From contig NZ_JAPZVN010000001.1 in NCBI RefSeq assembly GCF_027533845.1, positions 620,001 to 684,000 on the forward strand: DNA of 64,000 nucleotides, written 5' to 3'. This stretch comes from Streptomyces sp. RPT161. GTDB taxonomy: Bacteria > Actinomycetota > Actinomycetes > Streptomycetales > Streptomycetaceae. The notes below the pieces were generated by a model, which saw nothing but the letters and a program-made list of their open reading frames with translations, was not told where the DNA came from and ran no database searches. Made by a program: the position numbers and the translations under genes. This document shows positions 1 through 64,000 of the stretch, in pieces (the first letter of the stretch is position 1; each line of letters opens with the position of its first letter).

Positions 1-173
1 TCCCTGGCGTGGGCGCGCTCGTCCTCCGGCATGAACTCGTCGCCGTCGATCTGCTCCACCGCGGCCCGGGTCAGCTCCTCGCTGTCGGTGATCTCCATGA
101 CCAGGTCCACCTGGAGCCGGATGTACCGGGCCGGGGTCTCGTCGGTGCCGCTGCTGTCGTACTCCGTAGTCAT
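1..173 (-). CDS. conserved hypothetical protein, 3' part cut by the window edge
   Basis: The N-terminal 57 codons of a gene that leaves the window at its left end. It starts at ATG 171-173 (MTTEYDSSGTDE...). The translation is acidic, with a PARYIRLQVDLVMEI strand-like stretch followed by repeated Asp/Glu, and codon use is typical of this genome. I recall similar short uncharacterised Streptomyces proteins beginning MTTEY, but I cannot assign a function. It diverges from the LAXTG gene at 319, so bases 174-318 should hold both promoters. No clear Shine-Dalgarno sequence precedes the ATG. Confidence 0.6.
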   Translation of the reverse strand, partial: MTTEYDSSGTDETPARYIRLQVDLVMEITDSEELTRAAVEQIDGDEFMPEDERAHAR

Positions 174-318
174 GCGACGGAGAGTAGGCGGAGTGGCAGC
201 GGAGCGTGGTCGGACACGGCGAACGGAGCCGGGTATCACCACGGCACTTTTCCGCGGTCGGGAAATCTCACTACCATCGGTGCCCACGGTGAAGTCACCG
301 TATTCGCAAGGGGGTTCC

Positions 319-621
319 ATGGCCTCGCGCCGATCGCTCACCACCACCACGGCCGTCGCGGGCGGGCTGCTCGCCGCCCTCTGTTTCGTCCCCTCGGCGT
401 CGGCGACAGGGCCTGCCCGGCCGGGGGTCACGCGTCATCACGTGGCCACCGCACACACCACCGCCCTGGGTGAGCGCAGGTCGGCGGACACCATGAACCT
501 GGCGGACACCGGGAGCGTCGACACGACGCCGTACCTGGTGGGCGGCACGACGTTCCTCGCCGCCGGCGCGGGGCTGCTCGTCGCCTCGCGGCGGCGGGCC
601 GCTTCGCTTCCCGTGGGGTAG
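319..621 (+). CDS. very small sortase-anchored (LAXTG) surface peptide
   Basis: A 100-residue secreted protein. Residues 1-29 are a Sec signal peptide: RR near the start, a hydrophobic core, and ASA just before the likely cleavage site. The C-terminus is a complete cell-wall sorting signal: LADTG at 61-65, a hydrophobic segment at about 71-90, then RRR. LAXTG is the motif recognised by class E sortases of high-GC Gram-positives. After processing only about 35 residues would remain attached to peptidoglycan, so this is a minimal wall-linked peptide rather than an enzyme. The start ATG is preceded by AAGGGGG at a good spacing; an upstream in-frame ATG at 31 would run through the divergent gene and promoter. 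No sortase gene lies nearby. Confidence 0.7.
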   Translation: MASRRSLTTTTAVAGGLLAALCFVPSASATGPARPGVTRHHVATAHTTALGERRSADTMNLADTGSVDTTPYLVGGTTFLAAGAGLLVASRRRAASLPVG

Positions 622-692
622 GCCTTCGCCGCGCGGTGCGTCCGGCACCGCCGGGACACTTGAGCGGCGACTGCTCGTCCTGGTCGGCGGCT

Positions 693-736
693 GCTCGTCG
701 TCGCGGCGGCAGGAGGTTCCCCTCGCGACGACGAGC
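693..736. terminator. bidirectional terminator hairpin between converging genes
   Basis: A perfect 13-bp stem (693-705 pairs with 724-736; arms GCTCGTCGTCGCG and its complement) with an 18-base loop. It lies between the stop of the LAXTG gene and the stop of hutH, which point at each other. There is no T-run, as is common for actinobacterial terminators. Confidence 0.6.
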
Positions 737-744
737 GACGCCCA

Positions 745-2319
745 CTACGCCAGCGGGCCGGTCACCGACTCCGCGGCGCGGACCAGTCCGCCGGAGCGGA
801 CGAAGGCCTCCGCGGCGGCCAGGTCCGGGGCCAGGAAGCGGTCTTCGCCGGGGCCCTGGACACCCGCCTCGCGGGTGGCCGCGACCACCGCGCGGGAGGC
901 GGGCGCCGCGGCCAACCCCGTACCGGCGTGCTCACGCAGTTCGATCGCGCGGGTCGCCGCGACCAGCTCGACCGCCAGGATGCGGGTGAGGTTGTCGATG
1001 GAGTGCCGCAGCTTGCGCGCTGCGGACCAGCCCATCGAGACGTGGTCCTCCTGCATCGCCGACGACGGGATGGAGTCGGCGGACGCGGGGTTCGCCAGCC
1101 GCTTGTTCTCGCTGACCAGCGCGGCCTGCGTGTACTGGGCGATCATCAGGCCCGAGTCGACGCCCGGGTCGTCGGCGAGGAACGGCGGCAGACCGTGCGA
1201 ACGGTTCTTGTCCAGCAGCCGGTCGGTTCGGCGCTCGGCTATCGAGCCCAGGTCGGCCGCGGCGATCGCGAGGAAGTCGAGCACGTAACCCACCGGCGCG
1301 CCATGGAAGTTGCCGTTGGACTCCACGCGACCGTCCGGCAGAACGACCGGGTTGTCGACCGCGGCCGCCAACTCCCGTTCCGCCACCAGCAGGGCGTGCG
1401 CGAGGGTGTCCCGTCCGGCACCGGCGACCTGCGGCGCGCAGCGCACCGAGTACGCGTCCTGCACGCGCGGCGCCGCCGACTCCCCGGCGAAGCCACTCTG
1501 GTGGTGTCCGGTCAGCCCGGAACCGGCCAGGACGCGGCGCATGTTCTCGGCGCTGGCCGCCTGCCCGGGGTGCGGGCGGATAGCGTGCAGTTCGGGTGCC
1601 AGCACCTTGTCGGTGCCGAGCAGCGCCTCCAGCGACAGGGCGGCGGTGATGTCGGCGGAGGTGAACAGAGCGGCCAGGTCGGAGCAGGCCATCAGCAGCA
1701 TGCCGAGCATGCCGTCGGTGCCGTTGAGCAGCGCCAGGCCCTCCTTCTCACGCAGCTCCACCGGCTCGATGCCGTGCTCCGCGAGCAGTTCGCCGGACGG
1801 CCGGACGACACCGTCCGGACCCTCGGCGTCGCCCTCGCCCATCAGGGTGAGCGCGCAGTGCGACAGCGGCGCGAGGTCGCCGGAGCAGCCCAGCGAGCCG
1901 TACTCATGGACAACGGGCGTGATCCCCGCGTTCAGCAGCGCCGCCAGCGTCTCGGCAACCACCGGCCGTACGCCGGTGTGCCCGGACGCCAGCGTCTTCA
2001 GCCGCAGGAACATCAGCGCCCGTACCACCTCGCGCTCCACCCGCGGGCCCATGCCCGCGGCGTGCGAGCGGACGATGGAGCGCTGTAGCTGGGCCCGCAG
2101 ATCGGGGCCGATGTGCATGACGGCGAGGGCGCCGAAGCCGGTGGAGACCCCGTAGACCGGATCCGGCTTGGCGGCCAGCGCGTCAACGACCGCGCGCGAG
2201 GCGGCGATTCCGGCCAGTGCCTGCTGTGACAGCTCGACCCTGGCCGCGCCACGGGCCACGGCCAGCACGTCGTCCGCGGTTGTCCCGGACGGCCCCAAGA
2301 CCACGTTGTGCATATCCAT
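745..2319 (-). CDS. hutH: histidine ammonia-lyase
   Basis: Non-oxidative deamination of L-histidine to urocanate and ammonia, the first step of histidine use. The protein has the aromatic ammonia-lyase core: VYGVSTGFGAL near residue 58, and the MIO-forming tripeptide in GSLGCSGDLAPLSH near residue 145. Here the tripeptide is Cys-Ser-Gly rather than the textbook Ala-Ser-Gly. Length (524 aa) fits the family. I chose the ATG at 2317-2319 (MDMHNVV...) over the ATG two codons upstream, because AGGG then sits 9 bases before it and known homologues begin this way. It lies only 33 bp downstream of cdgE in the same direction. No other hut gene is present. Confidence 0.95.
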   Translation of the reverse strand: MDMHNVVLGPSGTTADDVLAVARGAARVELSQQALAGIAASRAVVDALAAKPDPVYGVSTGFGALAVMHIGPDLRAQLQRSIVRSHAAGMGPRVEREVVRALMFLRLKTLASGHTGVRPVVAETLAALLNAGITPVVHEYGSLGCSGDLAPLSHCALTLMGEGDAEGPDGVVRPSGELLAEHGIEPVELREKEGLALLNGTDGMLGMLLMACSDLAALFTSADITAALSLEALLGTDKVLAPELHAIRPHPGQAASAENMRRVLAGSGLTGHHQSGFAGESAAPRVQDAYSVRCAPQVAGAGRDTLAHALLVAERELAAAVDNPVVLPDGRVESNGNFHGAPVGYVLDFLAIAAADLGSIAERRTDRLLDKNRSHGLPPFLADDPGVDSGLMIAQYTQAALVSENKRLANPASADSIPSSAMQEDHVSMGWSAARKLRHSIDNLTRILAVELVAATRAIELREHAGTGLAAAPASRAVVAATREAGVQGPGEDRFLAPDLAAAEAFVRSGGLVRAAESVTGPLA

Positions 2320-2352
2320 ATTCATGCACCCTAAAGACTGAATCGCTAGCTG

Positions 2353-3501
2353 TCACGAGTCGTTCTGCCGGCGGCCGCGAAAACTGCGTCGCTCGGCGGG
2401 GGTGCGGGGCGGCGCGTCGGCCAGCTCGGCCACAGCTCGCCCGGCGACCACGGGCTTGGTGGAGCGGTCCGCCTTGGCGCGGTACTGGGCCGCGTCGGCC
2501 AGCCGGAACAGCCGCCGGGCGGTGCGCACCGGACCGGCGTCGGTGTCCGTGGAGGCGATGCCGACGGCCACCCCGTCGCCCAGGCCCAGCCAGCGGGCCC
2601 GGGCGCACAGCTCCTCCGCGGCCCGCTCCACGTCGGCCGCGCTGGCGCCCTCCACCAGCAGGCAGAACTCGTCGCCGCCGAGCCGGGCGGCAACGCTGCC
2701 GGGCAGCCGCGCGCCGCACATCGACAGCGCCGAGCCGAAGCCCACCAGCAACCGGTCGCCGACCTCGTGGCCGAGGCTGTCGTTGACCCGCTTCAGCCCG
2801 TTGAGGTCGCAGACCACCAGGCTCACCACGGCGCCCCGCTCCCGGTGCCGGGCCAGCGCCTCGTCCAGCCGGGTGTCCACCGCGCGGCGGTTGGCCAGGC
2901 CGGTCAGCGGGTCGGTGAAGGCCAGCCGACGCACCTCCTCAAGGCGCTCGGTCTGCGCCACACCGGCGGCGATCACCGCCGCCAGCACGGTCGCGAAGTC
3001 GGCTTCCGCCCGGCCGAACACCGGCGCGTCGGTGTGCCGGGTGACGTACAGCTCGCCCCAGGCCCGGTGGTGCAGCACGATCGGCGCGACTATGCAGCAG
3101 CCGCGGCCCCTGCGGCTCAGGTCGGCCATCCGCTGGTGCTCGTAAGAGCCGGTGCGGGCGTACCGGCCGTGGACGGTCTCCACCCAGGCGTGCGGCTCGC
3201 CCCCGTTGGCCCACTCGCGGCGCAGGTACTCGACGACGTCCGGGAAGTCGCGTATGGGGTAGGTCTCGTGCTCCGGGAGCGGTTCCTCGCCGGGGGCGAG
3301 GTCGCCGTCGTTGACCAGGACACGCAGCCAGCCGGGGTCGCGCTCCCAGACCGAGAGGGCGGCGAACGAGCCGCCCAGGGCGGTGCGCGCGCGCCCTATC
3401 GACGCGCGCGCCACGTCCAACGGGGTCTGCGCGGTGGCCACCGCCTGGGCAATCCCGACTACGGCCATCAACCGGTGGTTGGCATTGGCCTCTTCGCCCA
3501 T
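2353..3501 (-). CDS. cdgE: GAF-GGDEF diguanylate cyclase, CdgE type
   Basis: Makes cyclic di-GMP from two GTP; c-di-GMP controls Streptomyces development through BldD. Residues 1-190 resemble a GAF sensor domain and 190-360 form a GGDEF domain with an intact RLGGDEF signature at 273-279, so activity is expected. No RxxD inhibitory site is visible upstream of GGDEF (the area reads GARLPGS). There is no EAL domain and no membrane segment. Position next to hutH matches cdgE of S. coelicolor. The start is ATG 3499-3501 (MGEEANANHR), with a GGAAGG tract directly before it; the open frame continues upstream through the repeat region and that part is not protein-like. An internal Met at residue 12 is an alternative start. 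Confidence 0.85.
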   Translation of the reverse strand: MGEEANANHRLMAVVGIAQAVATAQTPLDVARASIGRARTALGGSFAALSVWERDPGWLRVLVNDGDLAPGEEPLPEHETYPIRDFPDVVEYLRREWANGGEPHAWVETVHGRYARTGSYEHQRMADLSRRGRGCCIVAPIVLHHRAWGELYVTRHTDAPVFGRAEADFATVLAAVIAAGVAQTERLEEVRRLAFTDPLTGLANRRAVDTRLDEALARHRERGAVVSLVVCDLNGLKRVNDSLGHEVGDRLLVGFGSALSMCGARLPGSVAARLGGDEFCLLVEGASAADVERAAEELCARARWLGLGDGVAVGIASTDTDAGPVRTARRLFRLADAAQYRAKADRSTKPVVAGRAVAELADAPPRTPAERRSFRGRRQNDS

Positions 3502-3504
3502 CCT

Positions 3505-3862
3505 TCCGCCTCTTCGCTCGCGCTGGCGTTGGGGGCTTCCCGCGTCCGGTGCGCTTCGTTGCGGCTTTGTTGGGGCCAGCCTCGCACTGCTTCCCGCCAC
3601 GGGCGCGTTCGCGCTGGCGTTTGGGGGTTTACCCACCGCTCGCCCGCTTTTCCCTCCGCCTTGGCGTGCCGTTGCGCACGGCGGGCGGATCCGCGCGCCC
3701 CTTCCGCAGCGCACCGCGACAGGGGGCGTGCCGGGTTCCCCCGAACGCGGGCGGAGCGAGGAGACACCCCGGCACGCCCCGGCCCGAAGCCAACCGCGCC
3801 GACGGCAGGCGAAGCCCGACGGCGAACGGCCGAGCGGGCGTAAACCCCAAAAGCCCCTACGC
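3505..3862. repeat. intergenic repeat element A with nested inverted arms
   Basis: This stretch without a gene carries the same architecture as the element at 18.9 kb. The left outer arm at about 3612-3685 (CTCGCCCGCTTTTCCCTCC, then CCTTGGCGTGCCG, GCGCACGG) is an imperfect inverse of the right outer arm at about 3805-3857 (AAGCCCGACGGCGAACGG, then AACCCCAAAAG). Inside them a second pair faces inward: GGGCGTGCCGGG at about 3724-3735 and CCCCGGCACGCCCC at about 3767-3780. The left side also has a direct repeat, CGCGCTGGCGTT, at about 3519 and 3610. Read backwards, the outer arm has the core CCGTTCGCCGTCGG that recurs at 16.3, 18.9, 19.2 and 19.3 kb. The right arm touches the last codons of the enoyl-CoA hydratase. 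The function is unknown; a folded RNA or mobile-element relic are both possible. Confidence 0.65.
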
Positions 3863-4654
3863 TCCGGGCCACTCCGGCCGACGGCGCTCGTTGAAGGCGC
3901 GGACGCCTTCGGCGCGGTCGGCGGAGAAGGCGACCGAGCGCCAGGCCGCGTCCTCCACCTCAAGACCCTCGCGCAGGCCGAGGCCCTGGCCCAGCCGCAG
4001 CGCGCGCTTGGCGGCGCGCAGCCCCACCGGGGAGTTCGCGGCGATGCGTTCCGCCAGCGCCAGCGCGTCCTCGCGGTCCCTGCCCTGCTCGGTCAGCACG
4101 TCGACCAGGCCCAGTGCGGCGGCCTCCTCGGCGCCCACCCGGCGCGCGGTGAAGACCAGCTCGGCGGCGCGGGCGGCACCGACCCGGCGCGGAAGCAGCT
4201 GTGTACCGCCGCCGCCCGGGATGACGCCGACCGACACCTCCGGAAGTCCGACCTCCGCCGTCGCGTCCGCCACGATCACATCGCAGGACAGCGCGAGTTC
4301 GAACCCGCCGCCCAGCGCGAAGCCGTGCACCGCGGCGATCGTCGGCATCGGCAGCTCAAGGACGCCGGTGTACGCGGCGCGGGCCACCGGGCGCTGCCGG
4401 ACCAACTCGGCGTCGGTGAGCGAGTTGCGTTCCTTCAGGTCGGCGCCCACGCAGAACGCCCGTTCATGCGTGGAGGTCAGCACCACCGCCCGTACGTCCT
4501 GGTCGGCGGCGAGCGCCGCGCAAGCCTCGGTAAGGCTGCGTGCCATCTGGGTGGAGATGGCGTTCATCGCCTTCACCCGGTCCAGCACCAGCTCGGCGAC
4601 GTGCGCGCCGTGCGCCCGCACGGCCACCCATTCCCCGTACCTCTGCTCCGTCAT
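3857..4654 (-). CDS. enoyl-CoA hydratase/isomerase family protein
   Basis: Crotonase-fold enzyme of 265 aa, likely hydrating 2-enoyl-CoA in fatty-acid or branched-chain acyl-CoA breakdown. Typical features are visible: AFCVGADLKE (oxyanion-hole strand), AVHGFALGGGFELALSCD (second oxyanion-hole Gly and the helix), and LPEVSVGVIPGGGGTQLLPR, where the Glu and Gly-rich loop sit near the active site. Start ATG 4652-4654 has GGGAGG 8 bases upstream. It lies between cya and cdgE on the same strand, with 126 bp after cya. The exact substrate cannot be read from the sequence; acyl-CoA carboxylase genes nearby fit a role in acyl-CoA metabolism. Confidence 0.9.
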   Translation of the reverse strand: MTEQRYGEWVAVRAHGAHVAELVLDRVKAMNAISTQMARSLTEACAALAADQDVRAVVLTSTHERAFCVGADLKERNSLTDAELVRQRPVARAAYTGVLELPMPTIAAVHGFALGGGFELALSCDVIVADATAEVGLPEVSVGVIPGGGGTQLLPRRVGAARAAELVFTARRVGAEEAAALGLVDVLTEQGRDREDALALAERIAANSPVGLRAAKRALRLGQGLGLREGLEVEDAAWRSVAFSADRAEGVRAFNERRRPEWPGA

Positions 4655-4780
4655 ACGTCCGCCCTCCCGGCCCGAGGTGTTAACGATCGTAAACGGGAGG
4701 ATCATTTCAGGGAACGCTCCGCGGGTCACCCCCGAACACGCACCGAGCCGCGGCGCGCCCATGCGCGCCGCGGGCGCCCC

Positions 4781-6022
4781 TCACTCCCTGCGTGACAGCA
4801 GCCACGGCTCCACGACGCCGAGCCCGCGGACCGGGCGGCGCCACATCGGCTGCAACGCGAAGCGGTACTTCTCGTCCTCCGACGCGTCCGCCTCGGACAC
4901 CGGCGCCTCGCCGGAGGCGCCCAGCGCCTCGGCGAACTCGCCGTCCACCAGGACCGCGTCCCGGGGCGCTATCGAGGTCAGCCTGCTCGCCAGGTTCACC
5001 GTCGTACCGAACACATCGCCCATCCGGGTCGTCACCGTCCCGAAGGCCATGCCGACCCGCAGCGCGGGCATCGTCTCGTCGCCGGTCATGGTCTCGATCA
5101 GCCGCAGCCCGATCTCGGCGGCGACCCCGGGATCGTCGGCCACGAACAACACCTCGTCGCCGAGCGTCTTGATCAGCCGCCCGCCGTGGGCGGCCACCAG
5201 GTCCGCGGAGGTGGTCTCGAACGCCTCCACCAGCTCGCCCAGTTCCTCCTCTTCCAGGCGGCGGGTGAGCCGGGTGAACCCGACCAGGTCGGCGAAGCCC
5301 ACGGCCAGCCGGCGGCTGACCGCTTCCTCGTCGTCGGCCCGGGCGATGCGGCTGGTGGCGGCGGCGAGCTGACGCCGCCACACGTAGACCAGGAACTCCT
5401 CAAGCTCCGGCAGCAGCAGTTCGACCAGCGGGTAGGCCACCTCGGCCCGGGTCATCCCCGGCTCCGGCGGCTCGGTGAGACCCTCCAGGAAGGAGTCGGT
5501 CTGCCAGTCGGCCAACCGGGCCGTGGTCTGGCCGGTGGACCGGGCCACCTGCACCGCCATCGACTCGCTGAGCAGCCCGGCCTCCACCAGACCGGCGAGC
5601 CGCCGCAGCGCCAGCACATCGGCCTCGGTGAGCGCCTTGGCCTGGCCGATGTCGGCGAAGCCCATCGCCCGCCAGAAGCGCGACGCCAACTCCATCGAGA
5701 CACCGGCGCTGCGCGCCGCCTGGAAGGGCGTGTAGTGGCGTTCGGCGCCCAGGATCATCTGCTCCAGGCGCAACGCCAGCGGATTCTCCCCGCTCACCGC
5801 CTCGGCCGGCTCAGCCGCCTCGGCCGCTTCAGCCACTTCGGCCGACTCAGCCGCCTCCTGCTCGGCCCGCTCGTCCGGCGTCGCCTGCTCGTCCGGCGTC
5901 GCCCGCTCGTCGAACGCCTCCTGCCCGCCCGCGTCCGCTGGTCCTCGACCGCCCGGCGGTTCCGGCGAGCCGGAGTCACCGGCCGCGTGGTGCGGCGAGT
6001 TCGCCGCGTCGTCCGCGCTCAC
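4781..6022 (-). CDS. cya: class III adenylate cyclase
   Basis: Makes cAMP from ATP; in Streptomyces cAMP works with Crp in germination and secondary metabolism. The catalytic domain is at about 235-375: metal-binding Asp in VGFADLVGFT (D245) and TLGDEVLF (D289), the purine-binding Lys just before (K285), and transition-state Asn/Arg in TTVNLASRL (N343, R347). Residues 1-80 are a disordered, acidic Ala/Glu-rich stretch with near-repeats of ATPDE. The middle third is a helical region seen in Streptomyces Cya proteins. No membrane segment. The start is GTG 6020-6022 with a GGGGG tract 8 bases upstream. 413 aa is close to known Streptomyces Cya. Confidence 0.92.
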   Translation of the reverse strand: MSADDAANSPHHAAGDSGSPEPPGGRGPADAGGQEAFDERATPDEQATPDERAEQEAAESAEVAEAAEAAEPAEAVSGENPLALRLEQMILGAERHYTPFQAARSAGVSMELASRFWRAMGFADIGQAKALTEADVLALRRLAGLVEAGLLSESMAVQVARSTGQTTARLADWQTDSFLEGLTEPPEPGMTRAEVAYPLVELLLPELEEFLVYVWRRQLAAATSRIARADDEEAVSRRLAVGFADLVGFTRLTRRLEEEELGELVEAFETTSADLVAAHGGRLIKTLGDEVLFVADDPGVAAEIGLRLIETMTGDETMPALRVGMAFGTVTTRMGDVFGTTVNLASRLTSIAPRDAVLVDGEFAEALGASGEAPVSEADASEDEKYRFALQPMWRRPVRGLGVVEPWLLSRRE

Positions 6023-6196
6023 CGGCCGCCCCCTGCCTGATCCCTGATCACTGCCCTTCCGATCACTGGGGTCCCGGACACCGTGACGGCTGACGCCGCG
6101 AGCCCTGGGGAACGTCCCGTCAACAATACGGCAGTGTGCCGTAGCTCACGCTCGCACCACCGCGCGAGGCACCGCCGTCGGCCATCCGGCGCACCG

Positions 6197-7099
6197 TCAC
6201 CGCTCGTCTCCCCGGTCGCGTTCCGCGTCGTAGCCCGCCACCGGCCGTATGTGCACCACATCGCCCGCGCCGACCGGCTCCTGCCGTCCCCCGGCGGAAA
6301 TCACCAGCCTCCCGTCGGAGTCCACCGCCACCGCCTCGCCGACCAGTTCGCGCCCACCGGGCAGTTCGGCCCGAACAGTGCGGCCGAGGGTCGCGCATCC
6401 GGCCGCGTACGCCTCCTGGAGACGGCACTCGTGCGGATCGCCGTCCACCGCCCGCCACCGCCCGTACCACTCGGCGACCGAGCGCAGCACGGCCCGCAGC
6501 AGCGGGTCGCGGTCCAGCACCGGCGCACCGGCCAGGGCGAGCGAGGCGGCGGTGGGCACCGGCAGTTCGTCCTCGCGCAGGCTGACGTTGAGCCCGACGC
6601 CGATGACCAGCCCGGTGTCGTCGGCCCGCTCGGCCAGGATCCCGGCGGCCTTGCGCTCCTCGCCGCCGACCGACACCAGCAGGTCGTTGGGCCACTTCAG
6701 CGCGGTGTCGACGCCCGCCGTACGGGACACGGCGGCGGCGGTGGCCACCCCGGCGAGCAGCGGCAGCCACCCCCACCGGTCCACTGGCACCGCCGGCCTG
6801 CCGTCCGGCGTCGGCTGGCCGGGCCGGAGCAGTATGGAGAAGAACAGACCGGAGCGGGCGGGCGCCGTCCAACGGCGTTCCAGGCGGCCGCGCCCCGCGG
6901 ACTGCCCCTCGGCCACCAGCACCGCGCCCTCGGCGGCGCCCGCCTTGGCGCGGGCCACCAGGTCGCTGTTGGTGGAGCCGGTGTCGGCGACCACGTCCAA
7001 CGCGGTCCACAGGCCCGGCGAGGTGAGCAGCGCGCGGCGCAACGTGGACTCGTTGAGCGGCGGCCGCTCCAGGTCCGACCAGCGGTTTGAGGAGGTCAT
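6197..7099 (-). CDS. birA: biotin--[acetyl-CoA-carboxylase] ligase
   Basis: Attaches biotin to the carboxyl-carrier lysine of acyl-CoA carboxylases; the target, AccA2, is encoded 3.5 kb away. Visible motifs: DTGSTNSDLV (substrate entry), SAGRGRLERRW (the biotinyl-AMP loop, here GRGRLER), and LKWPNDLLV with the catalytic Lys. The N-terminal HTH of bifunctional BirA is absent, so it should be an enzyme and not a repressor. 300 aa. It diverges from pccB; bases 7100-7256 hold both promoters. Confidence 0.93.
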   Translation of the reverse strand: MTSSNRWSDLERPPLNESTLRRALLTSPGLWTALDVVADTGSTNSDLVARAKAGAAEGAVLVAEGQSAGRGRLERRWTAPARSGLFFSILLRPGQPTPDGRPAVPVDRWGWLPLLAGVATAAAVSRTAGVDTALKWPNDLLVSVGGEERKAAGILAERADDTGLVIGVGLNVSLREDELPVPTAASLALAGAPVLDRDPLLRAVLRSVAEWYGRWRAVDGDPHECRLQEAYAAGCATLGRTVRAELPGGRELVGEAVAVDSDGRLVISAGGRQEPVGAGDVVHIRPVAGYDAERDRGDER

Positions 7100-7256
7100 A
7101 CCCGCAGCCTAGGGGGCGCGCCTGCGCAGTGTGTCCAACGCCGCAGTGCCCACCGCGCACCCGCGCCGTTACGCTACGACAGCGTTACCCGCCAGTCACC
7201 TGTGCCCGTACGAACCCTTCGACGAGACACCGACGAGAGCAGGAGAGCCGCCTGAG

Positions 7257-8855
7257 ATGGCCGAGCCGGAGAACGCCCCGGAATCCGGGGTAAGCAGTCA
7301 CACCACCGCTGGCAAGTTGGCGGACCTGCGCCGTCGCATTGAGCAGGCCACCCACGCGGGCTCCGAGCGGGCGGTGGAGAAGCAGCACGCCAAGGGCAAG
7401 CTGACCGCGCGTGAGCGGGTCACCATGCTGCTGGACGAAGGCTCGTTCGTGGAGTTGGACGAGTTCGCCCGGCACCGCTCCACCAACTTCGGACTGGAGA
7501 AGAACCGTCCGTACGGCGACGGTGTGGTCACCGGTTACGGCACCGTGGACGGCCGTCCGGTGGCGGTGTTCTCCCAGGACTTCACGGTCTTCGGCGGTGC
7601 GCTCGGCGAGGTGTTCGGCGAGAAGATCGTCAAGGTGATGGACTTCGCGCTGAAGACCGGCTGCCCGGTCATCGGCATCAACGACTCCGGCGGCGCACGC
7701 ATCCAGGAGGGCGTGGCCTCGCTGGGCATGTACGGCGAGATCTTCCGGCGCAACACCCATGCGTCGGGCGTGATTCCGCAGATCTCGCTGATCATGGGGC
7801 CGTGCGCGGGCGGTGCGGTGTACTCGCCCGCGATCACCGACTTCGTGGTGATGGTCGACCAGACCTCGCACATGTTCATCACCGGGCCCGACGTCATCAA
7901 GACGGTCACCGGAGAGGACGTCGGCTTCGAGGAGTTGGGCGGCGCCCGCAGCCACAGCACCAAGTCCGGCAACGCGCACCACATGGCGGCCGACGAGAAG
8001 GACGCCATCGAGTTCGTCAAGGCGCTGCTGGCGTACCTGCCGAGCAACAACCTCCAGGAACCGCCGGCGTTCGCCGAGGAGGCCGACCTGACGGTCACCG
8101 ACGCGGACCTGGAGCTGGACACGCTGATCCCGGACTCCGCCAACCAGCCGTACGACATGCACACGGTCTTCGAGCACGTGCTGGACGACGGCGAGTTCCT
8201 GGAGACGCAGGCGCTGTTCGCGCCGAACATCCTCACCGGCTTCGGGCGGGTCGAGGGCCATCCGGTCGGGGTGGTGGGCAACCAGCCGATGCAGTTCGCC
8301 GGTTGCCTGGACATCGACGCCTCCGAGAAGGCGGCGCGCTTCGTCCGCACCTGCGACAGCTTCAACATCCCGGTGCTGACCTTCGTGGACGTGCCCGGCT
8401 TCCTGCCCGGTACCGACCAGGAGTGGAACGGCATCATCCGGCGCGGCGCCAAGCTGATCTTCGCGTACGCGGAGGCGACGGTCCCGCTGATCACGGTGAT
8501 CACGCGCAAGGCGTACGGCGGCGCTTACGACGTCATGGGCTCCAAGCACCTCGGCGCGGACCTCAACCTGGCGTGGCCCACCGCCCAGATCGCGGTGATG
8601 GGCGCCCAGGGCGCGGTCAACATCCTGCACCGGCGCAGCCTGGCGGAGGCCGCCGACCCGGACGCGCTGCGCCAGGACTTGATCACCGAGTACGAGGACA
8701 CGCTGCTCAACCCGTACATCGCGGCCGAGCGCGGTTATGTGGACGCGGTCATCCCGCCGTCCGAGACCCGCGGCCACATCGTCAAGGCGCTGCGGACGCT
8801 GCGCAACAAGCGCGAGAGCCTGCCGCCCAAGAAGCACGGCAACATCCCGCTGTAA
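7257..8855 (+). CDS. pccB: propionyl-CoA carboxylase beta subunit (carboxyltransferase)
   Basis: Transfers the carboxyl group from carboxybiotin to propionyl-CoA to give methylmalonyl-CoA, a polyketide precursor. It is a 532-aa carboxyltransferase with both crotonase-like halves: [12 protein letters not shown] with [12 protein letters not shown] in the N-half, and [17 protein letters not shown] with [16 protein letters not shown] in the C-half. The Asp in GGAYDVM corresponds to the residue reported to favour propionyl-CoA in Streptomyces PccB and mycobacterial AccD5. Start ATG 7257 has AGGAGAG 9 bases upstream; the frame is open further 5' but that part lacks a ribosome site. The pccE gene follows 27 bp later. 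Confidence 0.95.
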
Positions 8856-8882
8856 CTTCCGCCGCGAGAAGGGCCGTTGATC

Positions 8883-9089
8883 GTGATCAAGGTCGTAAGG
8901 GGCAATCCGACCCCCGAGGAGCTGGCCGCCGCGCTGGCGGTGGTACAGGCGCGCGCGGCGGCCGTCCCAGGCGGGACGGGCGGCGCGCGCCCGCTGAACG
9001 CCTGGGCCGACCCGGCGCGCAACATCACGCTGCGCCGAATGCCGCGGCCAGGCCCGACGGCCTGGCGCAGCACGTACTGGCCGGCCTGA
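8883..9089 (+). CDS. pccE: acyl-CoA carboxylase epsilon subunit
   Basis: A 68-aa protein matching the actinobacterial epsilon subunit, which bridges and stimulates the alpha-beta carboxylase complex. The [17 protein letters not shown] start and a C-terminal W..YWPA region are typical. I prefer GTG 8883 (10 bases after GAGAAGG) to the TTG two codons upstream, because homologues begin at [10 protein letters not shown] or close to it. It sits directly after pccB and is almost certainly co-transcribed with it. Confidence 0.9.
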
Positions 9090-9144
9090 CCGCGGGGCCG
9101 CCGCCGGGGCCGGTCCCAGGGCCGGTCCCGGGCTGACTACCCTG

Positions 9145-9750
9145 ATGCCCATGACCCCTGCGCGTCCCCTCGTCCTCGCCTCCGCCTCCCCCGCCCGCCT
9201 GGGCCTGCTCAAGCAGGCCGGGCTGGACCCGAAGGTCGTGGTCAGCGGGGTCGACGAGGACGCCATCAGCGCGCCGACCCCGGGCGAACTGGCCCGGGTG
9301 CTGGCCGAGGCCAAGGCGGCCGCGGTGGCGGACGGGCTGACCGGCGGCGAACTCGTCGTCGGCTGCGACTCGGTGCTGGACCTCGACGGCCGCGCGCTGG
9401 GCAAGCCGCTGGACGCCGCCGACGCCATGGCCCGCTGGCAGGCCATGCGTGGCCGCACCGGCGTGCTGCGCACCGGGCACTGCGTGATCGACACCGCGAG
9501 CGGCAGGCAGGTCAGCGAGACGGCCTCAACGACCGTACGGTTCGGCTCGCCGGACGACGCAGAGATCGAGGCGTACGTGGCCAGCGGCGAACCGCTCTAT
9601 GTGGCGGGCGCGTTCACCCTGGACGGCCGCTCGGCCCCGTTCATCGAGGGCATCGACGGCGACCCGGGCAATGTGATCGGCCTCTCGCTGCCGCTGCTGC
9701 GGCGGCTGCTGTCCCAACTGGGCGTTCGCATCACGGACTTGTGGGGCTAG
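9145..9750 (+). CDS. maf: Maf family nucleoside triphosphate pyrophosphatase
   Basis: Hydrolyses non-canonical or modified nucleoside triphosphates to monophosphates (house-cleaning, linked to septum formation). Motifs: [14 protein letters not shown] at the start, [12 protein letters not shown] carrying the catalytic Asp, [10 protein letters not shown], and a late [23 protein letters not shown]. 201 aa is the normal size. The start ATG 9145 is followed by another ATG two codons later (9151); neither has a strong ribosome site. The 3' end overlaps the converging membrane-protein gene by about 20 bp. Confidence 0.92.
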
Positions 9751-10180
9751 CGGTTCCACCGCCCTCTGGTGCCGCGCCGTTTCGCGGCGCACCCAGCTCG
9801 GCGTAGAGCACGAGTGTCGCCACCACCAGCCCGAGCGTCACCATCATCGCGACGAACGCCAGCCACCCGACCATCCCCACCACGGCCGCGCCGAGCACGC
9901 AGTGCAGCACCGCGCAGACCACCAGCGCGATCCGGGCGAACCGTCCGGGCGAGCGGTCGACGATCGCCGCCCGCACCGCTATCGCCGCACAGCAGAGCAG
10001 GAACAGCGCGAAGGCCGCCCCCGCGGCGAACGCCCCGGTCGACATGGCGCCGGGCGCCAGCCCGCCGAGCGACATGCTTTGACGTTTCACCGCCAACCCG
10101 AGCACGAGGTTGACGAACGCGATGACGACCGCCTCGATGACCAGCACGCCCGCCGCGACCGCCGCCACCGGTCTGCGCAT
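9731..10180 (-). CDS. small integral membrane protein, function unknown
   Basis: 149 aa with four predicted membrane segments (about residues 4-27, 47-70, 82-103, 105-127) and a short, Pro/Gly-rich cytoplasmic tail. I recall an uncharacterised membrane protein in the same place in other streptomycetes, but no function. I chose ATG 10178-10180 ([11 protein letters not shown]), preceded by GGGGAGG at 9 bases; a TTG six codons upstream is less likely. Its tail overlaps the end of maf. Confidence 0.7.
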
Positions 10181-10520
10181 CCTCCCCCACCTCCCCAAGG
10201 GCGCCGGGTTCGAGCCCTTCGCCCCACTCGTTACCGCCGGTATCGACGAAACCGACGCTACTAACGGGTAATGGTCCGGACAAGAGTCGTGCGCTAGGGG
10301 GTCTCAGGGGCTGCGCCGCCGTCAGCCTGGCGTGCGCCAACACCCGGCAAACTTTCCGCCCCGGAGTCGTGGAGTTCCCACAAAGAAATCGCGCCACATC
10401 CCATGTCCCGGCGCATCGCGCCAACCCTGCCACAGGGCCGGTGATCAGTGGCGAAACACGGGCGTACCTTGGTGCGACAAGGGTCAAAGCGTCCTCCGGG
10501 AACGTGGCACCACCCTGCGT

Positions 10521-10577
10521 GTGGGCAAGGTCACCCATAGGGGTGGCTCGGCACGACGTGTCGGCAGTCCCTAAACT
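10521..10577 (+). promoter_or_regulatory. accA2 promoter region with a Crp-like site
   Basis: Bases 10181-10603 separate the divergent membrane gene and accA2. At 10521-10534, GTGGGCAAGGTCAC matches the Streptomyces Crp consensus GTG-N6-GNCAC exactly. A TAAACT at 10572-10577 is a good -10 hexamer, and AAGGAGGG follows before the accA2 start. No clear -35. The motif is short enough to occur by chance, but cya lies in the same window and Crp is known to act on precursor metabolism. Confidence 0.4.
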
Positions 10578-10603
10578 CACCTTGTTTCAAGGAGGGAGCC
10601 ATC

Positions 10604-12376
10604 GTGCGTAAGGTGCTGATCGCGAACCGCGGTGAAATCGCCGTTCGTGTCGCTCGTGCTTGCCAGGACGCCGGTATCGCCAGCGTGGCCGTCTACGCGG
10701 ACCCGGACCGGGACGCGCTGCACGTGCGCACGGCCGACGAGGCCTACGCACTCGGCGGCGACACGCCCGCCACCAGTTACCTGGACATCGCCAAGGTACT
10801 CAAGGCCGCCGCCGACTCCGGCGCGGACGCCGTCCACCCCGGATACGGCTTCCTGTCCGAGAACGCCGAGTTCGCCCAGGCCGTCCTGGACGCCGGACTG
10901 ATCTGGATCGGCCCGCCGCCCCAGGCTATCCGCGACCTCGGCGACAAGGTCGCCGCCCGGCACATCGCCCAACGCGCCGGAGCACCCCTGGTCGCCGGCA
11001 CCCCCGACCCCGTCAACGGCGCAGACGAGGTCGTCGAGTTCGCCCAGCAGCACGGCCTGCCCATCGCGATCAAGGCCGCCTTCGGCGGTGGCGGACGCGG
11101 CCTGAAGGTCGCCCGCACCCTCGAAGAAGTCCCCGAACTCTACGAATCCGCCGTCCGCGAGGCCGTGGCCGCCTTCGGCCGCGGAGAATGCTTCGTCGAG
11201 CGCTACCTCGACCGCCCCCGCCACGTCGAAACCCAGTGCCTGGCCGACACCCACGGCAACGTCGTGGTGGTCTCCACCCGCGACTGCTCCCTGCAGCGCC
11301 GCCACCAGAAACTGGTCGAGGAAGCCCCGGCACCGTTCCTGACCCCCGAGCAGAACGCCGAGCTGTACCGCGCTTCCAAGGCCATCTTGAAGGAGGCCGG
11401 CTACGTCGGCGCCGGAACGTGTGAGTTCCTCGTCGGCCAGGACGGCACCATCTCCTTCCTGGAGGTCAACACCCGCCTGCAGGTCGAACACCCGGTCACC
11501 GAAGAAGTCACCGGCATCGACCTGGTCCGCGAGATGTTCCGCATCGCCGACGGCGAGGAACTGGGCTACGACGACCCGCCCCTGCGCGGTCACGCCTTCG
11601 AGTTCCGCATCAACGGCGAGGACCCCGGCCGCAACTTCCTGCCCGCCCCCGGCACCGTCACCCGCTTCAGCCCGCCCGCCGGCCCCGGCGTGCGCCTGGA
11701 CGCCGGAGTCGAGACCGGCAGCGTCATCGGCCCCGCCTGGGACTCCCTGCTCGCCAAACTCATCATCACCGGCGCCACCCGCAAGCAGGCCCTGCAGCGC
11801 GCCAGGCGAGCGCTGGCCGAGTTCGACGTCGAGGGCATGGCCACCGCCATCCCCTTCCACCGCGCCGTGGTCACCGACCCCGCCTTCGCCCCCGAACTCA
11901 CCGACTCCACCGACCCCTTCACCGTCCACACCCGGTGGATCGAAACCGAGTTCGCCAACACCATCCCGCCGTTCACCGGCGCGGCCACGGACGAGGAAGA
12001 AACCGACAACGCCCGCGAAACCGTGGTCGTCGAGGTCGGCGGCAAGCGCCTGGAAGTGACACTTCCGGCATCGCTGGGCGTCACCACCGCCGCCGCTCCG
12101 GCGGGCGCGAAGAAGGCACCGCGCCGCAAGGCCACCAAGAAGTCCGGTCCGGCCGCCTCCGGCGACGCCCTGGCCTCGCCGATGCAGGGCACCATCGTCA
12201 AGGTCGCGGTCGAGGAGGGCCAGGAGGTCAACGAGGGCGACCTGATCGTGGTGTTGGAAGCGATGAAGATGGAACAGCCCATCAACGCCCACCGCTCCGG
12301 CACCGTCAAGTCCCTCACCGCCGAGGTCGGCTCCTCCCTCTCCTCCGGCGCCGTCATCTGCGAGATCAAGGACTGA
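10604..12376 (+). CDS. accA2: acyl-CoA carboxylase alpha subunit (biotin carboxylase + biotin carrier)
   Basis: ATP-dependent carboxylation of its own biotin, shared by acetyl- and propionyl-CoA carboxylases. Biotin carboxylase occupies about 1-450: [17 protein letters not shown]-grasp [24 protein letters not shown] and RINGEDP. After an Ala/Lys linker at 500-520, the biotin carrier domain ends the protein with EAMKMEQ; the Lys (about 555) is biotinylated. 590 aa matches Streptomyces AccA1/AccA2. Start GTG 10604 has an excellent AAGGAGGG. Partners pccB and pccE are 2-3 kb away and the ligase birA is also here. Transcription ends at a strong hairpin just after the stop. Confidence 0.95.
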
Positions 12377-12389
12377 ACCCGCCAACAGC

Positions 12390-12427
12390 CGATGGCCCGA
12401 CCGACGCACGCGTCGGCCGGGCCATCG
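12390..12427 (+). terminator. rho-independent-like terminator of accA2
   Basis: A long stem begins 14 bp after the accA2 stop: GATGGCCCG at the left pairs with CGGGCCATC at the right, with CCGACG/CGTCGG inside and a very short loop. GTTGTT follows. Confidence 0.75.
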
Positions 12428-12498
12428 TTGTTCGTGGGGAGAATGCGATTCTGGAAGCAGGAGAGTCGGGGGCGGAAGCGGTACGGAAGGGTCGGGCA

Positions 12499-13065
12499 AT
12501 GGCGAAGCCGATGCGGGCCGACGCGCGGCGCAACTACGAGCGCCTGGTGACGGAGGCCAAGACCGCGTTCCTTGAGCAGGGCACCAACGCCTCGCTGGAG
12601 GACATCGCACGCCGCGCCCGAGTGGGCATCGGCACCCTGTACCGCCACTTCCCCTGCCGTATCGCCCTGATCGACGCGGTGTACCAGGAGGAAGTGGACA
12701 AGCTGGTCGCCTACGCCGCCGAACTCGGCGACGCCGACGATCCTTTCGAGGGTCTGGCCGAGTGGCTGCGGGCGGTGCTGCGGCACGCCAGCACGTACCG
12801 CGGTCTGGCCGCCGCGCTGATGGAGTCGGACCACGCGCGCGGTGCGGGCGCCACGATGACCGCGTGCAAGGTCCCGATGCGCGAGGCGGGCGGCGAACTG
12901 CTGGCACGGGCCCAACAGGCCGGGCTGGTACGCGAGGACGCGAACATACCCGACCTGTTGCAGCTCACCCATGTCATCGGCCTGGCCGCGGAGAAGACCC
13001 CCGACGACCCGGAGATCGCCGAACGGCTCCTCACGCTCACGCTGTACGGGCTACGTGCGAACTGA
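12499..13065 (+). CDS. TetR family transcriptional regulator
   Basis: 188 aa. The N-terminal DNA-binding domain spans about 1-60: ARRNYERLVTEAKTAFLEQG, then the HTH ASLEDIARRARVGIGTLYRHF. The rest is a helical ligand-binding domain without a recognisable effector motif. Start ATG 12499 has GGAAGGG upstream. It lies after the accA2 terminator and meets the DeoR-type gene tail to tail with one base between the stops. Its target may be its own promoter, but nothing in the sequence identifies the operon it controls. Confidence 0.88.
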   Translation: MAKPMRADARRNYERLVTEAKTAFLEQGTNASLEDIARRARVGIGTLYRHFPCRIALIDAVYQEEVDKLVAYAAELGDADDPFEGLAEWLRAVLRHASTYRGLAAALMESDHARGAGATMTACKVPMREAGGELLARAQQAGLVREDANIPDLLQLTHVIGLAAEKTPDDPEIAERLLTLTLYGLRAN

Positions 13066-13066
13066 A

Positions 13067-14029
13067 CTACCTTCTGCGCGGGGCGAGATCGGCGACCCGG
13101 CCCGCGGTCGACTGCTCCGGTGGCAGCGGGGCGCTGCGCAGGGTCGCCCCCGGCTGGCCGCCGCCCGGCCGGACATGCCGGCGCGGGCCCGGCACCGGAA
13201 CGTCTCTTCGGGTCCGCCCGCCGCTCGCCTCACCCCCGTCCGAGGGTGAAACGGAAGCGACAGTGATGCGCACACCGCAGTCAGCGAGCGCCTGTAGTTC
13301 GGTCGCCGCGCGGTCATCGCCCATCGGGGGCTCGTCGGTGACCAGATGGGTTATGACATCGGACGGCACGGTCTGGAACATGGTGTCCGTGCCGAGCTTG
13401 CTGTGATCGGCCAGCACCACGACCTCGGCGGCGGCCTGCACCAGGGCGCGGTCCACGCTGGCGGAGAGCATGTTGGAGGTGGACAGACCGCGCTCCGCGG
13501 TCAGCCCGCTGCCGGACAGGAACGCCCTGGTCACCCGTAGCCCCTGGAGTGACTGTTCGGCGCCGCTGCCGACGAGTGCGTAGTTCGAGCCGCGCAACGT
13601 GCCACCGGTCATGACGACCTCGACCCGGTTGGCGTGTGCCAACGCCTGTGCGACCAGTAGGGAGTTGGTGACCACGGTGAGGCCGGGAATGCGCGCGAGC
13701 CGACGGGCCAGCTCCTGCGTGGTGGTCCCGGCACCCACGACGATGGCCTCGCCCTCCTCGACGAGACCAGCCGCGAGATCGGCGATCGCCGTCTTCTCCG
13801 CGGTCGCTAGATGGGTTTTCTGCGGAAAGCCGGATTCCCTGGTGAAACCGCCCGGCAACACGGCACCGCCGTGCCGGCGGTCGAGCAGTCCTTCGGCCTC
13901 AAGCGCCCGCACGTCCCGCCGTACGGTCACTTCGGAGGTCTGGACGACGCGGGCGAGTTCACGGAGCGAGACCGCCCCGTTCGCTCGCACCATTTCGAGG
14001 ATCAACTGACGACGTTCTGCTGCGAACAC
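13067..14029 (-). CDS. DeoR family transcriptional regulator
   Basis: 320 aa. The N-terminal winged HTH (AAERRQLILEMVRANGAVSL, then SEVTVRRDVRALEAEGLL) is the classic DeoR signature. The C-terminal part is a DeoRC sugar-phosphate sensor domain (IVVGAGTTTQELARRL, LADHSKLG). The last 60 residues are a Pro/Arg-rich tail not needed for the fold. The start is GTG 14027-14029; no Shine-Dalgarno is visible before it. Members usually sense phosphorylated sugars. It lies 2.3 kb from punA, so control of nucleoside genes is possible, but its own upstream region lacks the CTACGCGCGTAG operator. Confidence 0.88.
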   Translation of the reverse strand: MFAAERRQLILEMVRANGAVSLRELARVVQTSEVTVRRDVRALEAEGLLDRRHGGAVLPGGFTRESGFPQKTHLATAEKTAIADLAAGLVEEGEAIVVGAGTTTQELARRLARIPGLTVVTNSLLVAQALAHANRVEVVMTGGTLRGSNYALVGSGAEQSLQGLRVTRAFLSGSGLTAERGLSTSNMLSASVDRALVQAAAEVVVLADHSKLGTDTMFQTVPSDVITHLVTDEPPMGDDRAATELQALADCGVRITVASVSPSDGGEASGGRTRRDVPVPGPRRHVRPGGGQPGATLRSAPLPPEQSTAGRVADLAPRRR

Positions 14030-14168
14030 GAAACTGACAGTAATGCCAACAGGCGTCTAGTTTCAGCAGTTTGCACCAATTAACAGAAGTTGTTCATGTG
14101 CGCGCCGTGCGAGTGCTATAGGAACCAGGGGCGCGGGCGCACTACCTTCGGTGACCGTGCGTCGGTTG

Positions 14169-15614
14169 CTACGCGTTGGTCGTCTTGCGGTTGTGCAACT
14201 GCCTGGCGACCTCCGCGAGCGAACCCGACAGCGACGGGTAGACCGTGAAGGCGTTGGCGATCTGCTCGACCGTGAGGTTGTTGTCGACCGCGATCGAGAT
14301 CGGGTGGATCAGTTCGCTGGCACGCGGGGAAACCACCACACCACCGACCACGATGCCGGTGCCCGGACGGCAGAACAGCTTCACGAAACCGTCCCTGATG
14401 CCCTGCATCTTCGCCCGCGGGTTGCGCAGCAGCGGCAGCTTCACCATCCGCGCGTCGATGACGCCGTTGTCCACGTCCGCCTGGCTGTAGCCGACGGTGG
14501 CGATCTCCGGGTCGGTGAACACGTTCGCCGACACCGTCTTCAGGTTCAGCGGGGCGACCGCGTCACCGAGGAAGTGGTACATCGCGATCCGGCCCTGCAT
14601 CGCCGCCACCGACGCCAGCGCCAGCACACCGGTGCAGTCACCGGCCGCGTACACACCGGGCGCCGTGGTACGGGAGACCTTGTCGGTCCAGATGTGGCCG
14701 GACTCCTTGAGCTTGACCCCGGCCTCCTCAAGGCCGATCCCGGCGGTGTTCGGTATCGAGCCGACCGCCATCAGACAGTGCGTACCGGTGATCACCCGGC
14801 CGTCGGCCAGCGTCACCTCGACCCGGTCGCCGACCCGCTTGGCGGCGGCGGCCCGGGAGCGGGCCATCACGTTCATGCCGCGCCGCCGGAAGACGTCCTC
14901 CAGCACGGCGGCGGCGTCCGGGTCCTCACCGGGCAGCACCCGGTCGCGCGACGAGACCAGGGTCACCTTCGAGCCCAGCGCCTGGTAGGCACCGGCGAAC
15001 TCGGCGCCGGTCACCCCGGACCCGACCACGATGAGCTCCTCGGGCAGCTCGTCGAGGTCGTAGACCTGCGTCCAGTTCAGGATCCGCTCGCCGTCCGGCA
15101 GGGCGTCCGGGATCTCCCTCGGGTGCGCGCCGGTGGCGATCAGTACGGCGTCGGCGGTCAGCGTCTCGGTGGATCCGTCGGCGGCGGTCACCGTGACGGT
15201 ACGCGAGCCGTCCGCCGCCTGCTGCGGCTCCAGTCGGCCCCGGCCGCGCAGCACCCGGGCGCCGGCGCGGGTCACGGAGGCGGTGATGTCGTGCGACTGG
15301 GCCAGCGCCAGGCGCTTCACCCGGCGGTTGACCTTGCCCAGGTCGACCCCGACGACCCGGGCGGACTGCTCGATGGCGGGCGTGTCGTCCGCCACGATGA
15401 TGCCGAGCTCCTCGTAGGAAGAGTCAAAGGTCGTCATGACCTCGGCTGTGGCGATCAGCGTCTTCGACGGTACGCAGTCGGTGAGCACCGACGCTCCGCC
15501 CAGACCGTCGCAGTCAACGACGGTCACCTCCGCGCCCAGTTGGGCCGCGACCAGCGCCGCCTCGTATCCGCCGGGTCCGCCACCGATGATCACGATCCGA
15601 GTCACGTGCTCCAT
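14169..15614 (-). CDS. lpdA: LpdA-type NAD(P)H quinone reductase (flavoprotein disulfide reductase fold)
   Basis: 481 aa with the full two-nucleotide fold: GGGPGGYEAALVAAQ (FAD), VVGSGVTGAEFAGAY (NAD(P)) and VYAAGDCTGVLALASVAAMQG (FAD). It looks like dihydrolipoamide dehydrogenase, but the redox pair is broken: GGASVLTDCVPSK keeps only the second Cys (47) and has Ser at 42. The C-terminal His-Glu dyad is also missing (VYPSLSGSL). These changes match Mycobacterium Rv3303c LpdA, which reduces quinones instead of lipoamide. Annotation as lipoamide dehydrogenase would therefore be misleading. The ATG at 15612-15614 is the start; a GTG three codons later (VTRIVIIGGG) is possible. Confidence 0.85.
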   Translation of the reverse strand: MEHVTRIVIIGGGPGGYEAALVAAQLGAEVTVVDCDGLGGASVLTDCVPSKTLIATAEVMTTFDSSYEELGIIVADDTPAIEQSARVVGVDLGKVNRRVKRLALAQSHDITASVTRAGARVLRGRGRLEPQQAADGSRTVTVTAADGSTETLTADAVLIATGAHPREIPDALPDGERILNWTQVYDLDELPEELIVVGSGVTGAEFAGAYQALGSKVTLVSSRDRVLPGEDPDAAAVLEDVFRRRGMNVMARSRAAAAKRVGDRVEVTLADGRVITGTHCLMAVGSIPNTAGIGLEEAGVKLKESGHIWTDKVSRTTAPGVYAAGDCTGVLALASVAAMQGRIAMYHFLGDAVAPLNLKTVSANVFTDPEIATVGYSQADVDNGVIDARMVKLPLLRNPRAKMQGIRDGFVKLFCRPGTGIVVGGVVVSPRASELIHPISIAVDNNLTVEQIANAFTVYPSLSGSLAEVARQLHNRKTTNA

Positions 15615-15722
15615 TGTCCCGCACCCGGGCCGTTCTTCTCTCCTCGGGGCCGCTCTCCGGGGTCAGGACCGATCTGGATCTTGCGTACCCGGCTGAGAGC
15701 CGGTTCCCGTACCCTTGCCGCC

Positions 15723-16160
15723 ATGTCGCTCTACGCCGCCTACGCCGGGAACCTCGATGCGCGACTGATGACCCGCCGCGCACCCCATTCGCCGCTGCGC
15801 GGCACGGGCTGGCTCAACGGCTGGCGGCTGACGTTCGGCGGCGAGCAGATGGGGTGGGAGGGCGCGCTGGCGACGCTGGTCGAAGACCCCCTGCACCAGG
15901 TTTTCGTAGGTCTCTACGACATCGCGTCCATCGACGAGGAGTCGATGGACCGATGGGAGGGCCTGCCGCTGGGCATCTACCGTCGTACGACGGTACGGGT
16001 GCACACGTTGGACGGGGACGTCGCGGCGTGGGTCTACGTGCTGAACGACTACGAGGGCGGGCTGCCCTCGGCCCGGTATCTCGGCGAGATCGCCGACGCG
16101 GCGGAGTCCTGCGGGGCGCCCCACGACTACGTCATGGAACTGCGCAAGCGCCCCTGCTAG
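15723..16160 (+). CDS. gamma-glutamylcyclotransferase-fold protein
   Basis: 145 aa. The N-terminal LYAAYAGNLDARLM corresponds to the Y-G-S-N-L loop of GGCT-like enzymes, and WLNGWRLTFGG and ALATLVEDP fit the following strands. The catalytic Glu may be one of the pair in DEESMDRWEG. GGCT proteins form 5-oxoproline from gamma-glutamyl peptides, but this subfamily is uncharacterised. No good ribosome site precedes ATG 15723. It diverges from lpdA with only about 110 bp between them. Confidence 0.75.
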   Translation: MSLYAAYAGNLDARLMTRRAPHSPLRGTGWLNGWRLTFGGEQMGWEGALATLVEDPLHQVFVGLYDIASIDEESMDRWEGLPLGIYRRTTVRVHTLDGDVAAWVYVLNDYEGGLPSARYLGEIADAAESCGAPHDYVMELRKRPC

Positions 16161-16263
16161 CGGCGCACCAACGATTCCGCCCGCCACCCAGCAGTCGGCG
16201 AACCCCCACCCCCGCACCCGCGGCGCAGCCGCGCCCCCCAACCCGCACCCGCTCGCCACGATC

Positions 16264-16327
16264 AGGCAAAGGCCAACGGCGAACGGGCGGGCGGCTTGGC
16301 CGTAAACCCGAAAACCAGCGTGAGCGG
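16264..16327 (+). repeat. solo arm of the intergenic repeat family (copy C)
   Basis: One arm without a partner, in the 221-bp gap before punA. It reads GGCAAAGGCCAACGGCGAAC, then GGGCGGGCGG, and ends with GTAAACCCGAAAACCAG and GTGAGCGG. The same order of blocks is seen at 3805-3857 and 19324-19382; the latter shares the terminal TGAGCGG. Confidence 0.6.
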
Positions 16328-16345
16328 AAACGTGATGAAATGCAT

Positions 16346-16375
16346 CTACGCGCGTAGCCATACGCGCGCTACCCT
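16346..16375 (+). promoter_or_regulatory. punA promoter with nucleoside-regulon operator CTACGCGCGTAG
   Basis: A perfect 12-bp palindrome at 16346-16357, followed by a related half-site ATACGCGCGCTAC at 16360-16372. TACCCT at 16370-16375 can serve as -10; it ends 6 bases before the GTG start at 16382, so the transcript is probably leaderless. The same palindrome occurs at deoC, add and the transporter operon. It is placed to block RNA polymerase. Confidence 0.7.
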
Positions 16376-16381
16376 CTCCGC

Positions 16382-17197
16382 GTGAACGCAACCGCAAATC
16401 TCCCCACCGACCCGTACGCCGCCGCAAGCGAGGCGGCGACCCGTCTGCGCGAGCTGACCGGCGCCGAGACCCACGACGTCGCGCTCGTCATGGGCTCCGG
16501 CTGGGTCCCGGCCGCCGACGCCCTCGGCGACCCCGAGCACGAGTTCTCCGTCACCGAGCTCCCCGGCTTCCCCCCGCCGGCCGTCGCCGGCCACGCGGGC
16601 AAGATCCGTTCCGTCCGGATCGGCGAGAAGCGCGCCCTGGTCTTCCTGGGCCGCACCCACCTGTACGAGGGCCGCGGCGTGGCCCCCGTCGTGCACGGCG
16701 TCCGTACCGCCGTGGCCGCGGGCTGCAAGACCGTCGTGCTGACCAACGGCTGCGGAGGCCTGCGCCCCACGTTCAAGCCGGGCGAAGCCGTCCTGATCAG
16801 CGACCACATCAACATGACGGCGACCTCGCCGATCGTGGGCGCCAACTTCGTGGACCTCACCGACCTGTACTCGCCGCGGCTGCGCGCGCTGTGCAAGGAG
16901 GTCGACGCGACGCTGACCGAGGGCGTCTACGTGCAGCTGCCCGGCCCGCACTACGAGACCCCGGCCGAGATCGGCATGGTCCGGGCGATCGGCGGCGACC
17001 TGGTGGGTATGTCGACCACGCTGGAGGCGATCGCCGCCCGTGAGGCGGGCGCCGAGGTGCTGGGCATCTCGCTGGTGACCAACCTCGCCGCGGGCATGAC
17101 CGGCGAGCCGCTCAACCACGAAGAGGTCCTGGAAGCCGGCCGCGACTCCGCCACCCGGATGGGCAGCCTCCTCGCCCAGGTGCTCGGCCGCATCTAA
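16382..17197 (+). CDS. punA: purine nucleoside phosphorylase
   Basis: Phosphorolysis of (deoxy)inosine and (deoxy)guanosine to base and (deoxy)ribose-1-phosphate. It belongs to the trimeric NP-II family (271 aa): [13 protein letters not shown] phosphate loop, [18 protein letters not shown], and [10 protein letters not shown] with the base-binding Glu. The Asn in SLVTNLAAG is the residue that favours 6-oxopurines, so adenosine would first need deamination by Add, encoded 14 kb away. Start GTG 16382 lacks a Shine-Dalgarno and lies where transcription should begin. The mutase gene follows after 20 bp and is probably co-transcribed. Confidence 0.93.
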
Positions 17198-17217
17198 CTC
17201 ACCGCAAGGAGCCGCAG

Positions 17218-18885
17218 ATGGCAATGGACACGCTGACCCGGGCTCGCGCCTGGCTGGCCGAGGACCCCGATCCGGAGACCCGGGCCGAGCTGGCCGCGCT
17301 GATCGACGCCGGTACGCCGGAGGCGGAGGCGGAGATCGCCGAGCGCTTCTCCGGGACCCTCCAGTTCGGCACCGCCGGACTCCGGGGCGAGCTGGGCGCG
17401 GGACCGATGCGGATGAACCGCGCCGTGGTGATCCGTGCGGCGGCGGGCCTGGCCGCGTACCTCAGGTCGCAGGGCCACGCCGACGGCCTGGTGGTGATCG
17501 GGTACGACGCCCGCCACAAGTCATACGACTTCGCGCGGGACACCGCGGCCGTGGTGACCGGTGCCGGACTGCGTGCCGCCCTGCTGCCGCGGTCGCTGCC
17601 CACGCCGGTACTGGCTTTCGCCATCCGGGAGTTGGGCGCGGCGGCCGGTGTGATGGTGACCGCCAGTCACAACCCGCCGCGGGACAACGGCTACAAGGTC
17701 TACCTCGGTGACGGCTCGCAGATCGTGCCGCCCGCGGACGCCGGGATCGCCGCGCAGATCGCCGCGATCGGCGCGCTGGCCGAGGTGCCGCTGGCCGACG
17801 GCGGCTGGCGGACGCTGGACGACGGAATCGTCGAGGCGTACCTCACCCGCGCCGGGACCGTGGTCGCCCCGGGCGGCCCGCGCGATGTCTCCGTCGTGTA
17901 CACGCCGATGCACGGCGTCGGCGCCGACGTGCTGACCGCCGCGTTCGCGCGGACCGGTTTCCCGGCCCCGGCGGTCGTACCGCAGCAGGCGCAGCCCGAT
18001 CCGGACTTCCCGACGGTGGCCTTCCCCAACCCGGAGGAGCCGGGGGCGATGGACCTGTCGTTCGCGCACGCCCGTGCCGAGCGCCCGGACATCGTGATCG
18101 CCAACGACCCGGACGCGGACCGCTGCGCGGTGGCCGTACCGGACGCCGCCGCGGCGAGTGGCTGGCGGATGCTGCGCGGTGACGAGGTGGGCGCCCTGCT
18201 CGCCGAGCACCTGGTGCGCAGGGGCGCGAAGGGCACGCTGGCGGCCTCGATCGTGTCGTCCTCGCTGCTGTCGCGGATCGCCGCGGCGGCCGGGCTGCCG
18301 TACCAGGACACCCTCACGGGATTCAAGTGGATCGCCCGGGTGCCCGGTCTGCGGTACGGGTACGAGGAGGCGCTCGGCTACTGCGTCGACCCCGAGGGCG
18401 TACGGGACAAGGACGGCATCACGGCGGCGCTGCTCGTCGCCGAGCTGGCGGCCGGTCTGAAGGCTGACGGCCGCACCCTCAGCGACCTGCTGGACGAACT
18501 CGCCGTCCGGCACGGGCTGCACGCCACCGACCAGTTGTCGGTGCGGGTCGCCGATCTGACGCTGATCGCCGACGCGATGCGGCGGCTGCGCGAGCAGCCG
18601 CCCTCGCAGCTGGCCGGTCTCGCCGTCACCTCGGCGGAGGACCTGAGCCAGGGCAGCGACCAGCTGCCGCCGACCGACGGCCTGCGCTACCACCTCGCGG
18701 GCGACGGGACGGTCTCTGCGGCACGGGTCATCGTCCGGCCGAGCGGCACCGAGCCGAAGCTGAAGTGCTACCTGGAGGCGGTTGTCCCGGTGGCCGGGCT
18801 CGATGCGCTGGCGTCCGCGCGGGGCGCCGCCAGCGAGGTGCTGGCGGCGCTCAAGAAGGATCTGTCGGCCGCGGCCGGTATCTGA
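17218..18885 (+). CDS. phospho-sugar mutase (phosphopentomutase/phosphomannomutase-like)
   Basis: 555 aa alpha-D-phosphohexomutase. Landmarks in order: TASHNPPRDNGYKVY with the phosphoserine, IANDPDADRCAV metal loop, DTLTGFKWIARV-GYEEALGY sugar loop, and RPSGTEPKLKCYLE phosphate site. Start ATG 17218 follows AAGGAG. The length and GFKWI/GYEEA loops resemble the PGM2-type branch, some members of which act on ribose- and deoxyribose-1-phosphate. Position directly after punA, and the lack of deoB nearby, suggest that it converts pentose-1-phosphates to 5-phosphates for DeoC; usual annotation would be phosphomannomutase. Confidence 0.85.
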   Translation: MAMDTLTRARAWLAEDPDPETRAELAALIDAGTPEAEAEIAERFSGTLQFGTAGLRGELGAGPMRMNRAVVIRAAAGLAAYLRSQGHADGLVVIGYDARHKSYDFARDTAAVVTGAGLRAALLPRSLPTPVLAFAIRELGAAAGVMVTASHNPPRDNGYKVYLGDGSQIVPPADAGIAAQIAAIGALAEVPLADGGWRTLDDGIVEAYLTRAGTVVAPGGPRDVSVVYTPMHGVGADVLTAAFARTGFPAPAVVPQQAQPDPDFPTVAFPNPEEPGAMDLSFAHARAERPDIVIANDPDADRCAVAVPDAAAASGWRMLRGDEVGALLAEHLVRRGAKGTLAASIVSSSLLSRIAAAAGLPYQDTLTGFKWIARVPGLRYGYEEALGYCVDPEGVRDKDGITAALLVAELAAGLKADGRTLSDLLDELAVRHGLHATDQLSVRVADLTLIADAMRRLREQPPSQLAGLAVTSAEDLSQGSDQLPPTDGLRYHLAGDGTVSAARVIVRPSGTEPKLKCYLEAVVPVAGLDALASARGAASEVLAALKKDLSAAAGI

Positions 18886-18898
18886 CGGTTCGCCTGGT

Positions 18899-18922
18899 GG
18901 GCGGGCGGGTTTCCGCCCGCCC
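18899..18922 (+). terminator. terminator of the punA-mutase operon
   Basis: A perfect 10-bp GC stem (18899-18908 with 18913-18922) and a GTTT loop, 13 bp after the mutase stop. It coincides with the outer edge of repeat element B. Confidence 0.65.
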
Positions 18923-19256
18923 GCCCGTTTGCCCGTCGGCCTTCGCGCACCGTCGCGCACGGTCTCCTTCCGTGAATCGCCGAGCTGCGGCCGGGCGGGA
19001 GCGAGAGCCCCGAAGGGGCAAGCGCAAATGCAAACGCACCCCCTGCCCGCCTTTGGGGGCCGTCGCAGCGCGGAAACCGGCGGAAGGGGACGTGCCGGGG
19101 TGTCCCCGCAGTGTGGCGATCGAACTTCCCGGAAAGTTCCGGTTCGGGCGCAGGGAGCCACCCGAGGAGTCACCCCGGCGCGTCCCCGACCCACCGACGA
19201 CAGAGCGCGACGGCACCCAAAGGCCGACGGCAAACGGGTGGGTGGGCGGGCGTACC
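18913..19256. repeat. intergenic repeat element B with nested inverted arms
   Basis: The left outer arm at about 18918-18962 (CGCCCGCCCGTTTGCCCGTC, then GGCCTTCGCGCACCGT, GCGCACGG) is inverted relative to the right arm at 19220-19250 (AAAGGCCGACGGCAAACGGG, then TGGGTGGGCGGG). The inner pair GGGGACGTGCCGGGGTGTCC (19086) and GAGTCACCCCGGCGCGTCC (about 19167) also face each other. A near-palindrome, AACTTCCCGGAAAGTT (about 19123-19138), sits in the middle. Order and sequence of blocks match element A at 3.5 kb. This, together with copy B2, fills the 501-bp gap between the mutase and the PH-like gene; no gene is visible in it. Confidence 0.7.
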
Positions 19257-19323
19257 GCCTAAAAAACACGCACTCGCAGCGCAGTAGCACCGCAACACCC
19301 ACGCCACCGTACGCAACAACGAG

Positions 19324-19382
19324 CAAGCCGAACGGCAAACCGGTGGGCGGCCGGGAACCACCCCAAAAGCCAGTCTGAGCGG
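19324..19382 (+). repeat. solo arm of the intergenic repeat family (copy B2)
   Basis: CAAGCCGAACGGCAAACCGG, GTGGGCGGCCGGG, AACCACCCCAAAAGCCAG and TGAGCGG, in the same order as the solo arm at 16.3 kb. It ends a few bases before the stop of the converging PH-like membrane gene. Confidence 0.6.
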
Positions 19383-19386
19383 CAGC

Positions 19387-20004
19387 TCAGCCAGTAGCCA
19401 GCAGCACCACGAGAGCGATGCCGCCGACGACCGCGGGCGCGATGATCTCGTACGCCCAGCGGACGCTGATCTCGCCCTTGGCGGCCTCGCCCCCCGCGTG
19501 CCGCTCGGCGAGTTCCCGCAGGTCGTCCACGGCCTGGTCGGCGGGGGCGCGCAGGGGTGCGTCGGGGCGCAGGCGCAGGGCGCGCGGGCCGCGGCCGAAG
19601 GGGTCCTCGGCGGTCGCCCGGGCGGCCTGGCGGGCGGCGCGCTTACGGGCGCGCAGCGAGACGGGGACCGACCAGAGCTGGAACTTCCGCCCACCGGCGA
19701 GGACTTCGCTGGAGTAACCGGAGCGGACGGCCTCCACCGCCGCCCACGGGATGGTGATGGAGCGGAACGGATTGCGCACCAGCATCCGCGAGTCGCTCGC
19801 ATAGACCACCGGGCGGATGGTGAAGGCGATCACCAACGGCGCGGCGAGCAGCAGTGCGGCCAGCGCCAGCCAGGGCGTCCGGCCGGTGCCGTGCGCCACC
19901 GCGTCGCCGACCAGCCATCCGCCGATCGCGAGCAGCAGCACTCCCCCGGCAATGCCCATCGGTGACCGGAACGCCCGGTCGGCGTACTTCTGCTCGCTCG
20001 TCAT
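19387..20004 (-). CDS. PH-domain-like membrane protein
   Basis: 205 aa. Two membrane segments near the N-terminus (about 17-35 and 43-62), then a soluble region with IRPVVYASDSRMLVRNPFRS, TIPWAAVEAVRSGY, FQLWSVPVSL, which is the pattern of bacterial PH (bPH) domains that follow a membrane hairpin. A final hydrophobic segment (about 186-204) ends the protein. Role unknown; such proteins are common in actinobacteria. Start ATG 20002-20004 (MTSEQKYAD) has no clear ribosome site. It points away from deoC. Confidence 0.75.
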   Translation of the reverse strand: MTSEQKYADRAFRSPMGIAGGVLLLAIGGWLVGDAVAHGTGRTPWLALAALLLAAPLVIAFTIRPVVYASDSRMLVRNPFRSITIPWAAVEAVRSGYSSEVLAGGRKFQLWSVPVSLRARKRAARQAARATAEDPFGRGPRALRLRPDAPLRAPADQAVDDLRELAERHAGGEAAKGEISVRWAYEIIAPAVVGGIALVVLLATG

Positions 20005-20196
20005 GTGGACGATTCTGCACGACGGGAGCGGTTTTTCCGACGGCTCCCCGACGTGAACTTGCCCTCCGGGAGCGGGGCCCGGGACACGGCCCCATCCGGG
20101 ATGCGTTACGTTCACCGCTGCACCGCCCGTGGGCGCTTCGCGCCCGGCCGGGGCCTGCGTCGCGCACGGTCGTCGCCCCCGAGGGCTAGTCAAGCG

Positions 20197-20215
20197 CTAC
20201 GCGCGTAGATATGCT
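20197..20215 (+). promoter_or_regulatory. deoC promoter with operator CTACGCGCGTAG
   Basis: The perfect 12-bp palindrome is at 20197-20208, directly before the -10 TATGCT (20210-20215). TAGTCA, 17 bases upstream of the -10, can be a -35, so the operator fills the spacer. The GTG at 20222 lies 6 bases after the -10, where transcription should start: a leaderless mRNA. Confidence 0.75.
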
Positions 20216-20221
20216 CTGCTG

Positions 20222-21232
20222 GTGACCATGCAGACCCCCGGGCACCTCACGCCCGCATACAGCCCGCAGGCCGCGGAGCGGCTGGCGTCGATGGCCGACG
20301 TCACCGCGTCCGACGCAGCGCTGCGCCGGTTCCTGCACGGGCTGCCCGGCGTCGACGCGGTCGGCCTCGAAGGCCGTGCCGCCACGCTCGGCACCCGTTC
20401 GATCAAGACCACGGCGAAGGCGTACGCCATCGACCTGGCGATCTCGATGATCGACCTGACGACCCTGGAAGGCGCCGACACCCCGGGCAAGGTCCGGGCG
20501 CTGTGCGCCAAGGGCGTCAACCCCGACCCGACCGACCGTACGGCCCCCAAGGTCGCCGCGATCTGCGTCTACCCGGACATGGTGAAGACCGCCAAGGAGG
20601 CGCTCGACGGCTCGGGCATCCACGTGGCGTCGGTCGCCACCGCCTTCCCGGCCGGGCGCGCCGCCTTGCCGGTGAAGCTGGCCGACACCGCCGACGCGGT
20701 GGCCGCGGGCGCGGACGAGATCGACATGGTCATCGACCGCGGCGCCTTCCTGTCCGGCCGCTACCTTCAGGTCTTCGAGGAGATCAAGGCGGTCAAGGCG
20801 GCCTGCGCCCGTCCCGACGGTACCGCCGCGCATCTCAAGGTGATCTTCGAGAACGGCGAGTTGGCGACCTACGACAACATCCGCCGGGTCTCCTGGCTGT
20901 CGATGCTCGCGGGCGCCGACTTCATCAAGACCTCCACCGGCAAGGTCGCGGTCAACGCCACCCCGCCGAACACCCTGCTGATGCTGGAGGCGGTACGGGA
21001 CTTCCGCGACGCCACCGGCGTACAGGTCGGCGTGAAGCCCGCGGGCGGCATCCGCACCACCAAGGACGCCATCAAGTACCTGGTGATGGTGAACGAGACG
21101 CTGGGCGCGGAGTGGCTGACCCCGGAGTGGTTCCGCTTCGGCGCCTCCAGCCTGCTGAACGACCTGCTGATGCAGCGTCAGAAGCTGAGCACCGGCCGGT
21201 ACTCCGGTCCCGACTACGTGACGGTGGACTGA
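20222..21232 (+). CDS. deoC: deoxyribose-phosphate aldolase
   Basis: Class I aldolase splitting 2-deoxyribose-5-phosphate into acetaldehyde and glyceraldehyde-3-phosphate. Evidence: AICVYPDMV, DEIDMVIDRGAFLSG with the proton-relay Asp, LKVIFENGEL, GADFIKTSTGK with the Schiff-base Lys, and VKPAGGIRTTKDA with the second active-site Lys. At about 336 aa it has an N-terminal extension over the 250-aa enterobacterial enzyme, like other actinobacterial DeoC. GTG 20222 fits the leaderless promoter; ATG 20228 two codons later is the other choice. The first ALDH gene begins 5 bp after its stop, consistent with oxidation of the acetaldehyde product. Confidence 0.93.
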   Translation: MTMQTPGHLTPAYSPQAAERLASMADVTASDAALRRFLHGLPGVDAVGLEGRAATLGTRSIKTTAKAYAIDLAISMIDLTTLEGADTPGKVRALCAKGVNPDPTDRTAPKVAAICVYPDMVKTAKEALDGSGIHVASVATAFPAGRAALPVKLADTADAVAAGADEIDMVIDRGAFLSGRYLQVFEEIKAVKAACARPDGTAAHLKVIFENGELATYDNIRRVSWLSMLAGADFIKTSTGKVAVNATPPNTLLMLEAVRDFRDATGVQVGVKPAGGIRTTKDAIKYLVMVNETLGAEWLTPEWFRFGASSLLNDLLMQRQKLSTGRYSGPDYVTVD

Positions 21233-21237
21233 TCAAC

Positions 21238-22668
21238 ATGGCTTTCGAGTACGCACCGGCGCCCGAGTCGCGGTCTGTTGTCGACATCGCGCCGTCCTAC
21301 GGGCTGTTCGTCGACGGCGAGTTCCGCCCCGCGGAGGACGGCAAGGTCTTCAAGACCGTCTCACCGTCCAGCGAGGAGGTCCTCTCCGAGGTCGCTCAGG
21401 CCGGTCAGTCGGATGTGGACGCGGCGGTCAGGGCCGCCCGCAAGGCGTTCGAGAAGTGGTCGGCGCTGCCGGGTGCCGAGCGCGCCAAGTACCTGTTCCG
21501 GATCGCCCGGATCATCCAGGAGCGCTCGCGTGAGCTGGCGGTGCTGGAGTCGCTGGACAACGGCAAGCCGATCCGCGAGTCGCGGGACGCCGATCTGCCG
21601 CTGGTCGCCGCGCACTTCTTCTACTACGCGGGCTGGGCGGACAAGCTCGGCCACGCGGGCTTCGGTTCCGACCCCAAGCCGCTGGGCGTGGCCGGTCAGG
21701 TCATCCCGTGGAACTTCCCGCTGCTGATGCTGGCGTGGAAGATCGCCCCCGCGCTGGCCTGCGGCAACACGGTGGTGCTCAAGCCCGCCGAGACCACACC
21801 GCTGTCGGCGCTGTTCTTCGCGGACATCTGCCGCCAGGCGGGGCTGCCCAAGGGTGTCGTCAACATCCTCACCGGTGACGGGAGTACGGGCGCCGCGCTG
21901 GTCGCCCACCCGGACGTCAACAAGGTGGCGTTCACCGGCTCCACGGAGGTCGGCAAGGCGATCGCCCGTACCGTCGCGGGCACCGAGAAGAAGCTGACGC
22001 TGGAACTCGGCGGCAAGGCGGCGAACATCGTCTTCGAGGACGCGCCGATCGACCAGGCCGTCGAGGGCATCGTCAACGGCATCTTCTTCAACCAGGGGCA
22101 CGTCTGCTGCGCCGGTTCCCGGCTGCTGGTCCAGGAGTCCGTCCAGGACGAGCTGCTGGAGGCGCTCAAGCGCCGCATGTCGACGCTGCGGGTCGGTGAT
22201 CCGCTGGACAAGAACACCGACATCGGCGCGATCAACTCCGCCGAGCAGCTGGCCCGCATCAAGTCCCTGGCGGACAGCGGCGAGGCCGAGGGCGCGGAGC
22301 GCTGGGCACCGCGGTGCGAACTGCCGTCCACCGGCTACTGGTTCGCGCCGACGCTGTTCACCGGCGTCACCCAGGCACACCGGATCGCCCGCGAGGAGAT
22401 CTTCGGCCCGGTGCTGTCGGTGCTGACCTTCCGTACTCCGGCGGAGGCGGTGGAGAAGGCCAACAACACCCCGTACGGACTGTCGGCGGGCATCTGGACG
22501 GAGAAGGGATCCCGCATCCTGTGGATGGCCGACAAGCTGCGCGCCGGCGTGGTGTGGGCCAACACGTTCAACAAGTTCGACCCGACCTCGCCGTTCGGCG
22601 GCTACAAGGAGTCGGGCTTCGGTCGCGAGGGCGGCCGTCACGGTCTGGAGGCGTACCTCAATGTCTGA
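21238..22668 (+). CDS. aldehyde dehydrogenase, catalytic half of a split ALDH16-like pair
   Basis: 476-aa NAD(P)-dependent aldehyde dehydrogenase. PWNFPLLMLAWKIAPALACG and FTGSTEVGKAI bind the cofactor, LELGGKAANIVFEDA holds the general-base Glu, and FFNQGHVCCAGSRL the catalytic Cys. It ends with the EIFGPVL, ANTFNKFDPTSPFGGYKESG blocks. Position 5 bp after deoC makes acetaldehyde the obvious substrate (acetate product), though this is inference. The ATG overlaps the end region of deoC without its own strong ribosome site, so translation is probably coupled. The downstream ALDH-like gene overlaps its last 8 bp. Confidence 0.92.
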   Translation: MAFEYAPAPESRSVVDIAPSYGLFVDGEFRPAEDGKVFKTVSPSSEEVLSEVAQAGQSDVDAAVRAARKAFEKWSALPGAERAKYLFRIARIIQERSRELAVLESLDNGKPIRESRDADLPLVAAHFFYYAGWADKLGHAGFGSDPKPLGVAGQVIPWNFPLLMLAWKIAPALACGNTVVLKPAETTPLSALFFADICRQAGLPKGVVNILTGDGSTGAALVAHPDVNKVAFTGSTEVGKAIARTVAGTEKKLTLELGGKAANIVFEDAPIDQAVEGIVNGIFFNQGHVCCAGSRLLVQESVQDELLEALKRRMSTLRVGDPLDKNTDIGAINSAEQLARIKSLADSGEAEGAERWAPRCELPSTGYWFAPTLFTGVTQAHRIAREEIFGPVLSVLTFRTPAEAVEKANNTPYGLSAGIWTEKGSRILWMADKLRAGVVWANTFNKFDPTSPFGGYKESGFGREGGRHGLEAYLNV

Positions 22669-23524
22669 GTCAAGGTTGGGCGTCTTCAAGACCTACAAGC
22701 TGTTCGTCGGGGGCAAGTTCCCCCGGTCCGAGAGCGGGCGGGTGTACGAGGTGACGGACCCCAAGGGCAACTGGCTGGCCAACGCCCCGCTGGCGTCCCG
22801 CAAGGACGCCCGGGACGCGGTGGTCGCCGCACGCAAGGCGTTCGGCGGCTGGTCGGGGGCGACCGCGTACAACCGCGGCCAGATCCTCTACCGGATCGCC
22901 GAGATGCTGGAGGGCCGTCGCGAGCAGTTCGTCCGCGAGGTGGCCGAGGCCGAGGGGCTGTCCAGGTCGAAGGCGGCGGCCGTGGTGGACGCGGCGGTCG
23001 ACCGCTGGGTCTGGTACGCGGGCTGGACCGACAAGATCGGTCAGATCGCGGGCGCCGCAAACCCGGTCGCGGGGCCGTACTTCAACCTCTCCACCACCGA
23101 ACCGACCGGTGTGGTGGCCGTGTTGGCGCCGCAGGAGTCCTCGTTCCTCGGGCTGGTCTCGGTGCTGGCACCGGTGATCGCGACCGGTAACACGGCCGTG
23201 GTGGTGACCTCGGAGAGGTCTCCGCTGCCCGCACTGTCGCTGGGCGAGGTGCTGGCCACCTCGGACCTGCCCGGTGGTGTGGTCAACGTGCTGTCCGGCA
23301 AGGCGGCCGAGATGGGCCCGCACCTGGCCGCGCACGGCGATGTCAACGCGATCGACCTGACGGGCGCGGACGCGGAGTTGGCGACCGCGTTGGAGACGGC
23401 CGCCGCCGACAACCTCAAGCGGGTGCTGCGGCCGCGTGACGAGGACTGGTCGGCCGAGCCCGGCACCGACCGGCTGCTGGCGTTCCTGGAGACCAAGACC
23501 GTCTGGCATCCGATCGGGGTGTGA
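22661..23524 (+). CDS. truncated aldehyde dehydrogenase-like protein without catalytic Cys
   Basis: 287 aa. It aligns with the first half of an ALDH: FVGGKFPRSESGRVYEVTDP, ARKAFGGWSGATAYNRGQIL, VWYAGWTDKIGQIAG, then a cofactor-domain region (VLAPQESSFLGLVSVLAPVI). It stops before the catalytic Cys domain and ends with LLAFLETKTVWHPIG. Intact ribosome context and the 8-bp overlap with the upstream ALDH argue against a pseudogene. In ALDH16 proteins one chain carries a full ALDH domain followed by a second, catalytically incomplete one; 476 plus 287 aa is close to that size. I infer a two-subunit version in which this part is structural. Confidence 0.8.
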   Translation: MSESRLGVFKTYKLFVGGKFPRSESGRVYEVTDPKGNWLANAPLASRKDARDAVVAARKAFGGWSGATAYNRGQILYRIAEMLEGRREQFVREVAEAEGLSRSKAAAVVDAAVDRWVWYAGWTDKIGQIAGAANPVAGPYFNLSTTEPTGVVAVLAPQESSFLGLVSVLAPVIATGNTAVVVTSERSPLPALSLGEVLATSDLPGGVVNVLSGKAAEMGPHLAAHGDVNAIDLTGADAELATALETAAADNLKRVLRPRDEDWSAEPGTDRLLAFLETKTVWHPIGV

Positions 23525-23535
23525 CCCTCGTTGGT

Positions 23536-23576
23536 CCTGCCGGGGGGCGGCCGTTCGCGGTCAGCCCCCCGGCAGG
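23536..23576. terminator. bidirectional terminator overlapping a coding end
   Basis: A perfect 12-bp stem (23536-23547 with 23565-23576; CCTGCCGGGGGG) followed on the + strand by ATTTT. Its right arm is the last codons and stop region of the converging secreted-protein gene (Leu-Pro-Gly-Gly-stop), so coding and termination share sequence. Confidence 0.75.
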
Positions 23577-23929
23577 ATTTTGGTGATCGGGCCGACCAGC
23601 GGGAGTTGGGACAGCGAGTCGCCGTCGGAGAAGGGCTTGGTCAGCGCCTTGGTGCTGATCGGCTTGAAGTCGGCGATCTGGGTGCCCACGGTGTTGGTCA
23701 GCGGGTCGACGGTGGTCTTCGCCAGCGGGTACAGCTGGAGGCGCTTGACCGGGCCCACCGAACTGTCCAGGCCCTGCAACGTGCCGCTCACCACGTCCGC
23801 GCCGCCCGGCAGGTGCAGTTCGCTGCGGGCCGAGGCGGCGCCCGCGCTGGCCGCCAGGGCCCCCGCGGCGGTGGACAGGGCGACCGCGGTACGGAGCAGC
23901 GCGCGGCCTGCTGGGATACGGAACGACAT
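23561..23929 (-). CDS. small secreted protein of unknown function
   Basis: 122 aa with a clear signal peptide: RIPAGRALLRT, a hydrophobic Ala-rich core, and ASA-ASA near residues 30-35. The mature part is about 87 aa (GADVVSGTLQGLDSSVGPVK, LQLYPLAKTTVDPL...) without Cys or known domain. Start ATG 23927-23929. It lies between the ALDH genes and the uridine kinase but on the opposite strand. I do not recognise a family beyond small secreted streptomycete proteins. Confidence 0.7.
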   Translation of the reverse strand: MSFRIPAGRALLRTAVALSTAAGALAASAGAASARSELHLPGGADVVSGTLQGLDSSVGPVKRLQLYPLAKTTVDPLTNTVGTQIADFKPISTKALTKPFSDGDSLSQLPLVGPITKILPGG

Positions 23930-24024
23930 GGCGACCTACCTGACTTACCCGACATCAAGGGCATTGACCTACAAACCTGTAAACACCCAGCGTAGTTGAT
24001 TCATTACGCACGGTCCACCAGCGC

Positions 24025-24042
24025 TTCCGCGCGTCGTATGCC
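24025..24042 (+). promoter_or_regulatory. weak operator-like site and -10 upstream of the uridine kinase
   Basis: TTCCGCGCGTCG (24025-24036) matches CTACGCGCGTAG at 9 of 12 positions and directly precedes TATGCC (24037-24042), a possible -10. The same order is seen at deoC. The match is weak and may be chance. Confidence 0.3.
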
Positions 24043-24057
24043 TCACACTGGTGTCCC

Positions 24058-24732
24058 GTGACTGCCTCCAACCCGTCGCCCGCCTCCGCCCTCGATCGAG
24101 GCGCTTCGCGCCCGGCGCCCTCTCCCTCCTCCCGGGTCGTGTTGCTGGCCGGGCCCTCCGGTTCCGGAAAGAGTTCGCTCGCCGCCCGTACCGGGCTTCC
24201 GGTGCTGAACCTCGACGACTTCTACAAGGAGGGCGACGACCCAACTCTGCCCGCCCTGCCGGGTGGTGGCGGTACGGACTGGGACTCGCCGCTGTCCTGG
24301 GACGCGGACGCGGCGGTCGCCGCGATCGAGACGGCGGCGCGCGGCGGTACCGCGGTGGTTCCGGTGTACTCCATCGCCACCAGCTCGATCGTCGGCATGA
24401 CCGAGTTCGAACTGGGCGGCGCGCCGGTGTTCGTCGCCGAGGGGATCTTCGCTGCCGAGATCGTCGAGCGCTGCCGCGCGGCCGGGGTGCTGGGTGACGC
24501 GGTGTGCCTGAGCGGGCGTCCGCTGGTCACCGCCTGGCGGCGGTTCCGGCGGGATCTGCGCGAGGGACGCAAGTCGGTCCCGTATCTGCTCCGCAGGGGT
24601 TGGCGGTTGATGCGGGCGGAGCACGAGGTCGTCGCGCGGCAGACCGCGCTGAAGGCGGTGCCCTGCGGGCAGGGTGAGGCGCTCGGGCGGATCCTGGCCG
24701 CCGCGGGCGCGCGGGAACCGGTGCGGGCGTAA
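24058..24732 (+). CDS. uridine kinase-like P-loop protein
   Basis: 224 aa. VVLLAGPSGSGKSSLAAR is the Walker A loop; LNLDDFYKEGDD is the uridine-kinase substrate loop with its Asp; FVAEGIFAAEIV is the Walker B strand. Expected reaction: phosphorylation of uridine or cytidine to the monophosphate, a salvage step next to the catabolic genes. The first 25 residues are a variable Ser/Pro-rich tail. Start GTG 24058; no strong ribosome site. Confidence 0.8.
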   Translation: MTASNPSPASALDRGASRPAPSPSSRVVLLAGPSGSGKSSLAARTGLPVLNLDDFYKEGDDPTLPALPGGGGTDWDSPLSWDADAAVAAIETAARGGTAVVPVYSIATSSIVGMTEFELGGAPVFVAEGIFAAEIVERCRAAGVLGDAVCLSGRPLVTAWRRFRRDLREGRKSVPYLLRRGWRLMRAEHEVVARQTALKAVPCGQGEALGRILAAAGAREPVRA

Positions 24733-24735
24733 CGC

Positions 24736-24771
24736 CCGAAGGGGCGGGACCTCGCGGTCCCGCCCCTTCGG
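24736..24771. terminator. bidirectional terminator between uridine kinase and sigQ
   Basis: A 15-bp perfect stem (24736-24750 with 24757-24771; CCGAAGGGGCGGGAC) and a six-base loop, between two converging genes. Confidence 0.8.
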
Positions 24772-24797
24772 CCCCCGTTCCCCGTTTTCCCCCAGTC

Positions 24798-25568
24798 TCA
24801 GGCGACGAGTTCGTCGAACGCCTCGGCCTCGTCGCGGCCCTGGGCCAGCACCTCGTCGTCGCGCAGCCGGCGCAGCGAGCGCCAGATGCTGCTCTTGACG
24901 GTGCCGACGCTGATGCCGAGGATCTCGGCGATCTCCGGGTCGGTGCGGCCCTCGTAGTACCGCAGCACCAGCATGGTGCGCTGCTGCTCGGGCAGCTTGG
25001 CGAGCGCCTGCCACAGCACGGCGCGCAGTTCGGTGCCGCGCATCGCGTCGCACTCACCGATGGTCTCGGGGAGTTCCTCGGTCGGGTACTCGTTCAGCTT
25101 GCGCCGCCGCCAGGCGCTGATGTGCAGGTTGGTCATGGTGCGGCGCAGGTAGCCGCCGAGCGCCGCCTTGTCGCTGATCCGGTCCCAGGCACGGTAGGTC
25201 GAGAACAGCGCGCTCTGCAGCAGGTCCTCCGCCTCGTGCCGGTCGCCGGTCAGGTGGTAGGCGGTCGCGTACAGGGAGGCGCGGCGCTCGGCGACGTAGG
25301 CGGTGAAGTCCGCCTCGCTGACCGCCTTCCGCGCGCTCGCCGCCTCCCCGTACGCGGTGTTGGCGGCAGCCCCCGCGGCCCCGCCGTCGATCGCGCTCAG
25401 GTAGGGCACCCGCTGGCGCACCATCGCCGAGCCGACCGTGTTGCGCCCGGTGCCGCGTGCGCACCCCCGCCCGCTTGCGGCACCGGACAGTCCTTCGCTG
25501 TTCCACTGGGCGGTGTGCGGACGCGGCCGCACGATCGCGGCGGAGGTGGTGGTGTGCATTGCGCTCAT
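24798..25568 (-). CDS. sigQ: SigQ, ECF-type RNA polymerase sigma factor
   Basis: 256 aa. Region 2: LTGDRHEAEDLLQSALFSTY followed by RAWDRI; region 4: LPEQQRTMLVLRYYEGRTDP and EIAEILGISVGTVKSSIWRS. A 90-residue variable N-terminal part precedes them. It is divergent from afsQ1; this arrangement is that of sigQ in S. coelicolor, where SigQ is reported to be a target of AfsQ1 and to antagonise antibiotic-activating functions. I start at ATG 25566-25568 (MSAMHTTT), preceded by GGGGG; another ATG is three codons on. No anti-sigma gene lies next to it. Confidence 0.85.
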   Translation of the reverse strand: MSAMHTTTSAAIVRPRPHTAQWNSEGLSGAASGRGCARGTGRNTVGSAMVRQRVPYLSAIDGGAAGAAANTAYGEAASARKAVSEADFTAYVAERRASLYATAYHLTGDRHEAEDLLQSALFSTYRAWDRISDKAALGGYLRRTMTNLHISAWRRRKLNEYPTEELPETIGECDAMRGTELRAVLWQALAKLPEQQRTMLVLRYYEGRTDPEIAEILGISVGTVKSSIWRSLRRLRDDEVLAQGRDEAEAFDELVA

Positions 25569-25684
25569 CTCGTGCCCCCGTGAGTGGAACCGGTCAGGTC
25601 TGGATTTCGTGGTAGTCCCCAGCGGGGCTTCCCGCTGTTGACCACAACTCTGGCGGACCACTTTCATGAGCCTGTCCGTCGAGT

Positions 25685-25700
25685 GTCACAGCACTGTCAC
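25685..25700. promoter_or_regulatory. AfsQ1 binding site in the sigQ-afsQ1 intergenic region
   Basis: GTCAC-AGCACT-GTCAC matches the reported AfsQ1 consensus GTnAC-N6-GTnAC exactly. It lies between the divergent sigQ and afsQ1 starts, about 72 bp upstream of afsQ1 and 117 bp upstream of sigQ. Confidence 0.7.
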
Positions 25701-25772
25701 AGCGCTCCGCGACCTTGCTTCGCCCACTGGGGTGTACGCGGTGGCACCCTCCGGTGCGACACAATGGCCTGC

Positions 25773-26450
25773 GTGCCCTTCCTGTTGCTTATCGAGGACG
25801 ACGACGCCATCCGTACGGGCCTCGAACTGGCCCTATCCCGGCAGGGCCACCGCGTGGTGGCCGCCGCGACCGGCGAGGAGGGTCTGGAACGGCTGCGCGA
25901 GCAGCGTCCCGACCTGATCGTGCTGGACGTGATGCTGCCGGGTATCGACGGGTTCGAGGTGTGCCGTCGGATCCGCCGCACCGACCAGTTGCCGATCATC
26001 CTGCTCACCGCGCGCAGCGACGACATCGACGTGGTGGTCGGCCTGGAGTCGGGTGCCGACGACTATGTGGTCAAGCCGATCCAGCCGCGGGTGCTGGACG
26101 CCCGGATCCGCGCGGTGCTGCGGCGCGGCGAACGGGACAGCACGGACTCGGCGGCGTTCGGCTCGATCGTCATCGACCGGTCCGCGATGACGGTGACCAA
26201 GGACGGCCAGGACCTCCAGCTGACCCCGACCGAGCTGCGGCTGCTGCTTGAGCTGAGCCGCCGCCCCGGGCAGGCGCTGTCCCGGCAGCAGTTGCTGCGG
26301 CTGGTGTGGGAGCACGACTACCTGGGCGACTCCCGGCTGGTTGACGCGTGCGTCCAGCGGCTGCGCGCCAAGGTGGAGGACGTCCCGTCGTCCCCGAAGC
26401 TGATCCGTACCGTGCGTGGTGTCGGCTATCGGTTGGACCCGCCGCAGTGA
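25773..26450 (+). CDS. afsQ1: AfsQ1 response regulator (OmpR type)
   Basis: 225 aa. Receiver domain 1-120 with acidic pocket EDDD, phospho-acceptor Asp52 in IVLDVMLPG and Lys in YVVKPI; OmpR winged HTH at about 130-222 (LTPTELRLLLELSRRPGQAL, SRLVDACVQRLRAKVE). It controls nitrogen response and antibiotic clusters in S. coelicolor. I use GTG 25773 (MPFLLLIEDDD), which gives the known AfsQ1 length; ATG 25764 three codons upstream is an alternative. CACAAT at 25760-25765 could be a -10 for a leaderless transcript. afsQ2 follows after 31 bp. Confidence 0.93.
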   Translation: MPFLLLIEDDDAIRTGLELALSRQGHRVVAAATGEEGLERLREQRPDLIVLDVMLPGIDGFEVCRRIRRTDQLPIILLTARSDDIDVVVGLESGADDYVVKPIQPRVLDARIRAVLRRGERDSTDSAAFGSIVIDRSAMTVTKDGQDLQLTPTELRLLLELSRRPGQALSRQQLLRLVWEHDYLGDSRLVDACVQRLRAKVEDVPSSPKLIRTVRGVGYRLDPPQ

Positions 26451-26481
26451 GGACGGACGTACGGGCGATAGCGAGGCCGCG

Positions 26482-28059
26482 GTGAAGCTCAGGGCCGCTG
26501 TGTCCCGACTGCGGTTCGGCAGCCTGCGGTTGCGCCTGGTCGCGGTGTTCGCGGCGGTGGCGCTGACCGCCGCGGTCTCCGTCTCCGGCATCGCGTACTG
26601 GCTGAACCGGGACGCGGTGCTCACACGGGCGCAGAACGCGGCGCTCAACGACTTCCGCGCGTCGATGACCCGCAACGTGGGTTCGCTGCCGGTGAATCCA
26701 CCGTGCGACGAGTTGCAGGAGGCCGCCAACCGCATGGCGGCGAGCACGCAGAGCTACCAGGTGCTGCTGATCGCCAAGGACGGCGGGGGCAACGAGTGCG
26801 CGGCCACCTCGGACCGCGACGTGTTCACCCTGGACCAGGTACCGGCCGCGTTGCAGAAGGCGGTGAACAACCCCCGGCCGCTGAAGGGCGGCAACGAGGC
26901 CGCGTACCACCTGTACTGGCAGCGGACCGCGCCCGGCGGGCGGCCGTTCCTGGTCGGTGGCGCGAAGATGATGGGCAACGGCCCGACCGGCTACATGTAC
27001 AAGTCGCTGGACGCCGAGCGCTCCGACCTCAACTCGCTCGCCTGGTCGCTGGGCATCGCCACCGCGCTCGCGCTGATCGGCGCCGCGCTGCTCGCCCAGG
27101 CCGCCGCCTCCACGGTGCTGCGGCCGGTACAGCGGCTCGGGGACGCGGCGCGCAGGCTCGGCGAGGGGCGTCTGGACACCCGGCTGCGGGTCTCCGGCAC
27201 CGATGAACTCGCCGAACTGTCAAGGACGTTCAACAGCGCGGCGGAGGCGTTGCAGCGCCGGGTCGAGGAGTTGAGCGGCCGGGAGGAGGCGTCCCGCAGG
27301 TTCGTCGCCGACATGTCGCACGAGCTGCGCACTCCGCTGACCGCGATCACCGCCGTGACCGAGGTGCTTGAGGAGGAGGCGGACGCCCTCGACCCGATGA
27401 TCGAGCCGGCGGTACGGCTGGTGGTCACCGAGACCCGGCGGCTGGGCGACCTGGTGGAGAACCTGATGGAGGTCACCCGCTTCGACGCGGGCACCGCCAA
27501 GCTGCGCGCCGACGAGGTGGACGTCGCCGACATGGTGACCGCCTGCATCGACACCCGCGCCTGGCTGGACGCGGTCGAGCTGGACGCGCCGCGCGGCATC
27601 GTGGTCCGCCTCGATCCCCGGCGTCTCGACGTCATCCTGGCCAACCTGATCGGCAACGCGCTGAAGCACGGCGGCTCTCCGGTGCGCGTCACGGTGCGCA
27701 CCGAGGACGGCACCGCGGCGCGCGGCGCCTCCGTTGAGGCCGGTGGCGGCCGACGGGCGGAACTGGTCGTGGAGGTGGCGGACAATGGACCGGGCATTCC
27801 GGAGGATGTCCTTCCGCATGTCTTCGACCGCTTCTACAAGGCGGACGCCTCCCGGGCGCGTTCGGAGGGCAGCGGGCTCGGTCTGTCCATCGCCATGGAG
27901 AACGCGCACATCCACGGCGGCACCATCACCGCGGCCAACCGGCCGGAGGGTGGCGCCGTGTTCACGCTACGACTGCCGATCCCGCCCGCGGAACACCATG
28001 ACTCCGGCGATCCGTGTGACCACGGCGAGCCGAACGAGCCGGAGGAGGGGCGGAGTTGA
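26482..28059 (+). CDS. afsQ2: AfsQ2 sensor histidine kinase
   Basis: 525 aa. TM1 about 18-40, an extracytoplasmic sensor region (40-185) with two Cys (75 and 106), TM2 about 187-209, HAMP (about 210-262), DHp with FVADMSHELRTPLTAI (His280), and HATPase with NLIGNALKHGG, VADNGPGIPEDV and SEGSGLGLSIA. It phosphorylates AfsQ1. Start GTG 26482 has GAGG 6 bases upstream. Its stop overlaps the TTG start of the lipoprotein gene, a conserved arrangement in streptomycetes. Confidence 0.93.
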   Translation: MKLRAAVSRLRFGSLRLRLVAVFAAVALTAAVSVSGIAYWLNRDAVLTRAQNAALNDFRASMTRNVGSLPVNPPCDELQEAANRMAASTQSYQVLLIAKDGGGNECAATSDRDVFTLDQVPAALQKAVNNPRPLKGGNEAAYHLYWQRTAPGGRPFLVGGAKMMGNGPTGYMYKSLDAERSDLNSLAWSLGIATALALIGAALLAQAAASTVLRPVQRLGDAARRLGEGRLDTRLRVSGTDELAELSRTFNSAAEALQRRVEELSGREEASRRFVADMSHELRTPLTAITAVTEVLEEEADALDPMIEPAVRLVVTETRRLGDLVENLMEVTRFDAGTAKLRADEVDVADMVTACIDTRAWLDAVELDAPRGIVVRLDPRRLDVILANLIGNALKHGGSPVRVTVRTEDGTAARGASVEAGGGRRAELVVEVADNGPGIPEDVLPHVFDRFYKADASRARSEGSGLGLSIAMENAHIHGGTITAANRPEGGAVFTLRLPIPPAEHHDSGDPCDHGEPNEPEEGRS

Positions 28060-28649
28060 CGTCGCCAAGGCGGCTGCTGGGCGCGGGACTGGTGCTGGCG
28101 CTGGCCCTCGGTACGGCGGGGTGCGGGATCCGCGCCACCTCGGTGCCGGTCGACGCGGGCGCCGCGCCGACCCGGGTCTCCTGCGACCAGCCGCGCACCG
28201 CGCCGAGCCAGGCGCCGGGCAGGGTGGCCGTGGACGTCTACCTGGTGTGCAGCCAACGGGTCTCACCGGTGCGGCGGATCGTGTCCGACCAGCACCAGGA
28301 CCGGCTCGGCACGGCCCGGACGCTGCTGACGGAGTTGCAGCACAAGCCCGACCAGGCCGAGGAGAAGGGCGGCTTCGCCTCCGAGGTGCCGGGCGGACTG
28401 ACGGTGAGCGGGCCGCTCCCCGGGGATCCGGCGGAGGCCCTGCGGCTGAACCAGGACCCCGACGACCTGCCGTCCTTCGCGGTGGGCCAGCTGGTGTGCA
28501 CCTTCGCCGGGACCGCGGCGGGCGCCGCGGACCGCTCCGTGGTGCTCGGCGGGCCGGACAGGAGCACCCCGGCACTGCGCTACCGCTGTGACGACGCGCT
28601 GCGCACCCGCCCGGACGCCGGGGCGACCGAGGGCACCAGGGCCTCTTGA
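28056..28649 (+). CDS. lipoprotein coupled to AfsQ1/AfsQ2
   Basis: 197 aa, starting at TTG 28056, which overlaps the afsQ2 stop, with GGAGGGGCGGAG before it. The signal peptide ends in a lipobox (LGTAGC, Cys about 23), so it is a membrane-anchored extracytoplasmic protein. Three further Cys occur (about residues 40, 58 and 147). No enzyme motif. The third gene of the operon in S. coelicolor is also a lipoprotein. It may modulate the AfsQ2 sensor domain; this is inference from position. Confidence 0.8.
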   Translation: MTSPRRLLGAGLVLALALGTAGCGIRATSVPVDAGAAPTRVSCDQPRTAPSQAPGRVAVDVYLVCSQRVSPVRRIVSDQHQDRLGTARTLLTELQHKPDQAEEKGGFASEVPGGLTVSGPLPGDPAEALRLNQDPDDLPSFAVGQLVCTFAGTAAGAADRSVVLGGPDRSTPALRYRCDDALRTRPDAGATEGTRAS

Positions 28650-28725
28650 CCCGAGTGCGACATGACGTAGGTCTCGTCCGGCGGGACCAAGGAACCGCCG
28701 CAGGTCACATAGCGTCATTCCCGGC

Positions 28726-29268
28726 GTGCAGCGAGATGAGCGGCAGCCACTGACCCTGACCTGGGCGCGACCCCTGGGCGCGGTCCTGACCGCGGTGTAT
28801 CTGGCGGTGGTCTGCTGGCTCACCCTGCGACCGATGTCGGCGACCTGGATGGCGGCGGGCAGCTTCACCCCGCTGCACACCATTCGGGCGGACCTCGCCC
28901 TCGGCCCCGCGGCGGCGCTACGGAACATCGGCGGCGGGCTGTCGCTGCTGGCGCCGCTCGGTGTGCTGCTGCCGCTGGCCGGTGGGCGGTTGGACGTACC
29001 CCCGGCGGTCTCCTTCGCCCGTACCGTCTTCACCGGGCTGATGCTCTCGTTCGGCATCGAGGCGGTGCGCACCTGGATGGCCGGTCAAGTGCTGGACGTG
29101 GACGCGCTGTTGCTCAACACGGCCGGGGTGGCGCTGGCCCATCTGCTGGTGGTGCCCGCCGCGCGGGCGGCACTGCGCAGGCGCGGCCACCGGCGGCACG
29201 AGCGCCGACCGGAGCGTGAGCCGCAGAGCAGGACGCCCGCGATGTCCGGGCTCAGCGCCACCCGGTAA
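28726..29268 (+). CDS. VanZ-like membrane protein
   Basis: 180 aa with four membrane segments: about 17-36 (VYLAVVCWLTLRP), 67-83 (NIGGGLSLLAPLGVLLPL), 93-110 and 125-143. The pattern N-GG-LLAPLG-LLP, FGIEAVRTWMAG-VLDVDALLLNTAGVALAH is characteristic of VanZ-like proteins. Function of this family outside teicoplanin resistance is unclear. The Arg-rich tail is cytoplasmic. Start GTG 28726; no Shine-Dalgarno, so possibly leaderless. Confidence 0.8.
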   Translation: MQRDERQPLTLTWARPLGAVLTAVYLAVVCWLTLRPMSATWMAAGSFTPLHTIRADLALGPAAALRNIGGGLSLLAPLGVLLPLAGGRLDVPPAVSFARTVFTGLMLSFGIEAVRTWMAGQVLDVDALLLNTAGVALAHLLVVPAARAALRRRGHRRHERRPEREPQSRTPAMSGLSATR

Positions 29269-29287
29269 CCCGCGCCGGGCGTGCGAA

Positions 29288-29319
29288 CGGGCCGTGTCCC
29301 GGGGGTAGAACACGGCCCG
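29288..29319. terminator. terminator between the VanZ-like gene and the secreted-protein gene
   Basis: A 10-bp perfect stem (29288-29297 with 29310-29319; CGGGCCGTGT) and a 12-base loop between converging genes. Confidence 0.7.
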
Positions 29320-29350
29320 CTCCGGTCCGACGCCCGAAGGAGGATGGGCG

Positions 29351-29680
29351 TCAGTGGCCGACGGCACCCACCGCGTCGGTGACCGAGGAGATGGGCAGGG
29401 TGCCCGGCTTCAGCCCGCCGAGCAGGCCGTTGCCGTCCGGACCGGACAGGCCCCGCAGCACGCCCTGGGCCGACTCGACCGTGGTGCCCACGCCGGGCAG
29501 CAGGTTGGTGGCCTGCTGGACCGGGAGCTTCTGGGTCAGGCCGTCCAGCGCGGTGGCCGGGTTGACGGCCGGGAGCGCCGACGGGGCGACGTCCGCGGCG
29601 CTCGCGGTGCCGGCAGCGGCGGCGGCGAAGGCCACACCGAGCGCTGCGGCACCGAGGGTCCTGATGGTTCCGTTCTTCAT
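29351..29680 (-). CDS. small secreted protein of unknown function
   Basis: 109 aa. Signal peptide: MKNGTIRTLGAAALGVAFAA with ASA at 26-28. The mature 80 residues are Pro/Leu-rich (LPAVNPATALDGLTQKLPVQ, LLPGVGTTVESAQGVL, GGLKPGTLPISSV), with repeated short LP/VxxLP-type patterns, no Cys and no known domain. Similar small exported proteins are widespread in streptomycetes. Start ATG 29678-29680 has AGAGGA about 9 bases upstream. Confidence 0.75.
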   Translation of the reverse strand: MKNGTIRTLGAAALGVAFAAAAAGTASAADVAPSALPAVNPATALDGLTQKLPVQQATNLLPGVGTTVESAQGVLRGLSGPDGNGLLGGLKPGTLPISSVTDAVGAVGH

Positions 29681-29857
29681 CGTTTCAAATCCTCTGGTGG
29701 CTTGTGGCGGCCCGACGGCAGCGTGACCACGCCGGGTCATGAGGCGATCACCGTTCGCAGCACCGTAGTGACGCTGCGTCGTCGGCGCAAACAGGCCGAC
29801 CGGGCCGCGCGCGCCACCGTGACCGCACGGCCCCAAGCGCGTTGCGGCGCCTGCCCG

Positions 29858-31078
29858 TCAGTCCCGCTCAGCGGGAGAATCGCTGGCCAGCGGCGGTTGC
29901 GCGGTCGCCGGACGGAACAGCCACTCGGCCTTCAACTCGGCGTAGCCGGGCTTGATCACGTCATTGATCATGGCCAGACGTTCATCGAAAGGAATGAACG
30001 CGGACTTCATCGCATTGACGGTGAACCACAGCAGGTCGTCGAGCGTGTAACCGAACGCGTCCACCAGGTGGCCGAACTCCTGGCTGAGCGTCGTCCCGCC
30101 CAGCAACCGGTTGTCGGTGTTGACGGTGACCCGGAAGTGAAGCCTCCGCAGCAGCCCGATGGGGTGCTCGTGGTAGCTGTCCGCGGCGCCGGTCTGCAGG
30201 TTCGAGGTCGGGCACATCTCCAGCGGGATCCGCTTGTCCCGCACGTACGAGGCGAGTCGGCCCAGCTTGACCGAGCCGTCCTGGGAGACGTGGATGTCGT
30301 CGATCAGGCGTACGCCGTGGCCGAGCCGGTCGGCACCGCACCACTGGATCGCCTGCCAGATCGACGGCAGGCCGAAGGCCTCGCCGGCGTGGATGGTGAA
30401 GTGGTTGTTCTCCCGCTTGAGGTACTCGAAGGCGTCCAGGTGCCGGGTGGGCGGGAAGCCGGCCTCCGCGCCCGCGATGTCGAAGCCGACGACGCCCAGG
30501 TCCCGGTAGCGGTTGGCGAGTTCGGCGATCTCCTGCGAGCGGGCGGCGTGCCGCATGGCGGTGAGCAGCGCGCCCACCCGGATGCGGTGCCCGGCGGCCA
30601 TGGCCCGGCGCTCGCCTTCCCGGAAGCCCTCGTTGACCGCCTCCACGACCTCTTCGAGGGTGAGCCCGGCTTCCAGGTGCTGCTCGGGGGCGTAGCGGAT
30701 CTCGGCGTAGACCACACCGTCGGCGGCCAGGTCCTCGGCGCACTCGGCGGCCACCCGGTAGAGCGCGTTCCGGGTCTGCATCACGGCGCAGGTGTGCGAG
30801 AACGTCTCCAGATAGCGCACGAGACCGGCGCCGCCCTCCTTGGCGGGCGAGTTGGCGGCGTCCCGGAACCAGACGGCGAGCCGCGCGGGGTCGGTCTCGG
30901 GCAGGTTCTCGTAGCCGATCTCCTGGGCGAGTTCGATGATCGTCTCGGGGCGCAGACCACCGTCGAGGTGGTCGTGGAGCAGCACCTTGGGGGCCCGGCG
31001 GATCCGGTCCGGCGTCGCGGAGGCGACGTCGCCGAGGGTCTGCTCCAGCTGGTTCGTGAGCTGGCTTGTCTTCTCCAT
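29858..31078 (-). CDS. add: adenosine deaminase
   Basis: Zinc enzyme converting (deoxy)adenosine to (deoxy)inosine, the form PNP accepts. 406 aa. [10 protein letters not shown] carries the metal His pair (about 35, 37); FTIHAGEAF has the third His and the catalytic Glu; RLGHGVRL the catalytic His; VNTDNRLL the metal Asp, here followed by Asn where many enzymes have Asp-Pro. Start ATG 31076-31078 has no Shine-Dalgarno; a TAGCAT -10 lies 6 bases upstream, so the transcript is probably leaderless. The operator CTACGCGCGTAG sits just before that -10. Confidence 0.93.
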
Positions 31079-31084
31079 TGGCCG

Positions 31085-31106
31085 ATGCTAGCGCCTACGC
31101 GCGTAG
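31085..31106 (-). promoter_or_regulatory. add promoter with operator CTACGCGCGTAG
   Basis: Perfect palindrome at 31095-31106. The -10 TAGCAT (31090 to 31085 on the - strand) follows 4 bp later and ends 6 bases before the add ATG. The site lies in the -35/-10 spacer. It is also about 85 bp upstream of the divergent hydrolase gene. Confidence 0.75.
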
Positions 31107-31189
31107 AAATCCGGTTGGTGCCATTCCGATACCGAACATTGACCTACCGGCCAGGTAAAGCACACCGCCCTTTCTGCCAAGGTTTTGCC

Positions 31190-31984
31190 ATGGCTTCGCA
31201 ATCGCTCGGGGGTGCGGGGGCCACCCCACGCAAAGGCGCGGCGCCCCCGCGTGGTGCTCGGCTGGGACGGGCCATGGGTGCCGTCGCCGGTACCGCGGTG
31301 CGCGCCGCGGTACTGGTGCTGCCCGCGGGCCGCGCCGTCAGCAACCGGCGCGGTTCCGCGCTGTCGGCCGCCACGGCCTGGCCGCTGGCCCGCGCGCTGG
31401 TGCGGGCGGGGCGTCCGGAGGGGCTGGTGGCGCATGTGGTGCACTACCGCTACCGCGGCTGGAACGGCAACCACGCGCATCCGGCTGAGGACGCCGCGTG
31501 GGCGGCCGAGGAGATCGTACGGCGGTACGGGGACGTACCGCTGTGCCTGGTCGGCATCGACATGGGCGCCCGCGCCGCGCTACGGGCGGGCGGCCACCCG
31601 GCCGTCAACTCCGTTGCGGCGATCGCCCCTTGGCTGCCGCGCGGCCAGGAACCCGATCCGGTGAAACATCTGGCGGGCCGTCATGTGCTGATGGTGCACG
31701 GCACCAACGACGTCACATCCGACCCAGAGTTGTCCTATCGGCTCGCGGAGCGCGTCAAGAAGGTCAACCCCAACGTCTGCCGCTTCGAGGTGCACTCCGA
31801 CGGCCATTTCCTCCACCAGCACCGCCCCGAAGTCCTCGCGCTCACGGCCGACTTCACCCTCGGCACGCTGTGCGACAGGGCGCTGTCGCGCCCGGTGGTC
31901 GACGCCTTGGCGGCTCCGCCGCCCTTGGGCTTGCGGATGCCGCTGGCGGCGGGGTTCGGGAGGCACCTTCGCACGAAGGTATGA
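31190..31984 (+). CDS. alpha/beta hydrolase-fold protein
   Basis: 264 aa. The N-terminal 45 residues are Gly/Ala/Arg-rich. The core has a nucleophile-elbow sequence CLVGIDMGARAAL, that is G-I-D-M-G instead of G-x-S-x-G, then HVLMVHGTNDVTSDPELSYR with a possible acid, and EVHSDGHFLHQH with the His. An Asp nucleophile occurs in some hydrolases of this fold (haloalkane dehalogenases, epoxide hydrolases), but the family is unassigned. Start ATG 31190 follows CAAGG. Divergent from add. Confidence 0.75.
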   Translation: MASQSLGGAGATPRKGAAPPRGARLGRAMGAVAGTAVRAAVLVLPAGRAVSNRRGSALSAATAWPLARALVRAGRPEGLVAHVVHYRYRGWNGNHAHPAEDAAWAAEEIVRRYGDVPLCLVGIDMGARAALRAGGHPAVNSVAAIAPWLPRGQEPDPVKHLAGRHVLMVHGTNDVTSDPELSYRLAERVKKVNPNVCRFEVHSDGHFLHQHRPEVLALTADFTLGTLCDRALSRPVVDALAAPPPLGLRMPLAAGFGRHLRTKV

Positions 31985-32145
31985 AAACGCGCTCGACGCT
32001 TCTGGGCGCCCGTGTGGGCCCCGCTACGGTGAGAGCGCTGCCCTCGCCGAGAGCCGCGAGATCATGGATGCGGCGGAACGCGAGGCCCTTGCCTGAGCGA
32101 CGTGTGGACCTGGGCGGATGGCCCGGCCCACGGCAGTAGTGACCG

Positions 32146-33144
32146 CTAAGGCGCCAGCAGCCGCCCCCGCCGCCCCAACAGGAACCGTTTGAACGCCGCG
32201 ACCGGGGCCGTGTCGGCGTGCCCGTCCAGCCAGGCCACGCCGATCTCGCGGACCGCCCGGGTCCCCGAGACCGTCAACTCCGCGACGCCGGGGCGCGGGA
32301 CAGGCGGCGGGGGCAAGAGCGCCACACCGAGCCCCGCGGCCACCAGGCCGCGCAACGTCTCCGCCTCCTCGCCCTCGAAGGCGATCTTCGGGGTGAACCC
32401 GGCCTCCGCGCAGAGCCGGTCGGTGATGCGGCGCAGCCCGTACCCGGGCTCCAGGGTGACGAACCACTCGTCGGCGGTCTCCGCCAGCCGCACCCGCTTG
32501 CGGCCGGCGAGCCGGTGCCCCTCGGGGACCACGAGCCGCAGCCGCTGCTCGTCGAGGCGGCGCACCACGAGGTCCGGCGCGTCGGGCAGCGGCGCGGTCA
32601 GGCACAGGTCCAACTCCCCCGCGCGCAGCCGCTCCAGCATCGCCTCGCCGTAGTTCTGCACGAGTTGGAAGCGCACCCCCGGATGATCCGCGCGGAACTC
32701 CCGCAGCAGGCCCGGCACCGTCTCCGGGCCGAGGGTGTGCAGGAAGCCGAAGGAGACCCGGCCGGTCGCCGGGTCGGCGTCGGCCCGTACCGTCTCCGCG
32801 GCGCGCTCCACGCCGTCGAGGGCGCGCTCCACCGAGCCGAGGAACGCCCGCCCGGCGGGGGTCAGCGAGACGGTGCGGCCGTGCCGGGCGAGCAGCGTGA
32901 CGCCGAGGTCGTCCTCAAGGCGGACGATGGCCCGGCTGAGGCTGGACTGCGGTACGCCCAGTTCATGGGCGGCGCGGGTCACGTGCTCATGGCGGGCGAC
33001 GGCGGCGAACTGCGCGAGCCGCGGCGCGAGCACCGCGGGCCAGTTGCGCCCGTCTGCCTTACGTTGACGGATATTTGTCGCCTCGATGTCGTCTTCTTTG
33101 CGGAGCGATGACGCACCCCGCGCTGACCTGCGGTCATGCTGCAT
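32146..33144 (-). CDS. LysR family transcriptional regulator
   Basis: About 332 aa. HTH: LAQFAAVARHEHVTRAAHEL, then GVPQSSLSRAIVRLEDDLGV; the effector domain follows (ATGRVSFGFLHTLGPETVPG, LDLCLTAPLPD). I place the start at ATG 33142-33144 (MQHDRRSARG); the frame continues upstream for 13 codons into the MFS promoter, and true homologues often start nearer the HTH. The divergent MFS gene, 62 bp away, is the likely target. The intergenic ATTCCATGCATTGGA is a partial palindrome that could be its box. Confidence 0.85.
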   Translation of the reverse strand: MQHDRRSARGASSLRKEDDIEATNIRQRKADGRNWPAVLAPRLAQFAAVARHEHVTRAAHELGVPQSSLSRAIVRLEDDLGVTLLARHGRTVSLTPAGRAFLGSVERALDGVERAAETVRADADPATGRVSFGFLHTLGPETVPGLLREFRADHPGVRFQLVQNYGEAMLERLRAGELDLCLTAPLPDAPDLVVRRLDEQRLRLVVPEGHRLAGRKRVRLAETADEWFVTLEPGYGLRRITDRLCAEAGFTPKIAFEGEEAETLRGLVAAGLGVALLPPPPVPRPGVAELTVSGTRAVREIGVAWLDGHADTAPVAAFKRFLLGRRGRLLAP

Positions 33145-33206
33145 GGGATCGATTATCGCCATTCCATGCATTGGACGCATCAATGTGCCGGTCGTACGTT
33201 CGGGGT

Positions 33207-34463
33207 ATGCCCGATGTCGATACCCCGGCGTCCGCTCGCACCGCGACCACGGACGCCGCCGCGGAGACCAAGCTCCTACCCGGCAGTGCCGCCTATCGCC
33301 GGGCGATCCTGGCGCTGTTCGCCGCCGGGGCGGCCACGTTCCTCCTGCTGTACTCGACCCAGGGGCTACTGCCCGCGATCTCCACCGACCTCGCGGTGAG
33401 CCCGGCGCAGGCCAGCCTGACGGTGGCGATGACCACGGCCGGGCTCGCCGTGGCGCTGATCCCGGTCAGCGCGCTCTCCGAGAAGTACGGCCGTACGCCG
33501 GTCATGGCGGTCGCGGTGGTCAGCGCGGCGCTGGTCGGGCTCGCGATTCCGTTCTCCCCGAACCTGGCGGTGCTGGTGGTGCTGCGGACGTTGCAGGGCG
33601 TCGCGCTCGCCGGGCTGCCGGCCACCGCCATGGCGTATCTGGCGGAGGAGGTCTCCAAGAAGGCGATCGCCTCCGCGATCGGCCTGTACGTCGCGGGCAA
33701 CAGCCTGGGCGGCATGGCCTCCCGGGTGATCGCCGGTTTCGTCGCCCAGTTCGCGGGCTGGCGGGTGGCGCTCGGTGTGCTGGGCGTGCTGTCGCTGTGC
33801 TGCGCGGTGGCGTTCATCCTGCTCGCGCCGAAGGCCCGGAACTTCACACCGTCGCCGATCAGCCCGCGCGCGCTGCTGGCCACGCTCACCGGGCACGTCC
33901 GCAATCCGCTGCTGCTGCGGCTCTACCTGCTGGGCATGCTGTTCATGGCGGTCTTCGGCTCGGTCTACACGGTGCTCGGCTACCGCCTGACGGCGGCGCC
34001 CTTCGATCTGCCGGAGGGCCTGGTCGGCTCGATCTTCCTGGTCTACCTGGTGGGTACGGCAAGCTCGGCGGCGGCGGGGAAGCTGGTCGCCCGGCTCGGT
34101 CGGCGCGGTGCGCTGTACTGCGGGATAGGCGCGGTGGCGGCGGGCCTGCTGCTCAGCCTGGCCGACTCGATCGCCGCTGTTCTGGCGGGACTTGTGCTGA
34201 TCACGGCGGGCTTCTTCACCGGCCACTCGGTCGCCTCCGGCGCGGTCTCCCACACGGCGACCTCGGGCCGCGCCCAGGCCAGCGCCCTTTACCTGACGGC
34301 GTATTACGTCGGCAACAGCGTGGGCGGCACGGTGGGCGCCACCGCTTATCATGCCGACGGCTGGCCCGCCGCGACGGCGGTGGGGTTGGCGGCGATGGTC
34401 GCGGCGGCGGGGATCACGTTGTACGGGACGCGGGCGGCGCGGCGGGCGGCGGCGGTCGTCTAG
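33207..34463 (+). CDS. MFS transporter (YnfM/drug-exporter-like)
   Basis: 418 aa with 12 predicted membrane segments. The A-motif-like loop after TM2 reads SALSEKYGRTPVMAVAVV; RTLQGVALAGLPATAMAYLA corresponds to motif C-like TM4-5. The subfamily is often paired with LysR regulators and includes small-molecule exporters; the substrate is unknown. Start ATG 33207 lies 6 bases after TACGTT, a possible -10, so leaderless expression is possible; no strong ribosome site. Its last 4 bp overlap the converging Uma2 gene. Confidence 0.85.
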   Translation: MPDVDTPASARTATTDAAAETKLLPGSAAYRRAILALFAAGAATFLLLYSTQGLLPAISTDLAVSPAQASLTVAMTTAGLAVALIPVSALSEKYGRTPVMAVAVVSAALVGLAIPFSPNLAVLVVLRTLQGVALAGLPATAMAYLAEEVSKKAIASAIGLYVAGNSLGGMASRVIAGFVAQFAGWRVALGVLGVLSLCCAVAFILLAPKARNFTPSPISPRALLATLTGHVRNPLLLRLYLLGMLFMAVFGSVYTVLGYRLTAAPFDLPEGLVGSIFLVYLVGTASSAAAGKLVARLGRRGALYCGIGAVAAGLLLSLADSIAAVLAGLVLITAGFFTGHSVASGAVSHTATSGRAQASALYLTAYYVGNSVGGTVGATAYHADGWPAATAVGLAAMVAAAGITLYGTRAARRAAAVV

Positions 34464-35050
34464 GCGCCGGGGAAGACGCTGGTGTCGATGGTGAGGTCGA
34501 AGGGGGCAGGTAGGTGGATCTTCTCGCCGAACTTGGTTGCCTGCAGCGTCCGGTACACGCCATCGTTCGACTCGCCGAAAAGCGTGATCGTGGGGCCTCC
34601 TGGCGCCCAGCGGTCGATCAGTAGGTAGAGCGGAACCCCGGCTTGGGCGTAGCCCGCTGGCTTCACGACCCTGTCTTGTTCAGCGTTCGACTTTGACGTG
34701 ATCTCCGCGATCAGCTCTGTCTCGCCGGCCATGATGAAGTTGCCTGGTACGTCCACCACACTCTCGGGGGCTACCGCGAGGTCCGGAATGAACAGCCCAC
34801 TGCGCGAGGGCACGGCGACACCCAGCGTCTGGAAAACGCCCCAGTCTTCGGGGATCACGGTCAACAGCATCCGCTGCAGCCTGGACGCGATGCTGTTGTG
34901 GAAGTTCGCAGGCGGTGGCGTCACGACGAGCTGCCCCTTGATGATCTCCACCTTGCAGCCCTCGGGTACGTCCGTCTCCTCCCAGATACGGACGAGATCG
35001 TCCCAGCTGTAATCGTCGCTGGGCACTGGCTCGACGGGCAGTGCGCTCAT
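34460..35050 (-). CDS. Uma2 family (DUF820) putative endonuclease
   Basis: 196 aa. PD-(D/E)XK nuclease-like core: FIPDLAVAPESV (PD) and ELIAEITSKSN (E-x-T) followed by RVVKPAGYAQAGVPLYLLID with the Lys. This family is abundant in streptomycetes and cyanobacteria; its biological role is not settled. Start ATG 35048-35050 has GAGGAG 7 bases upstream. Codon use is a little less GC-biased than its neighbours. It stands between the MFS gene and the deoA terminator and belongs to neither operon. Confidence 0.82.
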   Translation of the reverse strand: MSALPVEPVPSDDYSWDDLVRIWEETDVPEGCKVEIIKGQLVVTPPPANFHNSIASRLQRMLLTVIPEDWGVFQTLGVAVPSRSGLFIPDLAVAPESVVDVPGNFIMAGETELIAEITSKSNAEQDRVVKPAGYAQAGVPLYLLIDRWAPGGPTITLFGESNDGVYRTLQATKFGEKIHLPAPFDLTIDTSVFPGA

Positions 35051-35091
35051 GGTGGTCTCCTCGTTCGGTACGTCACCGATCCCAGCATGAC

Positions 35092-35125
35092 GAACGGGAC
35101 CGATGGGCGTCCATCAGTCCCGTTC
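35092..35125 (-). terminator. terminator of the nucleoside transporter-cdd-deoA operon
   Basis: Stem GAACGGGAC-GATGG pairs with CCATC-GTCCCGTTC around a 4-base loop, 23 bp beyond the deoA stop. Confidence 0.7.
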
Positions 35126-35147
35126 ATGCGTACGAGTGAGCCGAAAA

Positions 35148-36425
<1,278 letters not shown>

Positions 36426-36456
36426 GAGGTGTTCGCGTTCCTTACGTCAGTTTGCC

Positions 36457-36855
36457 CTAGCGGTCCAGATCCTCGGCTCCGAAGGCGTCCGGAAGCAACT
36501 CGCGCATCGGGCGGATGCCGCGCGCGGTGTCGACCAGCAGCTCCGGGCCGCCGTTCTCCCACAGCAGTTGGCGGCAGCGCCCGCACGGCATCAGCACCCG
36601 GCCCTGCCCGTCGCAGCAGGTGAACGCGGTCAGCCGACCGCCACCGGAGGCGTGCAGCGCGGAGACCAGGCCGCACTCGGCGCACAGCGCGACCCCGTAG
36701 GCCGCGTTCTCCACGTTGCAGCCGACGACGGTCCGGCCGTCGTCGACGAGGGCGGCGGCGCCGACCGGGAAGCCGGAGTACGGGGCGTAGGCCCGGGACA
36801 TCACGTCCCGGGCCGCCGCGCGCAGCGCCTCCCAGTCGATCGGCTGGTCGCTCAC
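36457..36855 (-). CDS. cdd: cytidine deaminase
   Basis: 132 aa zinc enzyme, (deoxy)cytidine to (deoxy)uridine. SRAYAPYSGFPVGAAAL and GCNVENAAYGVALCAECGLV bear the substrate site, the catalytic Glu and the first Zn-Cys; MPCGRCRQLL provides the other two Cys. This is the homotetrameric, short type. Start GTG 36853-36855 overlaps the permease stop (GTGA), so translation is coupled. Confidence 0.94.
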   Translation of the reverse strand: MSDQPIDWEALRAAARDVMSRAYAPYSGFPVGAAALVDDGRTVVGCNVENAAYGVALCAECGLVSALHASGGGRLTAFTCCDGQGRVLMPCGRCRQLLWENGGPELLVDTARGIRPMRELLPDAFGAEDLDR

Positions 36856-38135
36856 TTGCCCTGGCCCTTCCGGTACGGCTTGCCGTCCGCCTTCGGCATC
36901 CGCAGCCGTTGCGCGGACAGCGCGAGCACCAGCAGCGTGGCCACGTACGGGGTGGCGGAGACGAATTCGTTCGGGATGGTGTCCGTCATCACGAACCACA
37001 ACAGCAGCAGCGCCGCGAAGACCGCGCTCAGCACGCCCTGCCGGTAACTCTTGCGGTAGACCTTCCAACCCGCCAGAAGGGCGAGCAGGATCACCAGCAG
37101 CAACAGCAGCGCGTGCGCCGCCGGGCCACCGCTGCGCAGCGCCAGGCTGTCGGTGTAGCCGAACAGTCCCGCGCCCATGGCCAGCCCACCGGGCCGCCAG
37201 TTACCGAAGATCATCGCAGCGAGACCGATGTAACCGCGCCCGCCGGTCTGGCCCTCGTTGTAGATGTGCGACGGCACCATCGCGAGGAACGCGCCGCCGA
37301 AACCGGCGAGTCCACCGGAGAGCACGACCGCCGCGTACTTGTAGAAGTACACGTTCACGCCGAGCGACTCGGCGGCGATCGGCGCCTCACCGCACGAGCG
37401 CAGCCGCAGGCCGAACGCGGTGCGCCACAGCACGTAGAACGTGGCGGCGAACAGCAGCGCGGCGAGCACGGTGAAGTAGGACAGCCCGGTGACCAGGCCG
37501 CCGAGGATGCCCGCGAGGTCGGAGACCAGGAACCAGTGGTGGTGCTCGATGCTCAGCAGCCAGTCGGACAGGCCCGGCACGGTGATCGTCGGCACCGACT
37601 TGATCGGTGGCGACTGCTTGGGGTTGCCGCCGAGCGTCGCCGCGTGGCCGGTGTTGAACCAGCGCTTGGCCAGGTACTGGGTGATGCCCTGGGCGAGCAG
37701 GGTGATCGCCACACCGGAGACGATGTGGTCCACGCCGAAGGTGACGGTGGCGACCGCGTGCAGCAGTCCGCCGAGCATGCCGCCGAGGATTCCGGCGAGC
37801 AGGCCGAACCACGGGTTGGTCTGCCAGCCGACCCAGGCACCGAAGAAGGTGCCGAGGATCATCATGCCCTCAAGACCGATGTTGACCACACCGGCCCGCT
37901 CCGACCACAGACCGGCGAGACCGGCGAGGCCGATCGGCACCGCCATCTGCAGCATGCCGCTGATCTGGCCGGAGGACGTCACGTCCTGCGCGCCGGTGAT
38001 CGCCCGTACCGCGCAGACCGCGAGCAGCACGCCCGCGAACAGCACCAGCATGACGGGGTAGGAGAGGCGCCCGGTGCCCTTGGCCTGCGGGGCCTTGGGC
38101 GCGGTGGCCTGGACGGCGGTCGTGGTGGCGCTCAT
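36852..38135 (-). CDS. nucleoside ABC transporter permease (NupQ-like)
   Basis: 427 aa BPD_transp_2-type permease with about ten membrane segments; motifs NIGLEGMMILGTFFGAWVGW and GRGYIGLAAMIFGNWRPGGL are typical of the BmpA-type nucleoside importers. The N-terminal 25 residues are Ala/Thr-rich. It pairs with the second permease, which it overlaps by 4 bp (ATGA), and with the NupO-like ATPase. Its own end overlaps cdd. Confidence 0.9.
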   Translation of the reverse strand: MSATTTAVQATAPKAPQAKGTGRLSYPVMLVLFAGVLLAVCAVRAITGAQDVTSSGQISGMLQMAVPIGLAGLAGLWSERAGVVNIGLEGMMILGTFFGAWVGWQTNPWFGLLAGILGGMLGGLLHAVATVTFGVDHIVSGVAITLLAQGITQYLAKRWFNTGHAATLGGNPKQSPPIKSVPTITVPGLSDWLLSIEHHHWFLVSDLAGILGGLVTGLSYFTVLAALLFAATFYVLWRTAFGLRLRSCGEAPIAAESLGVNVYFYKYAAVVLSGGLAGFGGAFLAMVPSHIYNEGQTGGRGYIGLAAMIFGNWRPGGLAMGAGLFGYTDSLALRSGGPAAHALLLLLVILLALLAGWKVYRKSYRQGVLSAVFAALLLLWFVMTDTIPNEFVSATPYVATLLVLALSAQRLRMPKADGKPYRKGQGK

Positions 38136-39261
38136 GCCGTCACCTCTTCCTTCACGGTGGTCTTGCGCGCCGCGGCGGCGGCGAGTTCCTCGCCCACCCG
38201 GCGCTGCTGGCGGCCGAGGCCGTAGCGGCGGACGAGTTCGTAGGCGACGACGACGGAGAGCACGATGACGCCCTGCATGACGCCGACGATCTCCTTGTCG
38301 TAGCCGTTGAACTCAAGCCAGTTGGAGGTCCGGTCGAGGAACGCCCACAGCAGTGCGCCGACCGCGATGCCGGCCGGGTGGTTGCGGCCGAGCAGCGCGA
38401 TGGCGATACCGGTGAAACCGATTCCGGTGGGGAAGTCGGTGGCGTACTGGTGCGACTCGTTGAGCAGGGTGGGCATGCCGACAAGACCGGCGACCGCGCC
38501 GGAGATCAGCATGCTGGTGACCACCATGCGCTTGACGTTCACACCGCTGGCCTGCGCGGCCGACTCGGACTGGCCGACGGTGCGCAGGTCGAAGCCGAAC
38601 CGGGTGCGGTTGAGCACGAACCAGTAGCCGACACCCGCCAGCGCCGCGATGACGATGAAGCCCTCGATGGGACCGGCCGCGGGGTTGGCGGTGAAGGTGA
38701 AGAACCAGCCGGACTTCGGCAGCACCGTGGTGTGCACGCTGTTGGTGTTGGCGTCCAGGTGCGCCAGCCGGCCGGGCTGCAGCAGGTAGCCGATGATCGC
38801 GGTGGCGATCGAGTTCAGCATGATCGTGGCGATGACCTCGCTGACGCCCCGGCCCACCTTGAGCAGACCGGCCAGGCCCGCCCACGCCGCGCCGACCAGC
38901 ATCGCGACGATGATGATCAGCGGGAGTTCCAGGAAGCTGGGCAGGCTCACCGCGCCGCCGACCACCGCGGCGACGAAGGCCGCGAGCCGGTACTGGCCGT
39001 CCACACCGATGTTGAACAGGTTCATCCGGAAGCCGATGGCCACCGCGAGACCCGCCAGGTAGTAGGTGGTCGCCTTGTTCAGGATGTAGACCTGGCTGTC
39101 GCTCTTGACGCCGTAACTGCCCATGATCTGGAAGGCGTCGAACGGCTGCTTGCCGGTGGCGAGCAGTACCAGGCTGGTGACGATGAACGCCGCCAGCAGG
39201 GCGAGCACCGGAGCGGCCAGGCCGAGCAGCAGCCGCTCCTTGTCTATCTTCGCGAACTTCT

Positions 39262-39265
<4 letters not shown>
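38132..39265 (-). CDS. nucleoside ABC transporter permease (NupP-like)
   Basis: 377 aa with eight to nine membrane segments. FRMNLFNIGVDGQYRLAAFV and GFTGIAIALLGRNHPAGIAV are the conserved loops of this permease type. Start ATG 39263-39265 overlaps the ATPase stop. It forms the channel together with the 36852-38135 product. Confidence 0.9.
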
Positions 39266-40830
<1,565 letters not shown>

Positions 40831-40897
40831 GGCGCACTCTCCTCGGGGCGAAGGAGTGGGGCGATGGGAGGGGCGAACGTACCGCGCAACTTGCTTT

Positions 40898-40909
40898 CTA
40901 CGCGCGTAG
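40898..40909 (-). promoter_or_regulatory. operator CTACGCGCGTAG at the transporter operon promoter
   Basis: Perfect palindrome, 68 bp upstream of the ATPase start. It is the fourth perfect copy in the window. Transcription from here would produce the ATPase, both permeases, cdd and deoA. A -10 cannot be placed with certainty; TAGAAA overlaps the right end of the site. Confidence 0.7.
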
Positions 40910-40977
40910 GTTCAGCGACGTTTTCCGCGGCCGCGCGGGCGGCCGCTCACGGGGGGGGTGTCGCGGTCACGTGCGGA

Positions 40978-41021
40978 ACGGGGCCCGGCGGAGAAGTACT
41001 GCCTCCGCCACCGGGCCCCGT
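40978..41021 (-). terminator. terminator or attenuator after bmpA
   Basis: Long hairpin: ACGGGGCCCGG-GGAG (40978-40993) pairs with CTCCG-CCGGGCCCCGT (41003-41021) with small mismatches. It lies 28 bp after bmpA and separates it from the downstream transporter genes, which have their own operator. Confidence 0.65.
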
Positions 41022-41048
41022 GCGCCGTGCCGTTCAGCGATCTCCCGG

Positions 41049-42107
41049 TCAGGGAGTGGACTTGACCTTGATCTGGCCGTCCACGATCTTCTTCTTCACC
41101 GCGTCGAGCTGAGACTGGATGTCGTTGATGAACCCGCCGCTGGTGGCCAGGCTGACGCCACCGTTGTTCAGACCGTAGGTGTTGTTGCCGGTCAGCGGCT
41201 TGCCGTCGTGCACGCTCTTGATCAGGTCGAGCACCGCGACGTCCACGTTCTTGACCGCGGAGGTCAGGATCGAGTCCTTGTACTGGGCCAGGCCCGGGTC
41301 CTGGTACTGGTCGGAGTCGACACCGATCGACCAGGCGCCCTTCTGACCGTGCACGGCCTCGATCGCACCGGAGCCGGAGCTTCCGGCCGCCGTGTAGATC
41401 ACGTCGATGCCCTTGGACAGCATGCCGCTGGCCGCGCTCTTGCCCAGGTCCGGGCTGCTGAAGCCGGACAGGTCGGAGCCGGTGGTCAGGTACTGCACCG
41501 TGACCTTGTCGTTCGGCTTGGTGTCCGTGACGCCCTGCTGGAAGCCGGCCTGGAAGCCCTTGATGAGCTCGTTGTCCACACCGCCGATGAAGCCGACCTG
41601 GCCGCTCTTGGACTTCAGCGCCGCCGCGACGCCCGCCAGGTAGGAGCTCTCCGGCGAGGCGAAGGTCATGCTGTCGACGTTGGCCCCGGCGACCTGCGAG
41701 TCGACGATGCCGAAGGTGGTCTTCGGGAACTTGGACGCGACCGCCTTGACCGAGTCGGCGTAGGCGAAGCCGACCGCGACAACCGGGTTGTAACCGGCGG
41801 TGGCGAGGTCGGACAGCCGCTGCTCACGGTCGGACTCGGTGTCCGTGGTCTTGGCGGTCAGCTCCTTCGGCGTGCCGCCGAACTGCTTGGTGGCCTGATC
41901 CAGACCACGCGCGGCGGAGTCGTTGAACGAGTGGTCACCGCGACCGCCCACGTCGTAGGCGATGCCGACCTTCATACCGCCGCCGGTCGAGCCCGAGGCG
42001 CTCGAACCGGAGGAGGACTGGGTCGAACTGGCCCCACACGCGGTGGCGCTGACAGCAAGGGCCGCGGCTATGCCTGCGGCGGCAAGTGTTGTGGTTACCC
42101 GGCGCAC
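41049..42107 (-). CDS. BmpA-type nucleoside-binding lipoprotein
   Basis: 352 aa. Signal peptide with lipobox SATAC (Cys about 24), then a Ser/Gly-rich linker and a PnrA/BMP periplasmic-binding fold: VGIAYDVGGRGDHSFNDSAA, GVAFAYADSVKAVA-like VVAVGFAYADSV, FASPESSYLAGVAAAL, VGFIGGVDNELIKGFQAGF. It captures nucleosides outside the membrane for the NupOPQ transporter. Start GTG 42105-42107. It is encoded first, with its own promoter and hairpin end, which allows more binding protein than channel. Confidence 0.92.
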   Translation of the reverse strand: MRRVTTTLAAAGIAAALAVSATACGASSTQSSSGSSASGSTGGGMKVGIAYDVGGRGDHSFNDSAARGLDQATKQFGGTPKELTAKTTDTESDREQRLSDLATAGYNPVVAVGFAYADSVKAVASKFPKTTFGIVDSQVAGANVDSMTFASPESSYLAGVAAALKSKSGQVGFIGGVDNELIKGFQAGFQQGVTDTKPNDKVTVQYLTTGSDLSGFSSPDLGKSAASGMLSKGIDVIYTAAGSSGSGAIEAVHGQKGAWSIGVDSDQYQDPGLAQYKDSILTSAVKNVDVAVLDLIKSVHDGKPLTGNNTYGLNNGGVSLATSGGFINDIQSQLDAVKKKIVDGQIKVKSTP

Positions 42108-42163
42108 GAGGGGTACCCCTTCATCCAGATAGCGCCCCGTCCGGCGCTGGTCGAACGGGAGCT

Positions 42164-42188
42164 TAACGCGCGTAGATGCCAGGTAAAG
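42164..42188 (-). promoter_or_regulatory. bmpA promoter with operator variant
   Basis: On the - strand CTACGCGCGTTA (42175 to 42164) matches 10 of 12 positions of the operator. A TTTACC upstream and TAAGCT overlapping the right end make a plausible -35/-10 pair with a 16-bp spacer, so the operator again fills the spacer. Confidence 0.6.
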
Positions 42189-42413
42189 GGGGGTTGGGAA
42201 CCTGTTACCAGATCGAGCCCAACGGTCGGTTTCCGGCCAGGGACGCCCGGGTGGCGGAGGTGTGAGCCCTTCCCTACTGGGGTCCGGCTGCGCCGGGGCG
42301 GTACGAGTGCGGCACGCCTACGGCGGCCGGGAAGCACGGTGGGGTACGGGTCCGGCACGGCCGGAGAGGGTAGGCGCGCCGGGCGCCTGCGCGACCCGTC
42401 GACGGGAATGCTC

Positions 42414-42461
42414 CTAGGCGACCTGCGCTCCCGACAGACCACGAGGGATGGGAGGGGTCAC
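42414..42461 (-). pseudogene. hicA toxin remnant (5' end only)
   Basis: A GTG overlapping the hicB stop (GTGA) opens VTPPIPRGLSGAQVA and then meets TAG. PPIPRGLSG is a recognisable HicA N-terminus, at the right place for a HicB-HicA pair. No continuation with the HicA GSH..R motif in a sensible distance is visible in any frame. The toxin is thus broken and the antitoxin intact. Confidence 0.55.
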
Positions 42462-42679
42462 GCGACACGGACCTCGATCGGCGCGGTGATCACGTCGGTC
42501 TCGTATGCCTCGGGCGCGGGCTCATCCTCGAAGTACAGTTCCAAGGCCTCACGGAGATTGTCGAGAGCCTCTTCGATGGTCTTGCCCTGGCTGGCCACCT
42601 CAACCTGGAGGCAGCGGGCGACGTACCAGTCGTCCTCGTGCGTCACAGCGGCGGTGATATGCAAGGCATGCTGCGTCAT
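42458..42679 (-). CDS. HicB family antitoxin-like protein
   Basis: 73 aa. HITAAVTHEDDWYVARCLQV, EVASQGKTIEEALDNLREAL and ELYFED are the conserved parts of the HicB partial RNase H fold. The family neutralises HicA mRNA interferases. Here it has no visible intact toxin, so it is either an orphan or serves another role. Start ATG 42677-42679; no DNA-binding domain is fused. Confidence 0.8.
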   Translation of the reverse strand: MTQHALHITAAVTHEDDWYVARCLQVEVASQGKTIEEALDNLREALELYFEDEPAPEAYETDVITAPIEVRVA

Positions 42680-42803
42680 AGCGGCCAGTCTGGCACGCGG
42701 ATGCGCCGGCCGCCTGGGCTGCGCTGTGACTCCGCCCGATCGAGTGGCTGGCGCCAGGGCGCCTCTTCGGCCTACCCCAAGAAACCCCGCCGTAGCGGCA
42801 CCC

Positions 42804-43016
42804 TCAGGCCCAGCGTCCCGACTTTACGGTCCGCACGAAGGCGTTCCACGCCTCGGCGGTAAAGAGGAGCATCGGACCCTGCGGGTCCTTGCTGTCACGG
42901 ACGGGTATGTGACCGGGGACGCCCTCGGCGACCTCGACGCAGTTGTCGGCATGCGCACTGCTGTAACTGCTCTTGCGCCACATCGCGGCGGTCAGATCGG
43001 GTCGGACGGCGGACAT
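42804..43016 (-). CDS. DUF397 domain protein
   Basis: 70 aa: MWRKSSYSSAHADNCVEVAE, IPVRDSKDPQGPML, AWNAFVRTVK. This is the standard DUF397 pattern (W-x-KSS-S---NCVEVA). It overlaps the 3' end of the XRE gene by 25 bp. Such pairs are numerous in streptomycetes and are related to the WhiJ and AbaA/BldB-associated systems of development and antibiotic control. In known cases the small protein antagonises the HTH partner. Confidence 0.88.
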   Translation of the reverse strand: MSAVRPDLTAAMWRKSSYSSAHADNCVEVAEGVPGHIPVRDSKDPQGPMLLFTAEAWNAFVRTVKSGRWA

Positions 43017-43828
43017 GAGTAGCGCTCCTCCATCACCTTGCGGATCAAGGCCGCGGACTCGGCAGGCGGCAGGGCGTTGGCCCTGAGCCGATCGTAGATG
43101 ACGGTGAACCTGGTGACGTCTTCCAGGTCTTCGAAGATGAGCCCGGCAAGAATCCCCTCGGTGTAGGCCACCTTCTCGCCATTGGGTAGCGTCACCAAGC
43201 TCAAGTTGGAGCCGATAGCGGCGAGTTCACGACTATTGAACGGCAACACTTGTACGTCGACGCGCGGATGCTCGCCCAGCTCCAGCAGGCGCGCCAACTG
43301 CTCGTTCATCACTTCCGGTCCCCCGACCTCCCGGTACAGCGCGGACTCGTCGAGCACGATCCACAACCACGGCGGATTAGACCCCTTCAGGATCTCTTGA
43401 CGGCCCAGCCGGAAGGCGAGCTTCTCCTCCAGATCTCCGTTGGCGTAAACCCGACCGGACTCGAACAACGCCCTTACGTACGCCTCCGTTTGGACAAGCC
43501 CTGGGATGATCTGCGAGAACTCGTGGATGACGCGCGCCCGCGCCTGGAGGTCCAGGAACCTCCGAACCCAGTCGGGAAGCGTCTCCTTACGAAGGTGCTC
43601 GTACAACTCCGAGAGCAAGCCGCCCGTGCCCAGCGCAGCGTCAAGCGCGGCGCAAAGGTCGTAGGTCACCTTTGCGCCGGTCGCCGTCTCAATCTGCGCG
43701 ATCCTGCTGTCCACGACGTGGATGATGTTGCCCAACTGCTGCTGGGTGAGCCCCGCCTCCGTGCGGCGGCGCCGTACCTCCTTGCCCAGAAGCTCGCGCA
43801 GCGAACCCTGCTCAAGTCGCTTGGCCAT
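42992..43828 (-). CDS. XRE-family HTH regulator with DUF5753
   Basis: 278 aa. HTH at about 8-65: GKEVRRRRTEAGLTQQQLGN followed by VVDSRIAQIETATG. The rest is a DUF5753 domain (IPGLVQTEAYVRALF, VYANGDLEEKLAFRLGRQEI, LWIVLDESALYREVGG, VQVLPFNSRE). It belongs to the WhiJ-like regulators that work with DUF397 partners. Start ATG 43826-43828. It diverges from the two small genes at 43980 and 44201; 43829-43979 holds the shared promoter region. Confidence 0.88.
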   Translation of the reverse strand: MAKRLEQGSLRELLGKEVRRRRTEAGLTQQQLGNIIHVVDSRIAQIETATGAKVTYDLCAALDAALGTGGLLSELYEHLRKETLPDWVRRFLDLQARARVIHEFSQIIPGLVQTEAYVRALFESGRVYANGDLEEKLAFRLGRQEILKGSNPPWLWIVLDESALYREVGGPEVMNEQLARLLELGEHPRVDVQVLPFNSRELAAIGSNLSLVTLPNGEKVAYTEGILAGLIFEDLEDVTRFTVIYDRLRANALPPAESAALIRKVMEERYSCPPSDPI

Positions 43829-43979
43829 CCGTGGCGTTACCCCCAGCCTTACTCACACCGCAGTAACCCCAGACCCCCTGTTCAGCCTAGCGCCGCAGGC
43901 GCCACCGTGGGGAACAACCAGTAAAGAACCGCTTGCGCACGGTAAGCGGAGCGCAAAGGCGGCAGCGGAAGGGCGGCAC

Positions 43980-44204
43980 ATGCAGGCGGCGGAGATCCCC
44001 GAGACGGGGGCAGTGGTGCTGGACAGGGCACAGGACCGGGTGGGGGTGGTGCTGTACGTCCGGGCGGGGATGGTGCACCTGCGCCCGGCGGGCGACGGCG
44101 AACCGTGGGTCGCCCACCCGAGGGACGTCTCCCCGGCCGGCCCCAGCGACACCCTGCGCGCCAAGGTGGCGGAGGTCAACGCCGCGCGGAGGTGGGCTCG
44201 TTGA
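43980..44204 (+). CDS. small conserved protein, function unknown
   Basis: 74 aa: MQAAEIPETGAVVLDRAQDR, VGVVLYVRAGMVHLRPAG, then a helical end. Homologues of this type frequently stand next to XRE/DUF397 modules in streptomycetes. No motif for enzymatic function. Start ATG 43980 has GGAAGGG at a good distance. Stop overlaps the TTG start of the next gene. Confidence 0.7.
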   Translation: MQAAEIPETGAVVLDRAQDRVGVVLYVRAGMVHLRPAGDGEPWVAHPRDVSPAGPSDTLRAKVAEVNAARRWAR

Positions 44205-44437
44205 GCGCGCACACGGTGATCCGCCGCGCGGACTGGATGATCGGTCCGGAGACCGCGCCGGAGGCGCCCCGGATCGTGTTCGAGATGGAGTGCATGCGGT
44301 GCGACGAGGCGTCGCAGGCGAGCGAGGAGTTCGAGGACGTCCGCGACTGGGCCTTCCAGCACGTGGGCCGCAACCCCTCGCACACCGGCTTCCGGGAGAT
44401 CATCCACCGTTTCTGGCGGGCGACGCTGCTGCGCTGA
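44201..44437 (+). CDS. DUF7848-like protein
   Basis: 78 aa. Start TTG 44201 overlaps the upstream stop (TTGA) and has GGAGG in front. FEMECMRCDEASQASEEFED, WAFQHVGRNPSHTGFREII and FWRA match the small C-x-x-C ... HxGRNPSHxGFRE family that I recall as DUF7848. Only one CxxC pair is present, so metal binding is uncertain. Co-transcribed with the preceding gene. Confidence 0.7.
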   Translation: MSAHTVIRRADWMIGPETAPEAPRIVFEMECMRCDEASQASEEFEDVRDWAFQHVGRNPSHTGFREIIHRFWRATLLR

Positions 44438-44443
44438 GCGCCC

Positions 44444-45655
44444 TCACTCCAGCAGTGCCGCCGCGGTGAACAGCTCGACACCGACCCTGATCGCTTCCTC
44501 GTCCGCGTCGAAGTCGCCTCGGTGGAGGTCACGGATGGTGGGGTCGCCCACCGGGCGGACGCCCAGCCGGGCCAGGGCGCCGGGGACGTGTTCCAGGTAC
44601 CAGGAGAAGTCCTCGCCACCCAGGCTCTGCTCGGTGTCCTCGACCGCGTGGGCGCCGTGGCGGAAGGTCATCGCCTCGCGGAGCAGGTCCGCGGAGGTCG
44701 CCTCGTTGACCACCGGGGGGACGCCCCGGTGGTAGGTCAGCTCCCACTTGGCCCGGTAGATCGCGGCGATCTGGTCGATCACCTCGTGGATCAGGTCCGG
44801 CGCCTCGTGCCACGCGTCGAGGTCGAGGCAGCGGACGGTGCCCTCCAGCTCCGCGTGCTGCGGGATCACGTTGCACGCATGGCCCGCCTCGATCCGGCCC
44901 CAGACCACCGAGACACCCGCGCGCGGGTCGATCCGGCGGGCGAGGGCGGCGGGCAGCTCGGTGGCGATCTTGGCCAGCGCCGTCACCAGGTCGGTGGTCA
45001 GATGGGGGCGCGCGGTGTGGCCACCCGCGCCGTCGAGCCGCAGCTCAAGGCGGTCGCAGGCGGAAGTGATCGCTCCGGTGCGCAGCCCGATCCGGCCGAC
45101 CTCGACCTTGGGGTCGCAGTGCACGGCGAGGATCCGCTCCACCCCGTCCAGGACGTCGGCCTTGAGCATGTCAAGGGCGCCGCCCGGCATGCTCTCCTCG
45201 GCGGGCTGGAACACCAGCCGCACCGGCCGGGGCAGCTTCCCGGCCTGGTCCAGCTCGGCGAGGACCAGGCCCGCGCCGAGGGCGACTGTGGTGTGGACGT
45301 CGTGACCGCAGGCGTGCGCCCTGCCCTTCACCGTCGAGCGGTACGGAACCTTCTTGACGTCCGGGATCGGCAGCGCGTCGATGTCGGCGCGCAGCGCGAG
45401 ACGGCCACGGCCGGACTCGTCGCCGCCGACGTCGCAGATCACGCCGGTTCCGGAGGGCAGCACCCGGGGCTCAAGGCCCGCCTGCGCGAGGCGTCTCCTG
45501 ATCGCCTCGGTGGTGCGGAACTCCTCGCGGGACAGCTCCGGGTGCATGTGCAAGTCACGGCGGAATGCGACGAGTTCGGCGAACAGTTCCTCGGGCAGGG
45601 CGCCGGACGCGGGCGCGGGTAGTGAGTGGTCCACCCCCGACAGCGTAGGACTCAT
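44444..45655 (-). CDS. M20 family amidohydrolase
   Basis: 403 aa. FRRDLHMHPELSREEF, LALRADIDALPI, KGRAHACGHDVHTTVALGAG and VFQPAEESMPGGA hold the metal ligands of the M20D (HipO/IAA-amino-acid hydrolase) group; EQSLGGEDFSWYLEHVPGA ends the active site. The dimerisation insert is about residues 180-295. Substrate is an N-acyl or aminoacyl amide of unknown identity. ATG 45653-45655 (MSPTLSG) follows AGGAG; the in-frame GTG two codons upstream overlaps that ribosome site. Confidence 0.9.
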   Translation of the reverse strand: MSPTLSGVDHSLPAPASGALPEELFAELVAFRRDLHMHPELSREEFRTTEAIRRRLAQAGLEPRVLPSGTGVICDVGGDESGRGRLALRADIDALPIPDVKKVPYRSTVKGRAHACGHDVHTTVALGAGLVLAELDQAGKLPRPVRLVFQPAEESMPGGALDMLKADVLDGVERILAVHCDPKVEVGRIGLRTGAITSACDRLELRLDGAGGHTARPHLTTDLVTALAKIATELPAALARRIDPRAGVSVVWGRIEAGHACNVIPQHAELEGTVRCLDLDAWHEAPDLIHEVIDQIAAIYRAKWELTYHRGVPPVVNEATSADLLREAMTFRHGAHAVEDTEQSLGGEDFSWYLEHVPGALARLGVRPVGDPTIRDLHRGDFDADEEAIRVGVELFTAAALLE

Positions 45656-45873
45656 GACCACTCCTGGTGTGTCGTCAGTGAAAAATTCCAGCCTTCAAGT
45701 GACGAGATCATCACCCCTGTGGTGCATATTCGGCGCCGCCGCGGGTATCTCCACTTGTTAAGCCTTCGTCTTCCCTTCCACTCCATGGTGGACCAAGGCG
45801 CGACCGATTGCTCGGCAACGGCCCCGGACGGCGGAGACTCGGTCAGGTTCGTGCGTGAAGGCGCCGATACCTG

Positions 45874-47424
45874 TCAGGTTCGGGCGAGCAGCGCAGGTCC
45901 GGCGATCGTTGGCGCTCCCACCAGCCGCGCGTACACCTCAAGCAGCGGCGCCGACTGGCGCTGCCAGGACCACTGGCCCAGCATAGGCGAGCGCTCATAG
46001 GCCCTGCGGTAGCGCGGCCGGTTGGTCAGCACCGCGCCCACCGCGCGCACGAAGTCGGCGGTGTCGGCGGCCCGGAACACCTCCCCGTTGCCCAGCGACA
46101 GCGTGGCCGCGGCCATCACCCGTACGTCACTGACCACCACCGGTAGCCGGGCGTGCGCGTACTCCAAGTAGCGGGCGGCCAGCGCCACTTCGTGGTGCGG
46201 CAGATGGTGCACCGGGACCACTCCGATGTCGGCGGAGGCCAGGAACCCGGCGATCTCCTCGGGCGGCACGAACGGCAGGATGTGCAGCCGGGGGGCCACC
46301 CCCAGCTCGGCGGCCCGCTCGATGAGCGTACGGACGTACGGTGCGCCCGGCTCCGGCACCACGAACGCCGCGTGCAGGTCGTACAGCTTGGGCAGCGCCT
46401 CCACCACCGTGAGCAGCCCGCGCTCCGGGGCCACCGCCCCGCTGTGCACCAGCAGCGGCACCTCGGGCGCCAGCCGGCAGGCCGCCCGCACCCCGCCGCC
46501 GTCGCGCGGCGCCGAACGGTCCTGGTACTTGGGCGCGTTGAGCACCACGGCGGGCGGCGCCGGCAGCTTGTGCCGGGTGCGCAACTGCTCCGCGTACGCC
46601 TCGCACACCGTGATCACCGCGTCGGCCTCGGCGGCGTGCGCCCGCTCGTCCGCGTCCCGGGCCACCGCCGCCCGGCGCGAGGAGGCCGGGGCGAGCACCG
46701 CGCACTCGTCGGCGTCCCACAGCACCTTCACCGTGCGCCCGGCGGCCTCCGCCCGTACCGCGGCGCGCAGCGCCACCCCGAGCACCCGCCGTCCGCGGGC
46801 GTGGATCAGCTGCGGGCGCCGTTCGTCCAGCACCGGGCCGTACGCCGCCTCCAGGTCGAGCAGCAACGGATCGAGCCGCCGCCAGGCCCGCCGCACCGGT
46901 AGCAGCCGGGACAGCGCGGTGGCGAGGTTGTCCAGGAAGCCGTCCGGCACACCGCGGCGGCGCACCGCGGCCTGGTACTGGGCGGCTCGCGCTCTGGTCC
47001 AGGTCCGGCGCACCGCGTACCGCGCCCGGGCCAGGGAGTACGCGGCGCGGGCCGCGGCCTGCCGGGCCAACGGGCGGTATACAACGTCGAGTTCGGCGGA
47101 CCGAGTGCGCAACAGCTGCTCGCGGACCGCCAGTTGTGCGGTGCGGTAGCGGTGCGCCTCCGCGCAGCGGTACGCCAGCGGCCAGCGCAGGCCCGGTCGT
47201 GGCCTGTGCGTCCGGTGGCGGAACAGCGTCTGCGGCACGTCCACGGTGATCACCGCGACGCCCGGCAGCACCGGCGCAGGTCGGCCGTCGGCGCGTCCGA
47301 TGAGCGTGACGTCGTAGCCCGCCTCGGCGGCGGCGCGGGCCACCCGCTGCGCTCGTGAGTCGTTCCCCAGCGTGCTGTCCGCGAGAACCGCGATCCGCAC
47401 GGCCTTCCGCGGTGTGCTCCCCAT
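45874..47424 (-). CDS. glycosyltransferase (GT4-like) of the wall-polymer cluster
   Basis: 516 aa. N-half Rossmann: VRIAVLADSTLGNDSRAQRV, ARAAAEAGYDVTLIGRADG. C-half: VPLLVHSGAVAPERGLLTVV and FLASADIGVVPVHHLPHHEV, the donor-binding part of GT-B enzymes. The middle 130-200 segment is Arg/Ala-rich and helical. It is the last gene in the - strand half of the glycopolymer cluster. I start at ATG 47422-47424 (MGSTPRKAV); an ATG ten codons upstream is possible. Acceptor and sugar cannot be read. Confidence 0.82.
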   Translation of the reverse strand: MGSTPRKAVRIAVLADSTLGNDSRAQRVARAAAEAGYDVTLIGRADGRPAPVLPGVAVITVDVPQTLFRHRTHRPRPGLRWPLAYRCAEAHRYRTAQLAVREQLLRTRSAELDVVYRPLARQAAARAAYSLARARYAVRRTWTRARAAQYQAAVRRRGVPDGFLDNLATALSRLLPVRRAWRRLDPLLLDLEAAYGPVLDERRPQLIHARGRRVLGVALRAAVRAEAAGRTVKVLWDADECAVLAPASSRRAAVARDADERAHAAEADAVITVCEAYAEQLRTRHKLPAPPAVVLNAPKYQDRSAPRDGGGVRAACRLAPEVPLLVHSGAVAPERGLLTVVEALPKLYDLHAAFVVPEPGAPYVRTLIERAAELGVAPRLHILPFVPPEEIAGFLASADIGVVPVHHLPHHEVALAARYLEYAHARLPVVVSDVRVMAAATLSLGNGEVFRAADTADFVRAVGAVLTNRPRYRRAYERSPMLGQWSWQRQSAPLLEVYARLVGAPTIAGPALLART

Positions 47425-47538
47425 GGAAGAAGAGAACACGGCGGCGGTGATCACCGGATGGCGGGCGCGTGGCGCCGGGTTGAACGGGTCACGGATAGGT
47501 ATCGATCAGGGCCGAACGCCGCACCGGGCATTGCGCGT

Positions 47539-48438
47539 TCAGCCACGGCCGTACTTGTCCTCGGCCTGCCAGCAGACCACCAGACCGGTCACCAGCGCCA
47601 CCGCCGCCCACACCGCGGCCAGTATCCACACGTGCGGGGTGAGCTGGGCGTAGCCGTCCAGCAGCGCGTGCCGGGCCAGCTCGATGTAGATCGCGCCGGG
47701 GTTGGACTCCAGCAGCAGCCGGATGATCCGCGGGGCGTGGCCGGTCACCTTGGCGATGCTGTAGAAGACGCCGCAGGTGTACATCCACGTGCGCAGCAGG
47801 AACGGCACCAGCTCGCCGATGTCGTGGTTGCGGGCGCCGATCCGGGCCATCAGCATCCCGCAGCCCAGGTTGAACACCGTCTGCAACGCCAGCGCCGGAA
47901 CCAGCAGCAGCCAGCGGGCGCCGAACGGCTCACCGGTGGCCAGGCAGATGCTGATCACGATGCCCATGGACAGCACGAGTTGCTGGAGCTGCACCAGGGT
48001 GGAGGCGATCGGCAGGCAGGCGCGCGGGAAGTGCATGGCGCGGACCAGTTCGATCCGGTTGGAGATCGACCAGGTGCCCGTGGCGATGGACTCCCGCGAG
48101 TAGGTGAACACGAACATGCCGACGGACAGGAACGCGATGTAGTTGTCGCCGGTCCCGGCCTTCTTGTCGAGCAGATAGCCGAAGATCAGCCAGTAGACGG
48201 CGACGTTGAACAGCGGCGTCAGCACGTGCCAGATCTGGCCGAGCCGGGCCGTGGCGTACAGCGCGGTCAGCCGCGCCCGGGCGTAGGCGACGGTGAAGTG
48301 CCGTCTGCCCCACAGCTGCCGCAGGTACTCGGGCAGTGGGGGCCGCTGCACGGCCGGGGTCAGCCCGTGCCGGGCGGCCAGTTCCCCGGCCTCGTCGGAG
48401 GACAGCCGGGCCGCGGGGGTGTCGAGGGCCACGCTCAT
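47539..48438 (-). CDS. ABC-2 type polysaccharide export permease (TagG-like)
   Basis: 299 aa with six membrane segments. LWGRRHFTVAYARARLTALY, TARLGQIWHVLTPLFNVAVY and FVFTYSRESIATGTWSISNR are the pattern of TagG/Wzm permeases that export teichoic acids or O-antigens. The ATG at 48436-48438 overlaps the stop of the polysialyltransferase-like gene. The matching TagH/Wzt ATPase is not in this cluster or elsewhere in the window, so it must be encoded outside or shared. Confidence 0.88.
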   Translation of the reverse strand: MSVALDTPAARLSSDEAGELAARHGLTPAVQRPPLPEYLRQLWGRRHFTVAYARARLTALYATARLGQIWHVLTPLFNVAVYWLIFGYLLDKKAGTGDNYIAFLSVGMFVFTYSRESIATGTWSISNRIELVRAMHFPRACLPIASTLVQLQQLVLSMGIVISICLATGEPFGARWLLLVPALALQTVFNLGCGMLMARIGARNHDIGELVPFLLRTWMYTCGVFYSIAKVTGHAPRIIRLLLESNPGAIYIELARHALLDGYAQLTPHVWILAAVWAAVALVTGLVVCWQAEDKYGRG

Positions 48439-49577
48439 CAGGTCACCGCCACCGGGTTGCGGATCGCGCCGAGCCCGTGGCGGCTGCGGGCGGCGCTGGT
48501 GATGCCGGACAGGAAGCCGTGGGCGCGCGGCGAGGCGCCGCTGGTCAGCCACGACGGGTCCACCTCGCAGACCGCGACCTCCACGCCCGTGCCGTCCAGG
48601 GCGAGGGGCAGGGTGTGCACCACGGTGGACGGGAAGCTCAGCAGGCGGGCGCCGATCGGGCCGCGCCGGGCGACGAGTTCCAGCGGCAGGTCGGGCCGCA
48701 CGATCTCCAGCCCGGCCTCGGTGGACAGCCGCCGCAGTTTGTCCTCGCGCTCCCTGCGGTGCGCGAAGTAGCGGGTCGCGCCGTGCGCGGCGGCTATGCC
48801 GCGGACAGCGGCGAGGTAGGCGTCCGGATGCACCACGCCGGTCTCCACCAGCGAGGTGCCGATCAGGTCCGCGCCGCGCCGCACGCTGGGCGGCCCGAAG
48901 CGGGCCCGGGTCCACGCCAGGCGGTTGACGGTCAGCCGGGTGCCGGGCGGTGGTACGACCGGCATCGCGGTGAACAGCTCCACCCGGCGGCCGGGACCCG
49001 CGGTCAGCCGCCGCCGGGCGTTGGCGGCCACCGCGGCGAACGCGGCGTCCCGGGCGCCGCGCCCGGCGCGGTGCCAGCGCACCAGGCGCTGCCCGTCGGC
49101 GATCAGCGCCACGAACTCCATGGTCGCCGTGCCGTCGTCTATCACCACCAGGTCGCGGGCCCGGCTCAGCGGCAGCAGGGCCTGCACGAAGCGGGAGAAC
49201 GGGTCGCCCAGCACCAGGCGCCTGGCCCGCAGCAGCAGCGGGGTCAGGCCCGCCAGCGTGCGCACCGGCCCGGCGGTCGCGGTGCGCGGCTCGCACCAGC
49301 GCAGCGCCAGCCCCTCGTCCCGGGCCAGCTCGGCCATCCGGCGCAGCTGGCCGCGGCTCATCGGGTCGCGCGGCGGCAGCACCACGACGGTGCAGTCGGC
49401 AAGGTCGAGCGTTCCGGCCGCGCGCTGCGCGTGCGTCCACTCCAGCAGGTTGAGCAGCTGCACCGGGGACTCGATGAGCGCCAGGGTGCGCAGGGCTTCG
49501 TACTGGTCGCCGGGTGCGCGCGGGGCCGGGACGGCGCCGGTGGCCTGTGGTGGGTCGGTGGCTGGTGAACCGCTCAC
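48438..49577 (-). CDS. polysialyltransferase-like glycosyltransferase (POLYST)
   Basis: 379 aa. LALIESPVQLLNLLEWTHAQ at the start, VVVLPPRDPMSRGQLRRMAE, RDLVVIDDGTATMEFV and YFAHRREREDKLRRLSTEAG fit the bacterial alpha-2,8-polysialyltransferase family. In this cluster it would polymerise or add a nonulosonic acid (sialic acid or Kdn-like) from the CMP-sugar made by NeuA. Start GTG 49575-49577 overlaps the neuB stop. A second POLYST-like gene lies at 53898. Confidence 0.8.
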   Translation of the reverse strand: MSGSPATDPPQATGAVPAPRAPGDQYEALRTLALIESPVQLLNLLEWTHAQRAAGTLDLADCTVVVLPPRDPMSRGQLRRMAELARDEGLALRWCEPRTATAGPVRTLAGLTPLLLRARRLVLGDPFSRFVQALLPLSRARDLVVIDDGTATMEFVALIADGQRLVRWHRAGRGARDAAFAAVAANARRRLTAGPGRRVELFTAMPVVPPPGTRLTVNRLAWTRARFGPPSVRRGADLIGTSLVETGVVHPDAYLAAVRGIAAAHGATRYFAHRREREDKLRRLSTEAGLEIVRPDLPLELVARRGPIGARLLSFPSTVVHTLPLALDGTGVEVAVCEVDPSWLTSGASPRAHGFLSGITSAARSRHGLGAIRNPVAVT

Positions 49578-50512
49578 GCTGAGACCGGCTCTCGTCCGGC
49601 CGCCGCCTCGGCCTCCGCCACCACGCCCGGCACCCGGCGCAGCTTCTTCATCGGGCCCAGCTCACCCTCGTACACCCGCTTCACCCCGTCGCCCAGCGAC
49701 CGCTCCACGATCCGGATGTCGCGCACCAGCCGCTGCAGGCCCGAGGTCTCCACCGACGCGGCCTGGTCGGAGCCCCACATCGCGCGGTCGAGGGTGATGT
49801 GCCGCTCGACGAAAACCGCGCCGAGCGCGACGGCGGCGAGCGTGGTCTGCAGGCCGACCTCGTGTCCCGAGTAGCCGATCGGCACGTTGGGGTACTCGGC
49901 CTGCAGGGTGTGGATCATGCGCAGGTTGAGTTCCTCGTGCTTCGCCGGGTACGTCGAAGTGGCGTGGCACAGCAGGATGTTGTCGCTGCCGAGTACCTCC
50001 ACCGCGTGCCGGATCTGCTTCGGGGTGGACATGCCGGTGGACAGCACGACGGTGCGGCCGGTGGCGCGCAGCGCGCGCAGCAGGTCGTCGTCGGTCAGGC
50101 AGGCGGAGGCGACCTTGTGCGCGGGCAGATCGAACTTCTCCAGGAACTCCACGCTCGGCACGTCCCACGGCGAGGCGAACCACTGGATGCCCTGCTCACG
50201 GCAGTACGCGTCGATGGCCCGGTACTCGTCCTCGCCGAACTCGACGCGGTGCCGGTAGTCGATGTACGTCATCCGGCCCCACGGGGTGTCGCGCTCTACG
50301 TCCCACTGGTCGCGCGGGGTGCAGATCTCCGGGGTGCGCTTCTGGAACTTCACCGCGTCGCACCCGGCCGAGACGGCGGCGTCGATCAGCCGGTAGGCGT
50401 TCTCCAGGTCACCGTTGTGGTTGATGCCGATCTCGCCGGTGATGTAGACGGGACGGCCGGTGCCGACGAGACGGTCGCCGATCGTACGCAGACGGGGGAG
50501 GGTGGTGGTCAC
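49574..50512 (-). CDS. neuB: NeuB-type nonulosonic acid synthase, without SAF domain
   Basis: 312 aa TIM barrel, condensing phosphoenolpyruvate with a hexose to a nine-carbon sugar acid. YITGEIGINHNGDLENAYRL, CDAVKFQKRTPE, QGIQWFASPWD, HKVASACLTDDDLL, LSTGMSTPKQI, LCHATSTYP, IGYSGHEVGL, and FVERHITLDRAMWGSDQAAS are all typical NeuB blocks. The chain ends about 35 residues short of the normal size: the C-terminal SAF/antifreeze-like domain is absent. Start GTG 50510-50512 with AGGA upstream. From memory, the syntenic S. coelicolor genes are tied to a Kdn-containing teichulosonic acid. Confidence 0.88.
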   Translation of the reverse strand: MTTTLPRLRTIGDRLVGTGRPVYITGEIGINHNGDLENAYRLIDAAVSAGCDAVKFQKRTPEICTPRDQWDVERDTPWGRMTYIDYRHRVEFGEDEYRAIDAYCREQGIQWFASPWDVPSVEFLEKFDLPAHKVASACLTDDDLLRALRATGRTVVLSTGMSTPKQIRHAVEVLGSDNILLCHATSTYPAKHEELNLRMIHTLQAEYPNVPIGYSGHEVGLQTTLAAVALGAVFVERHITLDRAMWGSDQAASVETSGLQRLVRDIRIVERSLGDGVKRVYEGELGPMKKLRRVPGVVAEAEAAAGREPVSA

Positions 50513-50529
50513 GGAGGACGGTCCTTTCG

Positions 50530-51399
50530 TCAATTGCTGCGGGGGGCCGGGGCCGTAGCCCCGGAGGCGGGGTCGAGGGGCGCGGCCTCGGAAGCGGGGC
50601 GCAGGGGCGCGGCCCCTGGAAGACCCCCTGTGCCGAGAAGCGGCGCCAGCGCACGGGCTCGGGCGAGGTCGCCCGGCTCGTCCACCTCCAGCACCCGTTC
50701 GGGATCGGTCCGCACCAGGGCGGTGCGCCCGAAGAAGCGATGGCCGGACTTGCGGAATCCGGGGACCCGCATCGCGTACGCCGCGCCGGTCTCCAGCAGG
50801 TCCTGGGGGCGGTCCTGGCGACGCGGCCGGACGGCCTTGTCGTGGTTGACGCCGTACGCGTCGGCTTCGTCGTCGGCCGCCCGCCACAGGAAGCCGTGGA
50901 ACGGGGCGACGGTCAGCGCGCTGTCCGCGCCGTCCTCAAGTACGGCGGCGGCCACGCCGGTGATGTCCTCCGCGGTGAGGAACGGGCTGGTGCACTGCGC
51001 CATCACGACGACGTCGACCACGTCGCCGTGCATGGCCTCGTACGCGTCGAGGGCGTGCAGTACGGCCGCCTCGCTGGTCGCGGTGTCGCCGGCTATGCCG
51101 GGCGGCCGGGCCACCACTTCGGCCCCGGCCGCGCGAGCCGCCTCGGCGATGCCGCCGTCGTCGGTGGAGACGACGACGGCGCTCACGTGTCGCGCGTCCA
51201 CGCAGGCCCGTACCGCCCGCGCGACGAGCGGCACGCCGCCGACCTCGGCAAGGTTCTTGCCCGGCACGCCCTTTGAGCCGCCGCGGGCCGGGATGACGGC
51301 GAGGACGAGGGGCGAAGGCCTTCCCGCCGCAACGGCGTGAAGCCCCACGGCAGAGGCGGGTGGCGCCGAACTCGCCGCATCCGATGGAACGTTGCTCAC
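50530..51399 (-). CDS. neuA: NeuA-type CMP-nonulosonic acid cytidylyltransferase
   Basis: 289 aa. LAVIPARGGSKGVPGKNLAE is the CTP-binding signature; VVVSTDDGGIAEAARAAGAE and VVVMAQCTSPFLTAEDITGV follow as expected for acylneuraminate cytidylyltransferases. The first 30 residues and the last 35 (Ala/Pro-rich) are variable tails. Start GTG 51397-51399 overlaps the stop of the upstream gene; neuB starts 18 bp downstream. Confidence 0.87.
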   Translation of the reverse strand: MSNVPSDAASSAPPASAVGLHAVAAGRPSPLVLAVIPARGGSKGVPGKNLAEVGGVPLVARAVRACVDARHVSAVVVSTDDGGIAEAARAAGAEVVARPPGIAGDTATSEAAVLHALDAYEAMHGDVVDVVVMAQCTSPFLTAEDITGVAAAVLEDGADSALTVAPFHGFLWRAADDEADAYGVNHDKAVRPRRQDRPQDLLETGAAYAMRVPGFRKSGHRFFGRTALVRTDPERVLEVDEPGDLARARALAPLLGTGGLPGAAPLRPASEAAPLDPASGATAPAPRSN

Positions 51400-52697
51400 A
51401 GTTGCCCCCAGCGGCGGATGACCGGCGCCACGCGTTGGACGCCTTGGCGGTAGAGGGTGCGCGCGGCATTGCGGCTGAACTCCCGCACCGCGCCGCGCAG
51501 TCGGCCCCGGGCGGCCGGGGCGGGGGCGCCCGGGAGGGGGGCGCCCGTCACGTCGAGGTGGTGCCGGGCGAGGATGCCGGGCAGATAGCCGGGCGCCGTC
51601 CGGGCGGTGTAGTACGGCCGCGGCGCCGGAAGGCCGGACGCGTCCGCCAGCGCGGTGACCCGCTCGCGCACCGCCCGGAACGGGTCGTCGCCGAGCACGC
51701 CGTGCCGCCGCAGCCATCCGGCGTCGGCTTCCGGCAGCAGCCCCGCGTCCAGTTGGTCCCAGGAGGCCAGGCAGCCGGAGCCCAGGAAGTGGTGGTTGCC
51801 CAGCGCCTCGCGGACCCCGAGGTCGGTGAGGACGGCGGTGGGGATGCCGCGGTGCATCGACTCCAGGGCGGCGGTGGAGCTGACCGTCACCAACAGGTCG
51901 GTGCGGTCGAGGACTTCGCCCATGTGCCCGTACACCAGCCGCAGGTTGGACGGCAGTCGGTGGCGCGCGGCCAGCTTGGGGTAGGGGCTCTCCTCGATGT
52001 GCGTGGTGTGCTCGCCCGGCTTGCTGCGCAGCTTCACCAGCACCTCGCGGTCGGCGTGCGCCTCCGCGTGCCGTACCGCCCGCTCCAGCAGGTACTCGCG
52101 GTCCCGGCGGCCGTCCGGCACCGACGGCTGGGCGGCGAAGACCACGGTCAACGGCCGCCCGGTGGACGGCTGGTAGGGCTGACCGGTCAGGAACGGCAGC
52201 GCGCTCTCCACCACGCAGTCCGCGTCGGCCCCGACACCCCGGTAGACCGCGCGGAACCGCTCCGCGTCGTCCCGGCTGTTGGCCAGCACGACATCCGCAC
52301 CGTGCCGCAGCAGCAGTCCGTCGGCGAGCTTCTCGTAGACCACCCCGACGTATCCGGTGACGAGCACCGGCCGCCGCTCGTGGCCCTGCCAGGCGCGGGC
52401 CAGCCCGTGCAGCATGGCCTGCACGGTGCCGCCGACGCAGGCGAGCACCACCACGTCCGCGCTGTCCCGGTCGGTCTGGGCCAGGAACTGCGCGGCGGTC
52501 ACCTCGCGCATCGAGTCCGCGGGCATGCCGACCTCGGCCAACTGCCGGCTGGTCGGAGTGGCCCGCCCACGCAGCAACCGCGCGTCAAGACACGCGTCCT
52601 CGGCTATTCGGCGAGCGGTCTGGGCGCCCCACTTCCAACGCGTGTCCGAATCGGCGAGTACCGTGATCTTTTTTACCGGGGTGGCACTGGTTGGCAC
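51396..52697 (-). CDS. DUF6716-like putative glycosyltransferase
   Basis: About 433 aa. KKITVLADSDTRWKWGAQTA at the start, LVTGYVGVVYEKLADGLLLR, VLANSRDDAERFRAV, LRLVYGHMGEVLDRTDLLVT and VSSTAALESMHRGIPTAVLT have the shape of a GT-B enzyme with a CDP/UDP-binding second half. I recall this group as DUF6716. GTG 52695-52697 lies 7 bases after TACGGT, a possible -10, which would make the mRNA leaderless; the frame is open 14 codons further. First gene of the neuA-neuB operon. Confidence 0.75.
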   Translation of the reverse strand: MPTSATPVKKITVLADSDTRWKWGAQTARRIAEDACLDARLLRGRATPTSRQLAEVGMPADSMREVTAAQFLAQTDRDSADVVVLACVGGTVQAMLHGLARAWQGHERRPVLVTGYVGVVYEKLADGLLLRHGADVVLANSRDDAERFRAVYRGVGADADCVVESALPFLTGQPYQPSTGRPLTVVFAAQPSVPDGRRDREYLLERAVRHAEAHADREVLVKLRSKPGEHTTHIEESPYPKLAARHRLPSNLRLVYGHMGEVLDRTDLLVTVSSTAALESMHRGIPTAVLTDLGVREALGNHHFLGSGCLASWDQLDAGLLPEADAGWLRRHGVLGDDPFRAVRERVTALADASGLPAPRPYYTARTAPGYLPGILARHHLDVTGAPLPGAPAPAARGRLRGAVREFSRNAARTLYRQGVQRVAPVIRRWGQL

Positions 52698-52884
52698 GCC
52701 GGAGACCGTAGGAATCGAATAAAAGCGGTGGGCGTACAAGGCCGCAACAAATGGTTAACAGCGCGCCGACGACAGGGTCTACAGCCGTCCGGCGCGCCAG
52801 GTTCACGGCTCTGCCACGCTTCGTTCACCGGACGGTCCGCAGCCCGCAATCCCAAATGGCGAGCCGCCGCATAACGTTCCGCAA

Positions 52885-53898
52885 GTGGCCAAGCTCTCCG
52901 TCATCGTGCCGTTCTACAACGTGCAGACATTCGCCCCCGACATGCTGAGAAGTCTGGCGTCGAATGCACGCGCGGATTTCGAATTCATTCTGGTCGACGA
53001 TTGTTCGACGGACCGGACGCCGGAGATTCTGGAGCGCGCCGCGGGCGGCCGGCTGCCCGGCGCCAGACTCGTGCGGCACGAGCGCAACCAGGGCCTGGCC
53101 ACCGCCCGCAACACCGGCCTGGACGCCGCCGAGGGCGAGTACCTGGCGTTCCTCGACGGCGACGACTGGCTGGCTCCTGGCTACCTGCCGCAACTGCTGT
53201 CCTGCATCGAGGAGTTGGGCTGCGACTTCGTGCGCACCGACCATGTGCAGTGCACCGGCCGGGAGCGGGTGATCCACCGGGTACCGGACGGCCGCCGCGG
53301 CGAGGTGCTGGACCCGCGCGACGCGATCCTGCCCGCGGACACCTCGACCTCCGTCGACTACCCGTATGCCTGGGCCGGGATGTACCACCGCAGGCTGAAG
53401 GACGCGGGACTGCTGCACTTCCCGGACGGGCTGCGCACCGCCGAGGACCGGCCGTGGATCTGGCGGCTGCACCGCAAGGCCGAGTCGTTCGCGGTGCTCG
53501 GCCTGCTCGGTGTCTTCTACCGGAGGGGGGTGGCCAGTTCACTCACCCAGATCGGCGATGTGCGGCAACTGGACTTCATACGCTCCTTCGACCAGGTGCT
53601 GACCGAGACGGCCGAGGACCCGCGGGCGGATGAGTTCCTGCCGAAGGCGGTCCGCACCTACTGCGCGATCATCGCCCACCACCTGTCCAACATCGACCGC
53701 TTCGAACCGCAGGTCGCCCGTAGGCTCAAGACGTTGAGCACCGCCGCGATGAAGCGGATGCCGCAGGACCTGCTGACCGCGGCACTGGACTCGATGGACC
53801 TGGACCGCTCGGTCCGGCTCAGGCGGCTGCGCTGGATGGACAGACTGCTGCCCACCAGGGACGCGGGCGGCCCGGACCGGAAGGAGACGGCGGCCTGA
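52885..53898 (+). CDS. family 2 glycosyltransferase
   Basis: 337 aa. KLSVIVPFYNVQTFAPDMLR, FILVDDCSTDRTPEIL, QGLATARNTGLDAAEGEYLA and FLDGDDWLAPGYL give the GT-A fold with DxD (DGDD). The C-terminal third is helical and is seen in teichoic-acid-related GT2 enzymes. Start GTG 52885 lies about 7 bases after TAACGT (52872-52877), so leaderless. Divergent from the DUF6716 gene; 52698-52884 holds both promoters. Its stop shares a base with the next start (TGATG). Confidence 0.86.
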   Translation: MAKLSVIVPFYNVQTFAPDMLRSLASNARADFEFILVDDCSTDRTPEILERAAGGRLPGARLVRHERNQGLATARNTGLDAAEGEYLAFLDGDDWLAPGYLPQLLSCIEELGCDFVRTDHVQCTGRERVIHRVPDGRRGEVLDPRDAILPADTSTSVDYPYAWAGMYHRRLKDAGLLHFPDGLRTAEDRPWIWRLHRKAESFAVLGLLGVFYRRGVASSLTQIGDVRQLDFIRSFDQVLTETAEDPRADEFLPKAVRTYCAIIAHHLSNIDRFEPQVARRLKTLSTAAMKRMPQDLLTAALDSMDLDRSVRLRRLRWMDRLLPTRDAGGPDRKETAA

Positions 53899-55247
53899 TG
53901 GCGCGTACCCAGATCTTCCTGGCGTCCACCCTCTACGGCGCCGCCACCGTGGCCGCCGCGCTGGACGCCGACCGCTTCCGCCCGGCCGACCGGCGGATCC
54001 TGCTGGTCAGCAACAACGCCCCGGTGCCTGAGACCACTTCGCCGCTGGACCGGATGCCGGGCTTCGAGGCGCTGCGCGACCGCTTCGACCGGGTGCTGTC
54101 GTGGAACGAGGCCATCTCCCCGTTCCACCCGAGCGGTTGGGCTCCGCGCCCGGACGACGTACCGCTGTTGGAGCGGCACCTGCGGCTGCTGTGGCAGCTG
54201 GGAGACGACGAGATAGAGCTGGCCGTGGAGTCCATCCAGGTGGAACCCGCGCTCGCCCTGGTCCAGCTCTTTCCGGCCGCCCCCATCGACGTCTACGCGG
54301 ACGGCCTGATGAGCTACGGCCCCACCCGCAACAAGCTGGAGCTGCTGGTCACCAGCCGCATCCGCCGACTGCTCCACCTCGATCTCGTGCCCGGCCTCAC
54401 ACCGCTGCTGCTGTCCGAGCACGGTGTCCGGCCCGAGGTGGTGCCGACAGACGCCTTCCGCACGGTGCTCGCGGAGCTGGCCGCGGCAACGCCGCACGAC
54501 GACAAGCCGGTGGCGGCGGACGGCCCGGCGCTGCTGCTCGGCCAGTACCTGTCCGCGCTGGACATCCTCACCGTCGAGGAGGAGGAGCGGCTGCACCTGC
54601 GCATGCTGCGCGGGATCGCCGCACGCGGCCACCGCAGCGCGGTGTTCAAGCCGCATCCGACCGCGCCCGCCCACTGGCCGCACCTGCTGGAGAAGGAGGC
54701 CGCGGACCTCGGGGTGGAGCTGACCGTCTGCGACACTCCCGTACTCGCCGAGGTGCTGTTCCAGCGGCTGCGGCCCGCGCTGGTGGTCGGCTGCTTCTCC
54801 ACCGCCCTGCTCACCGCGTCCCAGTTCTTCGGCCTGCCGGTGGTCCGTACCGGCACCGGGCTGCTTCTGGAGCGGCTGTCGCCGTACCAGAACAGCAACC
54901 GCGTGCCGGTCACCATCGTCGACGCCCTGCTGCCCGCACTGGACGACCGCGAGCCCGCGTCCGGGCCGCCGTCCACCGCCGAACTGACCGCACTGCTGCG
55001 GGCGGTGGGCTACTGCATGCAGTCCAAGGCCTATCCGCACCTGCGCGACGAGACGGTCCGCTATCTGTCCGCGCACCGGGACACCCGGCGGTACTTCAAG
55101 CGGCGGCGGCTCACCTCGCTGGCGCTTCCCGGCGGCGTGCCGTCCCAACTCGCCTTCCTGCCGCGGAACCGTACGGTGCGCAGGGTGGTGCGCAGGGCCC
55201 GGGGGCTGACCGCGCGGGCCGCGGACCGTCAGGCGGCCACCTCGTGA
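53898..55247 (+). CDS. second polysialyltransferase-like glycosyltransferase
   Basis: 449 aa of the same general family as the 48438 gene: TQIFLASTLYGAATVAAALD, RRILLVSNNAPVPET, PIDVYADGLMSYGPTRN, ALLLGQYLSALDILTVEEEE, HRSAVFKPHPTAP and VVGCFSTALLTASQFFGLPV (the H-P and S/T-x-G donor pocket). Two different POLYST-like enzymes in one cluster suggest one that primes and one that extends, or two linkages. Start and stop overlap the neighbours, so the three genes form one operon. Confidence 0.82.
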   Translation: MARTQIFLASTLYGAATVAAALDADRFRPADRRILLVSNNAPVPETTSPLDRMPGFEALRDRFDRVLSWNEAISPFHPSGWAPRPDDVPLLERHLRLLWQLGDDEIELAVESIQVEPALALVQLFPAAPIDVYADGLMSYGPTRNKLELLVTSRIRRLLHLDLVPGLTPLLLSEHGVRPEVVPTDAFRTVLAELAAATPHDDKPVAADGPALLLGQYLSALDILTVEEEERLHLRMLRGIAARGHRSAVFKPHPTAPAHWPHLLEKEAADLGVELTVCDTPVLAEVLFQRLRPALVVGCFSTALLTASQFFGLPVVRTGTGLLLERLSPYQNSNRVPVTIVDALLPALDDREPASGPPSTAELTALLRAVGYCMQSKAYPHLRDETVRYLSAHRDTRRYFKRRRLTSLALPGGVPSQLAFLPRNRTVRRVVRRARGLTARAADRQAATS

Positions 55248-56371
55248 CCGCCCAGCCGATCACCGCCGCGCGCCCTGTCGCGGCCGCGGTGCCGGGCGGC
55301 GTCAAGCGCACCGGGCGGTTGCGGGCGTTGGACGGGCTGCGGCTGGTGGCGGCGCTGTCGGTGTGCGCGTACCACTACGCCGGGCGCGGCGGGGACATCA
55401 CCCGTGCCTGGGGCGCCTCGCCGCACAAGCTCTTCCCGAGCCTCGCCGGACCGGCCTCCTACGGCTGTCTGGGCGTCCAACTCTTCTTCGTCATCAGCGG
55501 GTTCGTCATCTGCATGAGCGGCTGGGGCCGCTCCCCCATGGCGTTCGCCGCCTCCCGGGCGGGTCGGCTGCTGCCCGCCTACTGGGCGGCGGTCCTGCTG
55601 ATCACCTTCGTCTTCGCACTGCCCTGGGTGGCGTTCCATCCGGTCTCGCCGAGCGACCTGCTGACCAACCTGACGATGCTTCAGATGCCGGTGGGCGCCA
55701 AGCGGGTACTGGGAGTGTGCTGGACGCTCTGGGCGGAGCTGCGGTTCTACCTGCTGTTCGCGCTGTGCGTGCTGTGGCGCGGCGCGTCCAGACGCCGGGT
55801 GCTGCTGTTCTGCACGCTGTGGACGGCGGGCGCGGTCTTCGCCGACGCCGCCCGTGAACCGCTGCTGCAGCAGCTGCTGATGCCGGACTACGCTCCGTTC
55901 TTCGTCGGCGGCATCGGCCTGTACCTGGTGCACCGGTACGGGCACGACGCCACCGGCTGGGCGGTGGTGGCCGCCGGCTGGCTGCTCGGCCAGCACTACG
56001 CGGTACGGGAGTTGGTGGCCCCCGCGCATGTGGCGGCCTTCCACCACCGCACCCAACTCACCGTGATCGCCCTGGTGACACTGGCGTTCGCCGCGGTGGC
56101 CGCGGTCACGCTGACCCCGGTGAGCAAGGTGGACTGGCGCTGGCTGACCACCGCGGGCGCGCTGACGTACCCGTTCTACCTGGTCCACGAACACCTGGGC
56201 TGGGTGGTGATCCCCGCGCTGCACCACGGCCTGCGCCTCCCGGCGCCGGTCGTACTGGGCGCCTGCGCGGCGGCGATGCTGGCACTGGCATGGCTGCTGC
56301 ACACGGCCGTGGAACGGCCGCTCACACCACGCATCCGGCGCGCGCTGCTCGCTGCGCGCGGCTTGCGGTAG
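55244..56371 (+). CDS. acyltransferase 3 family membrane protein
   Basis: 375 aa with about ten membrane segments. RLRALDGLRLVAALSVCAYH carries the family His; GCLGVQLFFVISGFVICMSG and AASRAGRLLPAYWAAVLLI are conserved. It should O-acylate (acetylate) the wall polymer from the inside. Start GTG 55244-55246 overlaps the POLYST stop (GTGA). A strong hairpin follows the gene. Confidence 0.9.
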   Translation: MTAQPITAARPVAAAVPGGVKRTGRLRALDGLRLVAALSVCAYHYAGRGGDITRAWGASPHKLFPSLAGPASYGCLGVQLFFVISGFVICMSGWGRSPMAFAASRAGRLLPAYWAAVLLITFVFALPWVAFHPVSPSDLLTNLTMLQMPVGAKRVLGVCWTLWAELRFYLLFALCVLWRGASRRRVLLFCTLWTAGAVFADAAREPLLQQLLMPDYAPFFVGGIGLYLVHRYGHDATGWAVVAAGWLLGQHYAVRELVAPAHVAAFHHRTQLTVIALVTLAFAAVAAVTLTPVSKVDWRWLTTAGALTYPFYLVHEHLGWVVIPALHHGLRLPAPVVLGACAAAMLALAWLLHTAVERPLTPRIRRALLAARGLR

Positions 56372-56398
56372 TTCGGCACCACCGGGCCGGTCCGGTGT

Positions 56399-56425
56399 GG
56401 TCGCTCGCCGCGGCGGCGAGCGACC
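56399..56425. terminator. terminator between the acyltransferase and mutase genes
   Basis: Perfect 12-bp stem (56399-56410 with 56414-56425; GGTCGCTCGCCG) with a three-base loop, between converging genes. Confidence 0.8.
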
Positions 56426-56469
56426 GCGGCGGCGTTGCCCGGCGGTCCGAACCGACCCCGGCCGGACGG

Positions 56470-58068
<1,599 letters not shown>

Positions 58069-58291
58069 GCCTCTACGCCTCCCGCTTCCGGATGTGGACA
58101 CCGACTCACTGGTTACTTGTGGGTAACCGCCAGTCCTCGCAACGGACTGTAGTGGCGGGCGTGCGAGCCGTGCAGTCCCGCAGGCTGGGACCTTGCTCAC
58201 AGCCCGGCACTACGCACAGCATGCCGCGCCGAGCGGCGTCGCGTCACAACGTGGGGCCAAGAAGCGGGGAAGACCAGGTGCCAAGCCTGTC

Positions 58292-58331
58292 GACGCGGGT
58301 GGGGCGGGGGGAAAAGCGCCCCACCCGCGTC
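58292..58331. terminator. strong hairpin in the gap between the anti-sigma gene and the mutase
   Basis: Perfect 15-bp stem (58292-58306 with 58317-58331; GACGCGGGTGGGGCG) with a G/A-rich loop. It probably terminates the sigma/anti-sigma operon. The remaining gap (58069-58501) contains GGTAACGGGGGAACCAACAT at about 58349-58368 and no convincing gene. Confidence 0.6.
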
Positions 58332-58501
58332 AGGCGCGGGCTGTGTCGGTAACGGGGGAACCAACATGCCCGCGGGCCGATGACCAGTCGACCCGTAAGC
58401 AACTGCGTCGGTTGGCTGAAAAGTGTTACAGCGCCTTTCGCGCGGGCCGCGGCGCGGTTTCCGGGCGCTCGCCACGCGGGCTCAGTCCGCTGACAGGCAG
58501 C

Positions 58502-59557
58502 TCAGAGGGACGGCAGACGGAGCAGCTGCTTGTTGCCCCGGCCGCCGCCGCTGCCGTTGCCGCCGCTGTTCCCGCCACTGCCGTTGCCGTTGCCGTTCCC
58601 GCCGTTGCCGCCACTGCCGTTGCCGTTGCCGTTCGTGCCGTGCGAGAGCCGGTCGTCGCCGCCGCCGAGGCCCAGCCGCTGGCGGCAGTACGCGTCCACG
58701 GCCTGCTGGCCGCCCGCGTCCTTGGTCAGCCACTGCCACTCGTTGCCCTGCAACCCGCCGCCGTTCTCCCCCGCCAGGTAGGCATGGCACAACGTGTCCG
58801 GGTCGTGGCCGTCGGAACCCTGGTCCCAGTTCCCCTGGCCCTGCCCGTGGTCACCGCCACCCGGCTTGGAGCCGTTGGTTCCACCGAGCGCGCCGGGCGT
58901 ACCCGAACCGCTGGGCGACTGGGACGGCGGCTGCGTACCGGCACCGCCCTTCGCCCCGGTGCTGGCGCCGGGCGAGGCGGGCACCGTCGAGGGCGAGCCG
59001 ACCGTGCCGGGGGCCTGCGGCACCTCGCTGCCGTCCAGGGACGGCGCCTGCGAGCCGTCGGTCGACTCCGGCGACTTGTCACTGCTGCTGAACGGCGACG
59101 GGATCACCCCGGTACCGGCCGCCGCGGCGACCCCGCCGACCAGTGCGGTCGCCGCAAAGGCCGCGGCCACCGCGACCTTCGCCGAACCGGACAGTCCGCG
59201 CAGCCGCCGCAGCCGCCCGCGCCGCTCGGGCGCGAAGGGGACAGCGTTGTCCGTACTCCCGGCGACGGGCTCCTCGGGCGGCAGCGGTACGCCGACGGCC
59301 GCCGTGGCGGCCACGGCGGGGGCGGGCGCGGCCTGCTCGCGCGCCGCGCGGAAGGCCGCCAACACCGCGTCCTCACGGGTCTGTTCGACCGCGGAGCGGG
59401 TGGCCGCGGTCAACAGCTCGGTGAGGGCCCGCACGGTGGGGGTTCCGTCGCGTCCCTCGTCCCCGGCGTCGGCGGGGTCCCCGGCATTGACTGGTTCGCC
59501 GCTCAGCAGACGCTCGGCGGCTTCCTCGTCCAGCCAGTCATGGCGGCTTCCGCTCAT
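58502..59557 (-). CDS. anti-sigma factor-like membrane protein with Gly/Asn-rich tail
   Basis: 351 aa. The cytoplasmic N-terminus (1-130) has DWLDEEAAERLLSGEPV, an anti-sigma-like start, and RALTELLTAATRSAVEQTRE. One membrane segment at about 131-153 (AKVAVAAAFAATALVGGVAA). The outside part is Pro/Ser/Gly-rich, then a short folded stretch with two Cys (DTLCHAYLAGENGGG, AVDAYCRQRLGLGGG), then a tail of SGGNGGNGNGNGSGG type repeats coded by a low-complexity DNA run (about 58540-58640). ATG 59555-59557 overlaps the sigma stop, so it most likely controls that sigma factor. Confidence 0.78.
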   Translation of the reverse strand: MSGSRHDWLDEEAAERLLSGEPVNAGDPADAGDEGRDGTPTVRALTELLTAATRSAVEQTREDAVLAAFRAAREQAAPAPAVAATAAVGVPLPPEEPVAGSTDNAVPFAPERRGRLRRLRGLSGSAKVAVAAAFAATALVGGVAAAAGTGVIPSPFSSSDKSPESTDGSQAPSLDGSEVPQAPGTVGSPSTVPASPGASTGAKGGAGTQPPSQSPSGSGTPGALGGTNGSKPGGGDHGQGQGNWDQGSDGHDPDTLCHAYLAGENGGGLQGNEWQWLTKDAGGQQAVDAYCRQRLGLGGGDDRLSHGTNGNGNGSGGNGGNGNGNGSGGNSGGNGSGGGRGNKQLLRLPSL

Positions 59558-60198
59558 CTCACGTCCTTCTGCGTCGGCGCGGCCGCAAACGTCACACCGT
59601 CGTCCGTCCCACTGCCCCCCGTGCCGCCCTCCAACAGCTCCGCCAACCGTCGTAGTCCGCGGTGCGCGGCCGTGCGTACCGCGCCCGGACGCTTGCCGAG
59701 TACCTCCGCCGCGCCCTTGGCGTCGAGTCCGACCACCGCGCGCAGCACCACGGCCTCCGCCTGGTCCACCGGCAGTCGCGCTATCAGTGCCATGGCCCGG
59801 TCGGTGGCAAGCGCCTCCAGTGCCTGCCCCGCGGTGTCCGCGCCGTCCGGCACGCCGTAGAGGACCGACTCGTCGCCGCCCACGGCGGGCCTTCGGCCAA
59901 CACGACGCAGATGGTCGAGTGCCCGGTTCCGGGCGATCGTCGCCGTCCAGCCGCGGAACCGGTCCGCGTCCCCGGTGAACCGTTCGAGGTCCCGGGTGAT
60001 CTGCAACCACGCCTCGGACGCCACGTCCTCGGCGTCCACCTCGCCGACCAGCGTGCGTACGTAGGCGAGCAGACGGGGGTGGACGCTGCGGTAGACGGTG
60101 CGGAAGGCGGTCTCGTCGCCGCGCTGGGCGGCGGCTATGGCAGCCGTCACCCGCGCTTCGTCCGTGTCTTGGTCAGCCCCCACCACGTGCCTCATCAT
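59554..60198 (-). CDS. ECF RNA polymerase sigma factor
   Basis: 214 aa. Region 2: FRTVYRSVHPRLLAYVRTLV, DAEDVASEAWLQITRDL, RFRGWTATIARNRALDHLRR; region 4: ARLPVDQAEAVVLRAVVGLD, AKGAAEVLGKRPGAVRTAAH. The C-terminal 20 residues are a variable tail. Start at ATG 60196-60198, with a second ATG directly after. Coupled to the anti-sigma gene by a 4-bp overlap. Confidence 0.88.
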   Translation of the reverse strand: MMRHVVGADQDTDEARVTAAIAAAQRGDETAFRTVYRSVHPRLLAYVRTLVGEVDAEDVASEAWLQITRDLERFTGDADRFRGWTATIARNRALDHLRRVGRRPAVGGDESVLYGVPDGADTAGQALEALATDRAMALIARLPVDQAEAVVLRAVVGLDAKGAAEVLGKRPGAVRTAAHRGLRRLAELLEGGTGGSGTDDGVTFAAAPTQKDVR

Positions 60199-60632
60199 GC
60201 CCGATCCGACTATGCGCTCCGACTGCCGATCCGGTGCCCGCCGAGCGCGCGACACACCATGGTGTCCAAGTCGCGCCGGACCGGCCGGGGTTGGGCCCGG
60301 AGCGGCAGGTGTGACACTTTCGCGCCCGTTGGCGCTGTCTTGAATAAGCGACGCGCAGAACGGCACGCGCCGCGAGACGGCGACCGGAGACGCTCCTGTG
60401 GGGGGAGGCGACTCCGGTCGCCTCTGCCGTTACGGCCACCCCGTCCACCTGGTGGTCGCTTCCTCTCCCGTACGAGTGAAATTCGCACATCTGGCGGTCA
60501 AGTGCGCGCATCCGCCGATACGTTGTCCGAGTCCCTCTTCCGGCATCATCTTCTGCCGCTTCCCCGGGCGTCCTCTCCCGATTGTTGTTCCGCAACATTT
60601 CCGTATCGCATCCATCGCATCAGGAGTCCGAG
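60199..60632. other. 434-bp gene-free region between divergent sigma and OHCU-like genes
   Basis: Contains a small hairpin (60405-60412 with 60417-60424; GAGGCGAC) and presumably the promoters of both genes. No small ORF with a ribosome site and typical codon bias was found. GATACGTTGTCC near 60517 might belong to a promoter of the downstream gene. Confidence 0.4.
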
Positions 60633-61214
60633 CTGGCCAGCGACCTCCCCGGAACGTCGACGCCGATACCGCGGCAGGACCGCGCCATCGGCGGCCCCGT
60701 CACGGGGCTCGCGGCGCTCAACCGTGCCGCGGCCGCCGCCGCCGAGACCGCTCTGCTCACCTGCTGCGGCTGCCGCCGGTGGGCGCGCCGCATGGCCGCG
60801 CACCGTCCGTACCCCGATCTGGGCTCGCTACTCGCCGCCGCGGACACCGCCGCGTACGGGCTGACCCCGGGTGATCTGGCCGAGGCGCTGGCCGGTGAGC
60901 GGCCGTTGCCGCTGCCGCCGGGCGGCGGGCTGGCGGCGCACACCGCGCTGCGTGTCGGACTCGCCGAGTACGAGCGGCGCTTCGGCCACCCCTTCGTCGT
61001 CTGCCTTGACGGCGTTCATCCGGACGAGCACCTCGACCATGTGCTGGCCGGTCTGCGGCTGCGGCTCGGCAACACCCCGGAGGAGGAACGCGCCGTCGCC
61101 GCCGACGAACTGCGCGCCCTCGCACGCGGCCGGCTGGCCCGACTGGCCCGGCCCGCCTGCCGGAAAACGCCCCGGCTGGGGGCCCGGGGGTCACCCCCCG
61201 GGGGGACGCAGTAG
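60633..61214 (+). CDS. OHCU decarboxylase-like protein, probable CTG start
   Basis: About 193 aa. GLAALNRAAAAAAETALLTC, CCGCRRWARRMAAHRPYPDL, LAEYERRFGHPFVVC and HVLAGLRLRLGNTPEEERAV follow the OHCU decarboxylase fold (last step from urate to S-allantoin). The His region is present, but the S-x-x-E-Q motif with catalytic Glu is not recognisable, so activity is doubtful. CAGGAG lies 6 bases before a CTG at 60633 in frame; the next upstream option is TTG 60582 without a ribosome site. The Pro/Gly-rich end is not conserved. Confidence 0.65.
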   Translation: MASDLPGTSTPIPRQDRAIGGPVTGLAALNRAAAAAAETALLTCCGCRRWARRMAAHRPYPDLGSLLAAADTAAYGLTPGDLAEALAGERPLPLPPGGGLAAHTALRVGLAEYERRFGHPFVVCLDGVHPDEHLDHVLAGLRLRLGNTPEEERAVAADELRALARGRLARLARPACRKTPRLGARGSPPGGTQ

Positions 61215-61283
61215 CCCGCACGTGCGGGATCGATCACACCTGAGCTACCCCGATCACCAAGTCGGGAAGGGCGTCGCTACGAT
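61215..61283 (+). promoter_or_regulatory. sdh upstream region with a 14-bp perfect palindrome
   Basis: CCCGCACGTGCGGG at 61215-61228, directly after the OHCU-like stop, is either a short terminator or an operator. TACGAT at 61278-61283 is a good -10 for the sdh operon; no clear -35. Confidence 0.4.
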
Positions 61284-61369
61284 GTCGGGGGCCGGTGGAC
61301 CGTATCCGGCCGGGCCCGACCGACAGTGAAGCCGGCAAGGCCCCTAATCCCGTATCCGGAGGGTTTTCA

Positions 61370-61750
61370 GTGCCGGCTGGAACGCTGTACCGCGGCCGGG
61401 AAGGTATGTGGTCCTGGGTGGCTCATCGAGTCACCGGCGTCCTCATCTTCTTCTTCCTGTTCGTACACGTCCTCGACACCTCGCTCGTTCGCGTGTCGCC
61501 GCAGGCCTACGACAACGTGGTCGCGACCTACAAGAACCCCATCGTGAACCTGATGGAGTACGGCCTGGTCGCGGCCATCCTCTTCCACGCCTTGAACGGC
61601 CTGCGCGTCATCGCCGTGGACTTCTGGGCCAAGGGCCCGAAGTACCAGCGCCAGATGCTGTGGTCCGTGGTCGGTATCTGGATCGTGCTGATGGCCGGGG
61701 CGTTCTACCCCGTCCTTGAGCACACCCTGCGCACTCTGTTCGGGAGCTGA
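61370..61750 (+). CDS. sdhC: succinate dehydrogenase cytochrome b subunit
   Basis: 126 aa, three membrane segments (about 24-44, 62-84, 98-118). GTLYRGREGMWSWVAHRVTG carries the quinone/heme-site Ser-x-x-x-Arg pattern, and LFVHVLDTS and LFHALNGLRVI supply the heme His. Anchors the complex and passes electrons to menaquinone. Start GTG 61370 with GGAGGG 6-7 bases upstream. Confidence 0.93.
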   Translation: MPAGTLYRGREGMWSWVAHRVTGVLIFFFLFVHVLDTSLVRVSPQAYDNVVATYKNPIVNLMEYGLVAAILFHALNGLRVIAVDFWAKGPKYQRQMLWSVVGIWIVLMAGAFYPVLEHTLRTLFGS

Positions 61751-61752
61751 GA

Positions 61753-62226
61753 ATGTCTGCCGAGACTCCTGTCGACGCCCCAGTGGTCGGCGCGGGCACC
61801 TTCAGCCCGGACAACCCGGCCCCGGTCATCGAGCCGCCGCGTGCCCGCACCAAGCGCACGCCGCGCGCCACCCGCACCAACTTCGAGATGTACGGCTGGC
61901 TGTTCATGCGGCTGTCCGGCATCGTCCTGGTGGTGCTGGTCCTGGGCCACCTGCTGATCCAGCTGGTGCTGGACGGCGGCGTCACCAAGATCGGCTTCGC
62001 CTTCGTGGCCGGCCGCTGGGCCTCGCCGTTCTGGCAGATGTGGGACCTGTTGATGCTGTGGCTGGCGATGCTGCACGGCGCCAACGGCCTGCGGACGGTC
62101 ATCAACGACTACGCCGAGCGGGACACCACCCGGTTCTGGCTGAAGATGCTGCTGTACACCGCCACGGTGTTCACCGTCTTCCTCGGCACGCTGGTGATCT
62201 TCACCTTCGACCCGAACATCCAGTAG
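61753..62226 (+). CDS. sdhD: succinate dehydrogenase hydrophobic anchor subunit
   Basis: 157 aa. The first 45 residues are cytoplasmic and Pro/Arg-rich; three membrane segments follow, with [20 protein letters not shown] and [15 protein letters not shown] as conserved heme/quinone parts. Starts 2 bp after the sdhC stop. Confidence 0.92.
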
Positions 62227-62245
62227 ACCCGGGGCTGACGCGACC

Positions 62246-64000
62246 ATGCAGATCCACAAGTACGACACCGTCATCGTCGGCGCCGGCGGCGCCGGCATGC
62301 GCGCGGCCATCGAGTCGACCAAGCGCAGCCGCACCGCCGTGCTGACCAAGCTGTACCCGACCCGCTCCCACACCGGCGCCGCGCAGGGCGGCATGGCCGC
62401 CGCCCTCGCCAACGTCGAGGAGGACAACTGGGAGTGGCACACCTTCGACACGATCAAGGGCGGTGACTACCTGGTCGACCAGGACGCCGCCGAGATCCTG
62501 GCGAAGGAGGCCATCGACGCGGTCCTCGACCTGGAGAAGATGGGCCTGCCGTTCAACCGGACGCCGCAGGGCACCATCGACCAGCGCCGCTTCGGCGGCC
62601 ACACCCGCAACCACGGCGAGGCCGCGGTGCGCCGCGCCTGCTACGCGGCCGACCGCACCGGCCACATGATCCTCCAGACGCTGTACCAGAACTGCGTCAA
62701 GGAGGGCGTGGAGTTCTTCAACGAGTTCTACGTGCTCGACCTGCTGCTCACCGAGGTGGACGGCGTCAAGCGCACCGCCGGTGTGGTGGCCTACGAGCTG
62801 GCGACCGGCGAGATCCACGTCTTCCAGGCGAAGGCCGTGGTGTTCGCCTCGGGTGGCACCGGCAAGTTCTTCAAGGTGACCTCCAACGCGCACACCCTCA
62901 CCGGTGACGGCCAGGCGGTCGCCTACCGGCGCGGACTGCCGCTGGAGGACATGGAGTTCTTCCAGTTCCACCCGACCGGCATCTGGCGGATGGGCATCCT
63001 GCTCACCGAGGGTGCCCGTGGTGAGGGCGGCATCCTCCGCAACAAGGACGGCGAGCGCTTCATGGAGAAGTACGCGCCCGTCATGAAGGATCTGGCCTCG
63101 CGTGACGTGGTCTCCCGCGCGATCTACACCGAGATCCGCGAGGGCCGCGGCTGCGGTCCCGAGGGCGACCACGTCTACCTGGACCTCACCCACCTGCCGC
63201 CGGAGCAGCTGGACGCCAAGCTGCCGGACATCACCGAGTTCGCGCGTACGTACCTCGGTATCGAGCCGTACACCGACCCGGTGCCGATCCAGCCGACCGC
63301 GCACTACGCGATGGGCGGCATCCCGACCAACGTCGAGGGCGAGGTGCTGGCGGACAACACCACCGTCGTGCCGGGCCTGTACGCGGCGGGCGAGGTGGCG
63401 TGCGTCTCGGTGCACGGCGCCAACCGGCTGGGCACCAACTCCCTGCTGGACATCAACGTGTTCGGCCGCCGGGCGGGCATCGCCGCGGCCGAGTTCGCCT
63501 CCCGCAACGACTTCGTCGAGCTGCCGGAGGACCCGGCCTCGCTGGTGGTCGACCAGGTGGAGTCGCTGCGCGACGCGACCGGCAACGAGCGGGTGGCGGA
63601 CATCCGCAAGGCGCTGCAGGAGACCATGGACACCAACGCCATGGTGTTCCGCACCGAGCAGACGCTGAAGCAGGCCGTCGAGGACATCGCCGAGCTGAAG
63701 CAGCGTTACCGGAACGTCAGCGTCCAGGACAAGGGCAAGCGGTACAACACCGACCTGCTGGAGGCCATCGAGCTGGGCAACCTGCTGGACCTGGCCGAGG
63801 TGCTGGCCGTCTCCGCACTGGCCCGCAAGGAATCCCGCGGTGGTCACTACCGCGAGGACTACCCGAACCGTGACGACGTCAACTTCATGCGGCACACCAT
63901 GGCGTACCGCGAGGTTGGCGAGGACGGCAGCGAGTCGATCCGCCTCGACTACAAGCCGGTCGTCCAGACCCGCTACCAGCCGATGGAGCGTAAGTACTGA
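62246..64000 (+). CDS. sdhA: succinate dehydrogenase flavoprotein subunit
   Basis: 584 aa, oxidises succinate to fumarate with covalently bound [20 protein letters not shown] is the FAD Rossmann loop; [15 protein letters not shown] has the flavin-linking His; [24 protein letters not shown] and the active-site [11 protein letters not shown] with the catalytic Arg follow; [30 protein letters not shown] and [12 protein letters not shown] complete the substrate and FAD sites. ATG 62246, 19 bp after sdhD. The stop codon is the last three bases of the window; sdhB is expected next. Confidence 0.97.

Follow-up and report, generated by a model that had tools for sequence, protein, structure and literature searches.

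Two neighbouring genes directly behind deoC in the window, the stretch of 64,000 nucleotides of Streptomyces sp. RPT161 analysed here, probably encode an obligate two-subunit ALDH16, where a small non-catalytic chain would replace the second subunit in an aldehyde dehydrogenase (ALDH) dimer and the pair would oxidize the acetaldehyde produced by deoxyribose-5-phosphate aldolase (DeoC). A comparison with the Pfam Aldedh profile (461 long) shows that the large chain covers positions 4-458 and the small chain only 4-232. The top PDB match of the large chain corresponds to residues 11-475 of the ALDH16 from Loktanella (E-value of 1.1e-169, with the next enzyme at 4e-126), and that of the small chain to residues 498-766 of the same protein (1.3e-55, next 1.4e-32). 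A close second copy of the small chain is absent from its genome, where the large chain comes next, with 34% identity, and the remaining matches are other ALDH-like frames with at most 33% identity. These comparisons support that the large and small chains correspond to two consecutive parts of ALDH16. The first-pass annotation had described a full ALDH of 476 residues and an overlapping chain of 287 residues without the catalytic Cys domain, which together resemble the two domains of ALDH16; the open reading frames and Pfam agree with its coordinates and sizes, and the consecutive PDB matches, along with the existence of true fusions among relatives elsewhere, bear out the resemblance.

Several features of ALDH16 proteins are recognizable in the pair. 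The N-terminal ALDH part keeps the catalytic Cys, Glu, and Asn, with Asn159, Glu256, and Cys290 being invariant in an alignment of 40 rows, and, according to both alignment and model, this first part is devoid of the full oligomerization hairpin and of the C-terminal pairing strand. The ALDH-like extra C-terminal domain, with the hairpin kept and the catalytic domain missing, is present here as the separate small chain. Moreover, 80 ALDH16-type rows group apart from 6 classical rows with a SH-aLRT support of 99, in a tree where the outgroup consists only of the paralogues of the same genome, on long branches. Dimers that mimic the classical ALDH tetramer and NAD+-dependent oxidation of aldehydes are further hallmarks of ALDH16. 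The feature that is absent is the single polypeptide of ~770-800 residues, each of the 81 loci compared, the window included, having two genes, and because of this the pair is classified here as a two-gene sister form working like ALDH16, rather than as a plain member of the family.

The arrangement of the genes is given in Table 1. The large gene starts after a gap of 5 nt from the deoC stop (21232), which agrees with the earlier description of genes that nearly touch deoC, although the overlap with deoC also mentioned there does not exist. A Shine-Dalgarno-like GGAGG is located 9 nt upstream of the ATG of the small gene, and translational coupling of both genes through their overlap is likely from this layout. 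The third-position GC content is 0.95 for deoC, 0.93 for the large gene, and 0.94 for the small gene, dropping to 0.68 and 0.51 when the small gene is read in its two alternative forward frames, and no internal stops are present. Regarding deoC, the start codon could be either GTG 20222 or ATG 20228, and the protein carries ~70 extra N-terminal residues (window 20222-20430), the best PDB aldolase matches starting at residues 67-73.

Table 1. Features of the deoC-ALDH16 region, with positions counted from the first nucleotide of the window.
Feature	Position	Strand	Remarks
Purine-nucleoside phosphorylase	16382..17197	+	NCBIfam TIGR01698 PUNP, 325.4 bits (cut-off 302.6); upstream pathway gene
Phospho-sugar mutase, PGM/PMM family	17218..18885	+	Pfam PGM_PMM_I to IV
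deoC, deoxyribose-5-phosphate aldolase, long form	20222..21232	+	NCBIfam TIGR00126, 180.8 bits (cut-off 117.3)
Large (catalytic) ALDH16 chain	ATG 21238..TGA 22668	+	476 aa; Asn159, Lys182, Glu256, Cys290 present
Small (non-catalytic) ALDH16 chain	ATG 22661..TGA 23524	+	287 aa
Overlap of large stop and small start	22661..22668	+	8 nt, different reading frames

Upstream of deoC, the purine-nucleoside phosphorylase is followed by a mutase that reaches no NCBIfam cut-off in the profile search and whose best PDB match is a putative phosphomannomutase, with phosphopentomutase lower in the list; a phosphopentomutase role is one that we infer from the neighbouring genes only. Between this mutase and deoC lies a gene for a PH-domain protein on the opposite strand. 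Together with deoC, the phosphorylase and the phosphomutase would plausibly form a deoxynucleoside route. Also, a DeoR-type regulator is encoded upstream of the nucleoside genes (window 13067-14029, minus strand), and is a putative controller of them.

The two chains show complementary losses. Aligned with six further ALDHs encoded in its genome, the large chain shows a shortened hairpin stretch and no C-terminal strand, the rest being complete, and the short hairpin stretch is common to the large chain and the N domains of fused ALDH16 proteins. The small chain, on the other hand, retains a NAD-binding-type Rossmann domain, the oligomerization hairpin, and the C-terminal strand (ending in KTVWHPxG), and has lost the catalytic domain. 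The KPxE-type motif has an established role in the NAD site, and another residue takes the place of its lysine in each small chain (six) and each fused C domain (three) of the alignment. A motif scan covering the chains of usable length finds the catalytic Cys in all 77 large and all 86 fused ones, where one large and 11 fused chains depart from the scanned pattern and read NQGEVCCAGSR; the scanned motif is carried by none of the 81 small chains and none of the 86 fused C domains.

Structure prediction gives the same picture. Modelled with AlphaFold, the small chain (pLDDT of 92.4, pTM of 0.90) has strands at residues 140-148 and 276-284, matching the hairpin and the C-terminal strand that it retains. 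The top Foldseek matches of this model are 6MVR, 6MVU, and 6MVS (TMq of 0.89), and VIA-align pairs residues 4-287 of the model with residues 494-766 of 6MVU (Z of 37.2). The same program also lays the small model over classical ALDHs from near their N terminus to their C-terminal end, with ~270 of the 287 residues paired and rows tied at a Z of ~37. In the model of the large chain (pLDDT of 88.9), strands of at least three residues are absent between residues 54 and 150, and the last elements are a helix and a strand of two residues; its fold search places 6MVR, 6MVS, and 6MVU first, matching also complete ALDHs with a TM of ~0.9.

In the phylum of the window, 396 genomes were searched with the small chain at E ≤ 1e-40 and with the large chain at E ≤ 1e-175, giving matches in 84 genomes (own included) and 82 genomes, respectively. 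Both genes occur in 81 of the 85 genomes with either of them, the other four being contig-end cases: three with the small gene only (G211 and G267, where a partial large gene is visible, and G287, where the small gene starts at base 239 of the contig) and one with the large gene only (G135, where the cut-off match begins at base 1). Hence the small gene is not found broken in relatives, an outcome that the first-pass annotation had named as damaging to its proposal. The locus set is composed of 79 of the 83 loci from other genomes, a Nonomuraea locus, and the window, leaving out G097, G149, G181, and G287, whose matches lie near contig edges. In all of these 81 loci the halves are separate, with varying gaps and overlaps. 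This count retains L100, whose apparent frame of 758 codons turns out to be a large gene interrupted by frame changes of the draft assembly, with a separate small gene after it. In four loci (L060, L062, L064, and L078), 0.6-2.1 kb with other open reading frames lie between the halves and both halves are kept, so coupled translation is not essential. Moreover, against eight relatives, dN/dS ranges from 0.17 to 0.42 for the small gene and from 0.15 to 0.33 for the large gene, both genes being under purifying selection.

The association with deoC pointed out in the first-pass annotation recurs far beyond the window, in split and fused loci. In the window's phylum, deoC lies upstream in 76 of the 81 split loci, within 400 nt in 67 of them and at 0.5-2.6 kb in nine. 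It is absent from the fetched stretch in five (L064, L091, L105, L118, and L120), and in the last four of these a contig end truncates the large gene itself. In L064 (G386), a split pair has ~2.5 kb of upstream sequence with no match to deoC, the neighbourhood being broken away from a contig end. In Streptomyces coelicolor, SCO4913 and SCO4912 would be the two ALDH genes. PMC3293853 names SCO4914 as deoxyribose-phosphate aldolase and describes SCO4913 as homologous to the gene of an arginine-catabolic enzyme. A fused form could have escaped the small chain at E ≤ 1e-40; a second search of the same 396 genomes with the C-terminal domain of the Sinorhizobium protein as the query revealed none, as the 83 genomes matched were all among the earlier 84, with identities of at most 48%.

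Outside this phylum, fused genes are found in several groups. From 149 matching records, ten plasmid-borne loci of Alpha- and Betaproteobacteria were selected, two of which belong to S. meliloti pSymB. Every one of the ten carries a fused gene directly behind deoC, and the annotation, available for nine of them, lists deoC as the preceding gene each time. A scan of named genomes used an alignment led by the Sinorhizobium C-terminal domain, and the best 80 of its 585 candidate loci, by design those nearest to the fused form, comprise 78 fused loci and two without the large part at a contig end. For these 78, deoC lies at most 600 nt upstream in 74 and at 685 nt in one, and is absent from the stretch in three (L167, at a contig end, L169, and L203). 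The record titles in this set include Alpha-, Beta-, and Gammaproteobacteria, Chloroflexi, Gemmatimonadetes, Opitutales, Nannocystaceae, SAR324, and Thermoanaerobaculum. Also, in the phylum of an Ensifer genome, 27 of 299 genomes match. These matches lie without exception in open frames of 779-871 codons, a length suggestive of fused genes. The fused ALDH16 genes of Sinorhizobium, Agrobacterium, Caballeronia, Paracoccus, and others follow deoC directly on the same strand, as the pair does in the window. However, they consist of one gene, and their other annotated neighbours are ribokinase, an RbsD/FucU-type protein, an epimerase, or transporters. A fused deoC-ALDH16 locus is also present in an actinobacterial record, titled Nocardioides marinus DP1N28-1 (L201); it nests among Rhodobacteraceae-type rows and could represent either horizontal transfer or contamination.

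The phylum represented by a genome with the title Chloroflexi contains both forms. Here, 74 of 251 genomes match, with one match per genome at the threshold used, 32 of the split type with 52-63% identity and 42 of the fused type with 36-42%, and 41 of the 42 fused-type matches lie in frames of at least 680 codons. The other one (G550) has a fused-type sequence in an open frame of just 424 codons, and may be a separate split or an assembly error. The 40 loci compared in this phylum comprise 22 split, 17 fused, and one cut by a contig end, and the 22 split loci extend the split form beyond the window's phylum. deoC lies at most 600 nt upstream in 14 of the 40, elsewhere in the stretch in 12, and is not seen in the stretch in 14, indicating that its link with ALDH16 is weaker in this group.

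A phylogeny of fused and split ALDH16, as suggested by the first-pass annotation, resolves them as two sister clades. The tree of the N domain contains 86 rows: the window's phylum contributes 20 split ones, the Chloroflexi phylum 21 that are split and 17 that are fused, and a further 22 are other fused genes, with six ordinary ALDHs completing the set and the Loktanella protein not among them. It places the split clade (99) as sister to the fused clade (99), with phyla mixed within each. The tree of the C domain agrees (fused 99, split 85), and another rooted tree, omitting one fused row without the trimming site, gives a fused clade with a support of 99 and the same sister relationship. The outgroups of these trees are long branches, which meet at the root in the C-domain tree. 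From these sister clades it follows that the architecture changed once among the sampled rows; the separation lies at the base, and either direction is compatible with the trees. Thus, the first-pass wording of domains cut into separate genes, which implies fission, goes further than the trees do. The opposite order is a possible, although tentative, scenario, in which the two-gene form is older: a homo-oligomeric ALDH behind deoC would have been duplicated, one copy losing the catalytic domain and the other the pairing elements, to give an obligate pair that was later fused into ALDH16, including the human pseudoenzyme ALDH16A1. In such a case, ALDH16 would originally have been the acetaldehyde-clearing partner of DeoC.

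Based on these observations, the large chain carries the whole active site, and the small chain is an ALDH minus its catalytic domain that retains the pairing parts of ALDH subunits. Replacing the second subunit of the classical dimer, the small chain would supply the large chain with a hairpin and a C-terminal strand, a role played by the C-terminal domain in fused ALDH16. The composition of the active form would be either alpha-beta or (alpha-beta)2. According to a review (PMC8160307), tertiary contacts within the Loktanella chain mimic the quaternary contacts of other ALDHs, and the split pair would turn this imitation within one chain back into two proteins. The enzyme would act after DeoC in deoxynucleoside breakdown, converting acetaldehyde to acetate.

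The identity of the substrate depends on gene order, because DeoC also yields glyceraldehyde-3-phosphate, and deoC is close in only 14 of the 40 loci of the Chloroflexi phylum. In this regard, glyceraldehyde-3-phosphate enters glycolysis directly, whereas acetaldehyde has no direct place there. DeoC has two aldehyde products, as stated in an excerpt of PMC6365646, and in Pseudomonadota the fused gene is also found beside ribokinase, aldose epimerase, and sugar transporters, so the pair could be ALDH16-like and act on glyceraldehyde-3-phosphate or another sugar aldehyde. Nonetheless, the direct entry of glyceraldehyde-3-phosphate into glycolysis leaves acetaldehyde as the product that needs an extra enzyme, and a different substrate appears rather unlikely.

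It is also conceivable that the large chain is an ordinary homo-oligomeric ALDH that works alone, the small chain being a regulator, a chaperone, or a binding protein for something else. Every catalytic residue is in the large chain, and its lone model is confident and resembles complete ALDHs, so that independent folding is conceivable. The small chain, for its part, might have a different partner, and dN is higher for its gene in all eight comparisons. However, the elements for ALDH pairing are those lost in the large chain and kept in the small one, both genes co-occur with no exception away from contig ends, and the fused sister lineage holds both parts in a single chain. This makes a large chain acting alone unlikely.

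A further proposal, made in the first-pass annotation, is a complex of DeoC with both ALDH chains where acetaldehyde is passed directly from one enzyme to the other. The position of deoC in most loci of two architectures agrees with it, and the N-terminal extension of DeoC could be, as a guess, a docking region; yet contact cannot be read from gene order alone, no positive evidence for a handover was found, and deoC stands apart from the pair in the nine more distant split loci and in many of those of the Chloroflexi phylum. The gene order can be explained without channelling, and such a complex is improbable. Finally, although the start of the small gene falls within the last codons of the large gene and in a different frame, the frameshift or decay of a fused gene in this genome is ruled out, with hardly any chance left to it, by the separate genes of all 81 loci with their varied gaps and overlaps, the purifying selection, and the start codon and Shine-Dalgarno-like site of the small gene itself.

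Among known systems, the closest to the two-subunit ALDH16 proposed here is the ALDH16 from Loktanella sp. (PDB codes: 6MVR, 6MVS, 6MVT, and 6MVU), which has the same two parts in the same order, with identities in structural alignments of 55% for the large chain and 38% for the small one. Its catalytic Cys also lies in the first part and the second part is without the catalytic domain, but the protein is a single chain of 767 residues, whereas the window holds two genes. These four structures are reportedly the work of Liu and Tanner in 2019. Human ALDH16A1, which is likened to the window pair by description, has an ALDH-like part and a C-terminal domain in one chain. Unlike the large chain of the window, it is a pseudoenzyme without catalytic residues, as described in excerpts of PMC10650815 and PMC8160307, and the former presents its roles as incompletely understood and lists its substrate as unknown. 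Classical ALDH1/2-type enzymes share the fold and the catalytic residues with the large chain, although each of their subunits carries its own hairpin and C-terminal strand, whereas each chain of the window holds part of the set. A functional analogy from other enzyme families is provided by prozyme-type pairs, such as AdoMet decarboxylase and TbPRMT1 ENZ/PRO, where, according to an excerpt of PMC10211241, a dead relative completes a live enzyme. In the open-licence literature searched, no description was found of a two-gene ALDH16 form or of a link between ALDH16 and deoC. The phrase "aldehyde dehydrogenase" was counted 0 times in the deoxyribose pathway paper (PMC6365646), and "ALDH16" 0 times in PMC12547972, on split homologues in gut microbes.

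ALDH16 is a poorly understood family, and a recurring gene order hints at its purpose. The presence of deoC as a neighbour across two architectures and several phyla offers a concrete hypothesis for the purpose of bacterial ALDH16. Moreover, in a natural two-gene form the catalytic and non-catalytic parts can be made, mixed, and deleted separately, which makes the purpose of the extra domain directly testable. If the two-gene form is indeed the older one, the pair in the window would be a living intermediate on the way to one protein that imitates a dimer within itself.
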